Positions 1-64,000 of a DNA stretch of 64,000 nt are shown here, piece by piece (position 1 is the stretch's first letter; each line of letters begins with the position of its first letter). The DNA comes from Rhodospirillaceae bacterium (lineage in GTDB: Bacteria > Pseudomonadota > Alphaproteobacteria > SHVP01). The DNA lies in NCBI GenBank assembly GCA_002722055.1, contig PBKD01000002.1:1-64000 (forward strand), in the 5' to 3' direction. A model generated the notes under the pieces. It searched no databases. It worked only from the letters and a program-made list of their open reading frames with translations, and was not told where the DNA came from. The translations under genes were made by a program, and so were the position numbers.

Positions 1-102
1 TACATCAACCATATGATTATTATTTTCTAACTGTGGTAAAATCATTGAACTTAGTTGGAATGTACTTGCCATACTAGTTTTAAATACATACGCAATCTTC
101 AT
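1..102 (-). CDS. DsrE-like small sulfur-relay family protein (5' part only)
   Basis: Only the first 34 codons lie in the window; the gene runs off the left edge. The start is ATG at 102-100, preceded by a strong SD (AAGGAG, minus strand) about 8 nt upstream. The N-terminus begins MKIAYVFKTSMASTFQLSSM and continues into ILPQLE. This pattern resembles DsrE/DsrF-related proteins (Rossmann-like, often sulfur-handling) that start with a short beta strand and a substrate loop. The diagnostic cysteine region is outside the window, so the family is inferred from memory of N-termini only. A palindrome just upstream suggests repressor control. Confidence 0.45.
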   Translation of the reverse strand, partial: MKIAYVFKTSMASTFQLSSMILPQLENNNHMVDV

Positions 103-119
103 ATTATTCTCCTTTTATA

Positions 120-140
120 TAATGTTATGTTATAACATTA
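120..140. promoter_or_regulatory. Palindromic operator upstream of the DsrE-like gene
   Basis: A perfect 9-bp inverted repeat (TAATGTTAT-GTT-ATAACATTA) sits 18 bp before the DsrE-like ATG and overlaps where the minus-strand -10 should be. Dyads of this size and AT content over a core promoter are typical of ArsR/SmtB-type repressors. The regulator is not in the window and its identity is inference. Confidence 0.5.
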
Positions 141-193
141 CATTACATTATTGAAATACTAAATCAAATGCTAATAAATTAAAATAAATTTTA

Positions 194-285
194 AGGTTGG
201 CGGAGGGTGATAGATTTCTAACCTAAGGTTCGCTTATACAAAAGCCAGTTTTCAAAAAACAGCGCGTTTAAATAATTGGTGATTT
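194..285 (-). pseudogene. Degenerate tRNA-Ser-like 3' portion
   Basis: Read on the minus strand, this stretch ends in CACCCTCCGCCA, the usual discriminator-plus-CCA ending of a serine tRNA. It is preceded by a weak T-arm (GGTTAGAAATC instead of GGTTCGAATCC), a long variable-arm-like segment, and an anticodon-arm-like TTTGAAAACTGG resembling tRNA-Ser(TGA). The T loop is mutated, the anticodon stem has mismatches, and no 5' acceptor strand complementary to the 3' end is present. It looks like a decayed class II tRNA rather than a working gene. Boundaries are approximate. Confidence 0.35.
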
Positions 286-397
286 TCAATTAAATTACAA
301 TATAGTTACAAAAAGGGTTGCAGAAGGTGTGGCAGTTTGCTTTTTTACATGAAAAATTGTGCAGTTTATAGCCATTTATTCTATTCGACATCACATT

Positions 398-436
398 ACC
401 TAAAACCAGCGCGTCTACCAATTCCGCCACATCCGC
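398..436 (-). pseudogene. Truncated tRNA-Leu(TAG), 5' half only
   Basis: From 436 downward the minus strand reads as a perfect leucine tRNA 5' half: acceptor strand GCGGATG, TG at positions 8-9, a class II D-arm (GGCGGAATTGGTAGACGC), anticodon stem CTGGT and loop TTTAGGT with a TAG anticodon. The next five bases are AATGT instead of the ACCAG needed to close the anticodon stem. No variable arm, T-arm or matching 3' acceptor (CATCCGC) follows within 400 bp. Similarity stops exactly at the end of the anticodon loop, which suggests recombination, for example an integration or excision scar, not a functional gene. Confidence 0.6.
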
Positions 437-544
437 ACTCCCTTATTACTAGGGTTTCTGGGACTTATGTGCAAGTGTGAAGTTATAAAATCATAAAAAA
501 ATTGATAAAAAATTATATAAAACAAAAAAATAGTATACTAAAAA

Positions 545-1612
545 TCAAAATTTAAACCTAAAAAAAGATTTTGAGTATCCATTTACTATCCAGTTCAAAG
601 GAGTAAATTTAATCAGGAGATAATATAAAATTATACTTGAGAGAAAACCGAAAGTAATTGAGAAAAGAAAAATATTAATTTGACTAAAACCAGTTTTATA
701 AAAAGCTACACTAATAAAAATGATGGGCATAAGATGCAAAAGGTATATTGGGTAAGAAAGCTCAATAAGCCAGGTTAGAAGACCACTACTTGAAAAAATG
801 AATCTTGTTGCCAATCCCAAAAAGAGCAAACACCAAAGTAAAGTGTTTATACTTTTTAATATTATAAAGACTATAGGAAAATCATTAGCACCTAGCTGAA
901 GTAAAAAAATAACAATTGATAAAATCGACAATAAAATTAAAATTTTAGTTCGAGCAAAAATATTGAACCATTTCTGATTAAAGTAAAAAAATGTACCTGC
1001 CAAAAAAAATGAAAAATAATATATTAAATTTCCAATTTTTAAATCTATATATGTTTTTGGAGGCTCCAAAAACGCAACCTCAATTCCACCTGTAATACTA
1101 CCTGAGTTGAAAATTATAGCTAATGGGAAAAACATTATTAAGCAGAATAATAATATTATAATTTTAATGATTGAAATAGAATTAGTTAATATGTTTCTAA
1201 TGAATTTAATTTGATATAAGAAAGAATAAATGAATGCAAAAATAAATAAATAGTATAAAAACCAAAGGTGATCTAATGTAAAATCTATTTTTCCATCAAA
1301 TAAATCAAAAATTAGGCAAAATAGCAGGCAAGTTAAACCAACTCTAACTATTCTATCCAATAAAAATTTTGAAATTCCTCGCTTATGAATTATCATAATT
1401 GAAAAAAAACCAGAAAGGAAAAAAAATAATGGCATCCGCCAATTTGTTATGAAAACAAGGATAATCCAAATCCATAACTCTTGCTTAGGTTTATCATATA
1501 TTTCAAATGTTAACAAAACTGTGGGATCATAAAATATTAGAGGAGCGTGAATAACTAAACCTAAAAGCATAGCAAATGCTCTTAGAAAATCTAAAGAATG
1601 TAGTCTTTCCAT
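545..1612 (-). CDS. Acyltransferase family 3 integral membrane protein
   Basis: 355 residues with about ten hydrophobic membrane spans, as expected for the acyltransferase-3 family (OafA/OpgC/NodX type), which O-acylates surface glycans or small molecules across the inner membrane. The N-terminal signature LDFLRAFAMLLGLVIHA is present with the conserved Arg11 and His22. FFFLSGFF follows at 63-70, and a late YPIYLLHL segment matches the last conserved block. GAGGAAAC precedes the ATG. It is followed at 14 bp by nnr, transcribed the same way. The substrate cannot be read from the sequence. It lies next to the tRNA relics, so it may be part of transferred DNA. Confidence 0.8.
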   Translation of the reverse strand: MERLHSLDFLRAFAMLLGLVIHAPLIFYDPTVLLTFEIYDKPKQELWIWIILVFITNWRMPLFFFLSGFFSIMIIHKRGISKFLLDRIVRVGLTCLLFCLIFDLFDGKIDFTLDHLWFLYYLFIFAFIYSFLYQIKFIRNILTNSISIIKIIILLFCLIMFFPLAIIFNSGSITGGIEVAFLEPPKTYIDLKIGNLIYYFSFFLAGTFFYFNQKWFNIFARTKILILLSILSIVIFLLQLGANDFPIVFIILKSINTLLWCLLFLGLATRFIFSSSGLLTWLIELSYPIYLLHLMPIIFISVAFYKTGFSQINIFLFSITFGFLSSIILYYLLIKFTPLNWIVNGYSKSFFRFKF

Positions 1613-1626
1613 GTTTCCTCAAATAA

Positions 1627-3141
1627 TTACAATTTATTTTTCACTTGCTTTTTATTCTCATCATTTAAAAATAAAGTATTTAAGACTTTAGGAATTAAAT
1701 CAACTAGATCATCCGCAATTAAACCAAAACCAAATAATCTCGCTGAAATAGAGTGAATCCATACAGCTGCAGCTGTTCCTAAAAAAGGATCTGTACCTTG
1801 GGATAATAAGCCTAAAATTATTCCTGCTAGAACATCTCCGCTTCCAGCTGTAGCTAAAGTTGGTGGAGCACAACTATTAATTATCACTCTCCCATCTGGA
1901 GAGCTAATCAGTGTGTCGGAACCCTTTAAAACAATTATTGCACCAGATATTTTTGATGCTTCCTTAACTCTTTCAATTTTATTCCCTTTTAAGTTAGGAA
2001 AAATCCTTTCAAATTCTCCCTCGTGAGGAGTAAGAATACAATCTTGATCAATTATATCAAATAATACATTAGGTTTATTTTTAAAAACACTAATTGCATC
2101 AGCATCAATTACACAAGGTTTCATTAATTTTCTTGCTTCAATTACACAGTTATAAGTATGATCATTAATTCCATTTCCTGGGCCAATCAACACAGCTGTG
2201 CAGCGAGGATCTGAGATAGTCTGAATAAATTGAACAATATTATTTGATTCTTTGATAATAAGAGAGGATTTTGATGCTGTAAATGAATTTATACATTCTC
2301 TCACACAGCAAATTGCAACAACACCAGATCCGATTCTTAAAGCACTCTCTGCAGCTAATTTTGCTGCATTTGTACTTCCAAGTTTTCCACTATTAATTAC
2401 TGAAAAACCTCTTTGGTACTTATGCGAATATAAATTTGGTAATTTAATTCCTTTAGACCATATATTTGGGTTATTTTCAAAATAATTAAACTTAAAATTT
2501 TCAATAATAGATTTTTGTGTTCCAATATTTTCTACATAAACTTCACCACAAAATTGTTTTCCAGGAAGGAGCAAATGACCAATTTTCTTTCTAATAAAAG
2601 TCACTGTTGAATCTGCTATGACGGCTGAGTTCAGTATATCACCTGTCTCACCATTTACCCCACTGGGCAAATCTATTGATATCACTTTTGCTTTAGATGC
2701 ATTAATAGAACTCACCACCTCTAAATTAAAACTATTTAGCGGCCTGTTTAAACCTGAGCCAAAAATAGCATCTACAATAATTTCAGCAGAATATATCTCA
2801 TCAATCGAATATTTAATTAAATCATTTTTGCCCCATCGCTCTAACATTGAACTAGTATCTTTAGAAAAAACCGTGTCATTAATTAACATAACTTTGACTG
2901 GCCAGTTAGCTTCTCTTAAATTTTTAGCTACTACAAACCCATCACCTGCATTATTGCCGTTCCCACATATTACTAAAACATGAGATTTTTTATAATTCTT
3001 TCTAATATTATCCGATACAGCTCTGCCAGCATTTTCCATTAATTCGAGTGAAGTTATTCCCAATTTTATAGATTTATTATCAAAATCATACATATCCTTT
3101 GGAGTTATTACACCGTATTGATTTTTATACTTATCCATCAT
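1627..3141 (-). CDS. nnr: Bifunctional NAD(P)H-hydrate repair enzyme (epimerase + ADP-dependent dehydratase)
   Basis: 504 residues, the usual size of the fused bacterial enzyme that repairs hydrated NADH/NADPH. The N-terminal YjeF_N epimerase domain shows NAGRAV near 37-42, NGNNAGDGF at 61-69, and DAIFGSGLNRPL and DLPSGVNGETG downstream. The C-terminal ribokinase-like dehydratase domain shows GPGNGIND, DADAIS, LTPHEGEF, KGSDTLI and ATAGSGDVLAG, with the catalytic Asp at about 436. Its 5' end overlaps the upstream methyltransferase stop by 11 nt, which suggests translational coupling. In many alphaproteobacteria nnr neighbours glnB/glnA; here it is about 6 kb away. Confidence 0.95.
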   Translation of the reverse strand: MMDKYKNQYGVITPKDMYDFDNKSIKLGITSLELMENAGRAVSDNIRKNYKKSHVLVICGNGNNAGDGFVVAKNLREANWPVKVMLINDTVFSKDTSSMLERWGKNDLIKYSIDEIYSAEIIVDAIFGSGLNRPLNSFNLEVVSSINASKAKVISIDLPSGVNGETGDILNSAVIADSTVTFIRKKIGHLLLPGKQFCGEVYVENIGTQKSIIENFKFNYFENNPNIWSKGIKLPNLYSHKYQRGFSVINSGKLGSTNAAKLAAESALRIGSGVVAICCVRECINSFTASKSSLIIKESNNIVQFIQTISDPRCTAVLIGPGNGINDHTYNCVIEARKLMKPCVIDADAISVFKNKPNVLFDIIDQDCILTPHEGEFERIFPNLKGNKIERVKEASKISGAIIVLKGSDTLISSPDGRVIINSCAPPTLATAGSGDVLAGIILGLLSQGTDPFLGTAAAVWIHSISARLFGFGLIADDLVDLIPKVLNTLFLNDENKKQVKNKL

Positions 3142-3847
3142 ATTTTTTATTCTTATAAATTCTTACTATCATTCTATTTTCAAAATAATAACCATCTTTA
3201 TGATGACCTTTTTTAAAAATTTGATTTACTTTTTCATTGTTTATACTCTCTTTAGAAATATTATTGAATGTTGTGCTTGACATTTTATTTACAAAGGTTT
3301 CAAAATCTTTGAATGAGTACTGACTTGTAAAATAGAACTCTTGTAAGTTTTTAAAATAATTATTAGCAACATTATTAAGGGCTATAATAGCTTGATTTCT
3401 TACATATGTTTCGTCATGAAAAGGCCTAATTAATTCAAAAAATGTTCCATTTACATCAGGTTCCAAAACAAATAAAAAACCATTATTTCTTAATACTCTA
3501 ATCGCTTCAAAAATTGATTTATCCATCAACTCAACAGGAACATGATGAAGAGATTTTGAAAAAACCACAGAATCAAAAGAGTTATTTTCAAAGGGTATTT
3601 CGTGACCAGATCCATATAAAAACTGAACATTAATTATATCATGATTACTATTTTTCTTGGCTTGAATTGGATCACTTTCTATGCCAATCACATTGCCCCC
3701 TCTAGATGAGAGAGCAATTGGTAACTCTCCATTTCCACACCCAATGTCAAGTATTTGTAATCCATTCCAGTCTACCAACTTAAAAAATACATCTAACTCT
3801 TTTAAATAACCTAAGTTCTTGTTATTATTTTCATTAATTATTACCAA
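3131..3847 (-). CDS. Class I SAM-dependent methyltransferase
   Basis: 238 residues with the SAM-binding motif I LDIGCGNG at 33-40, an acidic strand-2 end (GIESD) and VVFSKSLHHVP, typical of the Methyltransf_11/UbiE-like fold. The start is a TTG at 3847, chosen because a good SD (AAGGAG) lies 9 nt upstream. It overlaps nnr by 11 nt and is probably co-transcribed with it. The methyl acceptor is not deducible. Confidence 0.75.
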   Translation of the reverse strand: MVIINENNNKNLGYLKELDVFFKLVDWNGLQILDIGCGNGELPIALSSRGGNVIGIESDPIQAKKNSNHDIINVQFLYGSGHEIPFENNSFDSVVFSKSLHHVPVELMDKSIFEAIRVLRNNGFLFVLEPDVNGTFFELIRPFHDETYVRNQAIIALNNVANNYFKNLQEFYFTSQYSFKDFETFVNKMSSTTFNNISKESINNEKVNQIFKKGHHKDGYYFENRMIVRIYKNKKYDG

Positions 3848-3872
3848 ATTAGACTCCTTAGATACTTAAATT

Positions 3873-4049
3873 ATGAAAAAGAACATATTAATTCTTATAT
3901 TTATTACCATTATTAGTTTTGGCTGTGATGAAATTATACCAAAAATAGAGATAAGGGACAATTACCAAGGTAAAAGATTAGTTGAACCAGAAAATTATGA
4001 TAAAGAAATTTATCGGGATAATTTGGGTAACCCTATTTTAAAGAATTAG
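3873..4049 (+). CDS. Small putative lipoprotein (58 aa)
   Basis: A short open frame with ATG at 3873 and TAG at 4047-4049. The N-terminus is MKKNILILIFITIISFGCDE: two lysines, a hydrophobic core and a lipobox-like SFGC, with Cys18 as the likely lipidated residue. An Asp at +2 would favour inner-membrane retention by the classical rule. The mature part is about 40 polar residues (DNYQGKRLVEPENYDK and onward), not recognised. It sits 25 bp upstream of the isochorismatase-like gene on the same strand and divergent from the methyltransferase. No clear SD is seen, so expression is less certain than the signal sequence. Confidence 0.55.
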   Translation: MKKNILILIFITIISFGCDEIIPKIEIRDNYQGKRLVEPENYDKEIYRDNLGNPILKN

Positions 4050-4069
4050 ATAATACTAGGGAGATAGTT

Positions 4070-4750
4070 TTGCATAAATACAAAATTTCAGATGAAGTAA
4101 AAAAAAGCGCAATACTGAGAAGAGGTAAATTACACCCATACGATGATCTCATCGGAAAAAAAACTGCTTTAGTTGTTATTGATATGCAAAATGCTTTTGT
4201 TGAGAAAGGTGCAGGGCATGCCTGGGTGCCAAATGCTGCAAGCACATGTAAAAATATTAATTTAATAGCCGACAAAATAAGATTAAAAAAAGGTTTAGTA
4301 GTATGGATACTAAATACATTTGAAGAAAAGTCACTTAGTGACTGGTCTCATTTTCATGAATATCTAAGCTCAAAAGAAATATTGAAATTAAGAAGCGAGT
4401 CAATGAGTGAAAATTCATATGGACATAAGATTTATAAATCACTCAAAATTAAACCAAGTGACATTTGTGAAAAAAAATTTTTTTATAGTGCATTTATCCA
4501 GGGCTCATCAAATATTAATCAAATACTTAAAAAAAATAAAATCGAAAATATTCTTATAACTGGAACAGCAACTAATGTGTGTTGTGAATCAAGTGCAAGA
4601 GATGCAATGATGCTAAATTACAAAACTATTATGATTTCAGACGCCTGTTCGGCATCTAGTGATGATCAACATTCATCTTCTCTAAATTCATTTATCATTA
4701 ATTTTGGTGATGTTAGGACAACAGATGAAGTCTTAGAAATTATATATTAG
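4070..4750 (+). CDS. Isochorismatase-family cysteine hydrolase
   Basis: 226 residues of the isochorismatase-like hydrolase superfamily (nicotinamidase, ureidoacrylate amidohydrolase and isochorismatase relatives). The Asp-Lys-Cys triad is visible: Asp38 in VVIDMQNAF, Lys135 or 136 in CEKKFF, and Cys171 in the TGTATNVC motif followed by ESSARDA. The start is TTG at 4070 with an upstream GGGAG SD. The N-terminal extension of about 30 residues (RRGKLHPYDDL) resembles RutB/ureidoacrylate amidohydrolase-like members, but no other pyrimidine-degradation gene is nearby, so the substrate is open. It converges with the Nudix gene, overlapping by 4 nt. Confidence 0.8.
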   Translation: MHKYKISDEVKKSAILRRGKLHPYDDLIGKKTALVVIDMQNAFVEKGAGHAWVPNAASTCKNINLIADKIRLKKGLVVWILNTFEEKSLSDWSHFHEYLSSKEILKLRSESMSENSYGHKIYKSLKIKPSDICEKKFFYSAFIQGSSNINQILKKNKIENILITGTATNVCCESSARDAMMLNYKTIMISDACSASSDDQHSSSLNSFIINFGDVRTTDEVLEIIY

Positions 4751-5340
4751 TTTTTTATAATTTTATCCTTATTCATGATCAACCATTGAATAGCAATAAT
4801 AGTTTTAGCATCATATATTTTCCCATCTAAATAAAGATCACTAATTTCATCAAATTTAAATCTTAAAATTTTTATATCTTCTCCTTCATCAACACCTCCT
4901 CCACTTGATAATTTAGTTTTATCACAAACTTCGGCAAAAAATATTGATAAATACTCTTGAACGCTTCCTGGTGCCATATGTATATCACAAATTTTTATTA
5001 AATTTTTTGGTGAATAACCAATTTCCTCTATCATTTCTCTTTTAATACTCTCCTCAATATTCTCCCTTTCATCACAAAGGCCAGCAACTATTTCAGTTAA
5101 CCATCCACTATCATGATTAGAATTCATGGTTGGTAATCTAAATTGATTAATGAGTATTATTTCATCTGAGGAAGAGTCATATACTATTGCAGCACAGGCC
5201 CTACCTACAACCCAACGCACCCTTGAAATAGGTTTAGAGAATTTGCCATTAAATTGTAAAAATGAAAATGAAAACTTTTCTAATTTAAACAATTTGTTGT
5301 ATAATAATTCTTTTTTATAAATTTTAACTTTTTCAGACAT
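4747..5340 (-). CDS. Nudix hydrolase, ADP-ribose/sugar-nucleotide pyrophosphatase type
   Basis: About 197 residues with a complete Nudix box (G-x5-E-x7-REUxEExGU), seen as GLCDERENIEE followed by REMIEEIGY. The DIHMAPGSVQEYLSIFFA segment after the box is typical of ADP-ribose or GDP-mannose pyrophosphatases of the NudF/NudK group, which hydrolyse the pyrophosphate of nucleoside diphosphate sugars. I chose ATG at 5340; a TTG six codons upstream (5358) is also open, but neither has a clear SD. It is divergent from the unknown gene at 5386. Confidence 0.8.
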   Translation of the reverse strand: MSEKVKIYKKELLYNKLFKLEKFSFSFLQFNGKFSKPISRVRWVVGRACAAIVYDSSSDEIILINQFRLPTMNSNHDSGWLTEIVAGLCDERENIEESIKREMIEEIGYSPKNLIKICDIHMAPGSVQEYLSIFFAEVCDKTKLSSGGGVDEGEDIKILRFKFDEISDLYLDGKIYDAKTIIAIQWLIMNKDKIIKN

Positions 5341-5385
5341 TTTTATTTCTCTAATCAAAATTTATATAACAGAAAGAAGAAAAAA

Positions 5386-6072
5386 ATGGAACACAGAAAT
5401 TATAAGGGAAGAGTAGATTATATTCATGATGAAGTTGGAGAAAGAGGAAGAGAATGGTTTGATGTTACCATACAAAAAAATGGCATACGAACTCTTAGAT
5501 CAAAATGTGAAATGGATGACTCAGGAGTTTTAAGAGATGTTACTTTTTCTGTTGATAAGAACTGGTTGCCTAAAGATAGCTTCGTAAGACTTACAGTCGA
5601 AGGGGAATTTTTTGGAAGTGCTTGGTTTTTATTTGAAGATGATATGGTATCATGTGAAGCAATCACAAAAAATGAAGGCAGAGTTTCTCAAAAAGTAAAA
5701 ATACTTGAACCTATTAGATCCTTTGGACCGCACCCAGTAGTATGCGATATATGGCACTTGGGATCATGGAACTGGAAAAGTGATGAGAAATCACAATCAT
5801 GGCCATCAATAATGAGTTCACCTTTGCCCAACGGTGCTTCAGGGCCAATGATTGGTATAAGTGATTTTCTTGCAAGGTACGAGGGAGAAGAAAACATAAT
5901 CACACCTTGTGGTGAATTCAAAAGTAAACATTTTGTTTTTCCATTAGAAAGAAAAAATAAGCCTGATGAACATATTTGGTATACAGGAGAAGATCTTTTA
6001 TTAACTAAAATAAGGTGGGATTTATTAAAAACTACATATGTTTTAGCAGAAATATCGGGTGATTATAGATAA
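5386..6072 (+). CDS. Conserved protein of unknown function, probable beta-barrel fold
   Basis: 228 residues, Trp-rich, without signal peptide or membrane span. The sequence alternates short hydrophobic and polar strands. It ends with TPCGEFKSKHFVFPL, then HIWYTGEDLLLTKIRWDLL and TTYVLAEI. This layout (an acquired -G-F- strand, an Ile/Leu-Trp segment, then a final strand) recalls lipocalin-like DUF3108-type domains, but I do not recognise the family firmly. The protein is soluble and cytoplasmic by appearance. It lies between the Nudix and VOC genes on the same strand as the latter. Confidence 0.65.
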   Translation: MEHRNYKGRVDYIHDEVGERGREWFDVTIQKNGIRTLRSKCEMDDSGVLRDVTFSVDKNWLPKDSFVRLTVEGEFFGSAWFLFEDDMVSCEAITKNEGRVSQKVKILEPIRSFGPHPVVCDIWHLGSWNWKSDEKSQSWPSIMSSPLPNGASGPMIGISDFLARYEGEENIITPCGEFKSKHFVFPLERKNKPDEHIWYTGEDLLLTKIRWDLLKTTYVLAEISGDYR

Positions 6073-6175
6073 CGTTGATAAAATACAAATTAAAACCTCA
6101 AGATAAGGATCAAGTATTTTATATATATTTAAGTATTTTAAGTTAATACAAATTTATAAATGGAGACTTATATAA

Positions 6176-6634
6176 TTGAATAATATTTTAAGAAGAACTA
6201 CATATATTGTAAATAATATTGATGAAACAATTCATTTTTATAAGAATATTATTGGTCTGAATTTGTTGTGGCAATCTGAAACAATACTGAATGGCAATAT
6301 GCCAATTGGAAAGACAGGTGACAAAGCAAGATTTGTTGCTTTTAATGGTACTGATCCAACTATTGGTATGGTTGCGTTTATGCAATTACTAGAAAAAAAT
6401 AATAAAAAATTAACTTCACCAAAAAATAATTTAGAACTTGGTGATTCAATACTTGTACTTGGTGTTGAAAATTGTGAGGAAATTTATGCAAGATTAAAAA
6501 CTTATAAATGCAACATATATAAATCACCTTTTGATAATTCTGTAACAGGAAGAGAAGGAAATAGTATAAAAATGATATCAATGTTTGCTTGGGACCCAAA
6601 TAATATTTTTCTTGAGATAAATCAGAGAATCTAA
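6176..6634 (+). CDS. VOC (glyoxalase/dioxygenase superfamily) protein
   Basis: 152 residues with the vicinal-oxygen-chelate pattern: [20 protein letters not shown] at the start and [12 protein letters not shown] at the end. The C-terminal Glu ligand (FLEI) is present. The usual N-terminal His ligand of the first strand is replaced (RRTTYIV), so metal binding may be altered or only one site used. The start is TTG at 6176 with TGGAGA about 9 nt upstream. Its stop lies 3 nt from the 3' end of the opposing tRNA-His. Substrate unknown. Confidence 0.75.
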
Positions 6635-6637
6635 ATG

Positions 6638-6715
6638 TGGGGCGAGTGATCGGATTTGAACCGACGACATCCAGTACCACAAACTGGCGCTCTAACCAAC
6701 TGAGCTACACCCGCC
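6638..6715 (-). tRNA. tRNA-His(GTG)
   Basis: The minus strand folds as a complete cloverleaf: G at -1, acceptor GCGGGTG paired with CACTCGC (one G-T), D-arm AGCTCAGTTGGTTAGAGC, anticodon stem CCAGT/ACTGG with loop TTGTGGT (anticodon GTG), and T-arm GTCGGTTCAAATCCGAT. The extra G(-1) opposite C73, the histidine identity element, is encoded, and the 3' CCA is also encoded. It is convergent with the VOC gene. Confidence 0.97.
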
Positions 6716-6848
6716 ATTCTTTATTTCTAAAGTTTATAGAAGTTATGTTCAAGTATGAAAATTAAAATTCGAAGAAAAAGTTATATTTATTATTACAAAA
6801 AGATAAATAGAAATATAATTAACTCATAACTAATTATAATTTCTTAGC

Positions 6849-7379
6849 CTACAACCATCTTCTTACTTGTTTTTTATACTCAAAAAATGAATTGCCAAAT
6901 AAATCTGTTAAATATTCTTCTTCAGGAAGAATCACAAAAAAATGTATCAATATCAAAGAAAAAATTGCAGAAATTGACATTAATAAAATATCTGAAGCTA
7001 TACCAAAGCCAAAAATCATTAAAAAAGTTCCCAAATATAGGGGGTTTCTTGAGTATTTATAAGGACCATCAGTAATTAACTTCTGTGGTTGATGTTTTGG
7101 ATGAGGGGAAGTTTTATAAAACCTATACTTATTCATTGACCACATATTTATGAAAATACCAAATAATACTATCAAAAATCCTATTGGTAATAAATGGCTA
7201 ATATTTGTTTTAAAATAAATAAAAAAATAATTTAAAATTAAACTAATTAGAACAGATACCCCATATATCGCAGGGGGTTGGAATTTTATCTGTAAAATCT
7301 TTTCTGGTGGAGCTTCTAATCCTCCTAACTTATTATAAGTTTCAAAATTTTGATTAATATTTTTTCTTTTTTTTAACAT
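6849..7379 (-). CDS. Isoprenylcysteine carboxyl methyltransferase / PEMT-like membrane protein
   Basis: 176 residues with four to five membrane spans and the conserved late block GPYKYSRNPLYLG, followed by EEEYL and a C-terminal FFEYKKQVRRW. This signature defines the ICMT/phospholipid methyltransferase-like family, which binds SAM at the membrane face. The acceptor in bacteria is usually unknown. GGAAC lies just upstream of the ATG. The gene is transcribed away from the aminotransferase at 7451. Confidence 0.8.
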   Translation of the reverse strand: MLKKRKNINQNFETYNKLGGLEAPPEKILQIKFQPPAIYGVSVLISLILNYFFIYFKTNISHLLPIGFLIVLFGIFINMWSMNKYRFYKTSPHPKHQPQKLITDGPYKYSRNPLYLGTFLMIFGFGIASDILLMSISAIFSLILIHFFVILPEEEYLTDLFGNSFFEYKKQVRRWL

Positions 7380-7450
7380 TTTGTTCCAAAAAATTATTAA
7401 AAGTTATAATTTCTTCTTTTTTATTGTTAAGTACCATGCGATAAATAAGT

Positions 7451-8614
7451 ATGCAAATTAACAAACTCTATACAAAAATTGGGACTGAAACGGCATTTGA
7501 TATATTAGCAAAAGCTGAAAAATTAAAATCCCAAGGTAAAGATGTCATTAACTTGGGAATAGGTCAACCAGACTTTTCATCACCAGTACATGTAGTTGAA
7601 GCAGCAATTAAAGCGTTAAAAGATGGTCATCATGGTTATACACCTGCAAATGGAATTTTAGAGTTGAGAGAGGCAGTAGCTAAAAATATCTATAATTTTA
7701 GATCAGTAAATGTGAACCCGGACAATATACTTATTATGCCAGGGGCTAAACCAATAATGTATTTTGCAATTATAATTTTTGGTGAACCAGGATTCGAAAT
7801 TATGTATCCTAATCCAGGTTTTCCAATATATGAAAGTGCTATTAATCTCACAGGAGCAAAACCTGTTCCTATCGAATTAAAAGAAGATAATTCTTTTTCT
7901 TTTAAAGCTGAAAGTGTTCTTGAAAAAATTACTGCAAAAACGAGATTAATTATTTTAAACTCACCAGCTAATCCTACAGGTGGTATTACAAACGCTAATG
8001 AATTAGATATTCTTGTAAAAGGTTTAGAAAAATTTCCTAACGTTACTATTTTATCTGACGAAATTTACTCTAGAATAATTTATGACGATATACAGTTTAA
8101 TAGTCTTTTGAAATATGAACAATTAAGGGACCGCTTGATAATTTTAGATGGTTGGTCAAAAACTTATGCAATGACAGGATGGAGATTAGGCTGGAGTCTA
8201 TGGCCAAAAAAATTAATTGAAATTGCAACAAGACTTGCAATAAATACTTATTCATGTGTTAACGCACCAACCCAATTCGCGGGAATAGCAGCTTTAAATG
8301 GTCCTCAAGATAATTTTGATTTTATGCTGAATGAGTTTAACAAAAGAAGAAACGTAATACATGAACAATTAAACTCAATTAATAATTTCTCATGTATCAA
8401 ACCAAAGGGTGCATTTTACGCATTTGCTAATATAAAAAAAACAGGTTTAACTAGCAATCAAGTTCAAGATTTAATATTAAATGAAGCAAATGTAGCAACA
8501 GTAGCAGGAACATCATTTGGAGAATTAGGTGAGGGTTTTATAAGGTTTAGTTATGCAGCTTCTTTAGATAATATAAATAAAGCTATGGAGAGAATATCAA
8601 CTATATTTAACTAA
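7451..8614 (+). CDS. PLP-dependent aminotransferase, fold type I (aspartate aminotransferase-like)
   Basis: 387 residues with all key class I/II residues: Asn174 in SPANPTGG, Asp203 and Tyr206 in SDEIYSR, Schiff-base Lys237 in GWSKTYAMTGWRLGW, and the C-terminal substrate-binding Arg in FIRFSYA. The N-terminal INLGIGQPDF block is characteristic of subgroup I-gamma/Ib aspartate and related aminotransferases. It precedes the glnB-glnA promoter, so it sits in a nitrogen-metabolism context, but the amino-acid specificity cannot be fixed by reading. Confidence 0.85.
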   Translation: MQINKLYTKIGTETAFDILAKAEKLKSQGKDVINLGIGQPDFSSPVHVVEAAIKALKDGHHGYTPANGILELREAVAKNIYNFRSVNVNPDNILIMPGAKPIMYFAIIIFGEPGFEIMYPNPGFPIYESAINLTGAKPVPIELKEDNSFSFKAESVLEKITAKTRLIILNSPANPTGGITNANELDILVKGLEKFPNVTILSDEIYSRIIYDDIQFNSLLKYEQLRDRLIILDGWSKTYAMTGWRLGWSLWPKKLIEIATRLAINTYSCVNAPTQFAGIAALNGPQDNFDFMLNEFNKRRNVIHEQLNSINNFSCIKPKGAFYAFANIKKTGLTSNQVQDLILNEANVATVAGTSFGELGEGFIRFSYAASLDNINKAMERISTIFN

Positions 8615-8640
8615 AATTAGTTGCTTAAATTTTAATCAGT

Positions 8641-8657
8641 TGCACAAGATTATAGCA
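8641..8657. promoter_or_regulatory. Possible NtrC-type enhancer upstream of glnB
   Basis: TGCAC-N7-TAGCA matches the NtrC consensus TGCAC-N7-GTGCA with a perfect left and a partial right half. It lies about 105 bp before the predicted sigma54 start, a normal enhancer distance. Only one site is evident, so this is a candidate. Confidence 0.4.
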
Positions 8658-8728
8658 AACAAAAATAACTGTTTTAAAAAATACTCTACTAAGTGCTTAA
8701 TAATATTGTTTTTTTTAATTTGAGTAGT

Positions 8729-8744
8729 TGGCACACTTAATGCA
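8729..8744 (+). promoter_or_regulatory. Sigma54 (RpoN) -24/-12 promoter of glnB-glnA
   Basis: TGGCACACTTAATGCA: the GG at 8730-8731 and the GC at 8742-8743 are separated by exactly 10 bp, and the left element TTGGCAC is perfect. The start of transcription would be near 8755, giving a short leader before the SD (AGAGG) and ATG of glnB. This is the classic nitrogen-starvation promoter architecture, requiring RpoN and NtrC, neither of which is in the window. Confidence 0.8.
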
Positions 8745-8765
8745 ACAAATTTAAACAGCATATAA

Positions 8766-9119
<354 letters not shown>

Positions 9120-9138
9120 AAAAGAGGAGTTATTTCAA

Positions 9139-10548
9139 ATGAGCGATGCGAATACAATTTTAAAATTGATTAAAGATAAAGATATCAACTTTGTAGATTT
9201 AAGGTTTACTGACCCAAAGGGAAAATGGCAACATTTAGCAATGTCATCTAAAGTGGTGGACCTGGATACATTTAATGAAGGAATAATGTTTGATGGATCT
9301 TCAATAGCTGGTTGGAAAGATATAAGTCAATCAGATATGACTTTAATTCCAGATCCAAATACTGCAGTGGTTGACCCTTTCTCAGCTCAGTCAAGTCTTA
9401 TTCTTTTTTGTGATGTAAACGAACCTGCAACAGGTGAATCTTACATCAGGGATCCACGTTCTATAGCTAAAAAAGCAGAAGCATATCTATCATTTTCTGG
9501 AATAGGAGATACTGCAGTTTTTGGTCCTGAAGCAGAATTTTTTGTATTTGACGATGTAAAGTACGAAGTTTCAATGAACAAAACCTCATATTCGCTAAAT
9601 GAAAATGAAGGACCCTATAATTCTGGCAAAAAGATTGAGGGAGGTAATACAGGTCATAGACCTACAATTAAAGGAGGATATTTTCCTGTACCACCAATTG
9701 ATTCTCATTCTGACTTAAGAGCAGAAATGTTATCAGTGATGGGGGAAATGGGGTTAAAGATTGAGAAACACCATCACGAAGTTGCACCTAGTCAAAATGA
9801 ATTGGGTATTATTTTTGATACACTGGTAAAAACAGCTGATAATATGCAAATTTATAAATATGTTGTTCATAATGTTGCTCATTCATATGGAAAAACTGCT
9901 ACTTTTATGCCTAAACCAATTATAAATGATAACGGGTCAGGTATGCATACACATCAATCTATATGGAAAGGTAAAACACCGTTGTTTGCTGGTTCAGGAT
10001 ATGCAGACCTATCTGATACTGCGTTGTATTATATTGGGGGACTAATAAAACATGCTAAAGCAATAAATGCTTTTACAAATGCCTCTACAAATTCATACAA
10101 AAGGCTTATCCCAGGATTTGAAGCTCCAGTTCTTCTGGCATATTCAGCAAGGAATAGATCTGCATCTTGCAGAATCCCTTTTGCAACTGGGCCTAAAGGG
10201 AAAAGAGTTGAAGTTAGATTCCCAGATCCTACAGCAAACCCATATTTGGCATTTTCTGCAATGTTAATGGCAGGTCTGGATGGTATTCAGAATAAAATTC
10301 ACCCTGGAGATCCTATGGACAAAAATTTGTATGATCTTCCACCAGAAGAGCTTAAAAATGTACCAACTGTATGTGGAAGTCTTCGTGAGGCTTTAGAAGC
10401 TCTTGATAATGATAGAGACTTCTTGAAAAAAGGTGATGTTTTTACTGATGACTCAATAGATGGTTATTTATCTTTAAAATGGGAAGAAGTTTATTCTTTT
10501 GAACACACACCTCATCCCATCGAATTTTCTATGTATTACAGTGTATAA
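9139..10548 (+). CDS. glnA: Glutamine synthetase type I
   Basis: 469 residues from ATG 9139, with GAGGAG about 8 nt upstream. It forms glutamine from glutamate, ammonia and ATP. Visible elements are FDGSSIAGW near the N-terminus, [11 protein letters not shown], the [11 protein letters not shown] block, GMHTHQS, the [14 protein letters not shown] flap and [10 protein letters not shown]. Tyr398 in NLYDLPPEE is the adenylylation site, so the enzyme is type I-beta and can be modified by GlnE, which is encoded at 24900. It is driven from the sigma54 promoter with glnB and ends at a strong hairpin. Confidence 0.98.
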
Positions 10549-10552
10549 CTTC

Positions 10553-10589
10553 TTTGCCCCTTTTATACCTTCAATTTAAAAGGGGCAAA
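10553..10589. terminator. Bidirectional rho-independent terminator after glnA
   Basis: A perfect 12-bp stem, TTTGCCCCTTTT paired with AAAAGGGGCAAA, with a 13-nt loop. T-rich flanks on both sides let it serve glnA (plus) and the converging thioesterase gene (minus). It is the clearest intrinsic terminator in the window. Confidence 0.9.
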
Positions 10590-10600
10590 AAATTTGCTTT

Positions 10601-10987
10601 TTAATCAACACTCCTAGACATGCCATCTTCGTCAATTGCTACATAGACAAATGTGCCACTAGTAACTCTAACCTCTTCACCAGTTGTCTTTCTAGAAGAA
10701 AATGTGTCTATATTTATTGTCATGCTAGTTCTTCCAACTTTACTTACTGAAGCAAAAATAGTTACTAAATCTCCAATATAAACTGGCTTATAAAATTTCA
10801 TTGCCTCAATAGCAACAGTTACACACCTTCCTTTACATCTTTTAGCAGCAATTACTCCTCCAGCAATATCCATTTGTGATAATAACCAGCCACCAAAAAT
10901 ATCACCATTAGCATTAGCATCTGCAGGCATTGGAACAGTTCTAATTGCAGGACTAAGATCTTTTTCTAAATTTCTCTTCATAGACAT
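10601..10987 (-). CDS. Acyl-CoA thioesterase, hotdog fold (YciA family)
   Basis: About 128 residues, a single hotdog domain. The active-site segment NANGDIFGGWLLSQMD, with the catalytic acidic residue on the long helix, and the KPVYIGDLVTIFA strand match YciA-like thioesterases, which hydrolyse acyl-CoAs in the cytoplasm. I prefer ATG at 10987 (AGG 8 nt upstream) over a TTG at 10993. It converges with glnA across the terminator. Confidence 0.85.
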   Translation of the reverse strand: MSMKRNLEKDLSPAIRTVPMPADANANGDIFGGWLLSQMDIAGGVIAAKRCKGRCVTVAIEAMKFYKPVYIGDLVTIFASVSKVGRTSMTINIDTFSSRKTTGEEVRVTSGTFVYVAIDEDGMSRSVD

Positions 10988-11072
10988 TAACAAAACCTAG
11001 TATTTTTATAATTTATAATTTAAAGTTAATTTAATTTATTATTACTCTATATTTTTTTATAATCAATTCTTA

Positions 11073-13037
11073 ATGCAAAAAGATCTATTTAAAGACATAA
11101 ACAAAAAAAAGAATAAATCTTATTCTGCTAAAGATATAACCGTTCTTGAGGGACTAGAGCCTGTCAGGCAAAGGCCTGGTATGTATATTGGAGGAATTGA
11201 TGAAAATGGACTTCATCATTTAGCATCGGAGGTTATTGATAATGCTATGGATGAAGTTGTAGAAGGTTCAGCATCTGTCATTGAAGTTCATTTAGCTAAA
11301 GGGAATATTCTTCAAGTTAAAGACAATGGCAGAGGTATACCAGTTGATAAGCATCCAAAATTTAAAAAAAAATCTGCACTAGAGGTAATATTAACAACAC
11401 TTCATTCTGGTGGAAAATTTAGCAATAAAGTATATGAAACTTCTGGAGGCCTTCACGGTGTTGGTATTTCAGTAGTTAACGCATTATCAGATATGTTTAA
11501 TATTGAGGTATATAGAGATGGTTTTGTATATTATCAATCATATATAAAAGGAAAAGCTAAAAATAAGCTATCAAAAAAACCTATAAAAAATAAACGTGGT
11601 ACATTTATAGAGTTTCACCCAGATGAGAAAATATTCAGAGAAAATAATCAATTTTCTGCAGAAAGACTTTACTTTTTGTGTAAGTCAAAAGCTTACTTAC
11701 AAAAGAATGTTGAAATAAGGTGGTCATGTGACAAAACATATAAATTATCAAAGATTCCACATAAAGATAATCTAAAATTTCCTGGAGGTATCCTGGAGGC
11801 CATGAAAGTAGAGTTAGGGGATACCGAATTAATTACTGATAATTATTTTAATGGAAATTCAAAAATAAGCGATAATGAGAAAGTGGAATGGGCAGTGATA
11901 TGGACAGGAGATGATAAGATAATTACTTCATCTTATTGTAACACTATTCCTACACCCTTAGGGGGAACACATGAAAATGCTCTTAAAAATGCTTTAATAA
12001 GAAGTATAAAATCATATGCTAAATTTTCGAAGTTTAAAAAAACTAGTTTAATTTTACTCGAAGATGTTACAAAAAATATTTCTTTTATATTGTCTGTATT
12101 CATAAAAAATCCTCAATTCCAAGGGCAAACAAAAGAAAAACTTGTTTCTCCTGATAGTAATAGATTATTAGAGTCTACATTAAAAGACCATTTTGATCAC
12201 TGGCTTACGGGAAATACAATTAGTGCCAATAAACTAATTGAATTTTTCTTGAGTAATGCAGAAGAGAGAATAAGAGAGAAAAATGAAAAAAATATTTCCC
12301 GTAAAGAACTTAAAAGAAAATTAAGACTACCTGGTAAACTTGCTGACTGCACTAGCTCAACAATTAAAAATACTGAACTTTTCTTAGTTGAGGGTGACTC
12401 TGCTGGTGGATCTGCTAAACAAGCAAGGGATAGAGTAAATCAAGCTGTTCTTCCTTTGAAAGGAAAAATACTTAATATTGCTAGTGCTGGTATATCTAAA
12501 TCCTACGAAAATCAGGAAGTATTAAATATATTGCAAGCGCTTGGTTGTGGGGTAAAGGAAAAATACCGAGAAGAAAAATTACGGTATGAAAAAATTATTA
12601 TAATGACAGATGCAGATGTTGATGGAGATCATATCTCAGCTTTGTTAATGACTTGTTTTTTTAGTTTAATGCCCAAACTGATTGAAAATAATCATCTCTT
12701 TATTGCCTGCCCTCCATTATTCAGAATTGTAGTAGGAGAAGATATATTTTATGCAATGGATGAAAAACAAAAAAATGAAATTATAGGTAAATTTAAATCA
12801 AATAGAAAATTCGAAATTAGTAGATTTAAAGGACTAGGTGAAATGATGCCGAAGCAACTAAAAGAAACAACTATGAATCCATCTACAAGAAAATTAAAAA
12901 AAATTATAATTCCAAATAAAAATTATATTAAAACTGGGAATTTTGTTGAACAAATAATGGGGAAAAAGCCAGAAAAAAGACTTGAATTTATTAAAGAGAA
13001 CTCAGAGAATGCTTATTATATTAACTTAAATAAATAA
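11073..13037 (+). CDS. parE: DNA topoisomerase IV subunit B
   Basis: 654 residues. The GHKL ATPase shows Glu53 in EVIDNAMDE, DNGRGIP at 84-90 and GGLHGVGISVVNALS. QTKEKL follows in the transducer domain. The TOPRIM domain has Glu440 in LVEGDSAGGSA and the metal aspartates 513/515/517 in TDADVDGDH. The length and lack of the large GyrB insert favour ParE over GyrB. With ParC (not in the window) it decatenates chromosomes. No strong SD is visible before the ATG. Confidence 0.92.
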   Translation: MQKDLFKDINKKKNKSYSAKDITVLEGLEPVRQRPGMYIGGIDENGLHHLASEVIDNAMDEVVEGSASVIEVHLAKGNILQVKDNGRGIPVDKHPKFKKKSALEVILTTLHSGGKFSNKVYETSGGLHGVGISVVNALSDMFNIEVYRDGFVYYQSYIKGKAKNKLSKKPIKNKRGTFIEFHPDEKIFRENNQFSAERLYFLCKSKAYLQKNVEIRWSCDKTYKLSKIPHKDNLKFPGGILEAMKVELGDTELITDNYFNGNSKISDNEKVEWAVIWTGDDKIITSSYCNTIPTPLGGTHENALKNALIRSIKSYAKFSKFKKTSLILLEDVTKNISFILSVFIKNPQFQGQTKEKLVSPDSNRLLESTLKDHFDHWLTGNTISANKLIEFFLSNAEERIREKNEKNISRKELKRKLRLPGKLADCTSSTIKNTELFLVEGDSAGGSAKQARDRVNQAVLPLKGKILNIASAGISKSYENQEVLNILQALGCGVKEKYREEKLRYEKIIIMTDADVDGDHISALLMTCFFSLMPKLIENNHLFIACPPLFRIVVGEDIFYAMDEKQKNEIIGKFKSNRKFEISRFKGLGEMMPKQLKETTMNPSTRKLKKIIIPNKNYIKTGNFVEQIMGKKPEKRLEFIKENSENAYYINLNK

Positions 13038-13100
13038 TTCAAAATTTTTCTGTTTATATATATTCTGTAAAAAAATTTCAAAAAAAGGTAAATAATTAAT

Positions 13101-13883
13101 ATGATTAATGATGATAAAGAACTAATATTAAATAGGGATGTTGAAGGAGTATTAGTAATAACTTTAAATAGACCTAAAGTTAAAAATGCATTTTCTAATT
13201 CTCTTCTTAGTTCACTTAGAGAAACTTTTTCCATAGCTGAAAAAGATAAAGAAATTAAATGTATAATTACCACAGGTGGATCAGAAGTTTACGCTGCTGG
13301 ATCTGATATTAATCAATTAAAAACAAGACCAACACATGGTGGTATAGCAGAAACTAGATTCTCTGACTGGGATTATATAGAAAAATTTACCAAACCAGTC
13401 ATTGCATCTGTTAATGGTTACGCTTTAGGAGGTGGGTGTGAATTAGCAATGCTATCAGATATAATTATTGCAGGAGAAAGTGCCAAATTTGGCTTGCCTG
13501 AAGTTAGGCTTGGTTTGTTTCCAGGTTTAGGGGGAACTCAAAGACTTATAAGATCAGTTGGTAAGTCCATGGCTATGAAAGTTATTCTTGCTGCAGAGTT
13601 TATTGATGCTCAAGAAGCACTTAGAAATGGTTTAATTGCTGAGATTACTAAAGATGATAAAACAATCGAAAGATCATTAGAAATTGCAAAAAAAATTGCA
13701 TCTATGCCACCCTTGGCAATAAAAACGGCAAAAAGAGTCATTCTGCAATCTTATGAAACTTCCCTTACTGCAGGCCTAAGTTATGAAAGAGCTGCTAATT
13801 TAAGTTTATATCATTCACATGATAAATCTGAGGGTATTTCAGCATTTCTTGAAAAAAGAAAACCTACATGGAAAGGAGAATAG
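13101..13883 (+). CDS. Enoyl-CoA hydratase/isomerase family protein
   Basis: 260 residues of the crotonase fold. Both catalytic glutamates of true hydratases are present, Glu114 in ALGGGCELAM and Glu134 in GLPEVRLGLFPGLGGTQRL. The oxyanion-hole segment AAGSDI near 65-70 is also present. It is therefore likely a working short-chain 2-enoyl-CoA hydratase of beta-oxidation or branched-chain catabolism, although no other fatty-acid oxidation gene lies nearby. It follows parE after 63 bp and stops exactly where the opposing cyclase stops. Confidence 0.88.
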   Translation: MINDDKELILNRDVEGVLVITLNRPKVKNAFSNSLLSSLRETFSIAEKDKEIKCIITTGGSEVYAAGSDINQLKTRPTHGGIAETRFSDWDYIEKFTKPVIASVNGYALGGGCELAMLSDIIIAGESAKFGLPEVRLGLFPGLGGTQRLIRSVGKSMAMKVILAAEFIDAQEALRNGLIAEITKDDKTIERSLEIAKKIASMPPLAIKTAKRVILQSYETSLTAGLSYERAANLSLYHSHDKSEGISAFLEKRKPTWKGE

Positions 13884-15170
13884 TTATAAGTTTTCTTTAT
13901 TTTTTGATTGTATAGATACTAAATCTTTCTTAATTTTATCAATTTCATTTATAACATCAGCTATGTTTTCAACTTCATCAATATTTATATTTACATATCT
14001 AGCAGATTCTTTGATATTCATTAATTTATTTTTACCAAAAAATTGATCATCAATTAATTCAAATACTTTTATTGGCCTAACAAAACCTTTAGGGGTTATT
14101 TCATCTACTTCTTTAAAATCAAAAAAATCTTTAACAAAGTTATAAGTTGATTCTGATACATAAATAGAATTGGGCTTTGCAATCGATTGTAGTCTAGAAG
14201 CTAAATTTACTGGACTACCAAATACTGTGTAATCTAAACGCATATCTGAACCAAAGTTACCAACTGTACAATAGCCTGAAGTAATACCCATTCTAACCTT
14301 TATACCTTTTTCTGCTCCTAAGTTTTTCCATTGAGACTGTAATTCATTAACTTTAGATTTCATTTCTTTTGACATTTGCAAACACTTTTTAGCATCTAAT
14401 TTAGAACCAAATGATTCAGGGTCTCCAAAAAAAACAAGCATTGCATCACCTATAAATTTATCAATTGTTCCACCATAATTAATTGCAATTTTAGACATCT
14501 CAGATAAATATGAGTTAATTATTGCTGATAATTGCTCAGGCTCTAGAGTATCACTTAAATCTGTAAATTTAACTATATCAGAAAAAAATATTGTTAAATT
14601 TTTTCTTGAAATTTTTAAATTTTCTGATGTTTTACTTTTAAAAATACTTTTATAAATTTGTGGAGAAAGATATTTTGATAATTTATTTGCAAGATTTTCT
14701 AATTCTTTACTTTTCTCTTCAATAATTTTCTTATCATGAAATTGCTTTTTTAAAAGATTTTCTGTTTCTAATTTTAGTTTAAATTCATTTGTTTTATCAA
14801 TAAATTGTCCCTGAATACCATTAAGGTATTTAAAGTCAATATCTTTAGTAACTCTTGATAAAAGAGAAAAAACTTTCAATTCCCCATCAATATCAATTTT
14901 TATTTCAGGAATTAGCACCTGGCCATTTGTATTAATTTGTTCGAGAAAATTATTTATAATTTCTTTATCTAACCCTAATTGACTTAATACGTCTGGAATA
15001 TAAGCATTCTCAACATTTTTAAGAATAGGAAAAAAATTCTTAAACCTTTTATTTACTCTTTGAATTTTTAAATTTGAATCAGCAAAATACGCTCCAGTAA
15101 CAGCATTTCTAAAATTAAAGAAACTTATGTCAATAATTTTACTTTGATTAAATAATTCTTGTAATTCCAT
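13884..15170 (-). CDS. Soluble PAS-like sensor with class III adenylate cyclase domain
   Basis: 428 residues with no membrane span. Residues about 20-130 form a PAS-like sensor (DSNLKIQRVNKRF and onward), and 130-170 a helical linker. From about 190 a class III nucleotidyl cyclase follows: metal aspartates Asp198 (FFSDIVKFTD) and Asp242 (KFIGDAML), adenine-selecting Lys238 with Asp313 (RLDYTVFG), Asn322 and Arg326. All catalytic positions are filled, so cAMP synthesis is predicted. It lies 24 bp downstream of the ferredoxin gene and may be the last gene of the cysE-Fe-S string. The ligand is unknown. Confidence 0.85.
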   Translation of the reverse strand: MELQELFNQSKIIDISFFNFRNAVTGAYFADSNLKIQRVNKRFKNFFPILKNVENAYIPDVLSQLGLDKEIINNFLEQINTNGQVLIPEIKIDIDGELKVFSLLSRVTKDIDFKYLNGIQGQFIDKTNEFKLKLETENLLKKQFHDKKIIEEKSKELENLANKLSKYLSPQIYKSIFKSKTSENLKISRKNLTIFFSDIVKFTDLSDTLEPEQLSAIINSYLSEMSKIAINYGGTIDKFIGDAMLVFFGDPESFGSKLDAKKCLQMSKEMKSKVNELQSQWKNLGAEKGIKVRMGITSGYCTVGNFGSDMRLDYTVFGSPVNLASRLQSIAKPNSIYVSESTYNFVKDFFDFKEVDEITPKGFVRPIKVFELIDDQFFGKNKLMNIKESARYVNINIDEVENIADVINEIDKIKKDLVSIQSKNKENL

Positions 15171-15194
15171 CCTAATTTTTCCCTGTAATAAGAA

Positions 15195-15530
15195 TTATGT
15201 TAATAATAAATTATTAACATCCGCTGGTATCCAAACTATTAAACCATCTAATTCTTGATTTAAAACAATTTGACAACCTAATCTAGAAGTAGCAGTAAGA
15301 CCAAATGCCATATCTAGCATATCGTTTTCATCATCTGACGCAGGGGATAATTTATTATACCAAGATTCATCAACTACAATATGACAAGTTGAGCATGCAA
15401 GACAACCTTCACATGCACCCTCAATTTCATCAATGTTATTATTTTTCACTAAATCAAGTAATGTATCTCCATCATTGCCTTCTACAATATATTTTTTTCC
15501 ATCACGAGCAATAAAGGTTACTTTAATCAT
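15195..15530 (-). CDS. fdx: [2Fe-2S] ferredoxin, adrenodoxin/Isc type
   Basis: 111 residues with the C-x5-C-x2-C...C ligand pattern: Cys40, Cys46, Cys49 and Cys86 in GACEGCLACSTCH and LGCQIV. An extra Cys43 sits inside the loop, as is common in Isc-type ferredoxins. The protein donates electrons for Fe-S cluster assembly or to P450/hydroxylase systems. Its start overlaps the preceding cysteine desulfurase by 8 nt, which supports a role in cluster assembly. Confidence 0.9.
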   Translation of the reverse strand: MIKVTFIARDGKKYIVEGNDGDTLLDLVKNNNIDEIEGACEGCLACSTCHIVVDESWYNKLSPASDDENDMLDMAFGLTATSRLGCQIVLNQELDGLIVWIPADVNNLLLT

Positions 15531-16701
15531 ATGAATTCTGATCCTTTTGTTTATATAATTTATGGATAACTGAAGAAATCCTTATACAAGCCTCTTCTAT
15601 TTCCTCTTCTGTTGTCATTCTGCCTAAACTAATTCTTACACTTGATTCTGCTTCTTTTTTTGTCAAGTTCAAAGATTTAAGAACATAGCTTGGTTCAATA
15701 GCATTATCTGAACATGCTGAACCAAGGGAAAAACTAACATTAGAAATATTTTCAATCAATTTACTAGCATTAATACCTTTTATCTGAATATTAATATTAC
15801 CCTGCCACCTTAAATTTTTATTACCATTTATTTTATATACTATATTTTTTTTTGACAAATAATTTAAAAAATAATCTGATAAATAATTTATTCTACTATT
15901 ATCTGAGGACATCATTTTGTTTGCTAGGCTAGCCGCCTCTCCAAAACCAATACATAAATGTGATGGCAAAGTTCCTGACCTTAATCCTTTTTCTTGAAAC
16001 CCTCCTGAAAATAAAGGATCCAATCTTACCCGCGGCCTTCTTCTTACGAAAAGACACCCTATTCCCTTCGGACCATACATTTTATGAGATGATAAACTGA
16101 GAAGATCTAAATTAAATTTATTAACATCTAATTCTATTTTACCACCAGCTTGAGCACAATCTGAGTGAAACAATACCTTATTCAATTTACATATTTTTCC
16201 AATTTTTTCTAATGGTTGAATTACGCCTATTTCATTATTTAAAGCCATAACAGAAACTAATATAGTTCTATTTGATATAGCATTGCTTAATTTAGTTACA
16301 TCCAAAATGCCATCGTTTTCAACTGGAAGAATTACCACTTTAAAACCTTCTTTAATCAAACTATTAAATGATTCAAGCACACATTTATGTTCAGAATTAG
16401 TAGTAATAATTTCGTTCTTATTCATATTCTTGTAAAACCTTGCAGCACCTTTTATTGCTAGGTTATTTGACTCTGTTGCACCGGAAGTAAATATAATTTC
16501 TTTAGGATCAGAGTTTATTAACCTTGCAACTTTAATTCTTGATTTTTCTATATTATCTGATACGAATTTACCCATTGTATGCTCTGTTGAATGAGGATTC
16601 GCAAAGTAGATATTTAAATAAGGTGACATTGACTCAATAACCTTGGGGTCTACCGGTGTGGTAGACTGATAATCTAAATATATATTTGAGTTTAAATTCA
16701 T
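15523..16701 (-). CDS. Cysteine desulfurase (second of a tandem pair)
   Basis: 392 residues of the NifS/IscS class V aminotransferase family. It has the PLP lysine in LSSHKMYGPKG, the His-containing HSDCAQAGG block and the catalytic cysteine loop GSACSDNAIEPSYVL with Cys330. It converts cysteine to alanine and passes persulfide sulfur on. It lies 16 bp downstream of a second desulfurase gene and overlaps fdx. The two paralogues are clearly divergent in sequence, so they are not a recent duplication. Which of the two serves Fe-S assembly is not evident. Confidence 0.92.
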   Translation of the reverse strand: MNLNSNIYLDYQSTTPVDPKVIESMSPYLNIYFANPHSTEHTMGKFVSDNIEKSRIKVARLINSDPKEIIFTSGATESNNLAIKGAARFYKNMNKNEIITTNSEHKCVLESFNSLIKEGFKVVILPVENDGILDVTKLSNAISNRTILVSVMALNNEIGVIQPLEKIGKICKLNKVLFHSDCAQAGGKIELDVNKFNLDLLSLSSHKMYGPKGIGCLFVRRRPRVRLDPLFSGGFQEKGLRSGTLPSHLCIGFGEAASLANKMMSSDNSRINYLSDYFLNYLSKKNIVYKINGNKNLRWQGNINIQIKGINASKLIENISNVSFSLGSACSDNAIEPSYVLKSLNLTKKEAESSVRISLGRMTTEEEIEEACIRISSVIHKLYKQKDQNSYD

Positions 16702-16717
16702 TATTAAATATTATTGC

Positions 16718-17824
16718 TTAATTATCATGGTATATTTCTGACCATTTAGAAACAAAATAATCAATATCATTTTCTGTAGTTGACCAGCCTATGCTTACTC
16801 TAATTGCAGAAGACATCATTTTAGCATCTATTTTCATTGCTTCAAGAACATGAGAATTACCGACTTTGCCAGATGAACAAGCTGAACCAGAACTAACACC
16901 TATACCTGATAAATCTAAAGCAACTAATTGAACTTCCTTACTTACTTTATCATTTCCAAAATATACCGTATTTGGAATTCTATTTTGTTTATATCCAAAA
17001 ATATGTATTGGTGCTGTTTTAATTAAATCATTTTCAAGTTTTTTTCTTAAATATAAAATTTTTTTTGTTTCATTAACTGAAAAACATTTTACAGCTTCTG
17101 CAAAACCAATTATGCCAGATATATTCTCAGTACCTGCCCTTCTAAAATTTTCCTGACTGCCACCTTTAATAAGTGGAAAGAACTCAATTCCAGGTTTAAT
17201 CCAAATAGCTCCTATTCCTTGTGGGCCTCCTACTTTATGAGCAGATAATGTTGCATAATCTACTCCTAATTTATTAATATCTAAAGGGATTTTCCCAAAT
17301 GCTTGAACTGCATCACAATGTACTAAAGCATTTTTTTTATGAGCTATTTCTACTATTTGCTCAATAGGTTGAATAACACCGGTTTCATTATTTACAAGCA
17401 TTGTAGATATCAAATATGGGCCATCATTTTTATCAAGTATATTTTCTAGTGATTTTAGAGAAATCAAACCTTGTTCATTTGTATGAATATATTCAGTATC
17501 ATCTTTATCAGTTGAGGGAATTAAAACTGAATCATGTTCTATAGAGGAAATTACTAACCTTCTATCAGAATTTTTTATTATAGAGACATTTGCCTCAGTA
17601 GCACCTGATGTAAATACTAAACCACTTGGATCAGCATTAATAGATTTAGCAATTATCTCTCTAGCAGCATTAATTTTTTTTCTAGACTCTGTTCCAAATT
17701 GATGAATAGAGGAAGCATTTAAACTTTTGTGAGCTTCTAGCAAGGCCTTAATTACTTGAGGCCTTACAACTGATGAAGAATTATAGTCTAGATAAATACT
17801 TTTTGTATTTTTCATATTTTTCAA
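16718..17824 (-). CDS. Cysteine desulfurase (first of a tandem pair)
   Basis: 368 residues, NifS/IscS family. Visible are the PLP lysine in LSAHKVGGPQGIGA, HCDAVQAFG, and the catalytic loop GVSSGSACSSGKVGNSHVL with Cys316. The SSG following the cysteine is the typical IscS/NifS loop, while the downstream paralogue has SDN. It lies in the string cysE, desulfurase, desulfurase, fdx, with CysE supplying O-acetylserine for the cysteine used here. Confidence 0.92.
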   Translation of the reverse strand: MKNMKNTKSIYLDYNSSSVVRPQVIKALLEAHKSLNASSIHQFGTESRKKINAAREIIAKSINADPSGLVFTSGATEANVSIIKNSDRRLVISSIEHDSVLIPSTDKDDTEYIHTNEQGLISLKSLENILDKNDGPYLISTMLVNNETGVIQPIEQIVEIAHKKNALVHCDAVQAFGKIPLDINKLGVDYATLSAHKVGGPQGIGAIWIKPGIEFFPLIKGGSQENFRRAGTENISGIIGFAEAVKCFSVNETKKILYLRKKLENDLIKTAPIHIFGYKQNRIPNTVYFGNDKVSKEVQLVALDLSGIGVSSGSACSSGKVGNSHVLEAMKIDAKMMSSAIRVSIGWSTTENDIDYFVSKWSEIYHDN

Positions 17825-17858
17825 ATTATATTTTTAAAAAAATTTCCAATTAAACTTT

Positions 17859-18500
17859 CTATTTTTCAATTTTATCTAATAATTTTTCTATTTTCTTTTC
17901 CAATTCAATTATTCTTATCAAATTTGGATCTCTATCATCAACGCTTCCATAAGGAACAAAATTTGTTGATTTTTTATTATTTGTTGGCTTGGCTGGAATT
18001 CCAACAACAGTTGTATTAGGCATAACGTCATTAATAACAACAGCATTCGAGCCAACTCTTACCCCGTTACCTAAAGTTATCGAACCTAATACTTTTGCTC
18101 CAGCACCTATGATAACATTATCACCAATACTGGGGTGTCTTTTTCCAGTTTCAAGAGAAGTCCCTCCAAGAGTTACACCTTGATAAAGTGTAACATCATC
18201 ACCTATTTCAGTTGTTTCACCAATTACTACACCTAAACCATGATCAATAAAAAATCTTTGCCCTATTTTAGCACCTGGGTGAATTTCTATAAAAGTAAAT
18301 AATTTTACTGGGAAAGATATTAACCTGGCAAAGAATTTCAATTTTCTTCTCCATAACATATTTGAAATTCTATAAAAGAATACGGCATGGAAACCAGAAT
18401 AAAATAAAACTACATCTAATTTTGACGTAGCTGCAGGATCTCTATCTAAAGCGGAGTTTAGGTCTTCTCTAATTGTCCTAAAAAATGATATAAAACTCAT
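17859..18500 (-). CDS. cysE: Serine O-acetyltransferase
   Basis: 213 residues. A short helical N-terminal domain is followed by a left-handed beta-helix of hexapeptide repeats ([27 protein letters not shown] and onward). The active-site histidines are in [10 protein letters not shown] and GKRHPSIG. It is shorter than E. coli CysE, lacking part of the N-terminal helical region, as in many EpsC-type enzymes. It makes O-acetylserine, the direct cysteine precursor. The gene is first in the minus-strand cluster feeding the two desulfurases. Confidence 0.93.
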
Positions 18501-18663
18501 AAATTAATTAATATTTCTTTGAAATTATCTGAAAAATCTGAATACTATATAAATATAAATCTAAATATTATTTAATCAAGTTTACATAAAAAATTAGTAA
18601 ATAACATAAAAAAAATCGATATTATCCATATATCTAATTTTATGATAAAAAAAAGGAAAAATA

Positions 18664-19314
18664 ATGCCTGAAGTACATTTCAATGGCCCTGAAGGAAGAC
18701 TTGAAGGGAGATACCACCCTAGTTCAAAAAATAACCCACCAATCGCAATTGTTTTACACCCTCACCCACAGCACGGTGGAACAATGAATAATAAAATTGT
18801 TTATACTGTATACAATGCATTTGCAGAGAGAGGGTTTACCGTAATGAGATTTAATTTCCGTGGTGTTGGTAAAAGTCAAGGAGAGTTTGATCATGGAATA
18901 GGTGAATTATCTGATGCAGCAGCAGCACTAGACTGGCTTCAAAGTTTTAACTCAAATGCGCCAAGATGCTGGGTTGCAGGTTTTTCCTTTGGTGCTTGGA
19001 TTGGCATGCAATTGTTGATGAGAAGACCCGAAGTTGATAGATTTCTCTCTTTAGCTCCCCCAGCAAATATGTTTGATTTCTCTTTTCTTGCTCCTTGCCC
19101 TTCATCTGGTTTAATTATTCATGGAACCAATGATCAGCATGTTCCAGAAACAAATATTGCCCAACTTTATGATAAACTTTCTTCCCAAAAAACAATTACT
19201 GTTGAACTTGAAAAGATTAAAGGTGCAGATCACTTTTTTACTGATAAATTAAACGATATTAGACAAGTAATTGACAATTACTTTGAAAATAATCTTTCAA
19301 ATAACAAAAGGTAA
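18664..19314 (+). CDS. Alpha/beta hydrolase
   Basis: 216 residues with a complete triad: Ser108 in GFSFGAW, Asp157 in HGTNDQHVP and His190 in GADHFF. The HPHPQHGGTMNN loop near 32-43 and RGVGKSQGEFDHG are hallmarks of a conserved proteobacterial hydrolase family often found next to cysteine desulfurase/suf genes in alphaproteobacteria. AAAAGG gives a good SD. It is divergent from cysE across 163 bp and ends 3 bp from anmK. The substrate is not known. Confidence 0.85.
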   Translation: MPEVHFNGPEGRLEGRYHPSSKNNPPIAIVLHPHPQHGGTMNNKIVYTVYNAFAERGFTVMRFNFRGVGKSQGEFDHGIGELSDAAAALDWLQSFNSNAPRCWVAGFSFGAWIGMQLLMRRPEVDRFLSLAPPANMFDFSFLAPCPSSGLIIHGTNDQHVPETNIAQLYDKLSSQKTITVELEKIKGADHFFTDKLNDIRQVIDNYFENNLSNNKR

Positions 19315-19316
19315 AT

Positions 19317-20411
19317 TTATTTATATTGTGTAATAACTCCACCTGATGTCGGAATTTTACAGCCTGTTGTTTCAGGAAATGTTGTTGGAAGGTTAATTAT
19401 TCTTCTTACAGCAAGGTATGCAACAGCCTCAGCCTCTATAAAATCACCCCTAAGACCAAAAGTATCAATATTTTTTACTGGAAATGATAATGAAGAGGAT
19501 AGGCATGACATTATCGAAGCATTTTTCCTTCCACCTCCACTTACAATACATAAAGATGGTTTAATAGGAAAAAATATTTCTGATTTTTTAATTGATCTTG
19601 CAATTAAATCCACAGCTGTAGCAGCACCATCTTCTGGTGATAAATTTTTTGGTATTAATTTATAATTGAAATAATCTCTATCAATTGATTTAGGAGGAGG
19701 CATATGAAAAAAATCATTTTTTAATAATTCTTGAACTAGTTTTGTGATTGATCTTCCTTTTTTAGCTAGATTACCAGAATCGTCATATTGAATACCAAGA
19801 GAAAACCTTACCCAGTCATCAATTATACTATTTCCAGGTCCAGTATCAAAAGCAAGTAAATTATTAGAGTTAATCCATGTAACGTTTGAAACACCACCTA
19901 TATTTAAAACAATAAAAGGAAAATCAAATTTTTTGAAACATTTATTATGATAAATTGGTACTAAAGGAGCACCCTGTCCACCAGCATCTATATCCGCAGT
20001 ACGCATATTACTCACAACATTAATACCAAGTTTATTTGCAAGTTGTATTGGGTTTCCAATTTGTAAAGTGAATTTCTTAGATGGATCGTGACTTATTGTT
20101 TGACCATGAAAACCAATAATATCAATATCTTTTGAATTTAAATTATTGGAATACATTAGTTTTCTTACTACTTCTATATGGTATTTAGTTAATTTATACT
20201 CAATATCTAATACTTTTTTACTTGTTTTATTTTGATTACCCATTATTGAAAACAAGGAAGACTTGAAATTTTTATTGTATTCCAGAGTGATAGCGGGACC
20301 AGTATCAATTAAATTCTTACCATCAGTTTTTATTATAGCTGCATCCACTCCATCAAGTGATGTACCACTCATCAGACCTATTGCAGTATATATCTTAGAA
20401 TTATTCAACAT
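19317..20411 (-). CDS. anmK: Anhydro-N-acetylmuramic acid kinase
   Basis: 364 residues of the ASKHA-fold kinase that phosphorylates and opens 1,6-anhydro-MurNAc during murein recycling. Conserved blocks are GLMSGTSLDGVDAA at the N-terminus, GFHGQTISHDP, GGVSNVTW and FDTGPGNSIIDDW with the catalytic Asp, then ED-GAATAVDL. It is convergent with the hydrolase gene and divergent from tyrS, an arrangement common in proteobacteria. Confidence 0.95.
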   Translation of the reverse strand: MLNNSKIYTAIGLMSGTSLDGVDAAIIKTDGKNLIDTGPAITLEYNKNFKSSLFSIMGNQNKTSKKVLDIEYKLTKYHIEVVRKLMYSNNLNSKDIDIIGFHGQTISHDPSKKFTLQIGNPIQLANKLGINVVSNMRTADIDAGGQGAPLVPIYHNKCFKKFDFPFIVLNIGGVSNVTWINSNNLLAFDTGPGNSIIDDWVRFSLGIQYDDSGNLAKKGRSITKLVQELLKNDFFHMPPPKSIDRDYFNYKLIPKNLSPEDGAATAVDLIARSIKKSEIFFPIKPSLCIVSGGGRKNASIMSCLSSSLSFPVKNIDTFGLRGDFIEAEAVAYLAVRRIINLPTTFPETTGCKIPTSGGVITQYK

Positions 20412-20486
20412 AATTTATATTAAATTTGATCTTTTACCTATGAACATGATAAATAAAATTGGTTATTAATAATTTAAAAAAAACAC

Positions 20487-21755
20487 ATGGAAAAACCTAA
20501 GTCAAAATTTCTTAAAGCTCTCTTCAGAAGAGGAGATTTTCACGAATCCAATAATATAGCAGTTTTAGATGAATTAGCTATGAATAATAAATTAATTGGT
20601 TATATCGGTTTTGATGCAACTGCACCAAGTCTGCATGTGGGAAATTTAATGCAAATTTTGAAATTACGTATAATGCAGCAAACTGGTCAAAAACCAATAG
20701 TTCTAATCGGGGGCGGAACAACAAGAATTGGAGATCCATCAGGAAAAGACGAAATGCGTAAAATAAGAGACGACCAAGAAATAAAACAAAATATAAATAA
20801 AATAAAATCTATATTATCAAAATTCATCATTTTTGGTGATGGTCCAAATGAAGCTATACTTGTTAATAATTCTGATTGGTTAAATAAATTAAATTACATT
20901 TCATTTTTGAGAGATATAGGTAAATTTTTTACTATAAATAGAATGCTTACTTTCGAGTCAGTAAAAAATAGGCTAGATAGGTCTCAGCCACTCTCATTTA
21001 TAGAATTTAACTATATGATTCTGCAAGCTTATGATTTTTTGAAGCTTAACAAGGATTTTAAATGTAATCTCCAAATGGGAGGATCAGACCAATGGGGAAA
21101 TATTTTAAATGGTATTGAACTATGTAGAAGATATTCTGCTAAGGAAGTCTTTGGAATTACTTCTGAATTACTAACTACATCTTCTGGATCAAAGATGGGA
21201 AAAACAGCAAAAGGAGCTGTATGGTTATCAGATGATCTTCTTTCTGCGTATGAATATTGGAATTTTTGGAGAAATACAGAAGATCCTGATGTTATAAGGT
21301 TTTTAAAAATTTTTACTGATATACCAGATAAAGAAATAGATACTATAAACATTAATAATATTGATGAAATTAATGAAGCAAAAAAATTGCTTGCAACTGA
21401 AGCAACTGCAATGTGTCATGGAAGATCTAGTGCTGAAGAGGCAGAAAAAACTGCCAAAAAAACATTTGGTTCTGGTTTGTACGGAGACTCACTTCCAACT
21501 CTAGATATAAGTTTACCTGACTTAAATAAAGGAATAGCTGTATTTGATTTATTTAAAAAAGCATTTAATTTATCATCTGGAAGTGAAGCAAGAAGGATAA
21601 TTAGGGAAGGTTCTGCAAAAATTAATGATGTAAAGATCAATAACGAAACTAACATTATTAATAATTCAAATTTTGAATCAAGCAACATTCTTAAATTATC
21701 TATAGGCAAAAAAAAGCATAGTATAGTAAAAAAAATTAATCCGGAAGACCTCTAA
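20487..21755 (+). CDS. tyrS: Tyrosyl-tRNA synthetase
   Basis: 422 residues, class I synthetase. The HIGH-equivalent is HVGN at 50-53 and the KMSKS-equivalent KMGKT at 236-240. FDATAPSLH, ILQAYDFL and QMGGSDQWGN contribute to tyrosine binding. The C-terminal S4 RNA-binding domain (GSEARRIIREGSAKIND) is present. It overlaps the opposing AsmA-like gene by 20 nt at the 3' end. Confidence 0.97.
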   Translation: MEKPKSKFLKALFRRGDFHESNNIAVLDELAMNNKLIGYIGFDATAPSLHVGNLMQILKLRIMQQTGQKPIVLIGGGTTRIGDPSGKDEMRKIRDDQEIKQNINKIKSILSKFIIFGDGPNEAILVNNSDWLNKLNYISFLRDIGKFFTINRMLTFESVKNRLDRSQPLSFIEFNYMILQAYDFLKLNKDFKCNLQMGGSDQWGNILNGIELCRRYSAKEVFGITSELLTTSSGSKMGKTAKGAVWLSDDLLSAYEYWNFWRNTEDPDVIRFLKIFTDIPDKEIDTININNIDEINEAKKLLATEATAMCHGRSSAEEAEKTAKKTFGSGLYGDSLPTLDISLPDLNKGIAVFDLFKKAFNLSSGSEARRIIREGSAKINDVKINNETNIINNSNFESSNILKLSIGKKKHSIVKKINPEDL

Positions 21756-24700
21756 TTTCTAATTCTTCAAGTGTAGGTGGAGTTGGCCCAGCCTTAAATA
21801 CTGAGAAAAAATCTCTAATAAATCCAGGAGATAGTGATAAAAGTGGATTAATTCCTACATAAGGGGAATTTTTATTACCTTTTATTTGGTATGAGACAGC
21901 AAATACCCCTTCTTTTTTCTGACCTACCAATAATGAACCTAATAATGGAATTTGACCCAAAATAGAATTAATTGTGTATGCCGGTATAATTGTTCCTGAT
22001 ACGTCTATTATATCTTCTTTATTATTAAAATTTCCGTCTAACCTCATTCCAAGCGATGGGCCATAGACTCTTGCATCATCAAGAAATAGCACTCCGGACT
22101 TATAATTAAATGGAATATCACCTTTAACAAAAAGTATTCCCTCTCCTGAGAAAATTTCAATTATACCAGTCAAAGAAGCTAAAGATAAAATTCTTGCAAG
22201 CAAAGGTACTTTAATCAAACGAATGTTTTCTAAAATAATTTTTCCTTCTAATAATGGTTCAGTCTTACTATCATTTATTTTTGCGTATACTAGTAAATTA
22301 CCACCCTTAGCATCATCAAAAAAACCAGTTGATTTTGCCATAGAACCTGCATTTTTAGTGTGTAATAAGAAACTTTTATCATTATCATTTTTTGAAATGA
22401 TCTTAGCAATAATGTACCCCTCTCCATTTAGTTTTCCTGTTGATTTAAGTGACCTAATCGATTTGCCATTATATTCAATTTCAGTTTTTGAATCAGTTAG
22501 ATATTGTTTTTTTGTAAATTGCATTTGATTAACTTGAATAAATATTTTCATTTCTGGAAAATTAAGTTTTAAATTAGAATCAAGAAATTTTTTTACGTAA
22601 TTTTCTACATATAATTTATCACCATTAACCGCTATTAAATAGCCATTAGGTCTTTTTTTTCTTACTGAAAAACTAAAATCGTTGGAAGGTGATATGAATT
22701 TTTCGATATCAACTCTTTTAATCTCAAGAGAACTATCAAACTCAACATCACCTAAAAGTTTTAATTTTTTTGATTTATATCTAATATTTTCAATCAGTAT
22801 TTCATTATTATTATTTTTATACCTGAATTTAACTGTCGCCTCCTCTTTATAATCTTTTATATAATTAATATAGTCTAAAATTATTTTTGAATTTGTAAGA
22901 TCCATGAATATATCTGCAGTATTAATTTTGTTTCCTGAAATTCGACCTTTAAAATCAAAAGGAATATCTCCTTCAATAAAGTTAAGATAATCTATATCTT
23001 TAAAACTTGAATTTGTTGAAGAAATCACTCCATTAATTTTAACTAAAGCACCCTCTTTAGCTAAAAGGTTTTGATCCCAGTCTATGTTTATTGGAATATT
23101 ATTAATTTCACCTTTACCTGTAACTTTTAAGTTATTCTTAGTAATATTTAATAACATATTTCCATTAGATAGATTTATGTCTTTAATTATATCATTTATT
23201 CCAAAGTTAACTAAATTAGTAATAGCAGCAAAATTTACTTCATTAAATTTTAAATCTAATCTCACTGGAAAATTTAATATCACTCTACTTGCAGATGTAC
23301 CAAAAATATTTTCTTGATTTATATAAAATTTTTCAGATACATTTATAGGATCATTATTTAAAACTTTGAAAATATCTTTATTAGTACCTTTACCAACAAA
23401 TTCAAGTTCTGCAAACCATTGCTTAGGTGATTTTAATTTCAATTCAATTTTACCCTCGGATAAATCAATACCTTCAATCTTTCCAGTTTCAAGTGTACTA
23501 ATCAATTTTTTTGGAGTAATTTCAATAAAACCACTTGCCTCATTTAGATTTGGAAAGGAACTTAAATAATTTAATTTAACACCTGAAACATTTAATTTTG
23601 CAAATACTGATTCGTTAGTAAGCTGTTTTTTTTGAATTTGATTATAAGTAAGATCTAAAACCACATCGCCATCTGTTATTTTGCCATCTTCAATACTACT
23701 AACATACCAGCTTCTTACAGGTGGAAGTATATTGTCTGGCCATAACCTTTTTAGATCATTATTATGCCAATCTCTGACCTTACCATTAAGTCTAATTGTT
23801 CCACCATCAATATTTGAAATAACTCCAGATGCTTCAAATTTTGCAGTCTTAGATGAAATATAAAGATCATTAAAATAAACTTTATCTAAATTTTTATCAA
23901 TCTCTCCTGAAGCTTGAATAAAATCAACATAGATATTTTTATTAATCAAAGGATTTAAGTTTAACTCTCCTTCATTAACTGAAAAGAAATTAAAACCTAA
24001 ATTTTGTAATAGACCCTTTTGATCTATTTTAAATGATAAACCTCCATCTAAAGGTGACGTAATCCTATTTAGGGGATTTAATTGATCAAAAAATGGTGTG
24101 ATTAAGGATGTTGAGAAATTAGAAAAGTTGATACCTATATCAAAAAACTCTGACTTCATATTATATAGCGAGGATATCTTAATAGGAATATCTTTTGTTT
24201 GATTTTCAATTGTAAACATAAATACTGAGTCAATATCTGATTTATTTTTTGTTATAATTATATCAGTATCTTTGGAAGTAATTTTTTTACTTTTAAGTTT
24301 ATCATCATAATAAATTTTAGCGTTAAATATTTCAATTTTTTCAAGATCATAAACTTTATCACGAAGTATATCTTCAAATAAAACCTTTTTTAATTTTCTA
24401 ACAATCTCTTTATCTTGTCTGTGTTCACCTATTCCGAAGTCAAATTTACCTGATTTATTTCTCTCAATTGTCAATGATGGACCATTTATTTCGATTGATT
24501 TTAGCTTCAATTTTAATTCTAAAATTTTATCAATATCAAAGGATATAAACATTTCAGGAATTGAGGCTATTATATCGTTATTTCTTTTTTTTACTTTTCC
24601 GCCAATTAGACTAATATCAAAACCTTTATCAAAACTTCTCCATTTTAAAAGACAATCCTCGACGGTAATATCTAACTGTAAGTCAGGGTTAAGCTGAATA

Positions 24701-24843
24701 GCCTCCTGGACATATGGGGTTAAGAAAGTTATAGATATTGGACCTTGTTGGAGCCTAAAAAATAGAAATACTAAAACTATTAAGATCACTAAAATTATAC
24801 TCGAAATTACTGCAAATATATATTTAGAAATTTTTGATAACAT
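21736..24843 (-). CDS. AsmA/YhdP-like protein with DUF3971 and AsmA_2 regions
   Basis: 1035 residues. One N-terminal membrane anchor (about residues 7-30, rich in Ile/Val/Leu) is followed by a very long, repetitive beta-rich periplasmic region. The C-terminal part (RILSLASLTGIIEIFSGEGI, DVSGTIIPAYTINSILGQIPLLG) is the conserved AsmA_2/YhdP ending. Such proteins form long lipid-conducting beta grooves between inner and outer membrane, so a role in phospholipid transport is inferred. It is divergent from glnE. Confidence 0.85.
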   Translation of the reverse strand: MLSKISKYIFAVISSIILVILIVLVFLFFRLQQGPISITFLTPYVQEAIQLNPDLQLDITVEDCLLKWRSFDKGFDISLIGGKVKKRNNDIIASIPEMFISFDIDKILELKLKLKSIEINGPSLTIERNKSGKFDFGIGEHRQDKEIVRKLKKVLFEDILRDKVYDLEKIEIFNAKIYYDDKLKSKKITSKDTDIIITKNKSDIDSVFMFTIENQTKDIPIKISSLYNMKSEFFDIGINFSNFSTSLITPFFDQLNPLNRITSPLDGGLSFKIDQKGLLQNLGFNFFSVNEGELNLNPLINKNIYVDFIQASGEIDKNLDKVYFNDLYISSKTAKFEASGVISNIDGGTIRLNGKVRDWHNNDLKRLWPDNILPPVRSWYVSSIEDGKITDGDVVLDLTYNQIQKKQLTNESVFAKLNVSGVKLNYLSSFPNLNEASGFIEITPKKLISTLETGKIEGIDLSEGKIELKLKSPKQWFAELEFVGKGTNKDIFKVLNNDPINVSEKFYINQENIFGTSASRVILNFPVRLDLKFNEVNFAAITNLVNFGINDIIKDINLSNGNMLLNITKNNLKVTGKGEINNIPINIDWDQNLLAKEGALVKINGVISSTNSSFKDIDYLNFIEGDIPFDFKGRISGNKINTADIFMDLTNSKIILDYINYIKDYKEEATVKFRYKNNNNEILIENIRYKSKKLKLLGDVEFDSSLEIKRVDIEKFISPSNDFSFSVRKKRPNGYLIAVNGDKLYVENYVKKFLDSNLKLNFPEMKIFIQVNQMQFTKKQYLTDSKTEIEYNGKSIRSLKSTGKLNGEGYIIAKIISKNDNDKSFLLHTKNAGSMAKSTGFFDDAKGGNLLVYAKINDSKTEPLLEGKIILENIRLIKVPLLARILSLASLTGIIEIFSGEGILFVKGDIPFNYKSGVLFLDDARVYGPSLGMRLDGNFNNKEDIIDVSGTIIPAYTINSILGQIPLLGSLLVGQKKEGVFAVSYQIKGNKNSPYVGINPLLSLSPGFIRDFFSVFKAGPTPPTLEELEIRGLPD

Positions 24844-24853
24844 TAATAACCTA

Positions 24854-24881
24854 TTGACACTATATTATATATAATTAATGA
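24854..24881 (+). promoter_or_regulatory. Possible sigma70 promoter of glnE
   Basis: TTGACA at 24854-24859, a perfect -35, with TAATGA 16 bp downstream as a moderate -10 at 24876-24881. Transcription would start near 24888, leaving a leader of about a dozen bases and no SD before the glnE ATG at 24900. Confidence 0.35.
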
Positions 24882-24899
24882 TCATACATAGTATACTAA

Positions 24900-27866
24900 A
24901 TGAAAAAAAAACTTATAGATATTTTATGTGAGCTTGAACCACCACCAGATTTGCTGAAGGCAAATGACAATTTTGATATATTCCTCTCAAACATTAAAAA
25001 CTCTATAAATAGTAATTTATATTACAATATAGTAAACAACAACTCTTATGTAAGAAAATTATTAATTCATATTTTTGGAATTAGCGATTTTTTGACACTA
25101 TGTTTGACTAAAAATTTAGATTATTTTTTTATAATTCTTGATAATAGCCCAGAAGTATCCCTTGATGAATTGGTTAAGGATATAAATTCTGTATACTTAA
25201 ACTATTTTAAAATAGTTACTAAATCTAAAGATTTAGAAAACGGAAAAAAAAATCTATTCAAAGATTTAAGGTTAATTAAACAAAAAATATCCATTCTCGT
25301 TGCAATTAATGATTTAACAAAAGTTTGGTCATTGGAGAAGGTCATAAATAAACTATCTTTTTTAGCTGATAATGTAATTAAAATAGCTGTTGATTGTCTC
25401 TTACTTGAAGCAGAATTAAATGGTGAGATTAAATTACAATCTACTTCTAATCCTGGAATGAATTCATCATATATCATTTTAGCACTTGGTAAATTAGGTG
25501 GGAATGAATTGAATTATTCAAGTGATGTAGATTTAATTGCTTTATATGATGATACGAATAAAATAAACTATTCTGGTTCGAAATCACCTCATGAATTCTT
25601 TGTTAAAATCACAAGTTCACTAGTAAAAACCTTATCAGAAAGAACAGAGGATGGTTATGTTTTTAGAACTGACTTTAGATTGAGACCAGACGCAGGGGCA
25701 ACCCCCCTGGCGCTATCCGTTACTGCTGCTGAAACATATTATGAAAGCGTTGGTCAAAATTGGGAACGAGCAGCAATGATTAAAGCTAGAACTATTGCAG
25801 GTGATATTCAAGCAGGCAATCTATTTATAAAAAATTTAATTCCATTTATTTGGAGAAAAAACCTTGATTATGCTGCTATATCAGATATTAAGTCTATAAA
25901 AAGACAAATAGATTCAAAAGAAAATAATTCAAATTTAAATATTGAAGGGTTTAATGTAAAGCTTGGAAAAGGAGGAATCAGGGAAATTGAATTTTTTGCT
26001 CAAACTCAACAACTCATTTACGGTGGTAGAAACCCTAAGATTAGATCACCCTCTACTATTCAAGCACTTATCGAATTACAAAAAAATAATTATATTACAA
26101 AAAAAGCTGAAGTAGATTTAATTAATTCATATACTTTTTTAAGATATGTTGAACATAGAATACAAATGATTTCAGATGAACAAACACATTCAATTCCAAA
26201 TGATCTAAATAAAATTCATTTACTAGCAAATTTTCTTGGACTAAAAAATAATATATTTTTAAGAGAAAAACTATTACTATATTTAGGTAACGTACAAAAA
26301 CACTATAAAAGATTATTTAAGGATTCATCACCATTAGCTAGTGAGTATGGTAGTTTGGTTTTTACTGGAAGTGAGGATGATCCAAGAACTATTATTACAT
26401 TAGAAAAATTAGGTTTCAAAGAATCAAAAAATATTTCAAAGATAATTAGAGAATGGCATCACTCAAGATATAAAGCAACTCGAAGCATAAGGGCAAGAGA
26501 AATACTAACAGATATCATTCCTCTAATATTAACTGAATTTTCAAAAACATCTAATCCAGACTTTTCCTTTAAAAAATTCGATCAGTTTCTCAGCAGATTA
26601 CCTGAAGGTGTACAATTATTTTCCTTATTTCAAAGCAACCCCATTCTTTTAAATTTACTATCAGAGATATTAGCGACATCACCTTACTTGTCAGAATTTC
26701 TCGAAAATTCCCCTAATGTTTTAGATATAGTAATTTCAGATGATTTTAAAAAATTAAAAAATGAAGACTTTATATCTAAGGATCTAACAAATCACCTAAA
26801 TTACTGTGATAACTTCCAAGATATTCTTGATCAAACAAGAAGGTGGGCTCGGGAAAGAAGATTTCAAATAGGTATCAATCTTTTAAGAGGAAAAATTTCT
26901 GGTATTGAATCTGCTCAAATATTTACCAACCTCGCAAGTGCTATTATTAAAAATATTCTAAATAGTACATATAAAGAATTTAAAAAGAAGCATGGAGAAA
27001 TAGCTAATTCAGAATTTGCAATAATTGGATTAGGCACACTTGGAAGTAATGAAATGCAGTTTAGCTCTGATTTAGATTTAATATTTATATATGATAGTGA
27101 GAAAAACAAAGAAGAATCAAATGGCAAAATAAAATTACCAATTAGTAAATATTATGCAAGATTAAGTCAGCAATTTATAAGCGCAATTACATCACTTACT
27201 TCCGAAGGTAGAATTTTTGAAATAGATATGAGACTAAGGCCGTCTGGCAATTCTGGTCCGATTGCAACGAGTTTATATAGTTTTGAAAAATATCATGAAA
27301 GTACTTCCTGGACATGGGAAAAAATGGCACTTACCAGAGCAAAACCTATTGCTGGTGATAAATTAATCATTAATAAATTTAATATTTTACTGAATAAGAT
27401 TCTATCAAAAAAAATACCAAAAGAAATATTATTAAATGATATTTTGTCTATGAGAAAAAAAATAGGAACAGAACATAATAGAGATAAGTGGCAAATAAAA
27501 AACTCTCCAGGAGGATTACTTGATATTCAATTTCTTGCTCAATATTTGCAACTACTATATAGCTCAAAATATCCTGATATTTTAGATCAAAAAACAAATA
27601 AAATATTTAAAAATTTAAAAGAAAAAAATTTATTAAATTCTAATATTGCAAATAAAATTATTGAAATTTCAGATATTCAATTTAATATGCACGCTCTTCT
27701 TAGCCTATGTTTCAAAGACAAAGTAGAACAAAAAAAATTCTCAGATGAAATCTATGCTAAATTAAAATCTATTCTTAAAGTAAAAAATAAAAAGGAATTA
27801 AATAATAAACTAGAGAGATTGCAGAAAATAATAATTAATCACTTCAATAAAATTACTAACCTGTAG
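24900..27866 (+). CDS. glnE: Bifunctional glutamine synthetase adenylyltransferase/adenylyl-removing enzyme
   Basis: 988 residues with the duplicated nucleotidyltransferase layout. The first NT domain has GKLGGNELNYSSDVDL with metal aspartates 209 and 211 (deadenylylation). The second has GLGTLGSNEMQFSSDLDL with aspartates 724 and 726 (adenylylation). Each is followed by a conserved helical block (GKGGIREIEFFAQ; SPGGLLDIQFLAQ). It modifies Tyr398 of the GlnA encoded at 9139, directed by PII. No SD is visible. It overlaps the opposing DUF1499 gene by 11 nt. Confidence 0.96.
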   Translation: MKKKLIDILCELEPPPDLLKANDNFDIFLSNIKNSINSNLYYNIVNNNSYVRKLLIHIFGISDFLTLCLTKNLDYFFIILDNSPEVSLDELVKDINSVYLNYFKIVTKSKDLENGKKNLFKDLRLIKQKISILVAINDLTKVWSLEKVINKLSFLADNVIKIAVDCLLLEAELNGEIKLQSTSNPGMNSSYIILALGKLGGNELNYSSDVDLIALYDDTNKINYSGSKSPHEFFVKITSSLVKTLSERTEDGYVFRTDFRLRPDAGATPLALSVTAAETYYESVGQNWERAAMIKARTIAGDIQAGNLFIKNLIPFIWRKNLDYAAISDIKSIKRQIDSKENNSNLNIEGFNVKLGKGGIREIEFFAQTQQLIYGGRNPKIRSPSTIQALIELQKNNYITKKAEVDLINSYTFLRYVEHRIQMISDEQTHSIPNDLNKIHLLANFLGLKNNIFLREKLLLYLGNVQKHYKRLFKDSSPLASEYGSLVFTGSEDDPRTIITLEKLGFKESKNISKIIREWHHSRYKATRSIRAREILTDIIPLILTEFSKTSNPDFSFKKFDQFLSRLPEGVQLFSLFQSNPILLNLLSEILATSPYLSEFLENSPNVLDIVISDDFKKLKNEDFISKDLTNHLNYCDNFQDILDQTRRWARERRFQIGINLLRGKISGIESAQIFTNLASAIIKNILNSTYKEFKKKHGEIANSEFAIIGLGTLGSNEMQFSSDLDLIFIYDSEKNKEESNGKIKLPISKYYARLSQQFISAITSLTSEGRIFEIDMRLRPSGNSGPIATSLYSFEKYHESTSWTWEKMALTRAKPIAGDKLIINKFNILLNKILSKKIPKEILLNDILSMRKKIGTEHNRDKWQIKNSPGGLLDIQFLAQYLQLLYSSKYPDILDQKTNKIFKNLKEKNLLNSNIANKIIEISDIQFNMHALLSLCFKDKVEQKKFSDEIYAKLKSILKVKNKKELNNKLERLQKIIINHFNKITNL

Positions 27867-28263
27867 GTAATTTTTTACATAAAAAATCTAACCAGAGTTT
27901 AACTCTATTTTTATTAACGTTAAAGTCATAATATCCGTATATTGACCGACTATAAATTGCAATAGAGGAAACATCGTCTTTAATTTTAATAAATTCTATA
28001 TCAATTAAGTCTGGAAATTTGAAATATTTAGTTTTTTGTATACATTTAAATTTGTTAAGTTGATCATCGAAAAATTTACTACTTATTCTTGGCTGTGTTA
28101 AAATGAATTCTTCAAAAATTGTTTTTATCTCCTCAATAGTACAAATAAAAGTTGGAGAGAGAATATCAGGAGAAGATACAAAAATAGAATTTTCAGGCAA
28201 AGAAAGATACTGATTTTTAGTTTTTTTTAATTTTAGTGTTTTGAAGTTAATGAATTGAGACAT
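27856..28263 (-). CDS. DUF1499 family protein
   Basis: 135 residues ending in the family signature: DLIDIEFIKIKDDVSSIAIY, then SRSIYGYYDFNVNKNRVKLWLD. No signal peptide or membrane segment is seen. The function of the family is unknown. It is divergent from bcp across an 86-bp gap and convergent with glnE. Confidence 0.75.
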   Translation of the reverse strand: MSQFINFKTLKLKKTKNQYLSLPENSIFVSSPDILSPTFICTIEEIKTIFEEFILTQPRISSKFFDDQLNKFKCIQKTKYFKFPDLIDIEFIKIKDDVSSIAIYSRSIYGYYDFNVNKNRVKLWLDFLCKKLPTG

Positions 28264-28349
28264 GTTTTAAAAAATTTTTTTGTTGCTAAAAATATCCAAA
28301 AAATATATTATTTTATCTACATAAAATCAACGTTTTAGGTGAAAAAATT

Positions 28350-28814
28350 ATGAATTTAGAGGAAGGTTCAAAAATTCCATCATTTAATCTTGCTGATTCA
28401 AATGGAAATAAAATTAAATTAAATGAAATAAAAACTGATTACATTGTAGTCTATTTTTACCCTAAAGACGATACACCAGGTTGTACAAATCAAGCTAAGG
28501 ATTTTAGTAAATTAAAAACAAAATTTTTAAAAAAAAATACTGAAATTTTAGGAATATCTCCAGACTCAATTGAAAAACACCAGAAATTCATCAAAAAATA
28601 TAATTTAAAAATTAAGTTATTATCTGATGAGGATAAAAAGGTGTCTATAAAGTATGGAGTTTGGAAAGAAAAGAACCTTTATGGAAAAAAATATATGGGA
28701 ATTGAAAGAACAACTTTTTTAGTTTCTAAAGAAAAAAAAATATTAAAAATTTGGAGAAAAGTAAGGGTGAATGGTCATGCTGAATCAGTTTTAAATGAAA
28801 TTATAAATATTTAA
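28350..28814 (+). CDS. bcp: Peroxiredoxin, Bcp/PrxQ family (1-Cys form)
   Basis: 154 residues with the thioredoxin-like PrxQ fold. The peroxidatic cysteine is Cys45 in PKDDTPGCT. It is the only cysteine in the protein: the usual resolving cysteine five residues later is absent (QAKDF), so turnover must use an external thiol. It reduces hydroperoxides in the cytoplasm. The stop codon touches the start of the DUF455 gene (28815), so the two are co-translated. Confidence 0.93.
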   Translation: MNLEEGSKIPSFNLADSNGNKIKLNEIKTDYIVVYFYPKDDTPGCTNQAKDFSKLKTKFLKKNTEILGISPDSIEKHQKFIKKYNLKIKLLSDEDKKVSIKYGVWKEKNLYGKKYMGIERTTFLVSKEKKILKIWRKVRVNGHAESVLNEIINI

Positions 28815-29609
28815 ATGACAGCTTTATCTCTCTCTGAAAATGCTGAAATTATCCTTAAAACTCATAATCCATTTAAAAAATGTTTTTTGACTTTTAAAAC
28901 TATAAATAAATGGAAAAAAAAACAGATAAATATAGTGGGAAAAAATTTTTGTATTGAAGAACCTTACAGATTAAATAAACCTATTATCTTACCTCCAAAA
29001 TTCATGCCTAGAAGACGAGGATTAAATAAAATTAATGCTAGAATAGCATTAATTCATTCATTAGCTCATATAGAATTAAATGCTATTGACCTGGCTTGGG
29101 ATATAATTGCAAGATTTAATCATTATAAACTACCTTTAAAATTTTATGATGATTGGATGCGTATAGCAAAAGAAGAAGCGATTCATTTTCTTTTGCTTAC
29201 AAAAAGACTTAAGGACCTTGGCTCTAGATATGGTGAATTAGATGCACATGATGGTCTATGGGATGCCGCTAAAAAAACTAATCAAAGCCTGATAGAAAGA
29301 TTAGCAGTGGTGCCAATGTATTTTGAAGCAAGGGGACTAGATGTGTCACCAGATATAATCGAAAAATTATCAAAGGTAAAAGATCATAAATCAGTTAAAT
29401 GCTTAGAAAAGATTTATAAAGATGAGATAAATCACGTAAAAATAGCGGAATTCTGGTTTAGATGGGTTTGTGAAAAATTTGGTAAAAACCCTAAAATAAC
29501 TTGGCAAACAACCATCAGTAGTTTTTTTTGCAAACGAGTAGATCTACCAAAGAATAATAAAGCTAGAGAAAAAGCTAATATGTCAGCATATCTGTCCTAT
29601 AATTCTTAA
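28815..29609 (+). CDS. DUF455 ferritin-like domain protein
   Basis: 264 residues, all-helical, with the diiron-type carboxylate/His pattern of the DUF455 family: HSLAHIELNAIDLAWD, EEAIHFLLLTKRL, YFEARGLDVSPD and KDEINHVKIAEFWF. Members are sometimes related to tRNA-hydroxylating MiaE-like proteins. The reaction is not established for this family. It starts immediately after the bcp stop, which suggests linkage to oxidative stress or iron handling. Confidence 0.85.
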   Translation: MTALSLSENAEIILKTHNPFKKCFLTFKTINKWKKKQINIVGKNFCIEEPYRLNKPIILPPKFMPRRRGLNKINARIALIHSLAHIELNAIDLAWDIIARFNHYKLPLKFYDDWMRIAKEEAIHFLLLTKRLKDLGSRYGELDAHDGLWDAAKKTNQSLIERLAVVPMYFEARGLDVSPDIIEKLSKVKDHKSVKCLEKIYKDEINHVKIAEFWFRWVCEKFGKNPKITWQTTISSFFCKRVDLPKNNKAREKANMSAYLSYNS

Positions 29610-29702
29610 TTTCAAATTAATAATTTTTGTCATATAATATTTGATTGCAATATTTAAAAGACTATAATTAAAAAAAAATTATTTATAGGGCAGGAAAAAT
29701 CA

Positions 29703-31154
29703 ATGAAATTATTACTCGATAATTTTCTTAGATTTATATCAAATATATTCTTATCTAATAGAAATTTTCCAAACAAAATACGAACTAGAAGTTTAAGAGT
29801 TTTTGATTTATCAAATAAAATTAAAATAAGTAGAACTTTTTTTCTTATTTTTCCTGATAGGGAGATTTACCTTAGAACAAACGGAAGAGTGAGATTTGTC
29901 ACCATACCATCGTGGTTACAATTAATTTTTTTATTATTTTTAGTTTCACTTTTTTGTTGGATTACTTTTACCAGTTCACAATATTTACTACATTCAGAAA
30001 TTGTATCAGCAAAAAATAATAAAATTAAAGAATTAAAACTATCATATTCAAAGCTAGATGATAAATATAATACCTCAAGAAAAGAATTTATCAAAACAAC
30101 TTTAGAATTAGAATCAAAGCATAAACACTTAGTTTATCTTGTGGCTGAAAAAAATAAATTAGAACAAGACTTAAAAAAAATTACTGATGATCTTGCTTTA
30201 TTCAAGCAAAAACATAAAAATCAAAAAAATAAAAATATAGCTATCAGTTCTAAAATTGAAAAAGAAAAGTTAGCTTTATCTAATCAAATTATAAATTTAA
30301 AAAATGTTATGGATAAGGAACGTGAATATTCTGAAAGTTTAATAAAAGAATTAAAATCATCTAAAGAAGATGCAAAAAAGATTTCTAGAAAGAAAGAGGA
30401 ATATAAAAATTCTGCAGAAAATTTAGCAAATGAAATAATTGATCTATCAGAAAATATTGAAAGATTAAGATATGATCAACAATATTTTGCAGATAAGATT
30501 ATGGACCGAACAAATGATGACCTTAAATCTCTAGAGTCGATTATTAAAATGACAGGGTTAAATTTAGAAAAAATTATCTCTAATAACTCAAAAGAGCTTG
30601 GGGGGCCTCTTTTACCTTTAGACTGGCAACTTGAGGATCATAGTGATGAAGCAAGTCAAGAGGCAAAGAATTTTCAAAAGACTGTTTTATTAATGGAAGA
30701 GCAACTAATTAAATGGCAAAGCATACATATGCTTATGAAAAGAATACCAATCACCGCACCAGTAAAAACTTATTATATATCTTCACCATATGGTAGAAGA
30801 AAAGATCCTTTTACTAAAAAATGGTCGTTTCATAGTGGAATAGATTTAGGTGGAACCAAAGGTCAATCTATATTTTCACCTGCACCAGGGAAAGTAACAT
30901 CTGTTAGTAAGACTGGGCCATATGGGAAGATGATTGAGATAGACCATGGATTTAATTTAAGAACAAGATACGGTCATTTAAAAAAAATCCTTGTAAAAAG
31001 AGGAGAAATAGTAGAATTTAAAGAAAGGATCGGACTTGTTGGTAATACTGGTAGAAGTACAGGAAGTCACCTTCATTACGAAGTATGGTATGGTAATAGA
31101 GTATTAGATCCAAACAAATTTTTAAAGGCTGGGAAACATGTTTTCAAAAACTAA
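29703..31154 (+). CDS. M23 (LytM) peptidoglycan endopeptidase with coiled coil
   Basis: 483 residues. A basic N-terminus of about 65 residues is followed by one membrane span (about 75-95), a long coiled coil (about 100-260) and a C-terminal LytM domain. The zinc ligands are complete: His377 and Asp381 in FHSGIDLGG, and His456/His458 in SHLHYEVW, so it should be an active periplasmic D,D-endopeptidase. GGCAGG precedes the ATG at 29703. It overlaps the bactofilin gene by 17 nt, a pairing widespread in proteobacteria and linked to cell-shape control. Confidence 0.93.
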   Translation: MKLLLDNFLRFISNIFLSNRNFPNKIRTRSLRVFDLSNKIKISRTFFLIFPDREIYLRTNGRVRFVTIPSWLQLIFLLFLVSLFCWITFTSSQYLLHSEIVSAKNNKIKELKLSYSKLDDKYNTSRKEFIKTTLELESKHKHLVYLVAEKNKLEQDLKKITDDLALFKQKHKNQKNKNIAISSKIEKEKLALSNQIINLKNVMDKEREYSESLIKELKSSKEDAKKISRKKEEYKNSAENLANEIIDLSENIERLRYDQQYFADKIMDRTNDDLKSLESIIKMTGLNLEKIISNNSKELGGPLLPLDWQLEDHSDEASQEAKNFQKTVLLMEEQLIKWQSIHMLMKRIPITAPVKTYYISSPYGRRKDPFTKKWSFHSGIDLGGTKGQSIFSPAPGKVTSVSKTGPYGKMIEIDHGFNLRTRYGHLKKILVKRGEIVEFKERIGLVGNTGRSTGSHLHYEVWYGNRVLDPNKFLKAGKHVFKN

Positions 31155-31608
31155 TTTAAACGGACAAAAAGCTGGACCACCATCGATTATAAGTATTAAT
31201 CTTCATGTAAAAGGTGATTTGAAGTCAGAGGGTGAAATACAAATAGACGGCAGTGTAGACGGAAATGTAACAGCTTTAAGTATAACTATCGGTGAGAATG
31301 GTTCTATAAATGGGGAAATTATCGCAGGAAAGATTCTCATTAGAGGAAAAGTCAAGGGTGAAATACATTCCCAAGAAGTTCAGTTATCCAAATCAGCTCA
31401 TGTAATTGGTGATATTCATCACGATATTTTAGGAATAGAATCTGGAGCCTATGTCGAAGGACTTTGTAAAAGATCCAAAAGGCCTATTGAGAACGCAGAA
31501 AATAAGACAAAATCAATTAAAACATTACAAATCAATCAAAATACAAACAAGCCTAAGCCCAAACAAATTGATACTAAACCACCCTCTAAAGCTTTACCAT
31601 CTGTTTAA
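31138..31608 (+). CDS. Bactofilin
   Basis: 156 residues with the DUF583/bactofilin beta-helix core: GDLKSEGEIQIDGSVDGNV, GENGSINGEI, RGKVKGEIHSQEVQLSKSAHVIGDI and onward. Short disordered N- and C-terminal tails flank it, the latter rich in Lys, Pro and Thr. Bactofilins polymerise into membrane-associated filaments that position cell-wall enzymes. Its translation starts inside the M23 peptidase gene, so the two are coupled and likely act together in cell-shape control. Confidence 0.93.
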   Translation: MFSKTNLNGQKAGPPSIISINLHVKGDLKSEGEIQIDGSVDGNVTALSITIGENGSINGEIIAGKILIRGKVKGEIHSQEVQLSKSAHVIGDIHHDILGIESGAYVEGLCKRSKRPIENAENKTKSIKTLQINQNTNKPKPKQIDTKPPSKALPSV

Positions 31609-32592
31609 TTATAAATAATCTACTATCTCTTCTATAACTTTTTTGCTACTTAAAAAAGCAAACTCAACTCTTCCTTGCATACACCAATCTCCACATACTG
31701 CTAGTCTATTATCTTTATCTATCAATGGTTTAAGATATTTTTGTTTACTAATGTTTGCATATCTCCATCTTTGTAAATCAATTATTTTTACGTTTGAAAA
31801 ATCTTTATTTAAAACTCTTGTAGTTTCGTTCAATAAATATTTTTTTACCTCATTATCTGACATATTCATATTTTCGTCAGCCCATTTATTTGTAGAGTTG
31901 ACTACCATAGTAAAATTTTTATTTCTTGAAGGTTTTGATGAGTTGATTGAAATCCAACTAATTTTTGCCTCTCTTACTAATGCTGCATCAAATGGAAATT
32001 GAATATCATAATTAAAGCCTAGTAATAAGGAATAACAACCTAGCATTTTTATATTTTTTAATTCATTAAAATACTTAAATTCTATTGGTATTATTTCAAT
32101 TACCTGCTTAGGTGGTATTGCAAGAACAATCCAATCAAAATTTCCATGAGTGTTTCCTTTATCATCAGTAACTACCCAATTATTGCTTTTAGAATCAATA
32201 CTTTTAATCTTTGTATTTAAATTAATCTTCATATCTTTTGATAGATACTTTCCTATAGAGTTCATATTTGGTGAACCAACATAGTGAGGATATTCACTTT
32301 CCCATTGTTTTGTATGCACCAATTTACTCATTTGAAATTCAGCAAATCTAGCATCCCATCTTTCAACAATATTTTTTTTCTTTAATGAATTAACAAACTC
32401 TCTAAATTCTGGCGTTTTAACTGTAAAAAATTGAGCTCCATGATCAAAACTAAAATCTTTTACTCTTCGAGTTGCTAGTCTTCCACCTACTCCCTTAGAT
32501 TTTTCAAAAAAAGTCACTTCAGCAATACTATTTAAATCTCTGCCTAGTGTTAAACCTGATAAACCGGTTCCAATTATAGCTATTTTTTTCAT
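31609..32592 (-). CDS. FAD-dependent amine oxidase/renalase-like oxidoreductase
   Basis: 327 residues. The N-terminal Rossmann FAD motif is IGTGLSGLTLGRDL, then FEKSKGVGGRLATRR and FDHGAQFFT, and a C-terminal FAD-contact block VCGDWCMQGRVEFAFLSS. This matches the renalase-like NAD(P)/FAD-dependent oxidoreductases. The substrate is unknown. It lies 26 bp downstream of prfB on the same strand and its 3' end abuts the bactofilin stop codon. Confidence 0.82.
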   Translation of the reverse strand: MKKIAIIGTGLSGLTLGRDLNSIAEVTFFEKSKGVGGRLATRRVKDFSFDHGAQFFTVKTPEFREFVNSLKKKNIVERWDARFAEFQMSKLVHTKQWESEYPHYVGSPNMNSIGKYLSKDMKINLNTKIKSIDSKSNNWVVTDDKGNTHGNFDWIVLAIPPKQVIEIIPIEFKYFNELKNIKMLGCYSLLLGFNYDIQFPFDAALVREAKISWISINSSKPSRNKNFTMVVNSTNKWADENMNMSDNEVKKYLLNETTRVLNKDFSNVKIIDLQRWRYANISKQKYLKPLIDKDNRLAVCGDWCMQGRVEFAFLSSKKVIEEIVDYL

Positions 32593-32618
32593 ATAGAATT
32601 CTGTTTTTAAAAAAAATA

Positions 32619-33723
32619 TTAGTTTTTATTATTTATAAAACTTAAACCAGTCTCAATAAATTCATCAATATCACCATCCAAAACACCTAAAGCATTGCCC
32701 TTCTCAACACCTGTTCTTAAGTCTTTGACTAATTGATAAGGGTGAAGAACATATGACCTTATTTGATGACCCCAACCAATATCTGACTTTGAATTGTAAT
32801 TTTCTTGACGTTTGCTCTCAATTTTATCTATTTCTATTTCATATAATCTTGATTTAAGCATTTTTAAAGCTGCTGATTTATTTTTATGTTGAGAACGTTC
32901 ACTCTGACATTGAACTACAATTCCAGTTTTTAGATGTGTTATTCTTACTGCACTGTCAGTAGTGTTTACATGTTGTCCTCCAGCACCTGATGACCTATAC
33001 GTATCTATTCTTAAATCTTTATCATCAATTTCGATATTTATTTCATCATCTATTACTGGATAAACACCTATACTAGCAAAACTTGTATGTCTTCTTGATG
33101 ATGAATCAAAAGGTGAAATTCTCACTAACCTGTGAACTCCTGTTTCTCCTTTTAGCCAGCCATAAGCACTAAAACCTGAAATTCTAATTGTAACTGATTT
33201 AATACCCGCCTCTTCCCCTATGCTCTCGGCATTTATATCAAATTTAAAATCTTTTGAATCACACCATTTTTTATACATTCTTAATAGCATCTCTGCCCAA
33301 TCTTGTGACTCCGTTCCACCAGCACCCGCGTGAATTTCAAGATAACAATCATTTTTATCTGCCTCACCAGATAAAAGAGTCTGCAATTCAAGCTTTGATA
33401 CTCTTTTAGATAAATCTATAAGATTTGAAAAAATTTCATTATATATTTCTTTATCATTTTCAATATCAGACAAATCTAAAAATTGTTTTAGATCACTTAA
33501 CTCATTATCCAGATTTATACAGTTATTAATCATATTCTCAAGTCTAGTACGTTGCCTCATAACTTCTTGGGCTTTTTCTTGGTCATTCCAGAAATTACTT
33601 TTTTCTGCCTCTTTATTTAATTTATTTAAAAGTTTTATAGATTTATCCCAGTCAAAGAAACCTCCTTATTGACTCTAGAGAGTGGTTTATTTTTTCATAA
33701 ATTTTTTCACATTCTGGATTCAT
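32619..33723 (-). CDS. prfB: Peptide chain release factor 2, with programmed +1 frameshift
   Basis: The gene starts at ATG 33723 and reads 23 codons to an in-frame TGA (33654-33652). A +1 shift at CTT-TGA-C continues in the second frame from 33653 to 32619, giving about 367 residues, the normal RF2 length. An open frame beginning at 33560 is only the internal part. The GGQ motif (SSGAGGQHVN) and the RF2-specific SPF tripeptide (VRISPFDSSS) are present, so it terminates at UGA and UAA. It starts 20 bp after the mrcA stop, hence an operon with mrcA and amiC. Confidence 0.96.
33651..33666 (-). promoter_or_regulatory. RF2 autoregulatory +1 frameshift site
   Basis: On the minus strand: AGGAGGTTTCTTTGAC. 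The internal SD-like AGGAGG lies three bases before the slippery CTT and the UGA stop, the same layout as the E. coli site (AGGGGGTATCTTTGAC). When RF2 is scarce the ribosome slips +1 and completes RF2. Confidence 0.95.
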
Positions 33724-33743
33724 AAGTAACTCACATGATATAT

Positions 33744-36152
33744 TTAGTACAAACCACCAGTACCGGACCCTGTTTTTATTACAGAACTATCAAAATTACC
33801 AGGTTTATCTAAAACAGGGGTAGAACCCTTTGGTTCTGATCCTGGCGTAAATGCCTCAAGTAAAACCCTCTTAGTATTTTGCTCAGCAATTAATCCAGTT
33901 TTGGCGTCTATTCTTACTAACCTGACTCCTTTTGGAATTCTAAACGGTATATCAGGTTTATTAATCAATGCAGCTTTCATAAAATTTTTAAAAATTGGAG
34001 CAGCTACTGATGCTCCTTGCTCATTTGGACCTAAAGTTTTTGGTTGATCGAACCCAACAAATACCCCAACAACTAAGTCTGCAGAAAAACCTATAAACCA
34101 AGCATCAATTCCATCATTTGTAGTTCCAGTCTTACCCGCAAGATGTTTACCTAATGATTTTATCCTTCTCCCAGTCCCCCTCTGAACAACACCTTCTAGC
34201 ATTGATACAACTTGATATGCTGCTTCAGAAGTTACAATCTCCTCTCTATTATCAAGAAGTTTTGGAACTTTCTGATTAGACCAAGATACAACCTTACATT
34301 GATCACAAACTCTTTGATCACTAGACATAATAGTTTTACCTCTTCTATCTTGAATTCGATCAATAAATCTTGGCTGAATAAACTTCCCTCCATTTACCAA
34401 CATTGCATATGCTGCAGTAATATCAATTAATCTAGTTTCACCAGCTCCTAAGGACATAGATAATAATTTAGGCATATCTTTCGTAATTCCAAATTTTTTT
34501 GCATAATTTGTAATAATATCCATACCGAGAAACTGAGCTAACCTAACAGTCATCAGATTTCTTGACTTTTCAACACCTAACCTTAATGTTGAAGGTCCAT
34601 AAAACTTATTGGTATAGTTTGCTGGCTTCCACCAACCCTGCCCAGCTCCTTGATCAACAACAAATGGCGCATCTAATACTTTACTTGCTGGTGTGAAACC
34701 ATTTTCTAATGCAGCAAGATAAACAAAAGGTTTGAATGCAGAACCTGGTTGTCTTTTTGCTTGAGTAGCCCTATTAAACTCACTTCTAATAAAAGAGTAT
34801 CCTCCCACCATTGCTAGCACTCTTCCAGTGTGAGGATCCATTGCAATAATTGCACCTTCGATATCAGGAATCTGCCTTAAAGAGTATTTTAAATTCCCTT
34901 TAATTAATTTTGGTTCAACAAATATTATATCTCCTATCGAGAGGACATTTGAAATATTTTTAACTCTAGGTCCAGTTGTTTGACCTTTATTCCACTTTTT
35001 TGCCCACAAAATTTCCTTTAAAGGAATAAAACCTAATTCATCGTTAGTAAAAATAATCTTTGCTTCTGATTTCTTTACATCTTTAACAACTGCAACTTTC
35101 CATGGTAAAAATGAATATTCCTCCGATATAATTAAAACTTTCTCCTTCCATTTATCATTAAATTGAACTTTTCCAATTGGTCCTCTCCAACCATGCCTTT
35201 TATCATAATCATTCAAACCTTTAGTCAAAACTCTATCTGCAATTTCTTGAAGATTTGGATCTAATGTTGTTCTTACAGATAGTCCACCTTCATATAGCCC
35301 TTTTTCGTTATAATTTCTTATCAAATATTTTCTTATTTCCTCAGTGAAATAATCTGCTTTTACAAATTCTTTCTCTCTAGAATCGTATACCCTTAAAGGC
35401 ATTTGCATTGAAATATTTGCTTCAGAGGCAGAAATAAAGTCCTCTTGGTGCATTCTTGATAAAACCCAATTTCTTCTATTCAAAGCCTCTTTTGTTTTTC
35501 TGAAAGGATGATAATGATTAGGTGCCTTGGGTAAAGCTGCAAGATAAGCAACCTCTTGCAAAGACAATTGGTCAACAGATTTATCAAAATAAGATAATGC
35601 TGCTGCTGCAACACCATATGATCCCATCCCAAGGTATATCTCATTTAGATATAGTTCAAGAATTCTATCCTTTTCAAGAAACCTCTCAATCCTGAAAGCT
35701 AAAATTGCCTCCTTTATTTTTCTCTCAAAAGATAATTCATTACTTAAAAAAAAGTTTTTTGCTACCTGTTGTGTTATGGTTGAAGCGCCGATAGGCCTTT
35801 TGTTTTGTTTATAATTTGAAATATTAGTCACTAAAGCTCTAAAAATACTTATTATAGAAATTCCTTTATGGGAATAAAAGGTATCGTCTTCAGCAGCTAA
35901 AAAAGCATTTATTAGATTAGCTGGCATTGCCTCAATAGGTATAAAAACCCTCGGTTCTGTAGCATATTCTTTTAATAATTGACCATTTGCTGCATGAACT
36001 CTTGTCATTGTTGGAGGTTCATATGTTCTTAAACTTGAATAGTTTGGTAAATCTTTTCCATACGTATCAAATACATAAAGAGCTATTAATAGTGACAAAA
36101 TTGTACCTAAAATTACCAAACCTAAAAACCAGCTCATCAATCGAAAAAACAT
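33744..36152 (-). CDS. mrcA: Penicillin-binding protein 1A
   Basis: 802 residues, a class A PBP. An N-terminal membrane anchor (about 8-30) is followed by a glycosyltransferase domain with FLAAEDDTFYSHKGIS and GASTITQQVAKNFFL, a linker/OB-like region, and a transpeptidase with Ser471-x-x-Lys474 (PGSAFKPF), SRN and KTGTTND. It polymerises and crosslinks peptidoglycan in the periplasm. It lies between amiC and prfB on the same strand, the conserved alphaproteobacterial order. Confidence 0.95.
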   Translation of the reverse strand: MFFRLMSWFLGLVILGTILSLLIALYVFDTYGKDLPNYSSLRTYEPPTMTRVHAANGQLLKEYATEPRVFIPIEAMPANLINAFLAAEDDTFYSHKGISIISIFRALVTNISNYKQNKRPIGASTITQQVAKNFFLSNELSFERKIKEAILAFRIERFLEKDRILELYLNEIYLGMGSYGVAAAALSYFDKSVDQLSLQEVAYLAALPKAPNHYHPFRKTKEALNRRNWVLSRMHQEDFISASEANISMQMPLRVYDSREKEFVKADYFTEEIRKYLIRNYNEKGLYEGGLSVRTTLDPNLQEIADRVLTKGLNDYDKRHGWRGPIGKVQFNDKWKEKVLIISEEYSFLPWKVAVVKDVKKSEAKIIFTNDELGFIPLKEILWAKKWNKGQTTGPRVKNISNVLSIGDIIFVEPKLIKGNLKYSLRQIPDIEGAIIAMDPHTGRVLAMVGGYSFIRSEFNRATQAKRQPGSAFKPFVYLAALENGFTPASKVLDAPFVVDQGAGQGWWKPANYTNKFYGPSTLRLGVEKSRNLMTVRLAQFLGMDIITNYAKKFGITKDMPKLLSMSLGAGETRLIDITAAYAMLVNGGKFIQPRFIDRIQDRRGKTIMSSDQRVCDQCKVVSWSNQKVPKLLDNREEIVTSEAAYQVVSMLEGVVQRGTGRRIKSLGKHLAGKTGTTNDGIDAWFIGFSADLVVGVFVGFDQPKTLGPNEQGASVAAPIFKNFMKAALINKPDIPFRIPKGVRLVRIDAKTGLIAEQNTKRVLLEAFTPGSEPKGSTPVLDKPGNFDSSVIKTGSGTGGLY

Positions 36153-36225
36153 TTATAATCTCAATAAAAAATCAAATTAATTTATATAATACCATATTAA
36201 AAAGGCAAAATTAAGACTATTTTAA

Positions 36226-37419
36226 TCAGTTATCAACTTCTTCAAAAAACCTATCAAAGGACTCTAACATTGCTGAAGCCAGTTTACTTTTAAATTTTTT
36301 TGTTTGCAATTTTCTTTCATCAGCTTTATTGGACATAAAACCCATTTCTATTAGAATACTTGGTACATCTGATGCCTTTAAAACCACAAAACCAGCTTTT
36401 CTATTTGGCCTTCCTAATACTTTTTCTTTTCTCTTTAATTGATTAATAAATATCGAAGCAAATTTCAAAGAATGGTTCATTGTCTCCCTTTGAACTAAAG
36501 AAATTAAAATTTGCGCTACATCATTATCTTCACTATCCAAGTCAGATCCAACCCCAATTAAATCAGCCTTATTTTCTCTTTTAGCTAACTTCTCTGCTTC
36601 TTTATCAGAAGCTGTTTCAGATAATGTATAGACAGAAGCACCTCTTATTCTTGAATTATTTATTGAGTCAGCATGAATAGATATAAATAATTTTGCTTTA
36701 CTTTTTCTTGCTATATTTATTCTTTGTCTGAGCTTTAAATATTTATCCGATGATCTCGTTAAAATTACTTTATAACGACCTGAATCATTAATTATTTTTT
36801 TTAAATATAATGCAGCAGTGAGAGTTATATCTTTTTCTAGTGAACCATTTAAACCAATAGCACCTCCATCAACCCCACCATGACCTGGATCGATTACTAT
36901 AACTGGTTTTGATTTTAAAAGTGGTTTAAAAAGAGGTATTGGTGATTTTATTTTAGATATAACTAGTTTATTATCATTATACGATTTATTTAAAGATTTA
37001 ACTTCTTTCCCCTTATTAATACTTGATAAATCAATAACTAGTCGAAAATATTTATAGTCTATAGGTGGTAAAATAAAAGATCTTGAAATAGAAACCTTAC
37101 TATTAGTTCTTAGAAGAAGTTCTGTTTTATCTAAAGCAACCCTATTGAACTCATATGAAATTATAGCTCCTCTAGAAAAAACTCTTTTTTTAGGCAATTT
37201 CCAATTTATTGAAGGAAAAATAATTTTAATTTCCTTAGTATCCTTTTTTTGTATAATTTTATAGTTAATTTTTTCTTTAAAATCTAAAACAAACCTTGTT
37301 CCAGACTTGTATATTCCTGACCTTACTCCTTCCACTGAACTTGAAGCCTGAGCAATCCCAGATGTCAAAAATATAATTAAAACTACTAAATGCCTAAATT
37401 TGGTCAAAAATCTATCCAT
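36226..37419 (-). CDS. amiC: N-acetylmuramoyl-L-alanine amidase with AMIN domain
   Basis: 397 residues. A signal peptide (LVVLIIFLTSGIAQA) is followed by an AMIN domain (about 30-135) that targets the septum and a C-terminal Amidase_3 domain with DPGHGGVDGGAIG, SIHADSI and LIEMGFMSN, whose His/Glu residues are zinc ligands and catalyst. It cleaves septal peptidoglycan for daughter-cell separation. It is divergent from rne across a 385-bp spacer and upstream of mrcA by 73 bp. Confidence 0.94.
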   Translation of the reverse strand: MDRFLTKFRHLVVLIIFLTSGIAQASSSVEGVRSGIYKSGTRFVLDFKEKINYKIIQKKDTKEIKIIFPSINWKLPKKRVFSRGAIISYEFNRVALDKTELLLRTNSKVSISRSFILPPIDYKYFRLVIDLSSINKGKEVKSLNKSYNDNKLVISKIKSPIPLFKPLLKSKPVIVIDPGHGGVDGGAIGLNGSLEKDITLTAALYLKKIINDSGRYKVILTRSSDKYLKLRQRINIARKSKAKLFISIHADSINNSRIRGASVYTLSETASDKEAEKLAKRENKADLIGVGSDLDSEDNDVAQILISLVQRETMNHSLKFASIFINQLKRKEKVLGRPNRKAGFVVLKASDVPSILIEMGFMSNKADERKLQTKKFKSKLASAMLESFDRFFEEVDN

Positions 37420-37804
37420 TTTTTAATTTATAAGCAAATGTATATATAATAGGTTAAGGCCATTAAGGGCAAATACTTTATAAAGTTATAAATAAATTCA
37501 AATATCATAAATTTTTATTTGTTCATTACACACATTTGTGTTTAATTCATATTTAGATTTTTACTTAAATTTATCAATAATATCTATTTTCATAAATTTA
37601 ATAACGATATTCCCAGATAAGTTTAAGCTACAAAGGTTAGATTAGGTTTATTCATGCAAAAAAATAATGATTTAAATTACAATTTTTTTGAATTAGCTAA
37701 GAGGCTCAAATTCATATCAAAAAATTTCAATAATTTAAGATTAATTTCTAAGTTGATATTAAATACGGAATACGTATCAGCTATTTTTAAGGATATAAAA
37801 TATA
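37420..37804. other. Long leader/intergenic region between amiC and rne
   Basis: 385 bp, unusually long for this window. It must hold the divergent promoters of amiC and rne; I could not pin either. It contains an AT-rich segment, a small hairpin (ACACA/TGTGT near 37530), a possible upstream open frame from ATG 37654 that overlaps the rne start, and a second short dyad (ATACG/CGTAT around 37766-37776) shortly before the rne SD AAGGA. A long 5' UTR is expected, because RNase E genes commonly autoregulate through theirs. Confidence 0.5.
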
Positions 37805-40063
37805 ATGACTATTTCAATGCTAATAGATGGAACACAACCAGAGGAGACTCGAGTTGCTGTTGTTAAAAATAATCGTTTGGAGGAATTTGATTATGAGAAT
37901 ATTTCCAAAATTCAACTTAAAGGTAATGTTTATTTAGCAAAAATAACTAGAGTTGAACCTTCTTTACAAGCTGCATTTGTAGAATATGGAGGTGGTAGGA
38001 ACGGTTTTCTAGCCTTTAGTGAAATTCACCCTGATTATTACCAAATACCTGTTGCTGATAGACAAGCAATTTTAGACGCTCAATTAGCTGAACAAGCATT
38101 AGCTTATGAAAAAGAATTATTAAATCCCGAATTAAATCAGACAAATGAAACACGAGATATTGAAATAGAATCAGATGATTTGGATCATGAGGATATTGAC
38201 ATAAATGAACCTAATAAAGATAATTTGGATGATGAAGATTCAAATCTTGATATCAAAGAAACAAATGAAAATGATGAATTAGAACAATTGAAAAAAAAAT
38301 CTTCTGATCTGATTAAATCATACAAAATTCAAGAAGTTATAAAAAAAGGTCAAGTTATTTTAGTACAAGTTACTAAAGAAGAAAGAGGAAACAAAGGAGC
38401 AGCTCTCACAACCTATATTTCCCTTGCTGGAAGATACTGTGTACTAATGCCTAACACTGCCAGAGGTGGCGGAATAAGCAGAAAAATATCAAATAATGAG
38501 GATAGAAAAAAAATTAAAGAGATTGTAGACTCACTTGATATACCTAAAGGTATGGCATTAATTATCAGAACAGCCGGAGCAGAAAGAACAAAAACTGAGC
38601 TAAAAAAAGATTATGAGTATTTGTTTCAATTATGGGAAAATATTCGTGAGAACACTCTTATATCAATAGCCCCTAAATTAGTGCACGAAGAAGGCAATTT
38701 AATTAAAAAATCTTTTAGAGATATTTATACAAAAGAAACTGATGAGGTATTAATTCAAGGAACTGAAGCATATAAAGCAGCAAAGCAATATATGAAATTA
38801 CTTTTACCTAGTCATGCAAAAAAAGTACAACAATTTAAAGAAGATGTTCCAATTTTTAATCATTTCAAAGTTAGCTCTCAACTTGAAACTATATTAGAAA
38901 GAAGAGTTGATCTTAAATCAGGTGGGCATCTGATAATTGATAGCACTGAGGCATTAGTAGCAATTGACGTTAATTCAGGAAGATCAACAAGAGAGAGAAA
39001 TATTGAAGAAACTGCATTAAAGACAAATGTTGAAGCTGCAGAAGAGACAGCAAGGCAATTGAAACTTAGAGATTTAGCAGGGTTAATTGTAATTGATTTT
39101 ATTGATATGCACGAATATAAAAATAACCGCACTGTTGAGAGGAAACTTAGAGACTCACTAAAAACAGATAGAGCTAGAATTCAGATAGGAAGAATTAGTA
39201 CATTTGGCCTTTTAGAAATGTCAAGACAAAGATTAAGAACTAGCCTAATTGAAGCTAATACTGAAATTTGTATTAAATGTAAGGGAACTGGAATTGTAAG
39301 ATCAATTGAATCATCATCATTAAAGGTTATGAGAGCTATTGAAGAGGAGTCACATAAAGGGCAGAATTATCTTATAAAAGTTGATGCACCCATTCAAGTA
39401 GCACTTTATCTTTTAAATTATAAAAGAGACTCAATACAAAATTTAGAAAAAACTTATAATGTAGAAATTAATATCATAACTAATTCTAATATAAATCCAC
39501 CAGATTTTAATATAGAGCGTATAATTAAAAATGCTGACCAAAACAATACATCCGAATCAATAAAAAATGAAAACAACAGTGAAGACAATGCAAAAAATAA
39601 TAAAAGAAGAAGAAGAGGTAAAAGAGGTGGAAAAAAGAAAAAGTTAGATGACGATCAAAAGGTGACTAATTCCCCTAAGGATGAAAAAAGTAATAAATTA
39701 AATAATAATTCTAAAAAATTAAATGATACTGAAACTGAAAAAAAAGCTAACCTTACTAGTACAAAAAATAAACAAAATGTAAAAAAAAGAGTAAGAAAAC
39801 CACAAAAAAACCATAAAACTCAAACCAAAGAAGCAGAAGATATTTCAAAAAAGCATGAGGTATCAAAAATTCCAGACTCTATAAAGAGTAATAAAGATGA
39901 AACCAACTTAAAAAAATCTAAAAAACCTACTGGAAAAAAAATTAAGTCAAAAAAAATTGAGAATGATATTCAAAAAGATAAAAAAATTAGTGACAATGAA
40001 AATTCAGTAGATAACAAAAAAAATAATGAAACCAAAAGAGTTGGCTGGTGGAGCAAGACTTAA
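37805..40063 (+). CDS. rne: Ribonuclease E/G
   Basis: 752 residues. The N-terminal catalytic half holds an S1 domain interrupted by an acidic insert (about 110-170, Asp/Glu/Asn-rich), as in other alphaproteobacterial RNase E. It has the DNase I-like metal site (IDVNSGRSTRERN, IDFIDM) and the Zn-link CIKCKGTG. The C-terminal roughly 180 residues are disordered and Lys/Asn-rich (RRRRGKRGGKKKK), the likely degradosome and RNA scaffold. It ends with GWWSKT, a short terminal motif. The start is ATG at 37805 after AAGGA. Confidence 0.95.
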   Translation: MTISMLIDGTQPEETRVAVVKNNRLEEFDYENISKIQLKGNVYLAKITRVEPSLQAAFVEYGGGRNGFLAFSEIHPDYYQIPVADRQAILDAQLAEQALAYEKELLNPELNQTNETRDIEIESDDLDHEDIDINEPNKDNLDDEDSNLDIKETNENDELEQLKKKSSDLIKSYKIQEVIKKGQVILVQVTKEERGNKGAALTTYISLAGRYCVLMPNTARGGGISRKISNNEDRKKIKEIVDSLDIPKGMALIIRTAGAERTKTELKKDYEYLFQLWENIRENTLISIAPKLVHEEGNLIKKSFRDIYTKETDEVLIQGTEAYKAAKQYMKLLLPSHAKKVQQFKEDVPIFNHFKVSSQLETILERRVDLKSGGHLIIDSTEALVAIDVNSGRSTRERNIEETALKTNVEAAEETARQLKLRDLAGLIVIDFIDMHEYKNNRTVERKLRDSLKTDRARIQIGRISTFGLLEMSRQRLRTSLIEANTEICIKCKGTGIVRSIESSSLKVMRAIEEESHKGQNYLIKVDAPIQVALYLLNYKRDSIQNLEKTYNVEINIITNSNINPPDFNIERIIKNADQNNTSESIKNENNSEDNAKNNKRRRRGKRGGKKKKLDDDQKVTNSPKDEKSNKLNNNSKKLNDTETEKKANLTSTKNKQNVKKRVRKPQKNHKTQTKEAEDISKKHEVSKIPDSIKSNKDETNLKKSKKPTGKKIKSKKIENDIQKDKKISDNENSVDNKKNNETKRVGWWSKT

Positions 40064-40064
40064 A

Positions 40065-41225
40065 TTAAATATTTATTTGTTTAACCCATTTAAGCATTCT
40101 TTTTGAAGCCTCTACAATATTTTCTTCATCACATGAATAACTAAACCTTACAAAAGACTTTCCATTAGTTTGATCAAAGTCAATCCCAGGGGTTATTGCA
40201 ACACCTGCATTATTAAGTAAATCTTTACAAAACAACATACTATTTTCGGTCAGATGACTAATATCAGCATAAATATAAAACGCCCCATCACATGGAGCAA
40301 TATTTGATATACCCATATGATTTAAAGAATCAATTAATATATCTCTATTTATCTTATATTTTTTTATGATTTCTTGAAGCTCATCATTACAATCAAATGC
40401 ATCAACAGCTGCCATTTGTGATAATGCATTTGTGGATATAAATAAATTTTGAGATAACTTTTCTATTGGTTTAATTAATTCATCAGGGACAATAAGCCAA
40501 CCAACTCTCCAACCTGTCATACAAAAATATTTGGAAAAGCCGTTTAAAATTATTCCACTTTTACTAATACCAGCAATGCTAAGTGCTTTTTTTTCATAAG
40601 TTATACCATGATAAATTTCGTCAGATAAAATTCTTATACCTTTTTTATCGCAATAATTAGTAATTTCCTCTAATTCTTTATCATCAAAAATTGAACCTGT
40701 AGGATTAGATGGGCTAGCGACAATTATACCATCAATATTTCCTAATTTTTTTATTTGAATTAAAGTAGGTTGATATTTTTGGTTTTTATTTGTAGTAATT
40801 TCTACTGGATTCAATCCTAAAGATATTAGAATGTTTTTATATGCAGGGTAACCAGGAACGCTGATTGCTACTTTATCACCTACATCAAAAGCAGAAAGAA
40901 GTGATAATACAAAACCAGCTGATGTTCCTGTAGTAATAATTATATTTTGATAAGGAATAATTACATCATAAGAACTTTTATAATATTCAGATATTCTTTC
41001 TCTCAAAATAGAAATACCTAGTGCGTCAGTGTAAGGAATAGGTTTTTTTTCATCTAATATTTTCTGAGCTTTCATATAGACTGCTGAGGGAGCACCTGCT
41101 GATGGTTCACCAACTTCCAAATGAATAATATTTTTCCCTTTTTCCTCTAATTGATTTGCTTCTCTTAACATTTCCATAGCAAAGAAAGGTTCTATAATAG
41201 ATCTTTTTGAGGGTTTAAATATCAA
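40065..41225 (-). CDS. PLP-dependent aminotransferase, fold type I
   Basis: 386 residues with ASPSNPTGS, LSDEIYHGITYE, the PLP lysine in GFSKYFCMTGWRVGW and a C-terminal FVRFSYS arginine. The LEVGEPSAGAP block near 35-45 places it among DapC/AspC-like members, but not the same subtype as the enzyme at 7451. The start is a TTG at 41225 that overlaps the stop of the gamma-glutamyltransferase gene (TTGA). It ends one base beyond the rne stop. Substrate unassigned. Confidence 0.85.
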   Translation of the reverse strand: MIFKPSKRSIIEPFFAMEMLREANQLEEKGKNIIHLEVGEPSAGAPSAVYMKAQKILDEKKPIPYTDALGISILRERISEYYKSSYDVIIPYQNIIITTGTSAGFVLSLLSAFDVGDKVAISVPGYPAYKNILISLGLNPVEITTNKNQKYQPTLIQIKKLGNIDGIIVASPSNPTGSIFDDKELEEITNYCDKKGIRILSDEIYHGITYEKKALSIAGISKSGIILNGFSKYFCMTGWRVGWLIVPDELIKPIEKLSQNLFISTNALSQMAAVDAFDCNDELQEIIKKYKINRDILIDSLNHMGISNIAPCDGAFYIYADISHLTENSMLFCKDLLNNAGVAITPGIDFDQTNGKSFVRFSYSCDEENIVEASKRMLKWVKQINI

Positions 41226-42817
41226 AATAATTCACCAGATAAAGCCAAACCAGACCCTCTTGGATCAGATATATATTCACAAGAGAGCAAATCTAATGAA
41301 GAATTTGGACAATAGATAGCATTTATGTGTCCTAAATTTGTTAATATTTTATAACTTATTTTATTTTTTTTAAGAAGTTTTATAAATTCATTATTTATAG
41401 AATCCTCTAACCATAATTCATTTGGGTTAAATGGAAAGTAAACTCTTGGCATATTAATAGATTTATCTAAAGAATTATTGCTTAAGGTATTCAATACGAC
41501 AGAACTAACTGAAGAAACTGTAGAGGGACCTTTAGTTCCAGCAATTATAAAAATAACTTCTTTATTATAATTATCTGTAATAATTAATGGAGACATAAAA
41601 TCTATACCACTTTCAAGCCAATTTGTTTTATCATCTGAAAAAGCTAATCCTGGAGAAAAGCCAAGCCCACTAATTTGCTTGCCAATTCCAAAAGGAGAAC
41701 CCATTGAAAAAACGCATGCTATTGACTGACCAAATTTATCTGTTGCAATAATACTAGTAGTTCCATCATGCCCAGCATTTTTCCACATTGATAGATTAGG
41801 TAAACTTGATTTATTAATTATATTTTCTAATTCTTCTCCCCCAATTTGGAAAGAAATTTCACTAGAAAAATCATCTAAAAAACTACTATATAAGGCCTTA
41901 CCAGTAAATTCTGCAAGGATTAAATATTTATTTTGTTCATTAGAGTTTTTGAATTCATCATTATCAATTAAATTTCTAATAATATACTCACTAGACTTTG
42001 TCCCAGTAGTTCCCTCAAGTGGGGAAAGAATAGTATATTTATTTGTAATATTTTTTTTAGTATATTGCCAAAAAGGCTGAAAATCGCGAAGCATTTCAAA
42101 GTTTACTTTTAAACCATATTTTTTTAACTCTTTGTAGAATTTCTTTCCTAGATCACCAAAATATAAATCCCCCCCACCTCTTAGCCTTATACTTGAAAGT
42201 GTATCAGCTAGATCATTTTGTACAATTATCTCACCTTCATTTATTGGAAGATCATCAACAACAAAAGGAATAAAATTTTGTTTCCCAGAAAGACGTGAAA
42301 AGTTTTTAGAAATATTTGATGTTGCCCTTGAAGCTTGAAACCCAAATCTAGCTAACCTTTCTGAAGGCAGAACCACAGTTGACCACTTAAGTTTTCCATA
42401 TCTAGCTTGCATTCCTGATAATGCTCTTACAGCTCTTGGTACACCAATAATACTATTTTTTAAAATTGGTATGTTTCTAAAATCAATACTCTCTGATGTA
42501 CCAGTTAATCTATTATGAACGATACACACACCACCTGACCCTAAACCAGCAGCAACTGGATAAGTAACACTTAGCATGAAGAAACTTGCGACAACTGCAT
42601 CTGCTGCAGAACCTCCTTTTTTTAAAATATCTATACCAACCAGTGAAGCTTGCGGTTCTTCAGTTACCAAATATCCAAAACTTGATTTTGGAGAGAATTT
42701 ATTTATCTCATTTTGGGTTTGAGAGCAGGAATAAAGAAATAGAAAGGAGAAAAATAAATAAAAATGAAATATTTTACTTGTTTTAAACATAAATTTTATT
42801 TTATTTTTATATTGCAT
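41222..42817 (-). CDS. Gamma-glutamyltransferase family lipoprotein
   Basis: 531 residues of the GGT fold. A long signal sequence ends at lipobox LYSC (Cys31), so the protein is probably lipid-anchored rather than free periplasmic. The large-subunit core GGSAADAVVASFFMLSV and GLGSGGV is standard. The autocatalytic Thr is Thr353 in GHDGTTSIIATD, but the usual TTH is TTS here. SMGSPFGIGKQISGLGF corresponds to the small-subunit substrate pocket. AAAGGA lies 6 nt before the ATG. It may cleave glutathione or gamma-glutamyl peptides. Confidence 0.82.
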   Translation of the reverse strand: MQYKNKIKFMFKTSKIFHFYLFFSFLFLYSCSQTQNEINKFSPKSSFGYLVTEEPQASLVGIDILKKGGSAADAVVASFFMLSVTYPVAAGLGSGGVCIVHNRLTGTSESIDFRNIPILKNSIIGVPRAVRALSGMQARYGKLKWSTVVLPSERLARFGFQASRATSNISKNFSRLSGKQNFIPFVVDDLPINEGEIIVQNDLADTLSSIRLRGGGDLYFGDLGKKFYKELKKYGLKVNFEMLRDFQPFWQYTKKNITNKYTILSPLEGTTGTKSSEYIIRNLIDNDEFKNSNEQNKYLILAEFTGKALYSSFLDDFSSEISFQIGGEELENIINKSSLPNLSMWKNAGHDGTTSIIATDKFGQSIACVFSMGSPFGIGKQISGLGFSPGLAFSDDKTNWLESGIDFMSPLIITDNYNKEVIFIIAGTKGPSTVSSVSSVVLNTLSNNSLDKSINMPRVYFPFNPNELWLEDSINNEFIKLLKKNKISYKILTNLGHINAIYCPNSSLDLLSCEYISDPRGSGLALSGELF

Positions 42818-42827
42818 GGAGTTTCCT

Positions 42828-44180
42828 TTGAAAATAAAATTTAATACTCTTTTAATATTATTTATTTTAATACCATTAAATTTAGGTTATGCCAAATCAG
42901 AAAAAATTTTAATTATTAACGACGCAGAAATTAACAATTACATCAACTATCTATCAAAACCTTTACTAGTCTCTTCGGGTTTAAGTGAAGAATTTGTAGA
43001 AGTAAATATAATTTTTGATGATAGAATTAATGCATTTGTAGCTGGCGGTCAAAGAATTTTTATACATAGCGGACTAATTACAAACTCTGATGAACCAGAG
43101 GAAATAGTTGGAGTTATTGCTCATGAAATCGGACATATTGTTTCAGGTCACCTTACTAGAACAAGAGAGGCAATATCGTCTGCATCCACAGCTGGAATAT
43201 TAGCGGCTCTTTTTGGTGTTATTTCAGTTGGAATATACCATAACTCTATAGAGCAAGTTGAAGGGGATTTAACTGCAGCAGCTATATTTAGTAGCGCAAA
43301 CTCTCTATCGCTGAATTCAATATTAAAATATTCTAGAACTCAAGAATTAAATGCTGATATGCATGCTATTAATTTACTTGAAGAAAATAAAACATCCGGA
43401 AGAGGTTTATTAAAAATATTATACAAATTATCAAAAAAAGATAAAATAAATGCAAATCAAATGAATTATCTATCTACTCATCCATTGAATTCTGAGAGAA
43501 TTTCTATTGCAGGTAATAGAATAAAAGGATCCAAATATTTTAATCAAAAAAGTAATATAAAGAGTCTTGAAAATTTGAATAGAATAAAAGCAAAAATAAA
43601 TGGTTTTACAAAGCCCCATGAAAGTTTAAGAAAACATAATCAAGATAAATCAATTTATGGTAGAATTGCAAAGGCAACCAGTTTACATAAGTTGGGAAAA
43701 AATAAAGAATCGATAGAAATTTTAAAAAAATTAATAAAAGATGAACCACTTAATCCATATATTTATGAAACTTTAGGCAAAACTTATCTAGATGATAGAC
43801 AAATAGATAAATCAATTGATTTATATGAAAAAGCAACAAAAATATCAGAAAATAATTCCTTAATTCTTATAGGTTACTCAAAAGCTTTAATATCAAAAAA
43901 TAAACAGGAAACTGATATTAAAGCAATTAATATTTTAGAAATTGTTACAAAAAAACTTAAAAAGAATTATAATGCATGGAGACTTTTAGAAATATTATAT
44001 GGAAGATCTGGAAAATATGGCCAATCATTTCTTGCAGGTGCAGAAAAATCTTTAATATTGGGACAACGAAGAAATGCATTTAATAAAGCTACAGAAGCTC
44101 TAAAATTATTAAAAGTAAATACTCCTAATTATTACAGAGCCAAAGACATAATTATTATTACAAAAAAAACAAACAATTAA
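42828..44180 (+). CDS. Periplasmic M48 metalloprotease with TPR repeats (BepA-like)
   Basis: About 450 residues from TTG 42828. This start is preferred to the ATG at 42816 because TGGAG lies 6 nt before it and it yields a clean signal peptide (MKIKFNTLLILFIL...GYA). The M48 domain has HEIGHIVSGH with zinc ligands and a downstream ELNADMHA glutamate. The C-terminal third is a TPR array (YGRIAKATSLHKLGK, PYIYETLGKTYLDD). BepA-type proteases handle outer-membrane protein and LPS-assembly quality control. It is head-to-head with the GGT gene. Confidence 0.9.
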   Translation: MKIKFNTLLILFILIPLNLGYAKSEKILIINDAEINNYINYLSKPLLVSSGLSEEFVEVNIIFDDRINAFVAGGQRIFIHSGLITNSDEPEEIVGVIAHEIGHIVSGHLTRTREAISSASTAGILAALFGVISVGIYHNSIEQVEGDLTAAAIFSSANSLSLNSILKYSRTQELNADMHAINLLEENKTSGRGLLKILYKLSKKDKINANQMNYLSTHPLNSERISIAGNRIKGSKYFNQKSNIKSLENLNRIKAKINGFTKPHESLRKHNQDKSIYGRIAKATSLHKLGKNKESIEILKKLIKDEPLNPYIYETLGKTYLDDRQIDKSIDLYEKATKISENNSLILIGYSKALISKNKQETDIKAINILEIVTKKLKKNYNAWRLLEILYGRSGKYGQSFLAGAEKSLILGQRRNAFNKATEALKLLKVNTPNYYRAKDIIIITKKTNN

Positions 44181-44190
44181 AATTCTTCAA

Positions 44191-45168
44191 TCAAATTTTA
44201 CCATCTGAGGGAGTAGAAGCTGTTCCAAATAATTTTTTTTCCATTCTGCCTGCTAAATATGAGGCACGGCCAGCTAAAACTGCATAATGCATAGATTTTG
44301 CCATTAATACTGGATCTCTAGAGTTTGCAATAGCACTATTTATCAAAACAGCAGTACAGCCTAACTCCATTGCAATAGCTGCGTCAGATGCCGTCCCTAC
44401 TCCTGCATCAACGATAACTGGAACAGAGGAATTCTCAATAATCATTTTAATATTTAGTGGATTTTGTATCCCTAATCCTGATCCTATTGGAGCACCTAAA
44501 GGCATTATCGCTGAGCAGCCTATTTCCTCTAAAATTTTTGCCTGTATGGGATCATCACTACAATAAACCATAACTTTAAAACCATCTTTAATTAATAATT
44601 CAGCTGATTTTAAAGTTTCAGGCATATTTGGATATAAAGTTTTTTCGTCTCCTAAAACTTCTAACTTTACTAAATTCCAGCCGCCAGCTTCTCTTGCTAA
44701 CCTCAATGTTCTAACTGCTTCTTCACCAGTATAACAACCTGCAGTATTTGGTAAAAAAACAAACTTTTTTGGATCTAAGAAGTCAACCAACATTGGTTTG
44801 GTGGGGTCAGATAAGTTTACTCGCCTTATGGCAACAGTTATTAGCTCAACCTCTGCAGCTTCTGCAGCCTCCTTGTTTTGAATATAATCTTGGTATTTAC
44901 CAGTTCCAATAATCAATCTTGATTTGAATTTGTAACCTCCAACTTCCCATGAATCATTAATATTCTCCATACCTCCACCTATAAAATGTACTATCTCTAT
45001 TTTATCATTTTCTTTAATACAAGTTGATTCATATAAAGATCTAGGAAGTATCTCTAAATTATATTCTATAGCTATTTTTCTATGGTCAAATTTTAAATTT
45101 GATAGTAATTCACTGATTGTTATAGAATCTTCAAATGAATATTTTTCACCATTTACCTGTATAATCAT
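44191..45168 (-). CDS. thiG: ThiS-ThiG fusion: sulfur carrier plus thiazole synthase
   Basis: 325 residues. Residues 1-66 are a ThiS domain ending HFIGGG. Residues 67-325 are ThiG, a TIM barrel with the Schiff-base lysine in [10 protein letters not shown] and phosphate loops in [17 protein letters not shown]. It makes the thiazole of thiamine. In free ThiS the GG must be the C-terminus to become a thiocarboxylate; here it is internal. ATG at codon 67 follows GGTGGAGGT, so internal initiation of ThiG is conceivable. It is divergent from aroQ. No TPP riboswitch is seen. Confidence 0.93.
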
Positions 45169-45314
45169 AGTTTTTTAATTTAATTTAAATTTAATATTGA
45201 ATTATTAGCCATATTAAAGCCTAATTATAATAGCATAATCAAGGAAGAGTTTGCACCAAGAGAATAAGTGATGTATGAAACTATGTATATCCTAAAATTA
45301 ATGGCTACTTAATA

Positions 45315-45782
45315 ATGGAAAAAGTTACTAATAAAATATTGGTTTTAAATGGTCCAAATTTAAATATGCTAGGCCTTAGAGAACAGGAATACTATGGCTC
45401 ATCCTCCCTAGATGATATAGAAAGGTCAATTAAAGAAATTGCTGAAAAAAAGGGTTTTTTTGTAAAATTTAAACAATCAAATAGTGAAGGTGAATTAGTA
45501 AGTTGGATTCAAGAGTCGATAAATAATTATTCTGGTCTAGTTATAAATGCAGGAGCATATACTCATACCTCAATAGCAATTTTTGATGCTTTAAAGATTA
45601 TTAATGTTCCTATAATTGAAGTGCATCTGTCAAATATTTACGCTAGGGAGCAATTTAGAAAGACTTCACTTATTAGTGAGTTAGCAACTGGAATAATTTG
45701 TGGTTTTGGTCAATTAAGTTATGAACTTGCTATTGAAGCATTAATCACAAATGTTCAAAGAAAAGAGAAAGAAAATTTATGA
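45315..45782 (+). CDS. aroQ: 3-Dehydroquinate dehydratase, type II
   Basis: 155 residues. NGPNLNMLGLRE holds the catalytic Arg, EYYGSSS the active tyrosine, INAGAYTHTSIAI binds substrate and EVHLSN carries the general-acid His. It dehydrates 3-dehydroquinate in the shikimate pathway. It is first in the aroQ-accB-accC-aat string, with its stop overlapping the accB ATG (ATGA), the order conserved in alphaproteobacteria. Confidence 0.95.
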   Translation: MEKVTNKILVLNGPNLNMLGLREQEYYGSSSLDDIERSIKEIAEKKGFFVKFKQSNSEGELVSWIQESINNYSGLVINAGAYTHTSIAIFDALKIINVPIIEVHLSNIYAREQFRKTSLISELATGIICGFGQLSYELAIEALITNVQRKEKENL

Positions 45783-46222
45783 GTGAAAATATAATTCAAA
45801 AAGAATTAATAAAGCAACTTGCAGATCTCCTCAAAGAAAATAACCTCTCTGAAATCGAATGGAGTAAAGGTGATTTAAAAATAAAGGTTGGTAAAAATAT
45901 TACCTATAATTCCTCAAATAATCTATATTCAGAAAAGTTACATAATGAAAATTCTCAGATAGAGGTATCTGCAAGCAAAGATAATAAAGATAATGCTATT
46001 ATATCTCCAATGGTTGGAACTGCCTACTTAGCCCCTGAGCCAGGAGGGAAAAATTTTGTTGAAATAGGAGACTCAATAAAGGAAGGACAACAAATTCTGA
46101 TTATTGAAGCTATGAAAACGATGAATCCAATTGTATCAAATAAAAATGGCAAGATTATTCAAATTCTTGTTAAGGATGGATCTCCTGTAGAGTTTGGGGA
46201 ATCACTTGTAATAGTTGAATAA
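45779..46222 (+). CDS. accB: Biotin carboxyl carrier protein of acetyl-CoA carboxylase
   Basis: 147 residues. An N-terminal region with a flexible linker precedes a biotinyl domain with the biotinylation lysine Lys113 in IEAMKTMNPI. It carries carboxybiotin between AccC and the carboxyltransferase in fatty acid synthesis. It overlaps aroQ by 4 nt and its stop codon touches the accC ATG, so accB and accC are translationally coupled. Confidence 0.96.
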   Translation: MSENIIQKELIKQLADLLKENNLSEIEWSKGDLKIKVGKNITYNSSNNLYSEKLHNENSQIEVSASKDNKDNAIISPMVGTAYLAPEPGGKNFVEIGDSIKEGQQILIIEAMKTMNPIVSNKNGKIIQILVKDGSPVEFGESLVIVE

Positions 46223-47560
46223 ATGTTTAATAAAATTCTTATTGCAAATAGAGGTGAAATAGCTCTTCGGATTATTCGTACATGCCAGGAAATGGGAATT
46301 GAAACAGTAGCTATTCATTCAACGGCTGATGAAAATGCAATGCATGTAAGGTTAGCCAATGAGTCAGTATGTATTGGACCTCCATCACCAATTAAAAGTT
46401 ATCTAAATATACCTGCAATTATATCAGCTGCTGAGATAACAGGCGCAGACGCCATTCACCCAGGTTACGGATTTTTATCTGAAAACTATAATTTTGCAGC
46501 AATTACTAAAGAGCATGGAATAGAATTTATCGGCCCAGATTCGGACCATATAAGAACTATGGGAAATAAAGTTGAGGCAAAAAAAACAGCCAAGAAACTA
46601 GGCCTTCCTATTTTGCCCGGATCAGATGATAAAGTTACAAATATTGAAGAAATTAAAAAAATCATAAATAAAATAGGCTTTCCAATTATTATCAAAGCAG
46701 CATCTGGCGGTGGCGGTAGAGGGATGAAAATAGTAAACAAGGAAGATAACCTTCATTCCATAATTTCAATAGCATCAAGAGAGGCAAAATCTTTTTTTGG
46801 TGATGAAAGCTTGTATATAGAAAAATTTCTTCCCAATCCAAAACATATTGAAATACAAATTCTATCAGATGGACAAGGTAATTCTCTATTTTATGGAGAA
46901 CGAGATTGCTCTATTCAAAGACGACACCAAAAAGTAATCGAAGAAACACCTGCTTTAGGTATACCACGAGATAAAATAAGTGATCTTGGAGAAAAATCCA
47001 GCATAGCTATGAAAAAATTAGGCTATAAGGGAGTTGGAACAATTGAGTATCTTTATGAAAATAATCAATTTTATTTTATTGAAATGAATACTCGTATTCA
47101 AGTAGAACATACAGTAACAGAGGAAACCTATGGAATAGATTTAATAAAGGAACAAATTATGGTCGCCAAGGGCCATAAATTAAATATAAAACAAAATAAT
47201 ATTTCACAATCAGGACATTCTATTCAATGTAGAATTTTAGCTGAGGATCCAAAAACTTTTATTCCTAGTGCAGGATTAGTTGAAAATTATCACCCCCCTG
47301 GGGGACATGGTATTCGAGTTGACTCTGCACTATATAATAACTATTTCGTTCCCCCTAATTACGATAGTTTAATTAGTAAATTAGTAATAAGCGCTTCAAA
47401 CAGAAGTGATTGTTTAAATATACTTAATAGAGCACTCAAAGAATATGTTATAAGTGGAATTAAAACTAATATTCCTCTTCTAATTGATATTATTAATCGA
47501 AAAGAATTTATTAACGGTGATTATGATATTAATTGGCTAGAAAAAAACCTAGATGGCTGA
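46223..47560 (+). CDS. accC: Biotin carboxylase subunit of acetyl-CoA carboxylase
   Basis: 445 residues of the ATP-grasp family. It has ANRGEIALRIIRTC at the N-terminus, the glycine-rich ATP lid AASGGGGRGMK, the ERDCSIQRRHQKVIEE catalytic block and FIEMNTRIQVEHTVTE. It carboxylates the biotin on AccB using bicarbonate and ATP. Its end overlaps aat by 8 nt. Confidence 0.97.
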   Translation: MFNKILIANRGEIALRIIRTCQEMGIETVAIHSTADENAMHVRLANESVCIGPPSPIKSYLNIPAIISAAEITGADAIHPGYGFLSENYNFAAITKEHGIEFIGPDSDHIRTMGNKVEAKKTAKKLGLPILPGSDDKVTNIEEIKKIINKIGFPIIIKAASGGGGRGMKIVNKEDNLHSIISIASREAKSFFGDESLYIEKFLPNPKHIEIQILSDGQGNSLFYGERDCSIQRRHQKVIEETPALGIPRDKISDLGEKSSIAMKKLGYKGVGTIEYLYENNQFYFIEMNTRIQVEHTVTEETYGIDLIKEQIMVAKGHKLNIKQNNISQSGHSIQCRILAEDPKTFIPSAGLVENYHPPGGHGIRVDSALYNNYFVPPNYDSLISKLVISASNRSDCLNILNRALKEYVISGIKTNIPLLIDIINRKEFINGDYDINWLEKNLDG

Positions 47561-48215
47561 TGAAATACAAATTTTAACTCCTAATTCAATTTTAAATGCC
47601 TATAAAATTGGAATCTTCCCCATGGCTGAAGATAAATCATCTCATAAAATTTATTGGGTGAAACCAAGATATAGAGGCATTTTACCACTTAAGAATGCAC
47701 ACATACCAAAAAGCTTAAAAAAAAAATTAAAGAAAAATCCATTTGTCATTAAATTTGATACAAGTTTTTCTCAGGTAATAAAAGCTTGCTCTGAAATAAA
47801 TAATAAACGAGATAAAACTTGGATTAACGATGATATAATTACGTCTTATAATAAATTATTTGAAATGGGGTATGCTCACTCTGTAGAAGCATGGAAAGAA
47901 AATAAATTAGTTGGTGGTCTTTATGGAATATCAATTAATAGTGCATTTTTTGGTGAAAGCATGTTTAGTAATGAGAGTAATAGTAGCAAAATAACACTTA
48001 TTTACCTTATATACATATTAAAAAAATTAAATTTTATTTTGTTTGATGTTCAATTTAGGACTGATCATTTGTCTCAGTTTGGAGTAATAGAAATTAATGA
48101 AGAAAAATATGACATAATATTAAAAAAAGCATTATCAACAAACAATTTTTATTCTCCTCCTGTTTCTTCACTTGATGTTGATAAAATTTTACAGTCAATT
48201 ACCCATACATCATAG
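47553..48215 (+). CDS. aat: Leucyl/phenylalanyl-tRNA--protein transferase
   Basis: 220 residues of the GNAT-like Aat family, with GIFPMAE, YWVKPRYRGILPL, and KLVGGLYGISINSAFFGESMFS. It adds Leu or Phe to proteins with N-terminal Lys or Arg to make N-degrons for ClpS/ClpAP. It is the last gene of the aroQ-accB-accC-aat string. Its final 67 nt overlap the opposing DUF2155 gene, a large overlap even for this window. Confidence 0.93.
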   Translation: MADEIQILTPNSILNAYKIGIFPMAEDKSSHKIYWVKPRYRGILPLKNAHIPKSLKKKLKKNPFVIKFDTSFSQVIKACSEINNKRDKTWINDDIITSYNKLFEMGYAHSVEAWKENKLVGGLYGISINSAFFGESMFSNESNSSKITLIYLIYILKKLNFILFDVQFRTDHLSQFGVIEINEEKYDIILKKALSTNNFYSPPVSSLDVDKILQSITHTS

Positions 48216-48550
48216 GTTGGGTGCTCAAGTGCTGAAATTGCTGGACTAGAAGCAAACATCCAGCCAGTAAAGACTCTTCTGGGTTTCCCACCTGTTCTTA
48301 AGTCAATAACCTCAAGAAATACTGATGTCTCTGGAGTTTCTTCTGGAGGTCTTTTATCACAATATCTAACTAAAATTCTTAATGTACCAAAACGAATATG
48401 TTTATTTTTTTGAGCTTCAAATGTAGATATTCTTGCAGTTACTTTATCTAAACCTCTCAAAACAGCTATATCATAGGATTCTGCATGAACTTTAAGATTC
48501 AAAAAATTAAATGAAAAAATTAATGGAAATATGCAAAAAAATTTAAGCAT
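48149..48550 (-). CDS. DUF2155 exported protein
   Basis: 133 residues with a signal peptide (FFCIFPLIFSFNFLNLKVHA), giving a small periplasmic protein. The family core is AVLRGLDKVTARISTFEA, YCDKRPPEETPETSVFLEV, and VFTGWMFASSPAISALEHPTYDVWV. The function is unknown, though the gene is conserved next to mlaD, NDUFA12 and aat in alphaproteobacteria. It lies 6 bp downstream of the methyltransferase gene. Confidence 0.9.
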   Translation of the reverse strand: MLKFFCIFPLIFSFNFLNLKVHAESYDIAVLRGLDKVTARISTFEAQKNKHIRFGTLRILVRYCDKRPPEETPETSVFLEVIDLRTGGKPRRVFTGWMFASSPAISALEHPTYDVWVIDCKILSTSSEETGGE

Positions 48551-48556
48551 TTTATT

Positions 48557-49321
48557 TTAAAAATGATCAGCCACAAACCTAAGTCTCACGTAATCTGCCC
48601 ACCAAACACCCTGATCATCACAAATTAGCTTTGATAAATTAATTATAATATTTTTTTTCATTTCTTCCTTTAATTTTTCATCAACATCTTTGAAAAATGG
48701 GTCAGCAAAAGTATCCAACCATTTTCCTACGTCTGAAGGAAGTTTTGTTGGCCTATCAAATAATTCTATTTCTCTAACAAGAAAATTATAACTTTCTAAT
48801 TTTAATTTATATTCTTCTAACGGAGGTAAGTACCAAGGAACTGCAAAAATATCTATAAGCCCTTGTGAGTCGAATTCATCTTTAATTGAATTAATAATTT
48901 TTTTCACATTGCCAGCACCGCCAAATTCTGCAACGAACCTTCCACCAGATTTAAGTGCATTCGAAACACCAATTATTACAGCTTCAGGATCTAACATCCA
49001 ATGTAATGCAGCATTAGAAAATACTGCATCAAAACAATTTTTATATGGAATATTATGTCCATTAATAACATGAGCATCAATTCCATTTTTTTTTGCAACT
49101 TCAATAAATTCAGGACTAGAGTCTATAGCAATAACTTTTGAACCTTGTTCTATAATTTTTTGCGTTAAGAATCCATCCCCACAACCTAGATCAAGTATTT
49201 TTTCACCTTTACAAGCAGAAAGTTTTTTTAAAATACCTGAACCAAGTTCAGATACAAATCTTGCATTAGAAGCGTAATAACTTGGATTCCATTTTTGAGA
49301 AGGTTCGTGTTTTTTTATCAT
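48557..49321 (-). CDS. Class I SAM-dependent methyltransferase (trans-aconitate methyltransferase-like)
   Basis: 254 residues with ILDLGCGDGFLTQKI (motif I), AIDSSPEFIEVAKK (motif II) and AVFSNAALHWMLDPEAV. The NAALHW segment is typical of Tam-like methyltransferases, but activity on trans-aconitate is not implied. Its start overlaps the mlaD stop by 4 nt. The N-terminal QKWNPSYYASNARFV is also typical. It is probably co-translated with mlaD. Confidence 0.82.
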   Translation of the reverse strand: MIKKHEPSQKWNPSYYASNARFVSELGSGILKKLSACKGEKILDLGCGDGFLTQKIIEQGSKVIAIDSSPEFIEVAKKNGIDAHVINGHNIPYKNCFDAVFSNAALHWMLDPEAVIIGVSNALKSGGRFVAEFGGAGNVKKIINSIKDEFDSQGLIDIFAVPWYLPPLEEYKLKLESYNFLVREIELFDRPTKLPSDVGKWLDTFADPFFKDVDEKLKEEMKKNIIINLSKLICDDQGVWWADYVRLRFVADHF

Positions 49322-49794
49322 TTATCAGTTGAAGATGAATTTTCTTCATCTTTATTACTAAGGCCAAATAGAAATTGCCCTAATAGGTTTTCAAGAATTA
49401 TAGGAGATTGTGTAAATTCTATTGCACCACCTGGATCGATGTATTCTAAATCTGATCCTGGTATTAATGCTAAAAACTTACTACCTAATAATCCATCACT
49501 AATTATTTGAGCAGAAGAATCAATCGGTAGTTTTATATCTTTATCTATTTCTATACTAATTATTGCTCCATATGTTTCTAAATTAAGTTTTTGACTTAGA
49601 ACAGTTCCAATTTTAATTCCACTCATTCTCACATCAGATCCAACAGTCAAGCCATCCACTCTATCAAACTCAGCAAAAACCTCGTATCCATCTATTGTTT
49701 TGAAATTTGCAGTTGTAAAAGCATAAATCAAAAAAATGGTAGCAAGAACTAATACAATTGCCCCTACGAAAGCTTCAAAGAAATTATTTTTCAT
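49318..49794 (-). CDS. mlaD: MlaD-type MCE-domain lipid transport protein
   Basis: 158 residues. One N-terminal membrane anchor (about 8-28, FFEAFVGAIVLVLATIFLIYA, inside the usual MlaD start) is followed by a single MCE domain (DGYEVFAEFDRVDGLTVGSDVRMSGIKIG...). Hexameric MlaD forms the periplasmic ring of the phospholipid ABC transporter MlaFEDB, which moves lipids between outer and inner membrane. The other mla genes are not in the window. It lies 10 bp after NDUFA12, the conserved pairing in alphaproteobacteria. Confidence 0.92.
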   Translation of the reverse strand: MKNNFFEAFVGAIVLVLATIFLIYAFTTANFKTIDGYEVFAEFDRVDGLTVGSDVRMSGIKIGTVLSQKLNLETYGAIISIEIDKDIKLPIDSSAQIISDGLLGSKFLALIPGSDLEYIDPGGAIEFTQSPIILENLLGQFLFGLSNKDEENSSSTDK

Positions 49795-49804
49795 TAAATA
49801 TTAC

Positions 49805-50215
49805 CTATTCAGGAAGCCATGGCTCATAATCAAGTTTTGATTTATTTTTAGTTTCTGAAACAGAATTCTTTGGAGAGTATGCAGCAGTTGTTCCAGTTAA
49901 ATTAGGCAAATGACTCTTTTCCCAAGAAAAATTTTTAGAATTTTTTATCGGAGGAGATTCAGTATTATGCTGTAACCAAGCATTCCAATCTGGTGGAACA
50001 GCTGATGCTTCAGCCACACCATTGTATATCACCCATCTTGAATGTCTTACCCAATGGGGTGATTCTTTAATTTTTCTCAGTTTTTTCTGAAAATACCTAT
50101 TACCATATTCGTCCTCGGCAACAAATTCACCGTGTAATAAGGTATACAGCCAAGTGCTGAATGTGGCTTTATGCCACCAATCAAAAATGAACTTAAATAA
50201 ATCTTTAAATTTCAA
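49805..50215 (-). CDS. NDUFA12-like accessory subunit of NADH:ubiquinone oxidoreductase
   Basis: 136 residues of the NDUFA12/B17.2 family, found in complex I of alphaproteobacteria and mitochondria. Conserved residues are EFVAEDEYGNRYF, RWVIYNGVAEASAVPPDWNAWLQ and EKSHLPNLTGT. It attaches to the peripheral arm. The start is a TTG at 50215 with a weak SD. It is divergent from nrdJ. Its presence strongly supports alphaproteobacterial ancestry. Confidence 0.92.
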   Translation of the reverse strand: MKFKDLFKFIFDWWHKATFSTWLYTLLHGEFVAEDEYGNRYFQKKLRKIKESPHWVRHSRWVIYNGVAEASAVPPDWNAWLQHNTESPPIKNSKNFSWEKSHLPNLTGTTAAYSPKNSVSETKNKSKLDYEPWLPE

Positions 50216-50356
50216 TTACTTACACCCGTAATGTGATAAAATCAACAAATTATCGTTATAAAAATTAATTATTAAAATAGAAAAAGCAATTAGTTTATAA
50301 CAAATTTATTAAATAAAAGCAGTAGGGAAGATTAAAAATAAAGAATTATTAAAAAA

Positions 50357-50375
50357 ATATACACTATATTTCCCC
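50357..50375 (+). promoter_or_regulatory. NrdR-box-like element, left arm
   Basis: ATATACACTATATTTCCCC. The core ACACTATAT matches the left half of the NrdR consensus (ACACwATATATwGTGT). Its reverse complement recurs at 50452-50470 with 16 of 19 matches. Confidence 0.5.
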
Positions 50376-50435
50376 AAATTTCGCCGAATTAAGCCATGTC
50401 AAGCATAAAAATTACAATTTTTTAAAATATCTAGA

Positions 50436-50464
50436 TTGACCGATGCATTTTGGGACAATATCGT
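50436..50464 (+). promoter_or_regulatory. Probable sigma70 promoter of nrdJ
   Basis: TTGACC at 50436-50441 (5/6 to -35), a 17-bp spacer, and TATCGT at 50459-50464 (4/6 to -10). The start would lie near 50471, leaving a leader of about 105 nt. The -10 is inside the second NrdR-like arm, consistent with repression. Confidence 0.45.
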
Positions 50465-50470
50465 GTATAT
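50452..50470 (-). promoter_or_regulatory. NrdR-box-like element, right arm
   Basis: On the minus strand, ATATACACGATATTGTCCC. It matches the left arm in 16 of 19 positions, in inverted orientation. Centre-to-centre distance is 95 bp, close to nine helical turns. It covers the predicted -10. Confidence 0.5.
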
Positions 50471-50474
50471 CTCA

Positions 50475-50535
50475 ATTGCTCAAGTAACAACATATAGATA
50501 TTTTTGATAACTCTGAGTAATAACTTATTTGCTCA
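50475..50535 (+). promoter_or_regulatory. Three TTRCTCA elements able to form alternative hairpins
   Basis: TTGCTCA occurs at 50476-50482 and 50529-50535. TGAGTAA at 50514-50520 can pair with either: 8 bp with the first (31-nt loop) or 7 bp with the second (8-nt loop), each counting one G-T. The arrangement fits either a leader switch or a set of protein-binding sites. No terminator U-run follows. Confidence 0.45.
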
Positions 50536-50575
50536 TTATGGTAATTTATTTTTTGTTTGAAAGGGATGATTAGTC

Positions 50576-53500
50576 ATGCAAATTAGCCGCGTTTTTACCA
50601 CAAAAGGAAAATCACCCTACGATCTTATTAAATTTCGTTCTACGAGTAGCGAAATAAGGAACCCTGATGGTTCAGTGGTTTTTGAAATGCATGATATTGA
50701 AGTTCCATTAAATTGGTCACAGGTTGCAAGTGATATAATTGCTCAAAAATATTTCAGAAAAGCTGGAATACCATCTCGAATCAAGAAAATAGAGGAAAAT
50801 ACTGTTCCATCGTGGCTTTGGAGGTCAGTCCCAGATACCAAAGCCCTAGAATCAATACCAGAAAAGGATAGAAAAGTCGGAGAAAAAAGTGCAAAACAAG
50901 TATTTGATAGACTTGCTGGTACTTGGACTTATTGGGGTTGGAAAGCAGGATATTTTGACCAAGAGGAAGATGCTAGATCTTTCTATGATGAAATGAGATA
51001 TATGCTTTGTAATCAGGTTGCAGCTCCTAATTCCCCCCAATGGTTTAATACTGGTCTTCATTGGGCCTATGGTATAGATGGGCCAGCACAAGGGCACTTT
51101 TATGTAGATTTTGAAAAAGGAACTTTGAAAAAATCTGAAAGTGCATATGAACATCCTCAACCACATGCATGTTTTATACAAAGCATAAGTGATGACCTAG
51201 TTAACCCAGGTGGAATTATGGATTTATGGGTAAGAGAGGCCAGGTTATTCAAATATGGTTCTGGAACAGGAAGTAACTTTTCAAGTTTACGTGGTTCCGG
51301 AGAGTCACTATCTGGAGGAGGAAAGTCATCAGGACTAATGAGTTTTTTAAAAATTGGTGATAGATCGGCAGGTGCAATAAAATCTGGTGGCACTACTAGA
51401 AGAGCAGCAAAAATGGTTGTTGTTGATGCAGACCATCCAGATATTGAGACTTTCATCAATTGGAAAACGGTAGAGGAGCAAAAAGTTGCAGCATTAGTTG
51501 CTGGATCCAAAGTAACAAATAAGCATTTAAATTTAATTATGAAATCTTGCAACGCAGTTGAAGGGGAAAATCGCTTTACTCCTAAGGATAACCCAAAACT
51601 CAAAAGTGCAATTATTGAAGCAAGGAAATCAATGATTCCTGAAAATTATATTCAAAGAGTTATTGGTTTTGCAAAACAAGGTTACACAAAAATTGATTTC
51701 CCAGAATATGATACAGACTGGGATAGTGAGGGTTACCAAACTGTATCGGGTCAAAATGCAAATAACACTGTAAGAGTAACTGATCAATTTTTAGAAAACG
51801 TAAATGATAATAAAGATTGGCACTTAATAAGAAGGACTGATAATTCTGTCGAAAAAACAATTAAAGCTTCTGACTTATGGGATCAAATTGCAGAAGCGGC
51901 ATGGCAAAGTGCTGATCCAGGTATTCAATTTCATACCACTATTAACGATTGGCATACATGCCCTGAGGGTGGAGATATAAAAGCTTCTAACCCTTGTTCT
52001 GAATACATGTTTCTAGATGACACAGCTTGCAACTTAGCTTCACTTAATCTTACTAGGTTTCTTAATGATAAATGTGAATTTAATATTAATTCTTTTGAAC
52101 ACGCTGTTCGACTCTGGACAATTGCTCTTGAAATTTCAGTTCTAATGGCTCAGTTTCCCTCTAAAGAGATCGCGAACAGATCATACGACTACAGAACTCT
52201 TGGGCTAGGTTATGCAAATATAGGGGGTCTATTGATGACAAGTGGAATACCGTATGATAGCTCAGAGGGAAGAGCAGTTTGTGGAGCAATAACAGCTATC
52301 ATGACAGGTGTATCTTATTCTACATCAGCTGAAATGGCTAGTGAACTTGGTCCCTTTCCAAAATACTCAGAAAACTCAGAACATATGCTTAGAGTAATTA
52401 GTAATCATAGGCTTGCTGCACATGGAAAATCTGAGGGTTATGCTAAATTAAATACAAATCCTGTACCGCTAGATTTAAAAAACCTACCTAGTGAAAAACT
52501 ATCTGAGGCTGCAGCTAGAGCTTGGGATAAAGCAGAAGAATTAGGAAAAGAATTTGGCTTTAGGAATGCTCAAACAACCGTTATTGCTCCTACAGGAACT
52601 ATTGGGCTTGTAATGGATTGTGATACAACTGGAATAGAACCTGACTTTGCGATAGTAAAGTTTAAAAAACTTGCTGGAGGAGGATATTTTAGAATAATTA
52701 ATAAAGCTGTTCCAAAGGCATTAAAAGCTTTAAACTATAATGCAGAACAAATTAAAGATATTGAAAGTTTTGTTCTTGGAGAGCGTACTCTCAAAAATTC
52801 TCCTGCTATAAACCATGAAAATCTCAAAACTAAAGGTTTTACTGAGGAGATAATTAATAAAATTGAGGAAAACCTAAAAGATACGTTTGATATCAAATTT
52901 GTATTTAATAAATGGACAATAGGTTCAGATTTTTGTGAAAATGTTTTAAATATTGATAAATCTGATCTCGAGAACCCAAGCTTTGACATTTTATCAACTA
53001 TTGGTTTTACTGAGGAAGAAATAAATAAAGCTAATTCCTTTTGCTGTGGCACCATGTCCCTGGAAGAAGCCCCTCACATTAAAGAAGAACATTTACCAAT
53101 CTTCGACTGTGCGACACCGTGTGGTAGAAATGGAAAAAGATTTTTATCTTGGAAGAGTCATATTTTAATGATGGCAGCTGCTCAGCCATTTATTTCAGGT
53201 GCAATCTCTAAAACTATTAATATGCCTAATAGTGCTTCAGTAGATGACTGCAAACAAGCATATATGCTCTCATGGAAATTAGCTCTAAAAGCAAATGCAC
53301 TTTATAGAGATGGATCAAAATTATCTCAACCATTAGCAGCTCTAAATGTAGAAGAAAATGATCATCAAGATGAAACCCCCTTATCTAATTCAAATCAGAT
53401 AAGAAAAATGGCAGAGAAGCTTGCTGAAGACTTAGTTGCAAAGAAACTAACTTCTGCAAGTAGAGGCGAAAGAACTAAACTACCTCAAAGAAGAAAAGGT

Positions 53501-54235
53501 TATACTCAAAAAGCAACGGTGGGGGGACATAAGGTATATTTAAGGACTGGAGAATTTGAGGATGGTTCACTAGGTGAAGTATTTATTGATATGCATAAAG
53601 AAGGTTCAGCATTTAGAAGCTTAATGGATGGATTTGCAATAGCTATTTCTTTAGGTCTTCAATATGGAGTTCCATTAGAAGAATTTGTTGACGCATTTAC
53701 TTTTACACGTTTTGAACCTTCAGGTATGGTAGAAGGAAATGATGCAATTAAAATGGCAACTTCAGTTCTTGATTACTTATTCAGAGAATTAGCTGTATCA
53801 TACCTGGGAAGAAACGACTTATCACACGTAGAACCAGATGATCTACGTCATGATGCTCTAGGAGAAGAAAGTCAACAACAAACTGAAACTGATTTAACCC
53901 AAACTGAAAACTCATCATTAGCGACAATGATGGGAGTAGCTTCAAATGGCTATATGAGAAAAAATTTATATGTGGTTAATGGAGGTATTATTTCAGAAAA
54001 AATCCCTCAAGAGGAAATAAAAAAAGGGAGTATACATAGTTCAGAACCAGTTGATTCTAGTATTCAAGGTGAAAATATTGAACAAAAAACTGATGACAAA
54101 GTAGAAAGAGCAATTCAAGCAAGAATGAAAGGATACGAAGGTGAAGCCTGCGGAGACTGTGGTAACTTTACTCTAGTCAGAAATGGAACATGCCTAAAAT
54201 GTGATACATGCGGTTCGACCAGTGGATGCTCCTAA
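50576..54235 (+). CDS. nrdJ: Adenosylcobalamin-dependent (class II) ribonucleotide reductase
   Basis: 1219 residues, the long NrdJ form of alphaproteobacteria. Visible are [16 protein letters not shown] at the N-terminus, the active Cys199 in [33 protein letters not shown] with the radical-site cysteine region, [18 protein letters not shown], and a C-terminal zinc-ribbon ([23 protein letters not shown]) that carries the reducing cysteines. It makes dNTPs without oxygen, using B12. AAGGGA precedes the ATG. Regulation probably involves NrdR and leader elements. Confidence 0.97.
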
Positions 54236-56008
54236 TTAACTACTTTTAATATCAGTTTTTATTGAAAGTTCATTTAGATGCGAAATATCTACCTCTGCAG
54301 GTGCAGACATCATTAAATCTTCTGCTCTTTGATTCATAGGAAAAAGCATTACTTCCCTTAGGTTAGGTTCATTAGCAATTAGCATTATCATTCTCTCTAA
54401 CCCAAATGCTATACCTCCATGGGGTGGTGCTCCATAATGTAAAGCATTGTATAGCCCGCCAAATCTTTTTTTAACTTCTCCAATATCATAACCACATATT
54501 TTGAAAACTTCTTTCATAATATCAGGATCATGATTTCTTATAGCCCCAGATGCTAATTCAGCACCATTACAAACTAAATCATATTGCAAACTAACCACCT
54601 CTAAAGGATCAGAATTTTTTAAACTCTCCAATCCACCTCTAGGCATAGAGAATGGATTATGACCAAAATCTATTAGTTTAGTTTTTTCATCTATTTCATA
54701 CATTGGAAAATCAACTATCCAACAAAAATTATAAACTTCCTTTAAAAATAAATCTAATACCTCAGCAATTTTTAAACGTGCTGCCCCAGCAAGATTCGAA
54801 GCTTCTTTTTCTTCTGAACAGCAAAAAAAGACAGCATCTCCTTGCTTTAATTTTGTTTGGTTAAAAATATCATTTATTCTGTCTTTAGACAGATTTTTTG
54901 CTATTGGACCACTTGGTTCGTCAGAAAAAATTATATACCCTAAACCTGCAGCACCTTCATCCTTTCTAGCCCAATCATTCATTTTGTCAAAAAAACTTCT
55001 TGGTTGAGATGCAGCGTTTGGTGCAGGGATTGCTCTGACAACCGATCCTTTTTCAATTTGTTTAGCAAAAATTTGAAATTCAGAATTCTTAAAAGCATTT
55101 GTTACATCCGCTATTTCAATTGGAATTCTTAAATCTGGTTTATCAGTTCCGTATTTAAGCATTGCATCTGCAAATGTTAAAATTGGAAAACTTCCCTCAG
55201 GTACAGTAAAATTAGAAAATTGTCTAAATAATTTTGAAATTATAGGCTCCATTGTTGAAAAAATATCATCTTGATTAACAAAGGACATTTCAATATCTAA
55301 TTGATAAAACTCTCCCGGTGATCTATCCGATCTTGGGTCCTCATCTCTAAAACATGGAGCTATCTGAAAATATTTATCAAAACCAGAAACCATAATTAAT
55401 TGTTTAAATATTTGAGGAGCTTGAGGTAAAGCATAAAACTTACCAGGGTGTATTCTACTGGGAACTAAAAAATCTCTTGCACCTTCTGGAGAACTTGCAG
55501 TAAGTATAGGTGTCTGAAATTCTTTGAAACCACTATCATCCATGCTCTTTCTAATTGCAGAAATTATATCTGATCTTAATATGATATTTTTATGCATTCT
55601 CTCTCTTCTTAAGTCTAAATACCTATATTTAAGACGAATATCTTCTGGATATTCATGACTTCCAAAAACCTGAATTGGTAGTTCCTTTGAAACTGAGAGA
55701 ATTTCAAAAGAAGAAATTGATACCTCAATTCTCCCAGTCTCTATGACCGTATTGATAGTTTCATCGCTTCTTTCAACAACTTTACCTTCTATAGATATTA
55801 CTGTTTCTGGTGATAAAGATTCTATTTCAGAGAAAAAATTTGAATTCGACTCTACAACACACTGAGCAATACCATAATTATCTCTTAAATCAATAAATAA
55901 CAAATTACCATGATCACGTATTCTATGAATCCAACCGCATAATTTAACAATTTTACCAGTATCGCTCTCTCTTAATTCATTACATAAATGCGTCCTATAA
56001 TTTGCCAT
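54236..56008 (-). CDS. aspS: Aspartyl-tRNA synthetase
   Basis: 590 residues, class II, bacterial type with the GAD insertion (about 280-420). Motif 2 is in FRDEDPRSDRSPGEFYQLD and motif 3 in GIAFGLERMIM. The N-terminal OB fold (GWIHRIRDHGNLLFIDLRD) binds the anticodon. Whether it is discriminating or also charges tRNA-Asn was not tested; the presence of gatCAB elsewhere would decide. It stops directly beside the nrdJ stop, with convergent genes and no gap. Confidence 0.97.
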   Translation of the reverse strand: MANYRTHLCNELRESDTGKIVKLCGWIHRIRDHGNLLFIDLRDNYGIAQCVVESNSNFFSEIESLSPETVISIEGKVVERSDETINTVIETGRIEVSISSFEILSVSKELPIQVFGSHEYPEDIRLKYRYLDLRRERMHKNIILRSDIISAIRKSMDDSGFKEFQTPILTASSPEGARDFLVPSRIHPGKFYALPQAPQIFKQLIMVSGFDKYFQIAPCFRDEDPRSDRSPGEFYQLDIEMSFVNQDDIFSTMEPIISKLFRQFSNFTVPEGSFPILTFADAMLKYGTDKPDLRIPIEIADVTNAFKNSEFQIFAKQIEKGSVVRAIPAPNAASQPRSFFDKMNDWARKDEGAAGLGYIIFSDEPSGPIAKNLSKDRINDIFNQTKLKQGDAVFFCCSEEKEASNLAGAARLKIAEVLDLFLKEVYNFCWIVDFPMYEIDEKTKLIDFGHNPFSMPRGGLESLKNSDPLEVVSLQYDLVCNGAELASGAIRNHDPDIMKEVFKICGYDIGEVKKRFGGLYNALHYGAPPHGGIAFGLERMIMLIANEPNLREVMLFPMNQRAEDLMMSAPAEVDISHLNELSIKTDIKSS

Positions 56009-56117
56009 TTTTTCACCAAATAATTATAATTTTAATAATATTTAATAAAAATATAAAAAAACACTATATTCCTAAAAAATCATCATTAGAATATTATCTA
56101 TTTTTGTGTTGGTGTAA

Positions 56118-57266
56118 ATGTCAGTATTAACGAATAATCAAGAAATATTAGAATTTTGTAACAGACTTAGCAAAGAAAGTTTTATAGCTGTTGACACAGA
56201 ATTTATGAGAGAAAATACATATTGGCCAAAATTGTGTTTAATCCAGCTTGCTAGTGAAAAAGAAGCAAAGATAATTGACCCCTTGATAGAAAAAATTGAC
56301 TTAAGGCCAATAGATAATTTGATGCAAAATCATCAAATTATCAAAATTTTTCATTCTGGAAGACAAGATATTGAAATTTTTTATAATAGAAACAATGAGG
56401 TTCCTTACCCAGTATTTGATACTCAAATAGCAGGAATGGTATGTGGTTTTGGACACTCAGCATCCTATGACTCAATGGTTTCTAACATTTTAAAAAAGAA
56501 TATTGACAAAGCATCAAGATTTACGGACTGGTCACTAAGACCTTTATCAAAAAAACAAATAAACTATGCACTAAATGATGTTAAATATTTATTAGATATT
56601 TATCATTTTTTATTACATGACTTAAATAAAAGAAATAGAACAGAATGGATTAAAGAGGAAATAGATAAATTACTCAATAAAAATAATTATTTTATAGATC
56701 CAAAAAGTTGTTGGAAAAAAATCAAAATTAAAAATCATTCAAAAAAGTTACTACCTGTTATTTATGAACTATCATATTGGAGAGAGATAGAATCACAGAA
56801 ATTAGACTTACCAAGAAATAGATTACTAAGAGATGAGGCAATTATTGAAATAGCTGAAAGTCTACCAAAAACACAAAATGAACTCAGTAGAGTTAGAGGG
56901 ATATCAAAATCATTTTCTATGAGTAAAAAGGGTTCTGAAATTATTAATGTGGTAAACAAGATTAAAGAAAGAAAAGAAACAATAGAAATTAATTTTGAAA
57001 AAAAGAAGAAAGAAAAAAAGTATAATGAACCAGTAGTTGATCTTTTAAAAATATTATTAAATATTCAATCAAAAAAACATAAAGTCTCGGCAAATCTAAT
57101 ATCTAGTGTTTATGATTTAAATAGAATAGTGAATGAAGATAATCCAGATATACAAGCACTCAAAGGTTGGAGATATAAAATTTTTGGTAAATATGCACTA
57201 GAAATAAAGAAAGGTGAAATTATAGTTAAGATAAATGATGGTAAAATAAAATTTACTAAAGTTTGA
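56118..57266 (+). CDS. rnd: Ribonuclease D
   Basis: 382 residues. The DEDD exonuclease domain has Asp and Glu in AVDTEFMRENTYWPKLCLIQ, Asp in FHSGRQDIE, and YALNDVKYLLDIY as Exo III. An HRDC domain follows (WREIESQKLDLPRNRLLRDEAI). It trims tRNA 3' ends. It is divergent from aspS and overlaps ppx by 11 nt at the 3' end. Confidence 0.93.
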   Translation: MSVLTNNQEILEFCNRLSKESFIAVDTEFMRENTYWPKLCLIQLASEKEAKIIDPLIEKIDLRPIDNLMQNHQIIKIFHSGRQDIEIFYNRNNEVPYPVFDTQIAGMVCGFGHSASYDSMVSNILKKNIDKASRFTDWSLRPLSKKQINYALNDVKYLLDIYHFLLHDLNKRNRTEWIKEEIDKLLNKNNYFIDPKSCWKKIKIKNHSKKLLPVIYELSYWREIESQKLDLPRNRLLRDEAIIEIAESLPKTQNELSRVRGISKSFSMSKKGSEIINVVNKIKERKETIEINFEKKKKEKKYNEPVVDLLKILLNIQSKKHKVSANLISSVYDLNRIVNEDNPDIQALKGWRYKIFGKYALEIKKGEIIVKINDGKIKFTKV

Positions 57267-58710
57267 TTACTTTATAATCACAATTAAGTAATTTTGATAG
57301 ACTTTCTAACTTTTTTTCACATTGCCTGTTAAAGATATTACTAGTATCTGATTCTAATGAAAGACAAAGATAGTTTTTTTCAAAAAATAGCCTAGAATAA
57401 GAAATATTTATACACCCTCCTCCAGAGACAATATAAGCTAAATCAAGTGCAGTGCCTATTATTTTAGCCCTGTTAAGCTCTTCAAATTTTAGAATATTAT
57501 TGAATCTACTTTTATCTAAATCACCTCTATATCTTTCTGATAATGCGTTAGCAATATATGTTCTTTCTTTATGATTAACTTCTACAAATGGAGCAAAGAT
57601 AGATCTTTTAAAAGCAAACTCTGATCTATGGTTTGGATGGATTTTCCATGCAATATCACTTAATAAACAAATTGCATTTACAAGTCGTAATTCAGCTTTG
57701 GGAAATTCATTTAGAAGAGGTAAAAGCCATGAATAAAATTTTTTTATATTATTATAAAATCTACTCTCATCTTTTGATATTTCATTACAATATGCAATAA
57801 GAGAGTCCATTTTTTTCTCTTCTTCTGATAACTTATCGTATAATATACCTTCTCTAATTCCATATGATGAAAAAAAAATATTTTTAGGCCTAACTTTTAA
57901 TAATATTCTCTCAAGTAGAAGAGATGAATAAGACAAAGATTTTCTTCTAGGTTTTGAAATGACTGACATTGATTTTAGAGAATAATTGAGATTAGATAAA
58001 ACTTTACATAGTTCTAACGCGTCTTTATGAGAAATTTCGTAATTGTGTATTACTGAAATTGGATGCTTTGACCAATTCATAAATACTTTTGCAAGAGATC
58101 TCCATGCTCCGCCAATTGCATAAAATGATTTATCTCGTTCATTTACAAGCCAGTCTATTTTATCAAGGTGTGAGTCAATTTTTTTAATTAAATAGTTTTT
58201 TCTACTTAATTGTTTTTCAAATTTTAAAATGCCTAGGGGACAAGTGACAGTCCTATTAAAACTTGAATCACTAGTACTAGTTAACTCTAGACTTCCTCCG
58301 CCGAGATCACCTATCACTCCATTTGGATTACTAAATGATGATATTACCCCTAGAGAAGAATATCGAGCTTCTTCCCTACTTGATAAAATATTTACATTAA
58401 CATTAAATTTATTATTTACTTTATTTGTAAAATCTTTGCCATCCTCTGCCTCTCTGATAGCTGCTGTTGCAACTATAAAAAGTTCAGCTTTCATTGAATT
58501 AGATATTTGTATATACCTATCAATTGATCTAAATGCTTTAGAACATGAGTCTTGTGAAAGATTTTTTGAGAAACTTAAATTTTTTCCTAAACCACATTGA
58601 GTTTTCTCATTAAATATAGGAATAGCAGATTTATTTTTTTTATTATATATTACTAAGCGAATTGAGTTTGAACCAATATCTAACACTGAAAATGGGGAAA
58701 AATTTTTCAT
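57256..58710 (-). CDS. ppx: Exopolyphosphatase / pppGpp phosphohydrolase
   Basis: 484 residues of the Ppx/GppA ASKHA fold: VLDIGSNSIRLVIYN, ATAAIREAEDGKDF, IGDLGGGSLELTS. The C-terminal HD-like helical region is present (about 310-484). It removes terminal phosphates from polyphosphate or pppGpp. It lies 8 bp downstream of ppk and is co-transcribed with it, so synthesis and breakdown of polyphosphate are coexpressed. Ppx versus GppA is not decided by sequence alone, but the ppk linkage favours Ppx. Confidence 0.9.
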   Translation of the reverse strand: MKNFSPFSVLDIGSNSIRLVIYNKKNKSAIPIFNEKTQCGLGKNLSFSKNLSQDSCSKAFRSIDRYIQISNSMKAELFIVATAAIREAEDGKDFTNKVNNKFNVNVNILSSREEARYSSLGVISSFSNPNGVIGDLGGGSLELTSTSDSSFNRTVTCPLGILKFEKQLSRKNYLIKKIDSHLDKIDWLVNERDKSFYAIGGAWRSLAKVFMNWSKHPISVIHNYEISHKDALELCKVLSNLNYSLKSMSVISKPRRKSLSYSSLLLERILLKVRPKNIFFSSYGIREGILYDKLSEEEKKMDSLIAYCNEISKDESRFYNNIKKFYSWLLPLLNEFPKAELRLVNAICLLSDIAWKIHPNHRSEFAFKRSIFAPFVEVNHKERTYIANALSERYRGDLDKSRFNNILKFEELNRAKIIGTALDLAYIVSGGGCINISYSRLFFEKNYLCLSLESDTSNIFNRQCEKKLESLSKLLNCDYKVIKL

Positions 58711-58718
58711 AGCAAACT

Positions 58719-60830
58719 TTAAATATCAAGCTCTAATTCTGGTAACTTTACTTCATTAAGTGATTTTCCCCTTCCTGACAAACTAGGATTATTTATAAAA
58801 TAATCATGTGCAGCAAATTTATTTGAATATTGATTACTAATTCTTTTGTAATTACCTTCACTATCCAATTTCCAAGACTGAGCATTATCTTTTAGATTTG
58901 CAACCATTATTTGAGAGAGAATTTGCTGATGTACCGTTGAATTTTCAATTGGTATTAATGTTTCTACTCTCCTATCTAAGTTTCTTGGCATCCAATCAGC
59001 CGAACTAATGAAAACTTTTGATGAGGATGAGGGAAGAGTTTTTCCATTACCAAAACAGACTATTCTTGAGTGTTCTAGAAACCTACCTACTATACTTTTT
59101 ACATAAATATTATCTGAAAAACCTTTTATACCAGGTCTTAAACAACAAATACCTCTAATAATTAAATTGATTCTTACACCCGACTGAGATGCAAGATATA
59201 ATTCATCTATAACTTCCGGATCAACTAATGAATTCATTTTAGCCCATATTTCTCCATGTTTTCCTTTTTTTGAATATTCAACCTCTTTTTTTATTAGCTT
59301 TATAAGCTTCTCTCTCATTGTAATTGGTGAAATATCTAACTTTTCCCATTTCTTAGGTTTTGCATACCCTGTCAAATAATTAAATAATTTAGCCGCATCT
59401 CTGCATAATGCATCATTAACGGTAAAAAAAGATAAATCTGTATATACTTTTGCTGTGACTGGATGGTAATTTCCAGTTCCAAAGTGAACATAACTTTTTA
59501 ATTTATTTTTTTCTCTTCTAATAACTAAAGATACTTTAGCGTGTGTTTTTAATTGAAGAAAACCATAAACAACATGTACTCCTGCCTTTTCCATATCTCT
59601 AGCCCATCTTATATTCGCCTCTTCATCAAATCTTGCTTTAAGTTCAATTAAAGCTGTTACAGATTTACCTTTTTCTGCTGCTTCAATAAGTGCTTTAACA
59701 ATAGGAGAGTCATTACTAGTCCTATATAATGTCTGCTTTATAGCAACAACATTCTCATCTTCAGCGGCTTGTTTTATAAATTGAATAACAACATCAAAGC
59801 TCTCATAAGGATGATGTACAATTATATCTTTTTGCATAATAGCTGCAAAACAATCACCGTTGAATTCACCAATTCTCTGAGGAAACCTTGGATAAAATTG
59901 CTCAAATACCAAATTAGGGTTTTTATACTTAGTAAGTTGCTTAGTGTCCTCTAAAGCTAAAATACCATTAGTATAAACTATAGAATTATTATTTATATCA
60001 AGTTCTTTAGCAAGAAAATAAGCCAATTCTGACGATATAGTATTTTCTACCATTAACCTGATGACAGTTCCCCGTTTTCTTCTTTTTAGAACATTTTCAA
60101 ATGATATAGCAAGATCTTCTGCCTCTTCCTCTATTTCTATATCGCTATCTCTAATTACAGTAAATGTTGACTTTGAAATTAATTCATAATTAGGGAAAAT
60201 TTGATCTAGGAATAATTCAATAAGAGTTTCAATTCTCAATAAATTTACTGTAATACCTGGTATATTGATAAATCTCTCCATTTGTCGGGGGATTGGTATA
60301 ATAGCTTTCAATATATTACCATCAAATTTTCTTTTTAATCTCATTACTATTCCAAAACCCTTATTAGGAAGAAAAGGGAATGGGTGAGCTGGATCAATTG
60401 CAATAGGAGTTAGTAAAGGAAAAAACTCACTTAAAAAAATTTTTTCAAGCCAATTTTTTTGTTTTTCATCTACTTCATTATAATCTAAAACATTAATACT
60501 ATTTAACTTAAGTTCATCAATTAAATTTCCCCAAACATGTTGCTGTTTATCTATTAATAACCTTGATTGTTTCCAAATTTTTTCATATTGTTGATTAGGT
60601 GACAGCCCATCCTGACTTTTGCTAGATATCCCAGCCTGTACTTGCCCCCATAAACCTGCAACCCTAACCATAAAAAATTCATCTAAATTTTCAGCAGATA
60701 TAGATAGAAATTTTATTCTTTCCATTAGTGGATTTTGAATATTTGTAGATTCATCCAAGACACGCCTATTAAATGCAAGCCAAGATAGTTCGCGATTCAA
60801 AAATCTTTTTGATGATTTAATTATATCCAT
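58719..60830 (-). CDS. ppk: Polyphosphate kinase 1
   Basis: 703 residues with the PPK1 four-domain pattern: SAENLDEFFMVRVAGL near 44-60, HHPYESFDVVIQFI at 339-352, autophosphorylated His430 in LKTHAKVSLV with YVHFGTGNYHP, and the second conserved His in FLEHSRIVCFG. It polymerises the gamma-phosphate of ATP into polyphosphate. The order hdaA-ppk-ppx is conserved in alphaproteobacteria. Confidence 0.96.
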   Translation of the reverse strand: MDIIKSSKRFLNRELSWLAFNRRVLDESTNIQNPLMERIKFLSISAENLDEFFMVRVAGLWGQVQAGISSKSQDGLSPNQQYEKIWKQSRLLIDKQQHVWGNLIDELKLNSINVLDYNEVDEKQKNWLEKIFLSEFFPLLTPIAIDPAHPFPFLPNKGFGIVMRLKRKFDGNILKAIIPIPRQMERFINIPGITVNLLRIETLIELFLDQIFPNYELISKSTFTVIRDSDIEIEEEAEDLAISFENVLKRRKRGTVIRLMVENTISSELAYFLAKELDINNNSIVYTNGILALEDTKQLTKYKNPNLVFEQFYPRFPQRIGEFNGDCFAAIMQKDIIVHHPYESFDVVIQFIKQAAEDENVVAIKQTLYRTSNDSPIVKALIEAAEKGKSVTALIELKARFDEEANIRWARDMEKAGVHVVYGFLQLKTHAKVSLVIRREKNKLKSYVHFGTGNYHPVTAKVYTDLSFFTVNDALCRDAAKLFNYLTGYAKPKKWEKLDISPITMREKLIKLIKKEVEYSKKGKHGEIWAKMNSLVDPEVIDELYLASQSGVRINLIIRGICCLRPGIKGFSDNIYVKSIVGRFLEHSRIVCFGNGKTLPSSSSKVFISSADWMPRNLDRRVETLIPIENSTVHQQILSQIMVANLKDNAQSWKLDSEGNYKRISNQYSNKFAAHDYFINNPSLSGRGKSLNEVKLPELELDI

Positions 60831-60870
60831 GAAATTTATATCAATTTATGCATAAATACATAAATTATAG

Positions 60871-61530
60871 CTAAATATTTATATTTTTCAATATACTTGA
60901 AACAAATGGAATAGTAATTTCTTTTTTGTTAGCAATTGATTGAGTATCTATTTCCTCTACTAAAATTTGAACATCCTTAAAGTTTCTCTCTACTCTTGTT
61001 AATAAATATTTTATTACATCATTGCTAACTATAATCTGTCTATCTGAAAATAATTTAATAAATAAAAGTTCGATCAATTTATCGTCTGGTTTTTTTAATT
61101 CAATTATAGTCATTGAACGAAGTCTAGATCTTAAATCTTTTAATTCTATACACCATTTAGAGGGTGCTTTTCTATCTAATAAAAAAATAGTCCCTTTTTC
61201 CTCATTACAGATATTAATTATATGGAATAAAATTTCTTCTGGAACTTTTGAGGCATTATCAATTGCAACATGAGGGTTTTTATATATATTCTTTATTGAA
61301 AAATTGTCTAAATACTCACTATCAATTATAAGTCCATTAGTCATTAATTTCCAACAATGTACCAAGTGAGTTTTACCAGAACCTGTTTCACCATAAAATG
61401 ATAGTCCATTCTTGGTCCAACTTGGCCATTTATCAAACCAGCTAATTGCTTCATAGTTGGAGCTGGAAACTATAAAATCTTTTCTGCCTAAGGCTGGTAA
61501 ATGCCTAAATTTTAAATTTAATTGGGACAT
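60871..61530 (-). CDS. hdaA: DnaA-related AAA+ regulator (Hda type)
   Basis: 219 residues with only the DnaA AAA+ core: Walker A GETGSGKT at 47-54, Walker B VAIDNAS, LRSRLRSM (Arg-finger region) and the sensor-2-like helical end. The DNA-binding domain IV of DnaA is absent. Such proteins stimulate hydrolysis of DnaA-bound ATP together with the sliding clamp, and the N-terminal QLNLKF is a clamp-binding motif. It lies between DUF2066 and ppk. Confidence 0.9.
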   Translation of the reverse strand: MSQLNLKFRHLPALGRKDFIVSSSNYEAISWFDKWPSWTKNGLSFYGETGSGKTHLVHCWKLMTNGLIIDSEYLDNFSIKNIYKNPHVAIDNASKVPEEILFHIINICNEEKGTIFLLDRKAPSKWCIELKDLRSRLRSMTIIELKKPDDKLIELLFIKLFSDRQIIVSNDVIKYLLTRVERNFKDVQILVEEIDTQSIANKKEITIPFVSSILKNINI

Positions 61531-61546
61531 AATTTTTTATATCACG

Positions 61547-62689
61547 CTAGTTATCTATTATTTTAATATTCCAATAATTATTTTTATTAATCAATTTTAA
61601 ATTATTTCTCTGCAATGAAGATACTAATTGATCACTATTGCCATAAAAATGAACCAAAATTTGAGTAACATTTTTATTAATATTTACCACATCTACCTTT
61701 TCGACTACTCTTGTTTTTTTTATTAAATATATTACCTCATTAAAATATTTTATGTCAGGAGTTAATATACTTACACTAATTGTATTTGGATTATCAAAAC
61801 GAATGATATTTTCTAATTTCCATTCCTCTAAAATATTATTAAATACATTTTTAACAGACATATCTAGTAATGCTTGTTCAGAATTACCGTTGGGAATAGA
61901 AAAACTCTGAATATTGACACTCTTTAATTGCTCTCCAAACTTTGTCAAAGTCACATGTAGTCTTAGTAAATTTGCATTCAAGTCCTGAACAAGTACTGCA
62001 TGTGCAATAATACCATTTTCTAATTCATATCGGCTCAATATTTTATCTAAACTTTTTTGATTACTATTTATTGCCTGTTTTGCATTAATTGTAGCTATAT
62101 CAGAAAGTGACCCTTCTGGTACAAAAATAGGAAAAATTTTATTCTGATTCTGAGTTAAGTTTATCCAAGAAATTCTCCACTTATTTGGATCATCCCACAA
62201 CATCATAACCCCTTCTTTTTCATATACAGGAATAATGATTTGCCTTTTACTAATTGATTCTGAAAATAAGATATCGTTGGACTTAAGAAATTCTCTTATT
62301 TTAGAAGAATTAAATTTAACTAAAAATGTTGCAAAATATCTCTTATCTAGAGCCTTTTCTTTATCGATCTGCAATGATGAAATCATTTCAATAATCTTTT
62401 TATCATTTATTTTAGGAACTAAATTAATTTGATCCGCTACAACTAATCTTTTAATTAATTTTAAATAAGCTATTCGCTGAGCTTTATTTAAAGCGATATC
62501 TCTAGCATTTGAGGTAGTAGTTGAGGTTATATCTACAACAATATTTTTTACAACATAAGGGTCAACTGTTTCATTTGCCTTTGCATTATTTAGGCTAATT
62601 ATAACTAGGAAAAAAGACAAAAGTACAGAATAGATAATTCTATAATATATAAGATTATTTATTAATTTAAAATTATAATTTTTTATCAT
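61547..62689 (-). CDS. DUF2066 exported protein
   Basis: About 380 residues (ATG 62689; a TTG four codons upstream is also possible). A signal peptide (YSVLLSFFLVIISLNNAKA) leads into a DUF2066 domain. Family features are ARDIALNKAQRIAYLKLIKRL, ISKRQIIIPVYE, WDDPNKWRISW and QILVHFYGNSDQLVSSLQR near the C-terminus. Periplasmic, function unknown. It lies 16 bp upstream of hdaA and is divergent from purM, conserved synteny. Confidence 0.85.
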   Translation of the reverse strand: MIKNYNFKLINNLIYYRIIYSVLLSFFLVIISLNNAKANETVDPYVVKNIVVDITSTTTSNARDIALNKAQRIAYLKLIKRLVVADQINLVPKINDKKIIEMISSLQIDKEKALDKRYFATFLVKFNSSKIREFLKSNDILFSESISKRQIIIPVYEKEGVMMLWDDPNKWRISWINLTQNQNKIFPIFVPEGSLSDIATINAKQAINSNQKSLDKILSRYELENGIIAHAVLVQDLNANLLRLHVTLTKFGEQLKSVNIQSFSIPNGNSEQALLDMSVKNVFNNILEEWKLENIIRFDNPNTISVSILTPDIKYFNEVIYLIKKTRVVEKVDVVNINKNVTQILVHFYGNSDQLVSSLQRNNLKLINKNNYWNIKIIDN

Positions 62690-62802
62690 TGAAAATAACA
62701 AAACTATTGTTAAAATTTATTATTAATATATTAGTATACAATATATTAATAAATTTAAATAAAATAAATTATCAAAAAAAAACAAACATCAGGCTAAATT
62801 AT

Positions 62803-63840
62803 ATGAAAAAAAATACTTACAAGTCCTCTGGTGTAGATATCGATGCAGGAAATCAAATAGTTAATGATATAAAGTTATTAGCTAGAAAAACTAAAAGAAC
62901 AGGTGAAGTCAATAAGTTAGGCGATTTTGCAAGTATTTTTGACCTAAAACATGCAGGGTATAAGGATCCCTTAATCGTGTCCTCTACTGACGGAGTAGGA
63001 ACAAAATTACTTATAGCATCAGAATTAGATAAGTATGATACGATTGGGATTGACTTGGTTGCAATGTGTGTAAATGATCTAATTGTTCAAGGGGCAGATC
63101 CTCTATTTTTTTTAGACTATATAGCTATAGGTAAATTAGATAAGAAATTAATTATTTCAATAATGAATGGTATAATTAAAGGATGTGAAATATCAGGATG
63201 CGCATTATCTGGAGGGGAAACAGCTGAGCTACCAGATATGTATAATTCAGATAAATTTGATCTAGCTGGCTTTGCAATAGGAGCAGTAGAAAGAGAAAAT
63301 TTAATCACAAAAGATAAAATAAAAAATAAGAATATAATTATAGGAATTCCTTCATCAGGTTTTCATTCTAATGGTTATTCACTAATAAGAAAAATAATTA
63401 TATCAAATAAAATAGATCTTAATAAGAATTTAGATTTCATACCTAATACTCTGGGCGAGGAGTTATTGATTCCTACTAAAATATATGTACCATTTTTAAA
63501 AAAATTAAATAAATATAAATTATTAAACGGTATTGCTCATATAACTGGTGGTGGATTAACTGAGAACATCCCAAGAGTATTACCTGATGGTAAATCAGCT
63601 AAAATTTTTTTAAATTCATGGGAAATACCTGAAATATTTAATTGGATTAAAGAAATAGGATATATTCCAAGTCAAGAAATGTTAAAAACTTTCAATTGCG
63701 GTATAGGTATGGTTTTAATTATTGATGAGCAAAATTACAATAAATTTAAAGAGGTTTGTGATAAAATTAATGAAAAAATATTTATTATTGGTGAAATTGA
63801 AAATGATGATGATAAGCCTAAAGTAATTTATAAAAAATAA
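62803..63840 (+). CDS. purM: Phosphoribosylformylglycinamidine cyclo-ligase
   Basis: 345 residues from ATG 62803. An earlier in-frame start at 62689 would add 38 unrelated residues, and the family begins with YKSSGVDIDAGNQIV. GDFASIFDL, SSTDGVGTKLLIA, GGETAELPDMY, SGFHSNGYSLIRKI and HITGGGLTENIPRVLP complete the ATP and FGAM sites. It makes aminoimidazole ribonucleotide in purine synthesis. Followed by purN. Confidence 0.96.
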   Translation: MKKNTYKSSGVDIDAGNQIVNDIKLLARKTKRTGEVNKLGDFASIFDLKHAGYKDPLIVSSTDGVGTKLLIASELDKYDTIGIDLVAMCVNDLIVQGADPLFFLDYIAIGKLDKKLIISIMNGIIKGCEISGCALSGGETAELPDMYNSDKFDLAGFAIGAVERENLITKDKIKNKNIIIGIPSSGFHSNGYSLIRKIIISNKIDLNKNLDFIPNTLGEELLIPTKIYVPFLKKLNKYKLLNGIAHITGGGLTENIPRVLPDGKSAKIFLNSWEIPEIFNWIKEIGYIPSQEMLKTFNCGIGMVLIIDEQNYNKFKEVCDKINEKIFIIGEIENDDDKPKVIYKK

Positions 63841-63860
63841 TAAATGGAGTATATATAATT

Positions 63861-64000
63861 TTGTTTAACCTAGGTATTTTAATTTCTGGAAAAGGCACTA
63901 ACCTCGAAAATATTTATAATTTTACCCAAAAATTTTCAAATAAAATTAGAATTTCATCTGTTGTATGTAATAATCCAGAAGCATTAGGAATTGATATTGC
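63861..64000 (+). CDS. purN: Phosphoribosylglycinamide formyltransferase (5' part only)
   Basis: The first 46 codons of PurN, running off the right edge. The start is TTG 63861, with TGGAG upstream. It begins MFNLGILISGKGTNLENIY, matching the family ISGxGTNL motif, and VVCNNPEALGIDI follows. It transfers the formyl group from formyl-THF to GAR. It follows purM by 20 bp, the usual purMN operon. Confidence 0.9.
   Translation, partial: MFNLGILISGKGTNLENIYNFTQKFSNKIRISSVVCNNPEALGIDI

Follow-up and report, generated by a model that had tools for sequence, protein, structure and literature searches.

Two tandem NrdR boxes predicted on the nrdJ promoter of a Rhodospirillaceae bacterium

The window, by which we mean the whole 64,000-nucleotide stretch of DNA that was analysed, carries nrdJ, a gene for a class II ribonucleotide reductase (RNR) whose match to NF005736 bears out the identity originally proposed for the gene downstream of the promoter region (Table 1). 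It is the only gene in the genome that carries the RNR large-subunit domain PF02867, and the only class I or class II reductase that we found there. The upstream sequence points to a sigma-70-type promoter, TTGACC and TATCGT separated by 17 nt, with a predicted transcription start at about 50471; the −10 hexamer is the one named in the original prediction. Relatives from the same family have TTGAC followed by C, T or A as their −35 element, at a spacing of 17–18 nt, and those of genus g4 have TATCTT at the position of the TATCGT of the window.

Table 1. Features of the nrdJ promoter region, with positions in the window
Feature	Coordinates	Strand	Description
Upstream arm	50357..50375	+	ATATACACTATATTTCCCC; not an NrdR box; chance partner of the second arm; best register 2.8 bits
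Third box (tentative)	50422..50437		TTAAAATATCTAGATT; decayed; 31 bp upstream of box A; without the conserved C; weight-matrix score −0.6
−35 element	50436..50441	+	TTGACC; invariant in same-genus genomes G001 and G002
NrdR box A	50453..50468		GGACAATATCGTGTAT; predicted; overlaps the −10 element; within the second arm
−10 element	50459..50464	+	TATCGT; 17-nt spacer from the −35 element; invariant in G001 and G002
NrdR box B	50485..50500		TAACAACATATAGATA; predicted; roughly +14 to +29 relative to the predicted start
nrdJ	50576..54235	+	Adenosylcobalamin-dependent (class II) ribonucleotide reductase, 1219 aa; NF005736 equivalog, 2127.5 bits

We took an operator of the repressor NrdR to consist of two 16-bp palindromic boxes resembling ACACwATATnTwGTGT. 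Published work places NrdR boxes about three helical turns apart, with the conserved G–C pairs nine positions apart (PMC9110341), and gives an optimal spacer of 15–17 bp as measured for four NrdR proteins (PMC12051234); in Streptomyces coelicolor, inverting the conserved C and G of a box costs 50-fold or more in binding (PMC9110341). As a model of the box for this group, nrdJ upstream regions were gathered from relatives, the window's own genus being excluded from training, and a symmetric weight matrix (PWM) seeded with the published NrdR consensus was iterated to convergence. The matrix settled on CCACAATATATTGTGG, the NrdR palindrome. The dominant arrangement is a start-to-start box spacing of 30–33 bp, present at 48 of 105 nrdJ loci, where local shuffles gave 0.05 on average. 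Single-site counts run too high, since training took in nearly the same loci; the spacing peak is free of this circularity because spacing was not used in training.

When the window is aligned with G001 and G002, the two same-genus genomes, box A has the highest mean PWM score (7.5/7.5/6.2 bits across the three genomes) and box B the second highest (5.5/4.1/8.7 bits). The two boxes start 32 bp apart and leave a 16-bp spacer, an offset that is identical in both relatives, and contact positions 4 and 13 (C50456 and G50465 in box A, C50488 and G50497 in box B) are invariant in all three genomes. Fifteen of the 16 columns of box A are invariant; box B, with 12 of 16, is conserved no better than the average upstream window, and either box taken singly falls short of the 95% level of the chance maximum in such AT-rich DNA (9.1–9.6 bits). 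None of 3,000 column shuffles, in which the conservation of each column was kept, matched the score of A and B for any pair spaced 30–33 bp, and a degenerate two-box pattern with 32-bp spacing has its best match in the 2.16-Mb genome at A and B, the only match with a single mismatch; the same pattern run backwards gave one match per strand at two or fewer mismatches. A further site, at 50371, had the highest single-genome score (9.5 bits) and was dropped, as it scores −2.2 in both relatives.

Box A holds a fixed position on the promoter. Its first base precedes the −10 hexamer by exactly 6 nt in the window, in G001 and G002, and at loci L005, L006, L007, L008 and, weakly, L132. Among the nine family loci where a promoter can be recognised, eight have this register and only L004 departs from it. 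Furthermore, an nrdR gene is present in the genome (C2:233690-234115; 162 bits, with a cut-off of 124.65), which removes the absence of the repressor as an objection to NrdR control. The DNA-contacting residues of the published NrdR complex include D15, R17 and R26–R29 (PMC9110341). These occur in the protein encoded here, as do all four zinc cysteines; residue 12 is Q instead of R.

Because both boxes are degenerate, it is spacing, conservation and register jointly that argue for A and B as a pair. The genome thus combines two palindromic boxes, a spacer within the 15–17-bp range, the C and G contacts, an RNR promoter and nrdR, and we consider it very likely that nrdJ has an ordinary promoter under NrdR repression, of the sigma-70 type and carrying boxes A and B in tandem. 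The part of the original prediction that put nrdJ under NrdR through a box on the −10 element is supported.

The number of boxes is less certain. Partner boxes lie 31–33 bp downstream of the box on the −10 element in the window's own genus, at L008 and L132 and, weakly, at L006 and L007; boxes 30–31 bp upstream of it occur at L005, L006, L007 and L132. In the window, the segment at 50422–50437 is possibly a decayed third box. An in-phase NrdR array of three boxes (starting at 50422, 50453 and 50485, with spacings of 31 and 32 bp), a variation on the two-box operator common to the family relatives and open to more than one NrdR tetramer register, is conceivable, and we regard it as unlikely. 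We give less credence still to the proposal that this segment near the −35 element, instead of box B, is the partner of the −10 box, as in genus g4: the upstream boxes of the relatives speak for it, as does the right half-site (CTAGAT) kept in the window, but the segment has lost the conserved C and reaches only −0.6 bits, and box B ranks second in the three-genome mean score.

The pairing originally proposed was a different one. It joined the upstream arm to an inverted copy at 50452–50470 (GGGACAATATCGTGTATAT), and the two 19-nt arms are indeed complementary at 16 of 19 positions. They were, however, picked post hoc, and an inverted pair of this quality at such a distance arose in 26 of 400 composition-matched Markov sequences of 360 nt, and the window contains six comparable clusters of inverted pairs. 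An NrdR core had been read in both arms, which holds for the second, where box A has its best register 2 nt from the one proposed, and fails for the first. The core of the upstream arm, ACACTATATT in the window, reads ACAACATATT in G001 and ACAAATAATT in G002; C50364, the conserved C, is replaced by A in G001 and G002, and C occupies the position of the conserved G (G13) in all three genomes. By the original prediction's own standard, conservation of the arms in related genomes, the upstream arm fails. Invariant columns number 14 of 19 in the upstream arm, the regional average, against 18 of 19 in the second arm, which ranks the latter among the best-conserved 3% of windows. The 16 base pairs that the arms can form in the window are reduced to 15 in G001 and 11 in G002, and compensating changes are absent. 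We regard the complementarity of the arms as chance, and the comparison with the relatives suggests that the upstream arm plays no part in the operator.

A looped form of NrdR control, in which half-sites in the two arms, with centres 95 bp or about nine turns apart, would be joined by NrdR oligomers, is accordingly very improbable. Beyond the complementarity itself, it could draw on other alphaproteobacterial nrdJ promoters, in which extra full NrdR-type boxes lie at a distance of 73–79 or 93–96 bp from a second box at frequencies above those in shuffles (for example upstream of nrdJ at L054, L056, L057, L059, L060, L067 and L088 and at L019, L101 and L124), but those distal boxes are full palindromes, not half-sites. 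The upstream arm reaches at most 2.8 bits, and a canonical partner 32 bp downstream of box A makes a loop unnecessary.

Nor is there much to recommend an RNA stem formed by the arms around a 76-nt domain in a transcript begun further upstream, a reading to which we assign hardly any probability: a fold that pairs the arms is obtained for the segment at −19.8 kcal/mol, but this weak signal (z = −2.0, equalled by 10 of 200 shuffles) is a product of the chance complementarity, the pairing decays in the relatives, the predicted start lies 3′ of the second arm, and the region upstream of nrdJ gives no Rfam match above the family cut-off. Neither an nrdJ motif nor a cobalamin riboswitch was found by Rfam across the whole window or in a search of the sequence upstream of nrdJ at permissive settings, the output being a tRNA elsewhere in the window and a sub-threshold chance match to a microRNA, and searching the literature for a described RNA motif of nrdJ returned nothing usable.

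Several further sites came to light. The only perfect ACACNATATNTNGTGT palindrome of the genome lies upstream of a gene for a CcrM-like DNA methyltransferase (L032:1501-1516; G000:C7:84786-84801), and this NrdR-type box is also kept in G001 and G002. Among other alphaproteobacterial ccrM upstream regions, 8 of 25 (L171, L172, L174, L175, L177, L179, L188 and L192) have a site of at least 12 bits, against 0.25 expected and a maximum of 2 in 300 shuffles. These sites point to possible NrdR control of ccrM, a subject that none of the three papers found to name both treats, judging by title and abstract; if confirmed, the boxes could tie nucleotide supply to a cell-cycle methyltransferase. A zero-mismatch pair of NrdR-type boxes with 31-bp spacing lies upstream of a gene for a LivG-like ABC transporter (L154:1501-1542; G000:C10:41151-41192), with a permease-like gene on its opposite side, and most of the pair is retained in G001 and G002. 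Separately, the nrdJ upstream regions of L006 and L007, both of genus g4, contain DnaA-box-like TTATCCACA sequences; none was seen by eye in the nrdJ upstream region of the window.

For the tandem operator at boxes A and B, work in other species provides the model of binding, nucleotide dependence and repression. By analogy, when dATP is plentiful, an NrdR tetramer loaded with dATP and ATP would bind A and B side by side, the box centres being 32 bp, or three helical turns, apart. Bound NrdR would kink the DNA at each box and obstruct RNA polymerase around the −10 element and the start site (PMC9110341), and the outcome would be reduced synthesis of the cell's only class I or class II reductase. 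What had been put forward as an exotic looped operator thus reads as a standard NrdR operator with exact coordinates. More generally, an AT-rich genome readily yields convincing look-alike half-sites, and it is conservation combined with spacing that tells a real partner from a decoy.

Among known systems, the proximal and distal box pairs of Listeria monocytogenes nrdAB (PMC12051234) are the nearest precedent for the distal boxes of other alphaproteobacterial nrdJ promoters, and the extra boxes at 73–79 or 93–96 bp may represent a distal box or pair of that kind; the window, unlike nrdAB, has no supported distal box. The nrdAB, nrdJ and nrdDG promoters of Pseudomonas aeruginosa likewise carry two boxes each, with box 1 on the −10 element (PMC4409342), but this gammaproteobacterium has all three RNR classes, whereas nrdJ is the only class I or class II reductase found here. 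The S. coelicolor nrdRJ promoter (PMC9110341) also serves a class II gene through a pair of palindromic boxes at a distance of about three turns, and in each box the conserved C and G likewise lie nine positions from one another. It differs in that nrdR lies far from nrdJ in the present genome, in its spacing (31 bp, from the box positions given, against 32 bp here) and in the degeneracy of the boxes here. This type of NrdR operator is thus already known, and the pair in the window, whose box B the original prediction had missed, is a further case.
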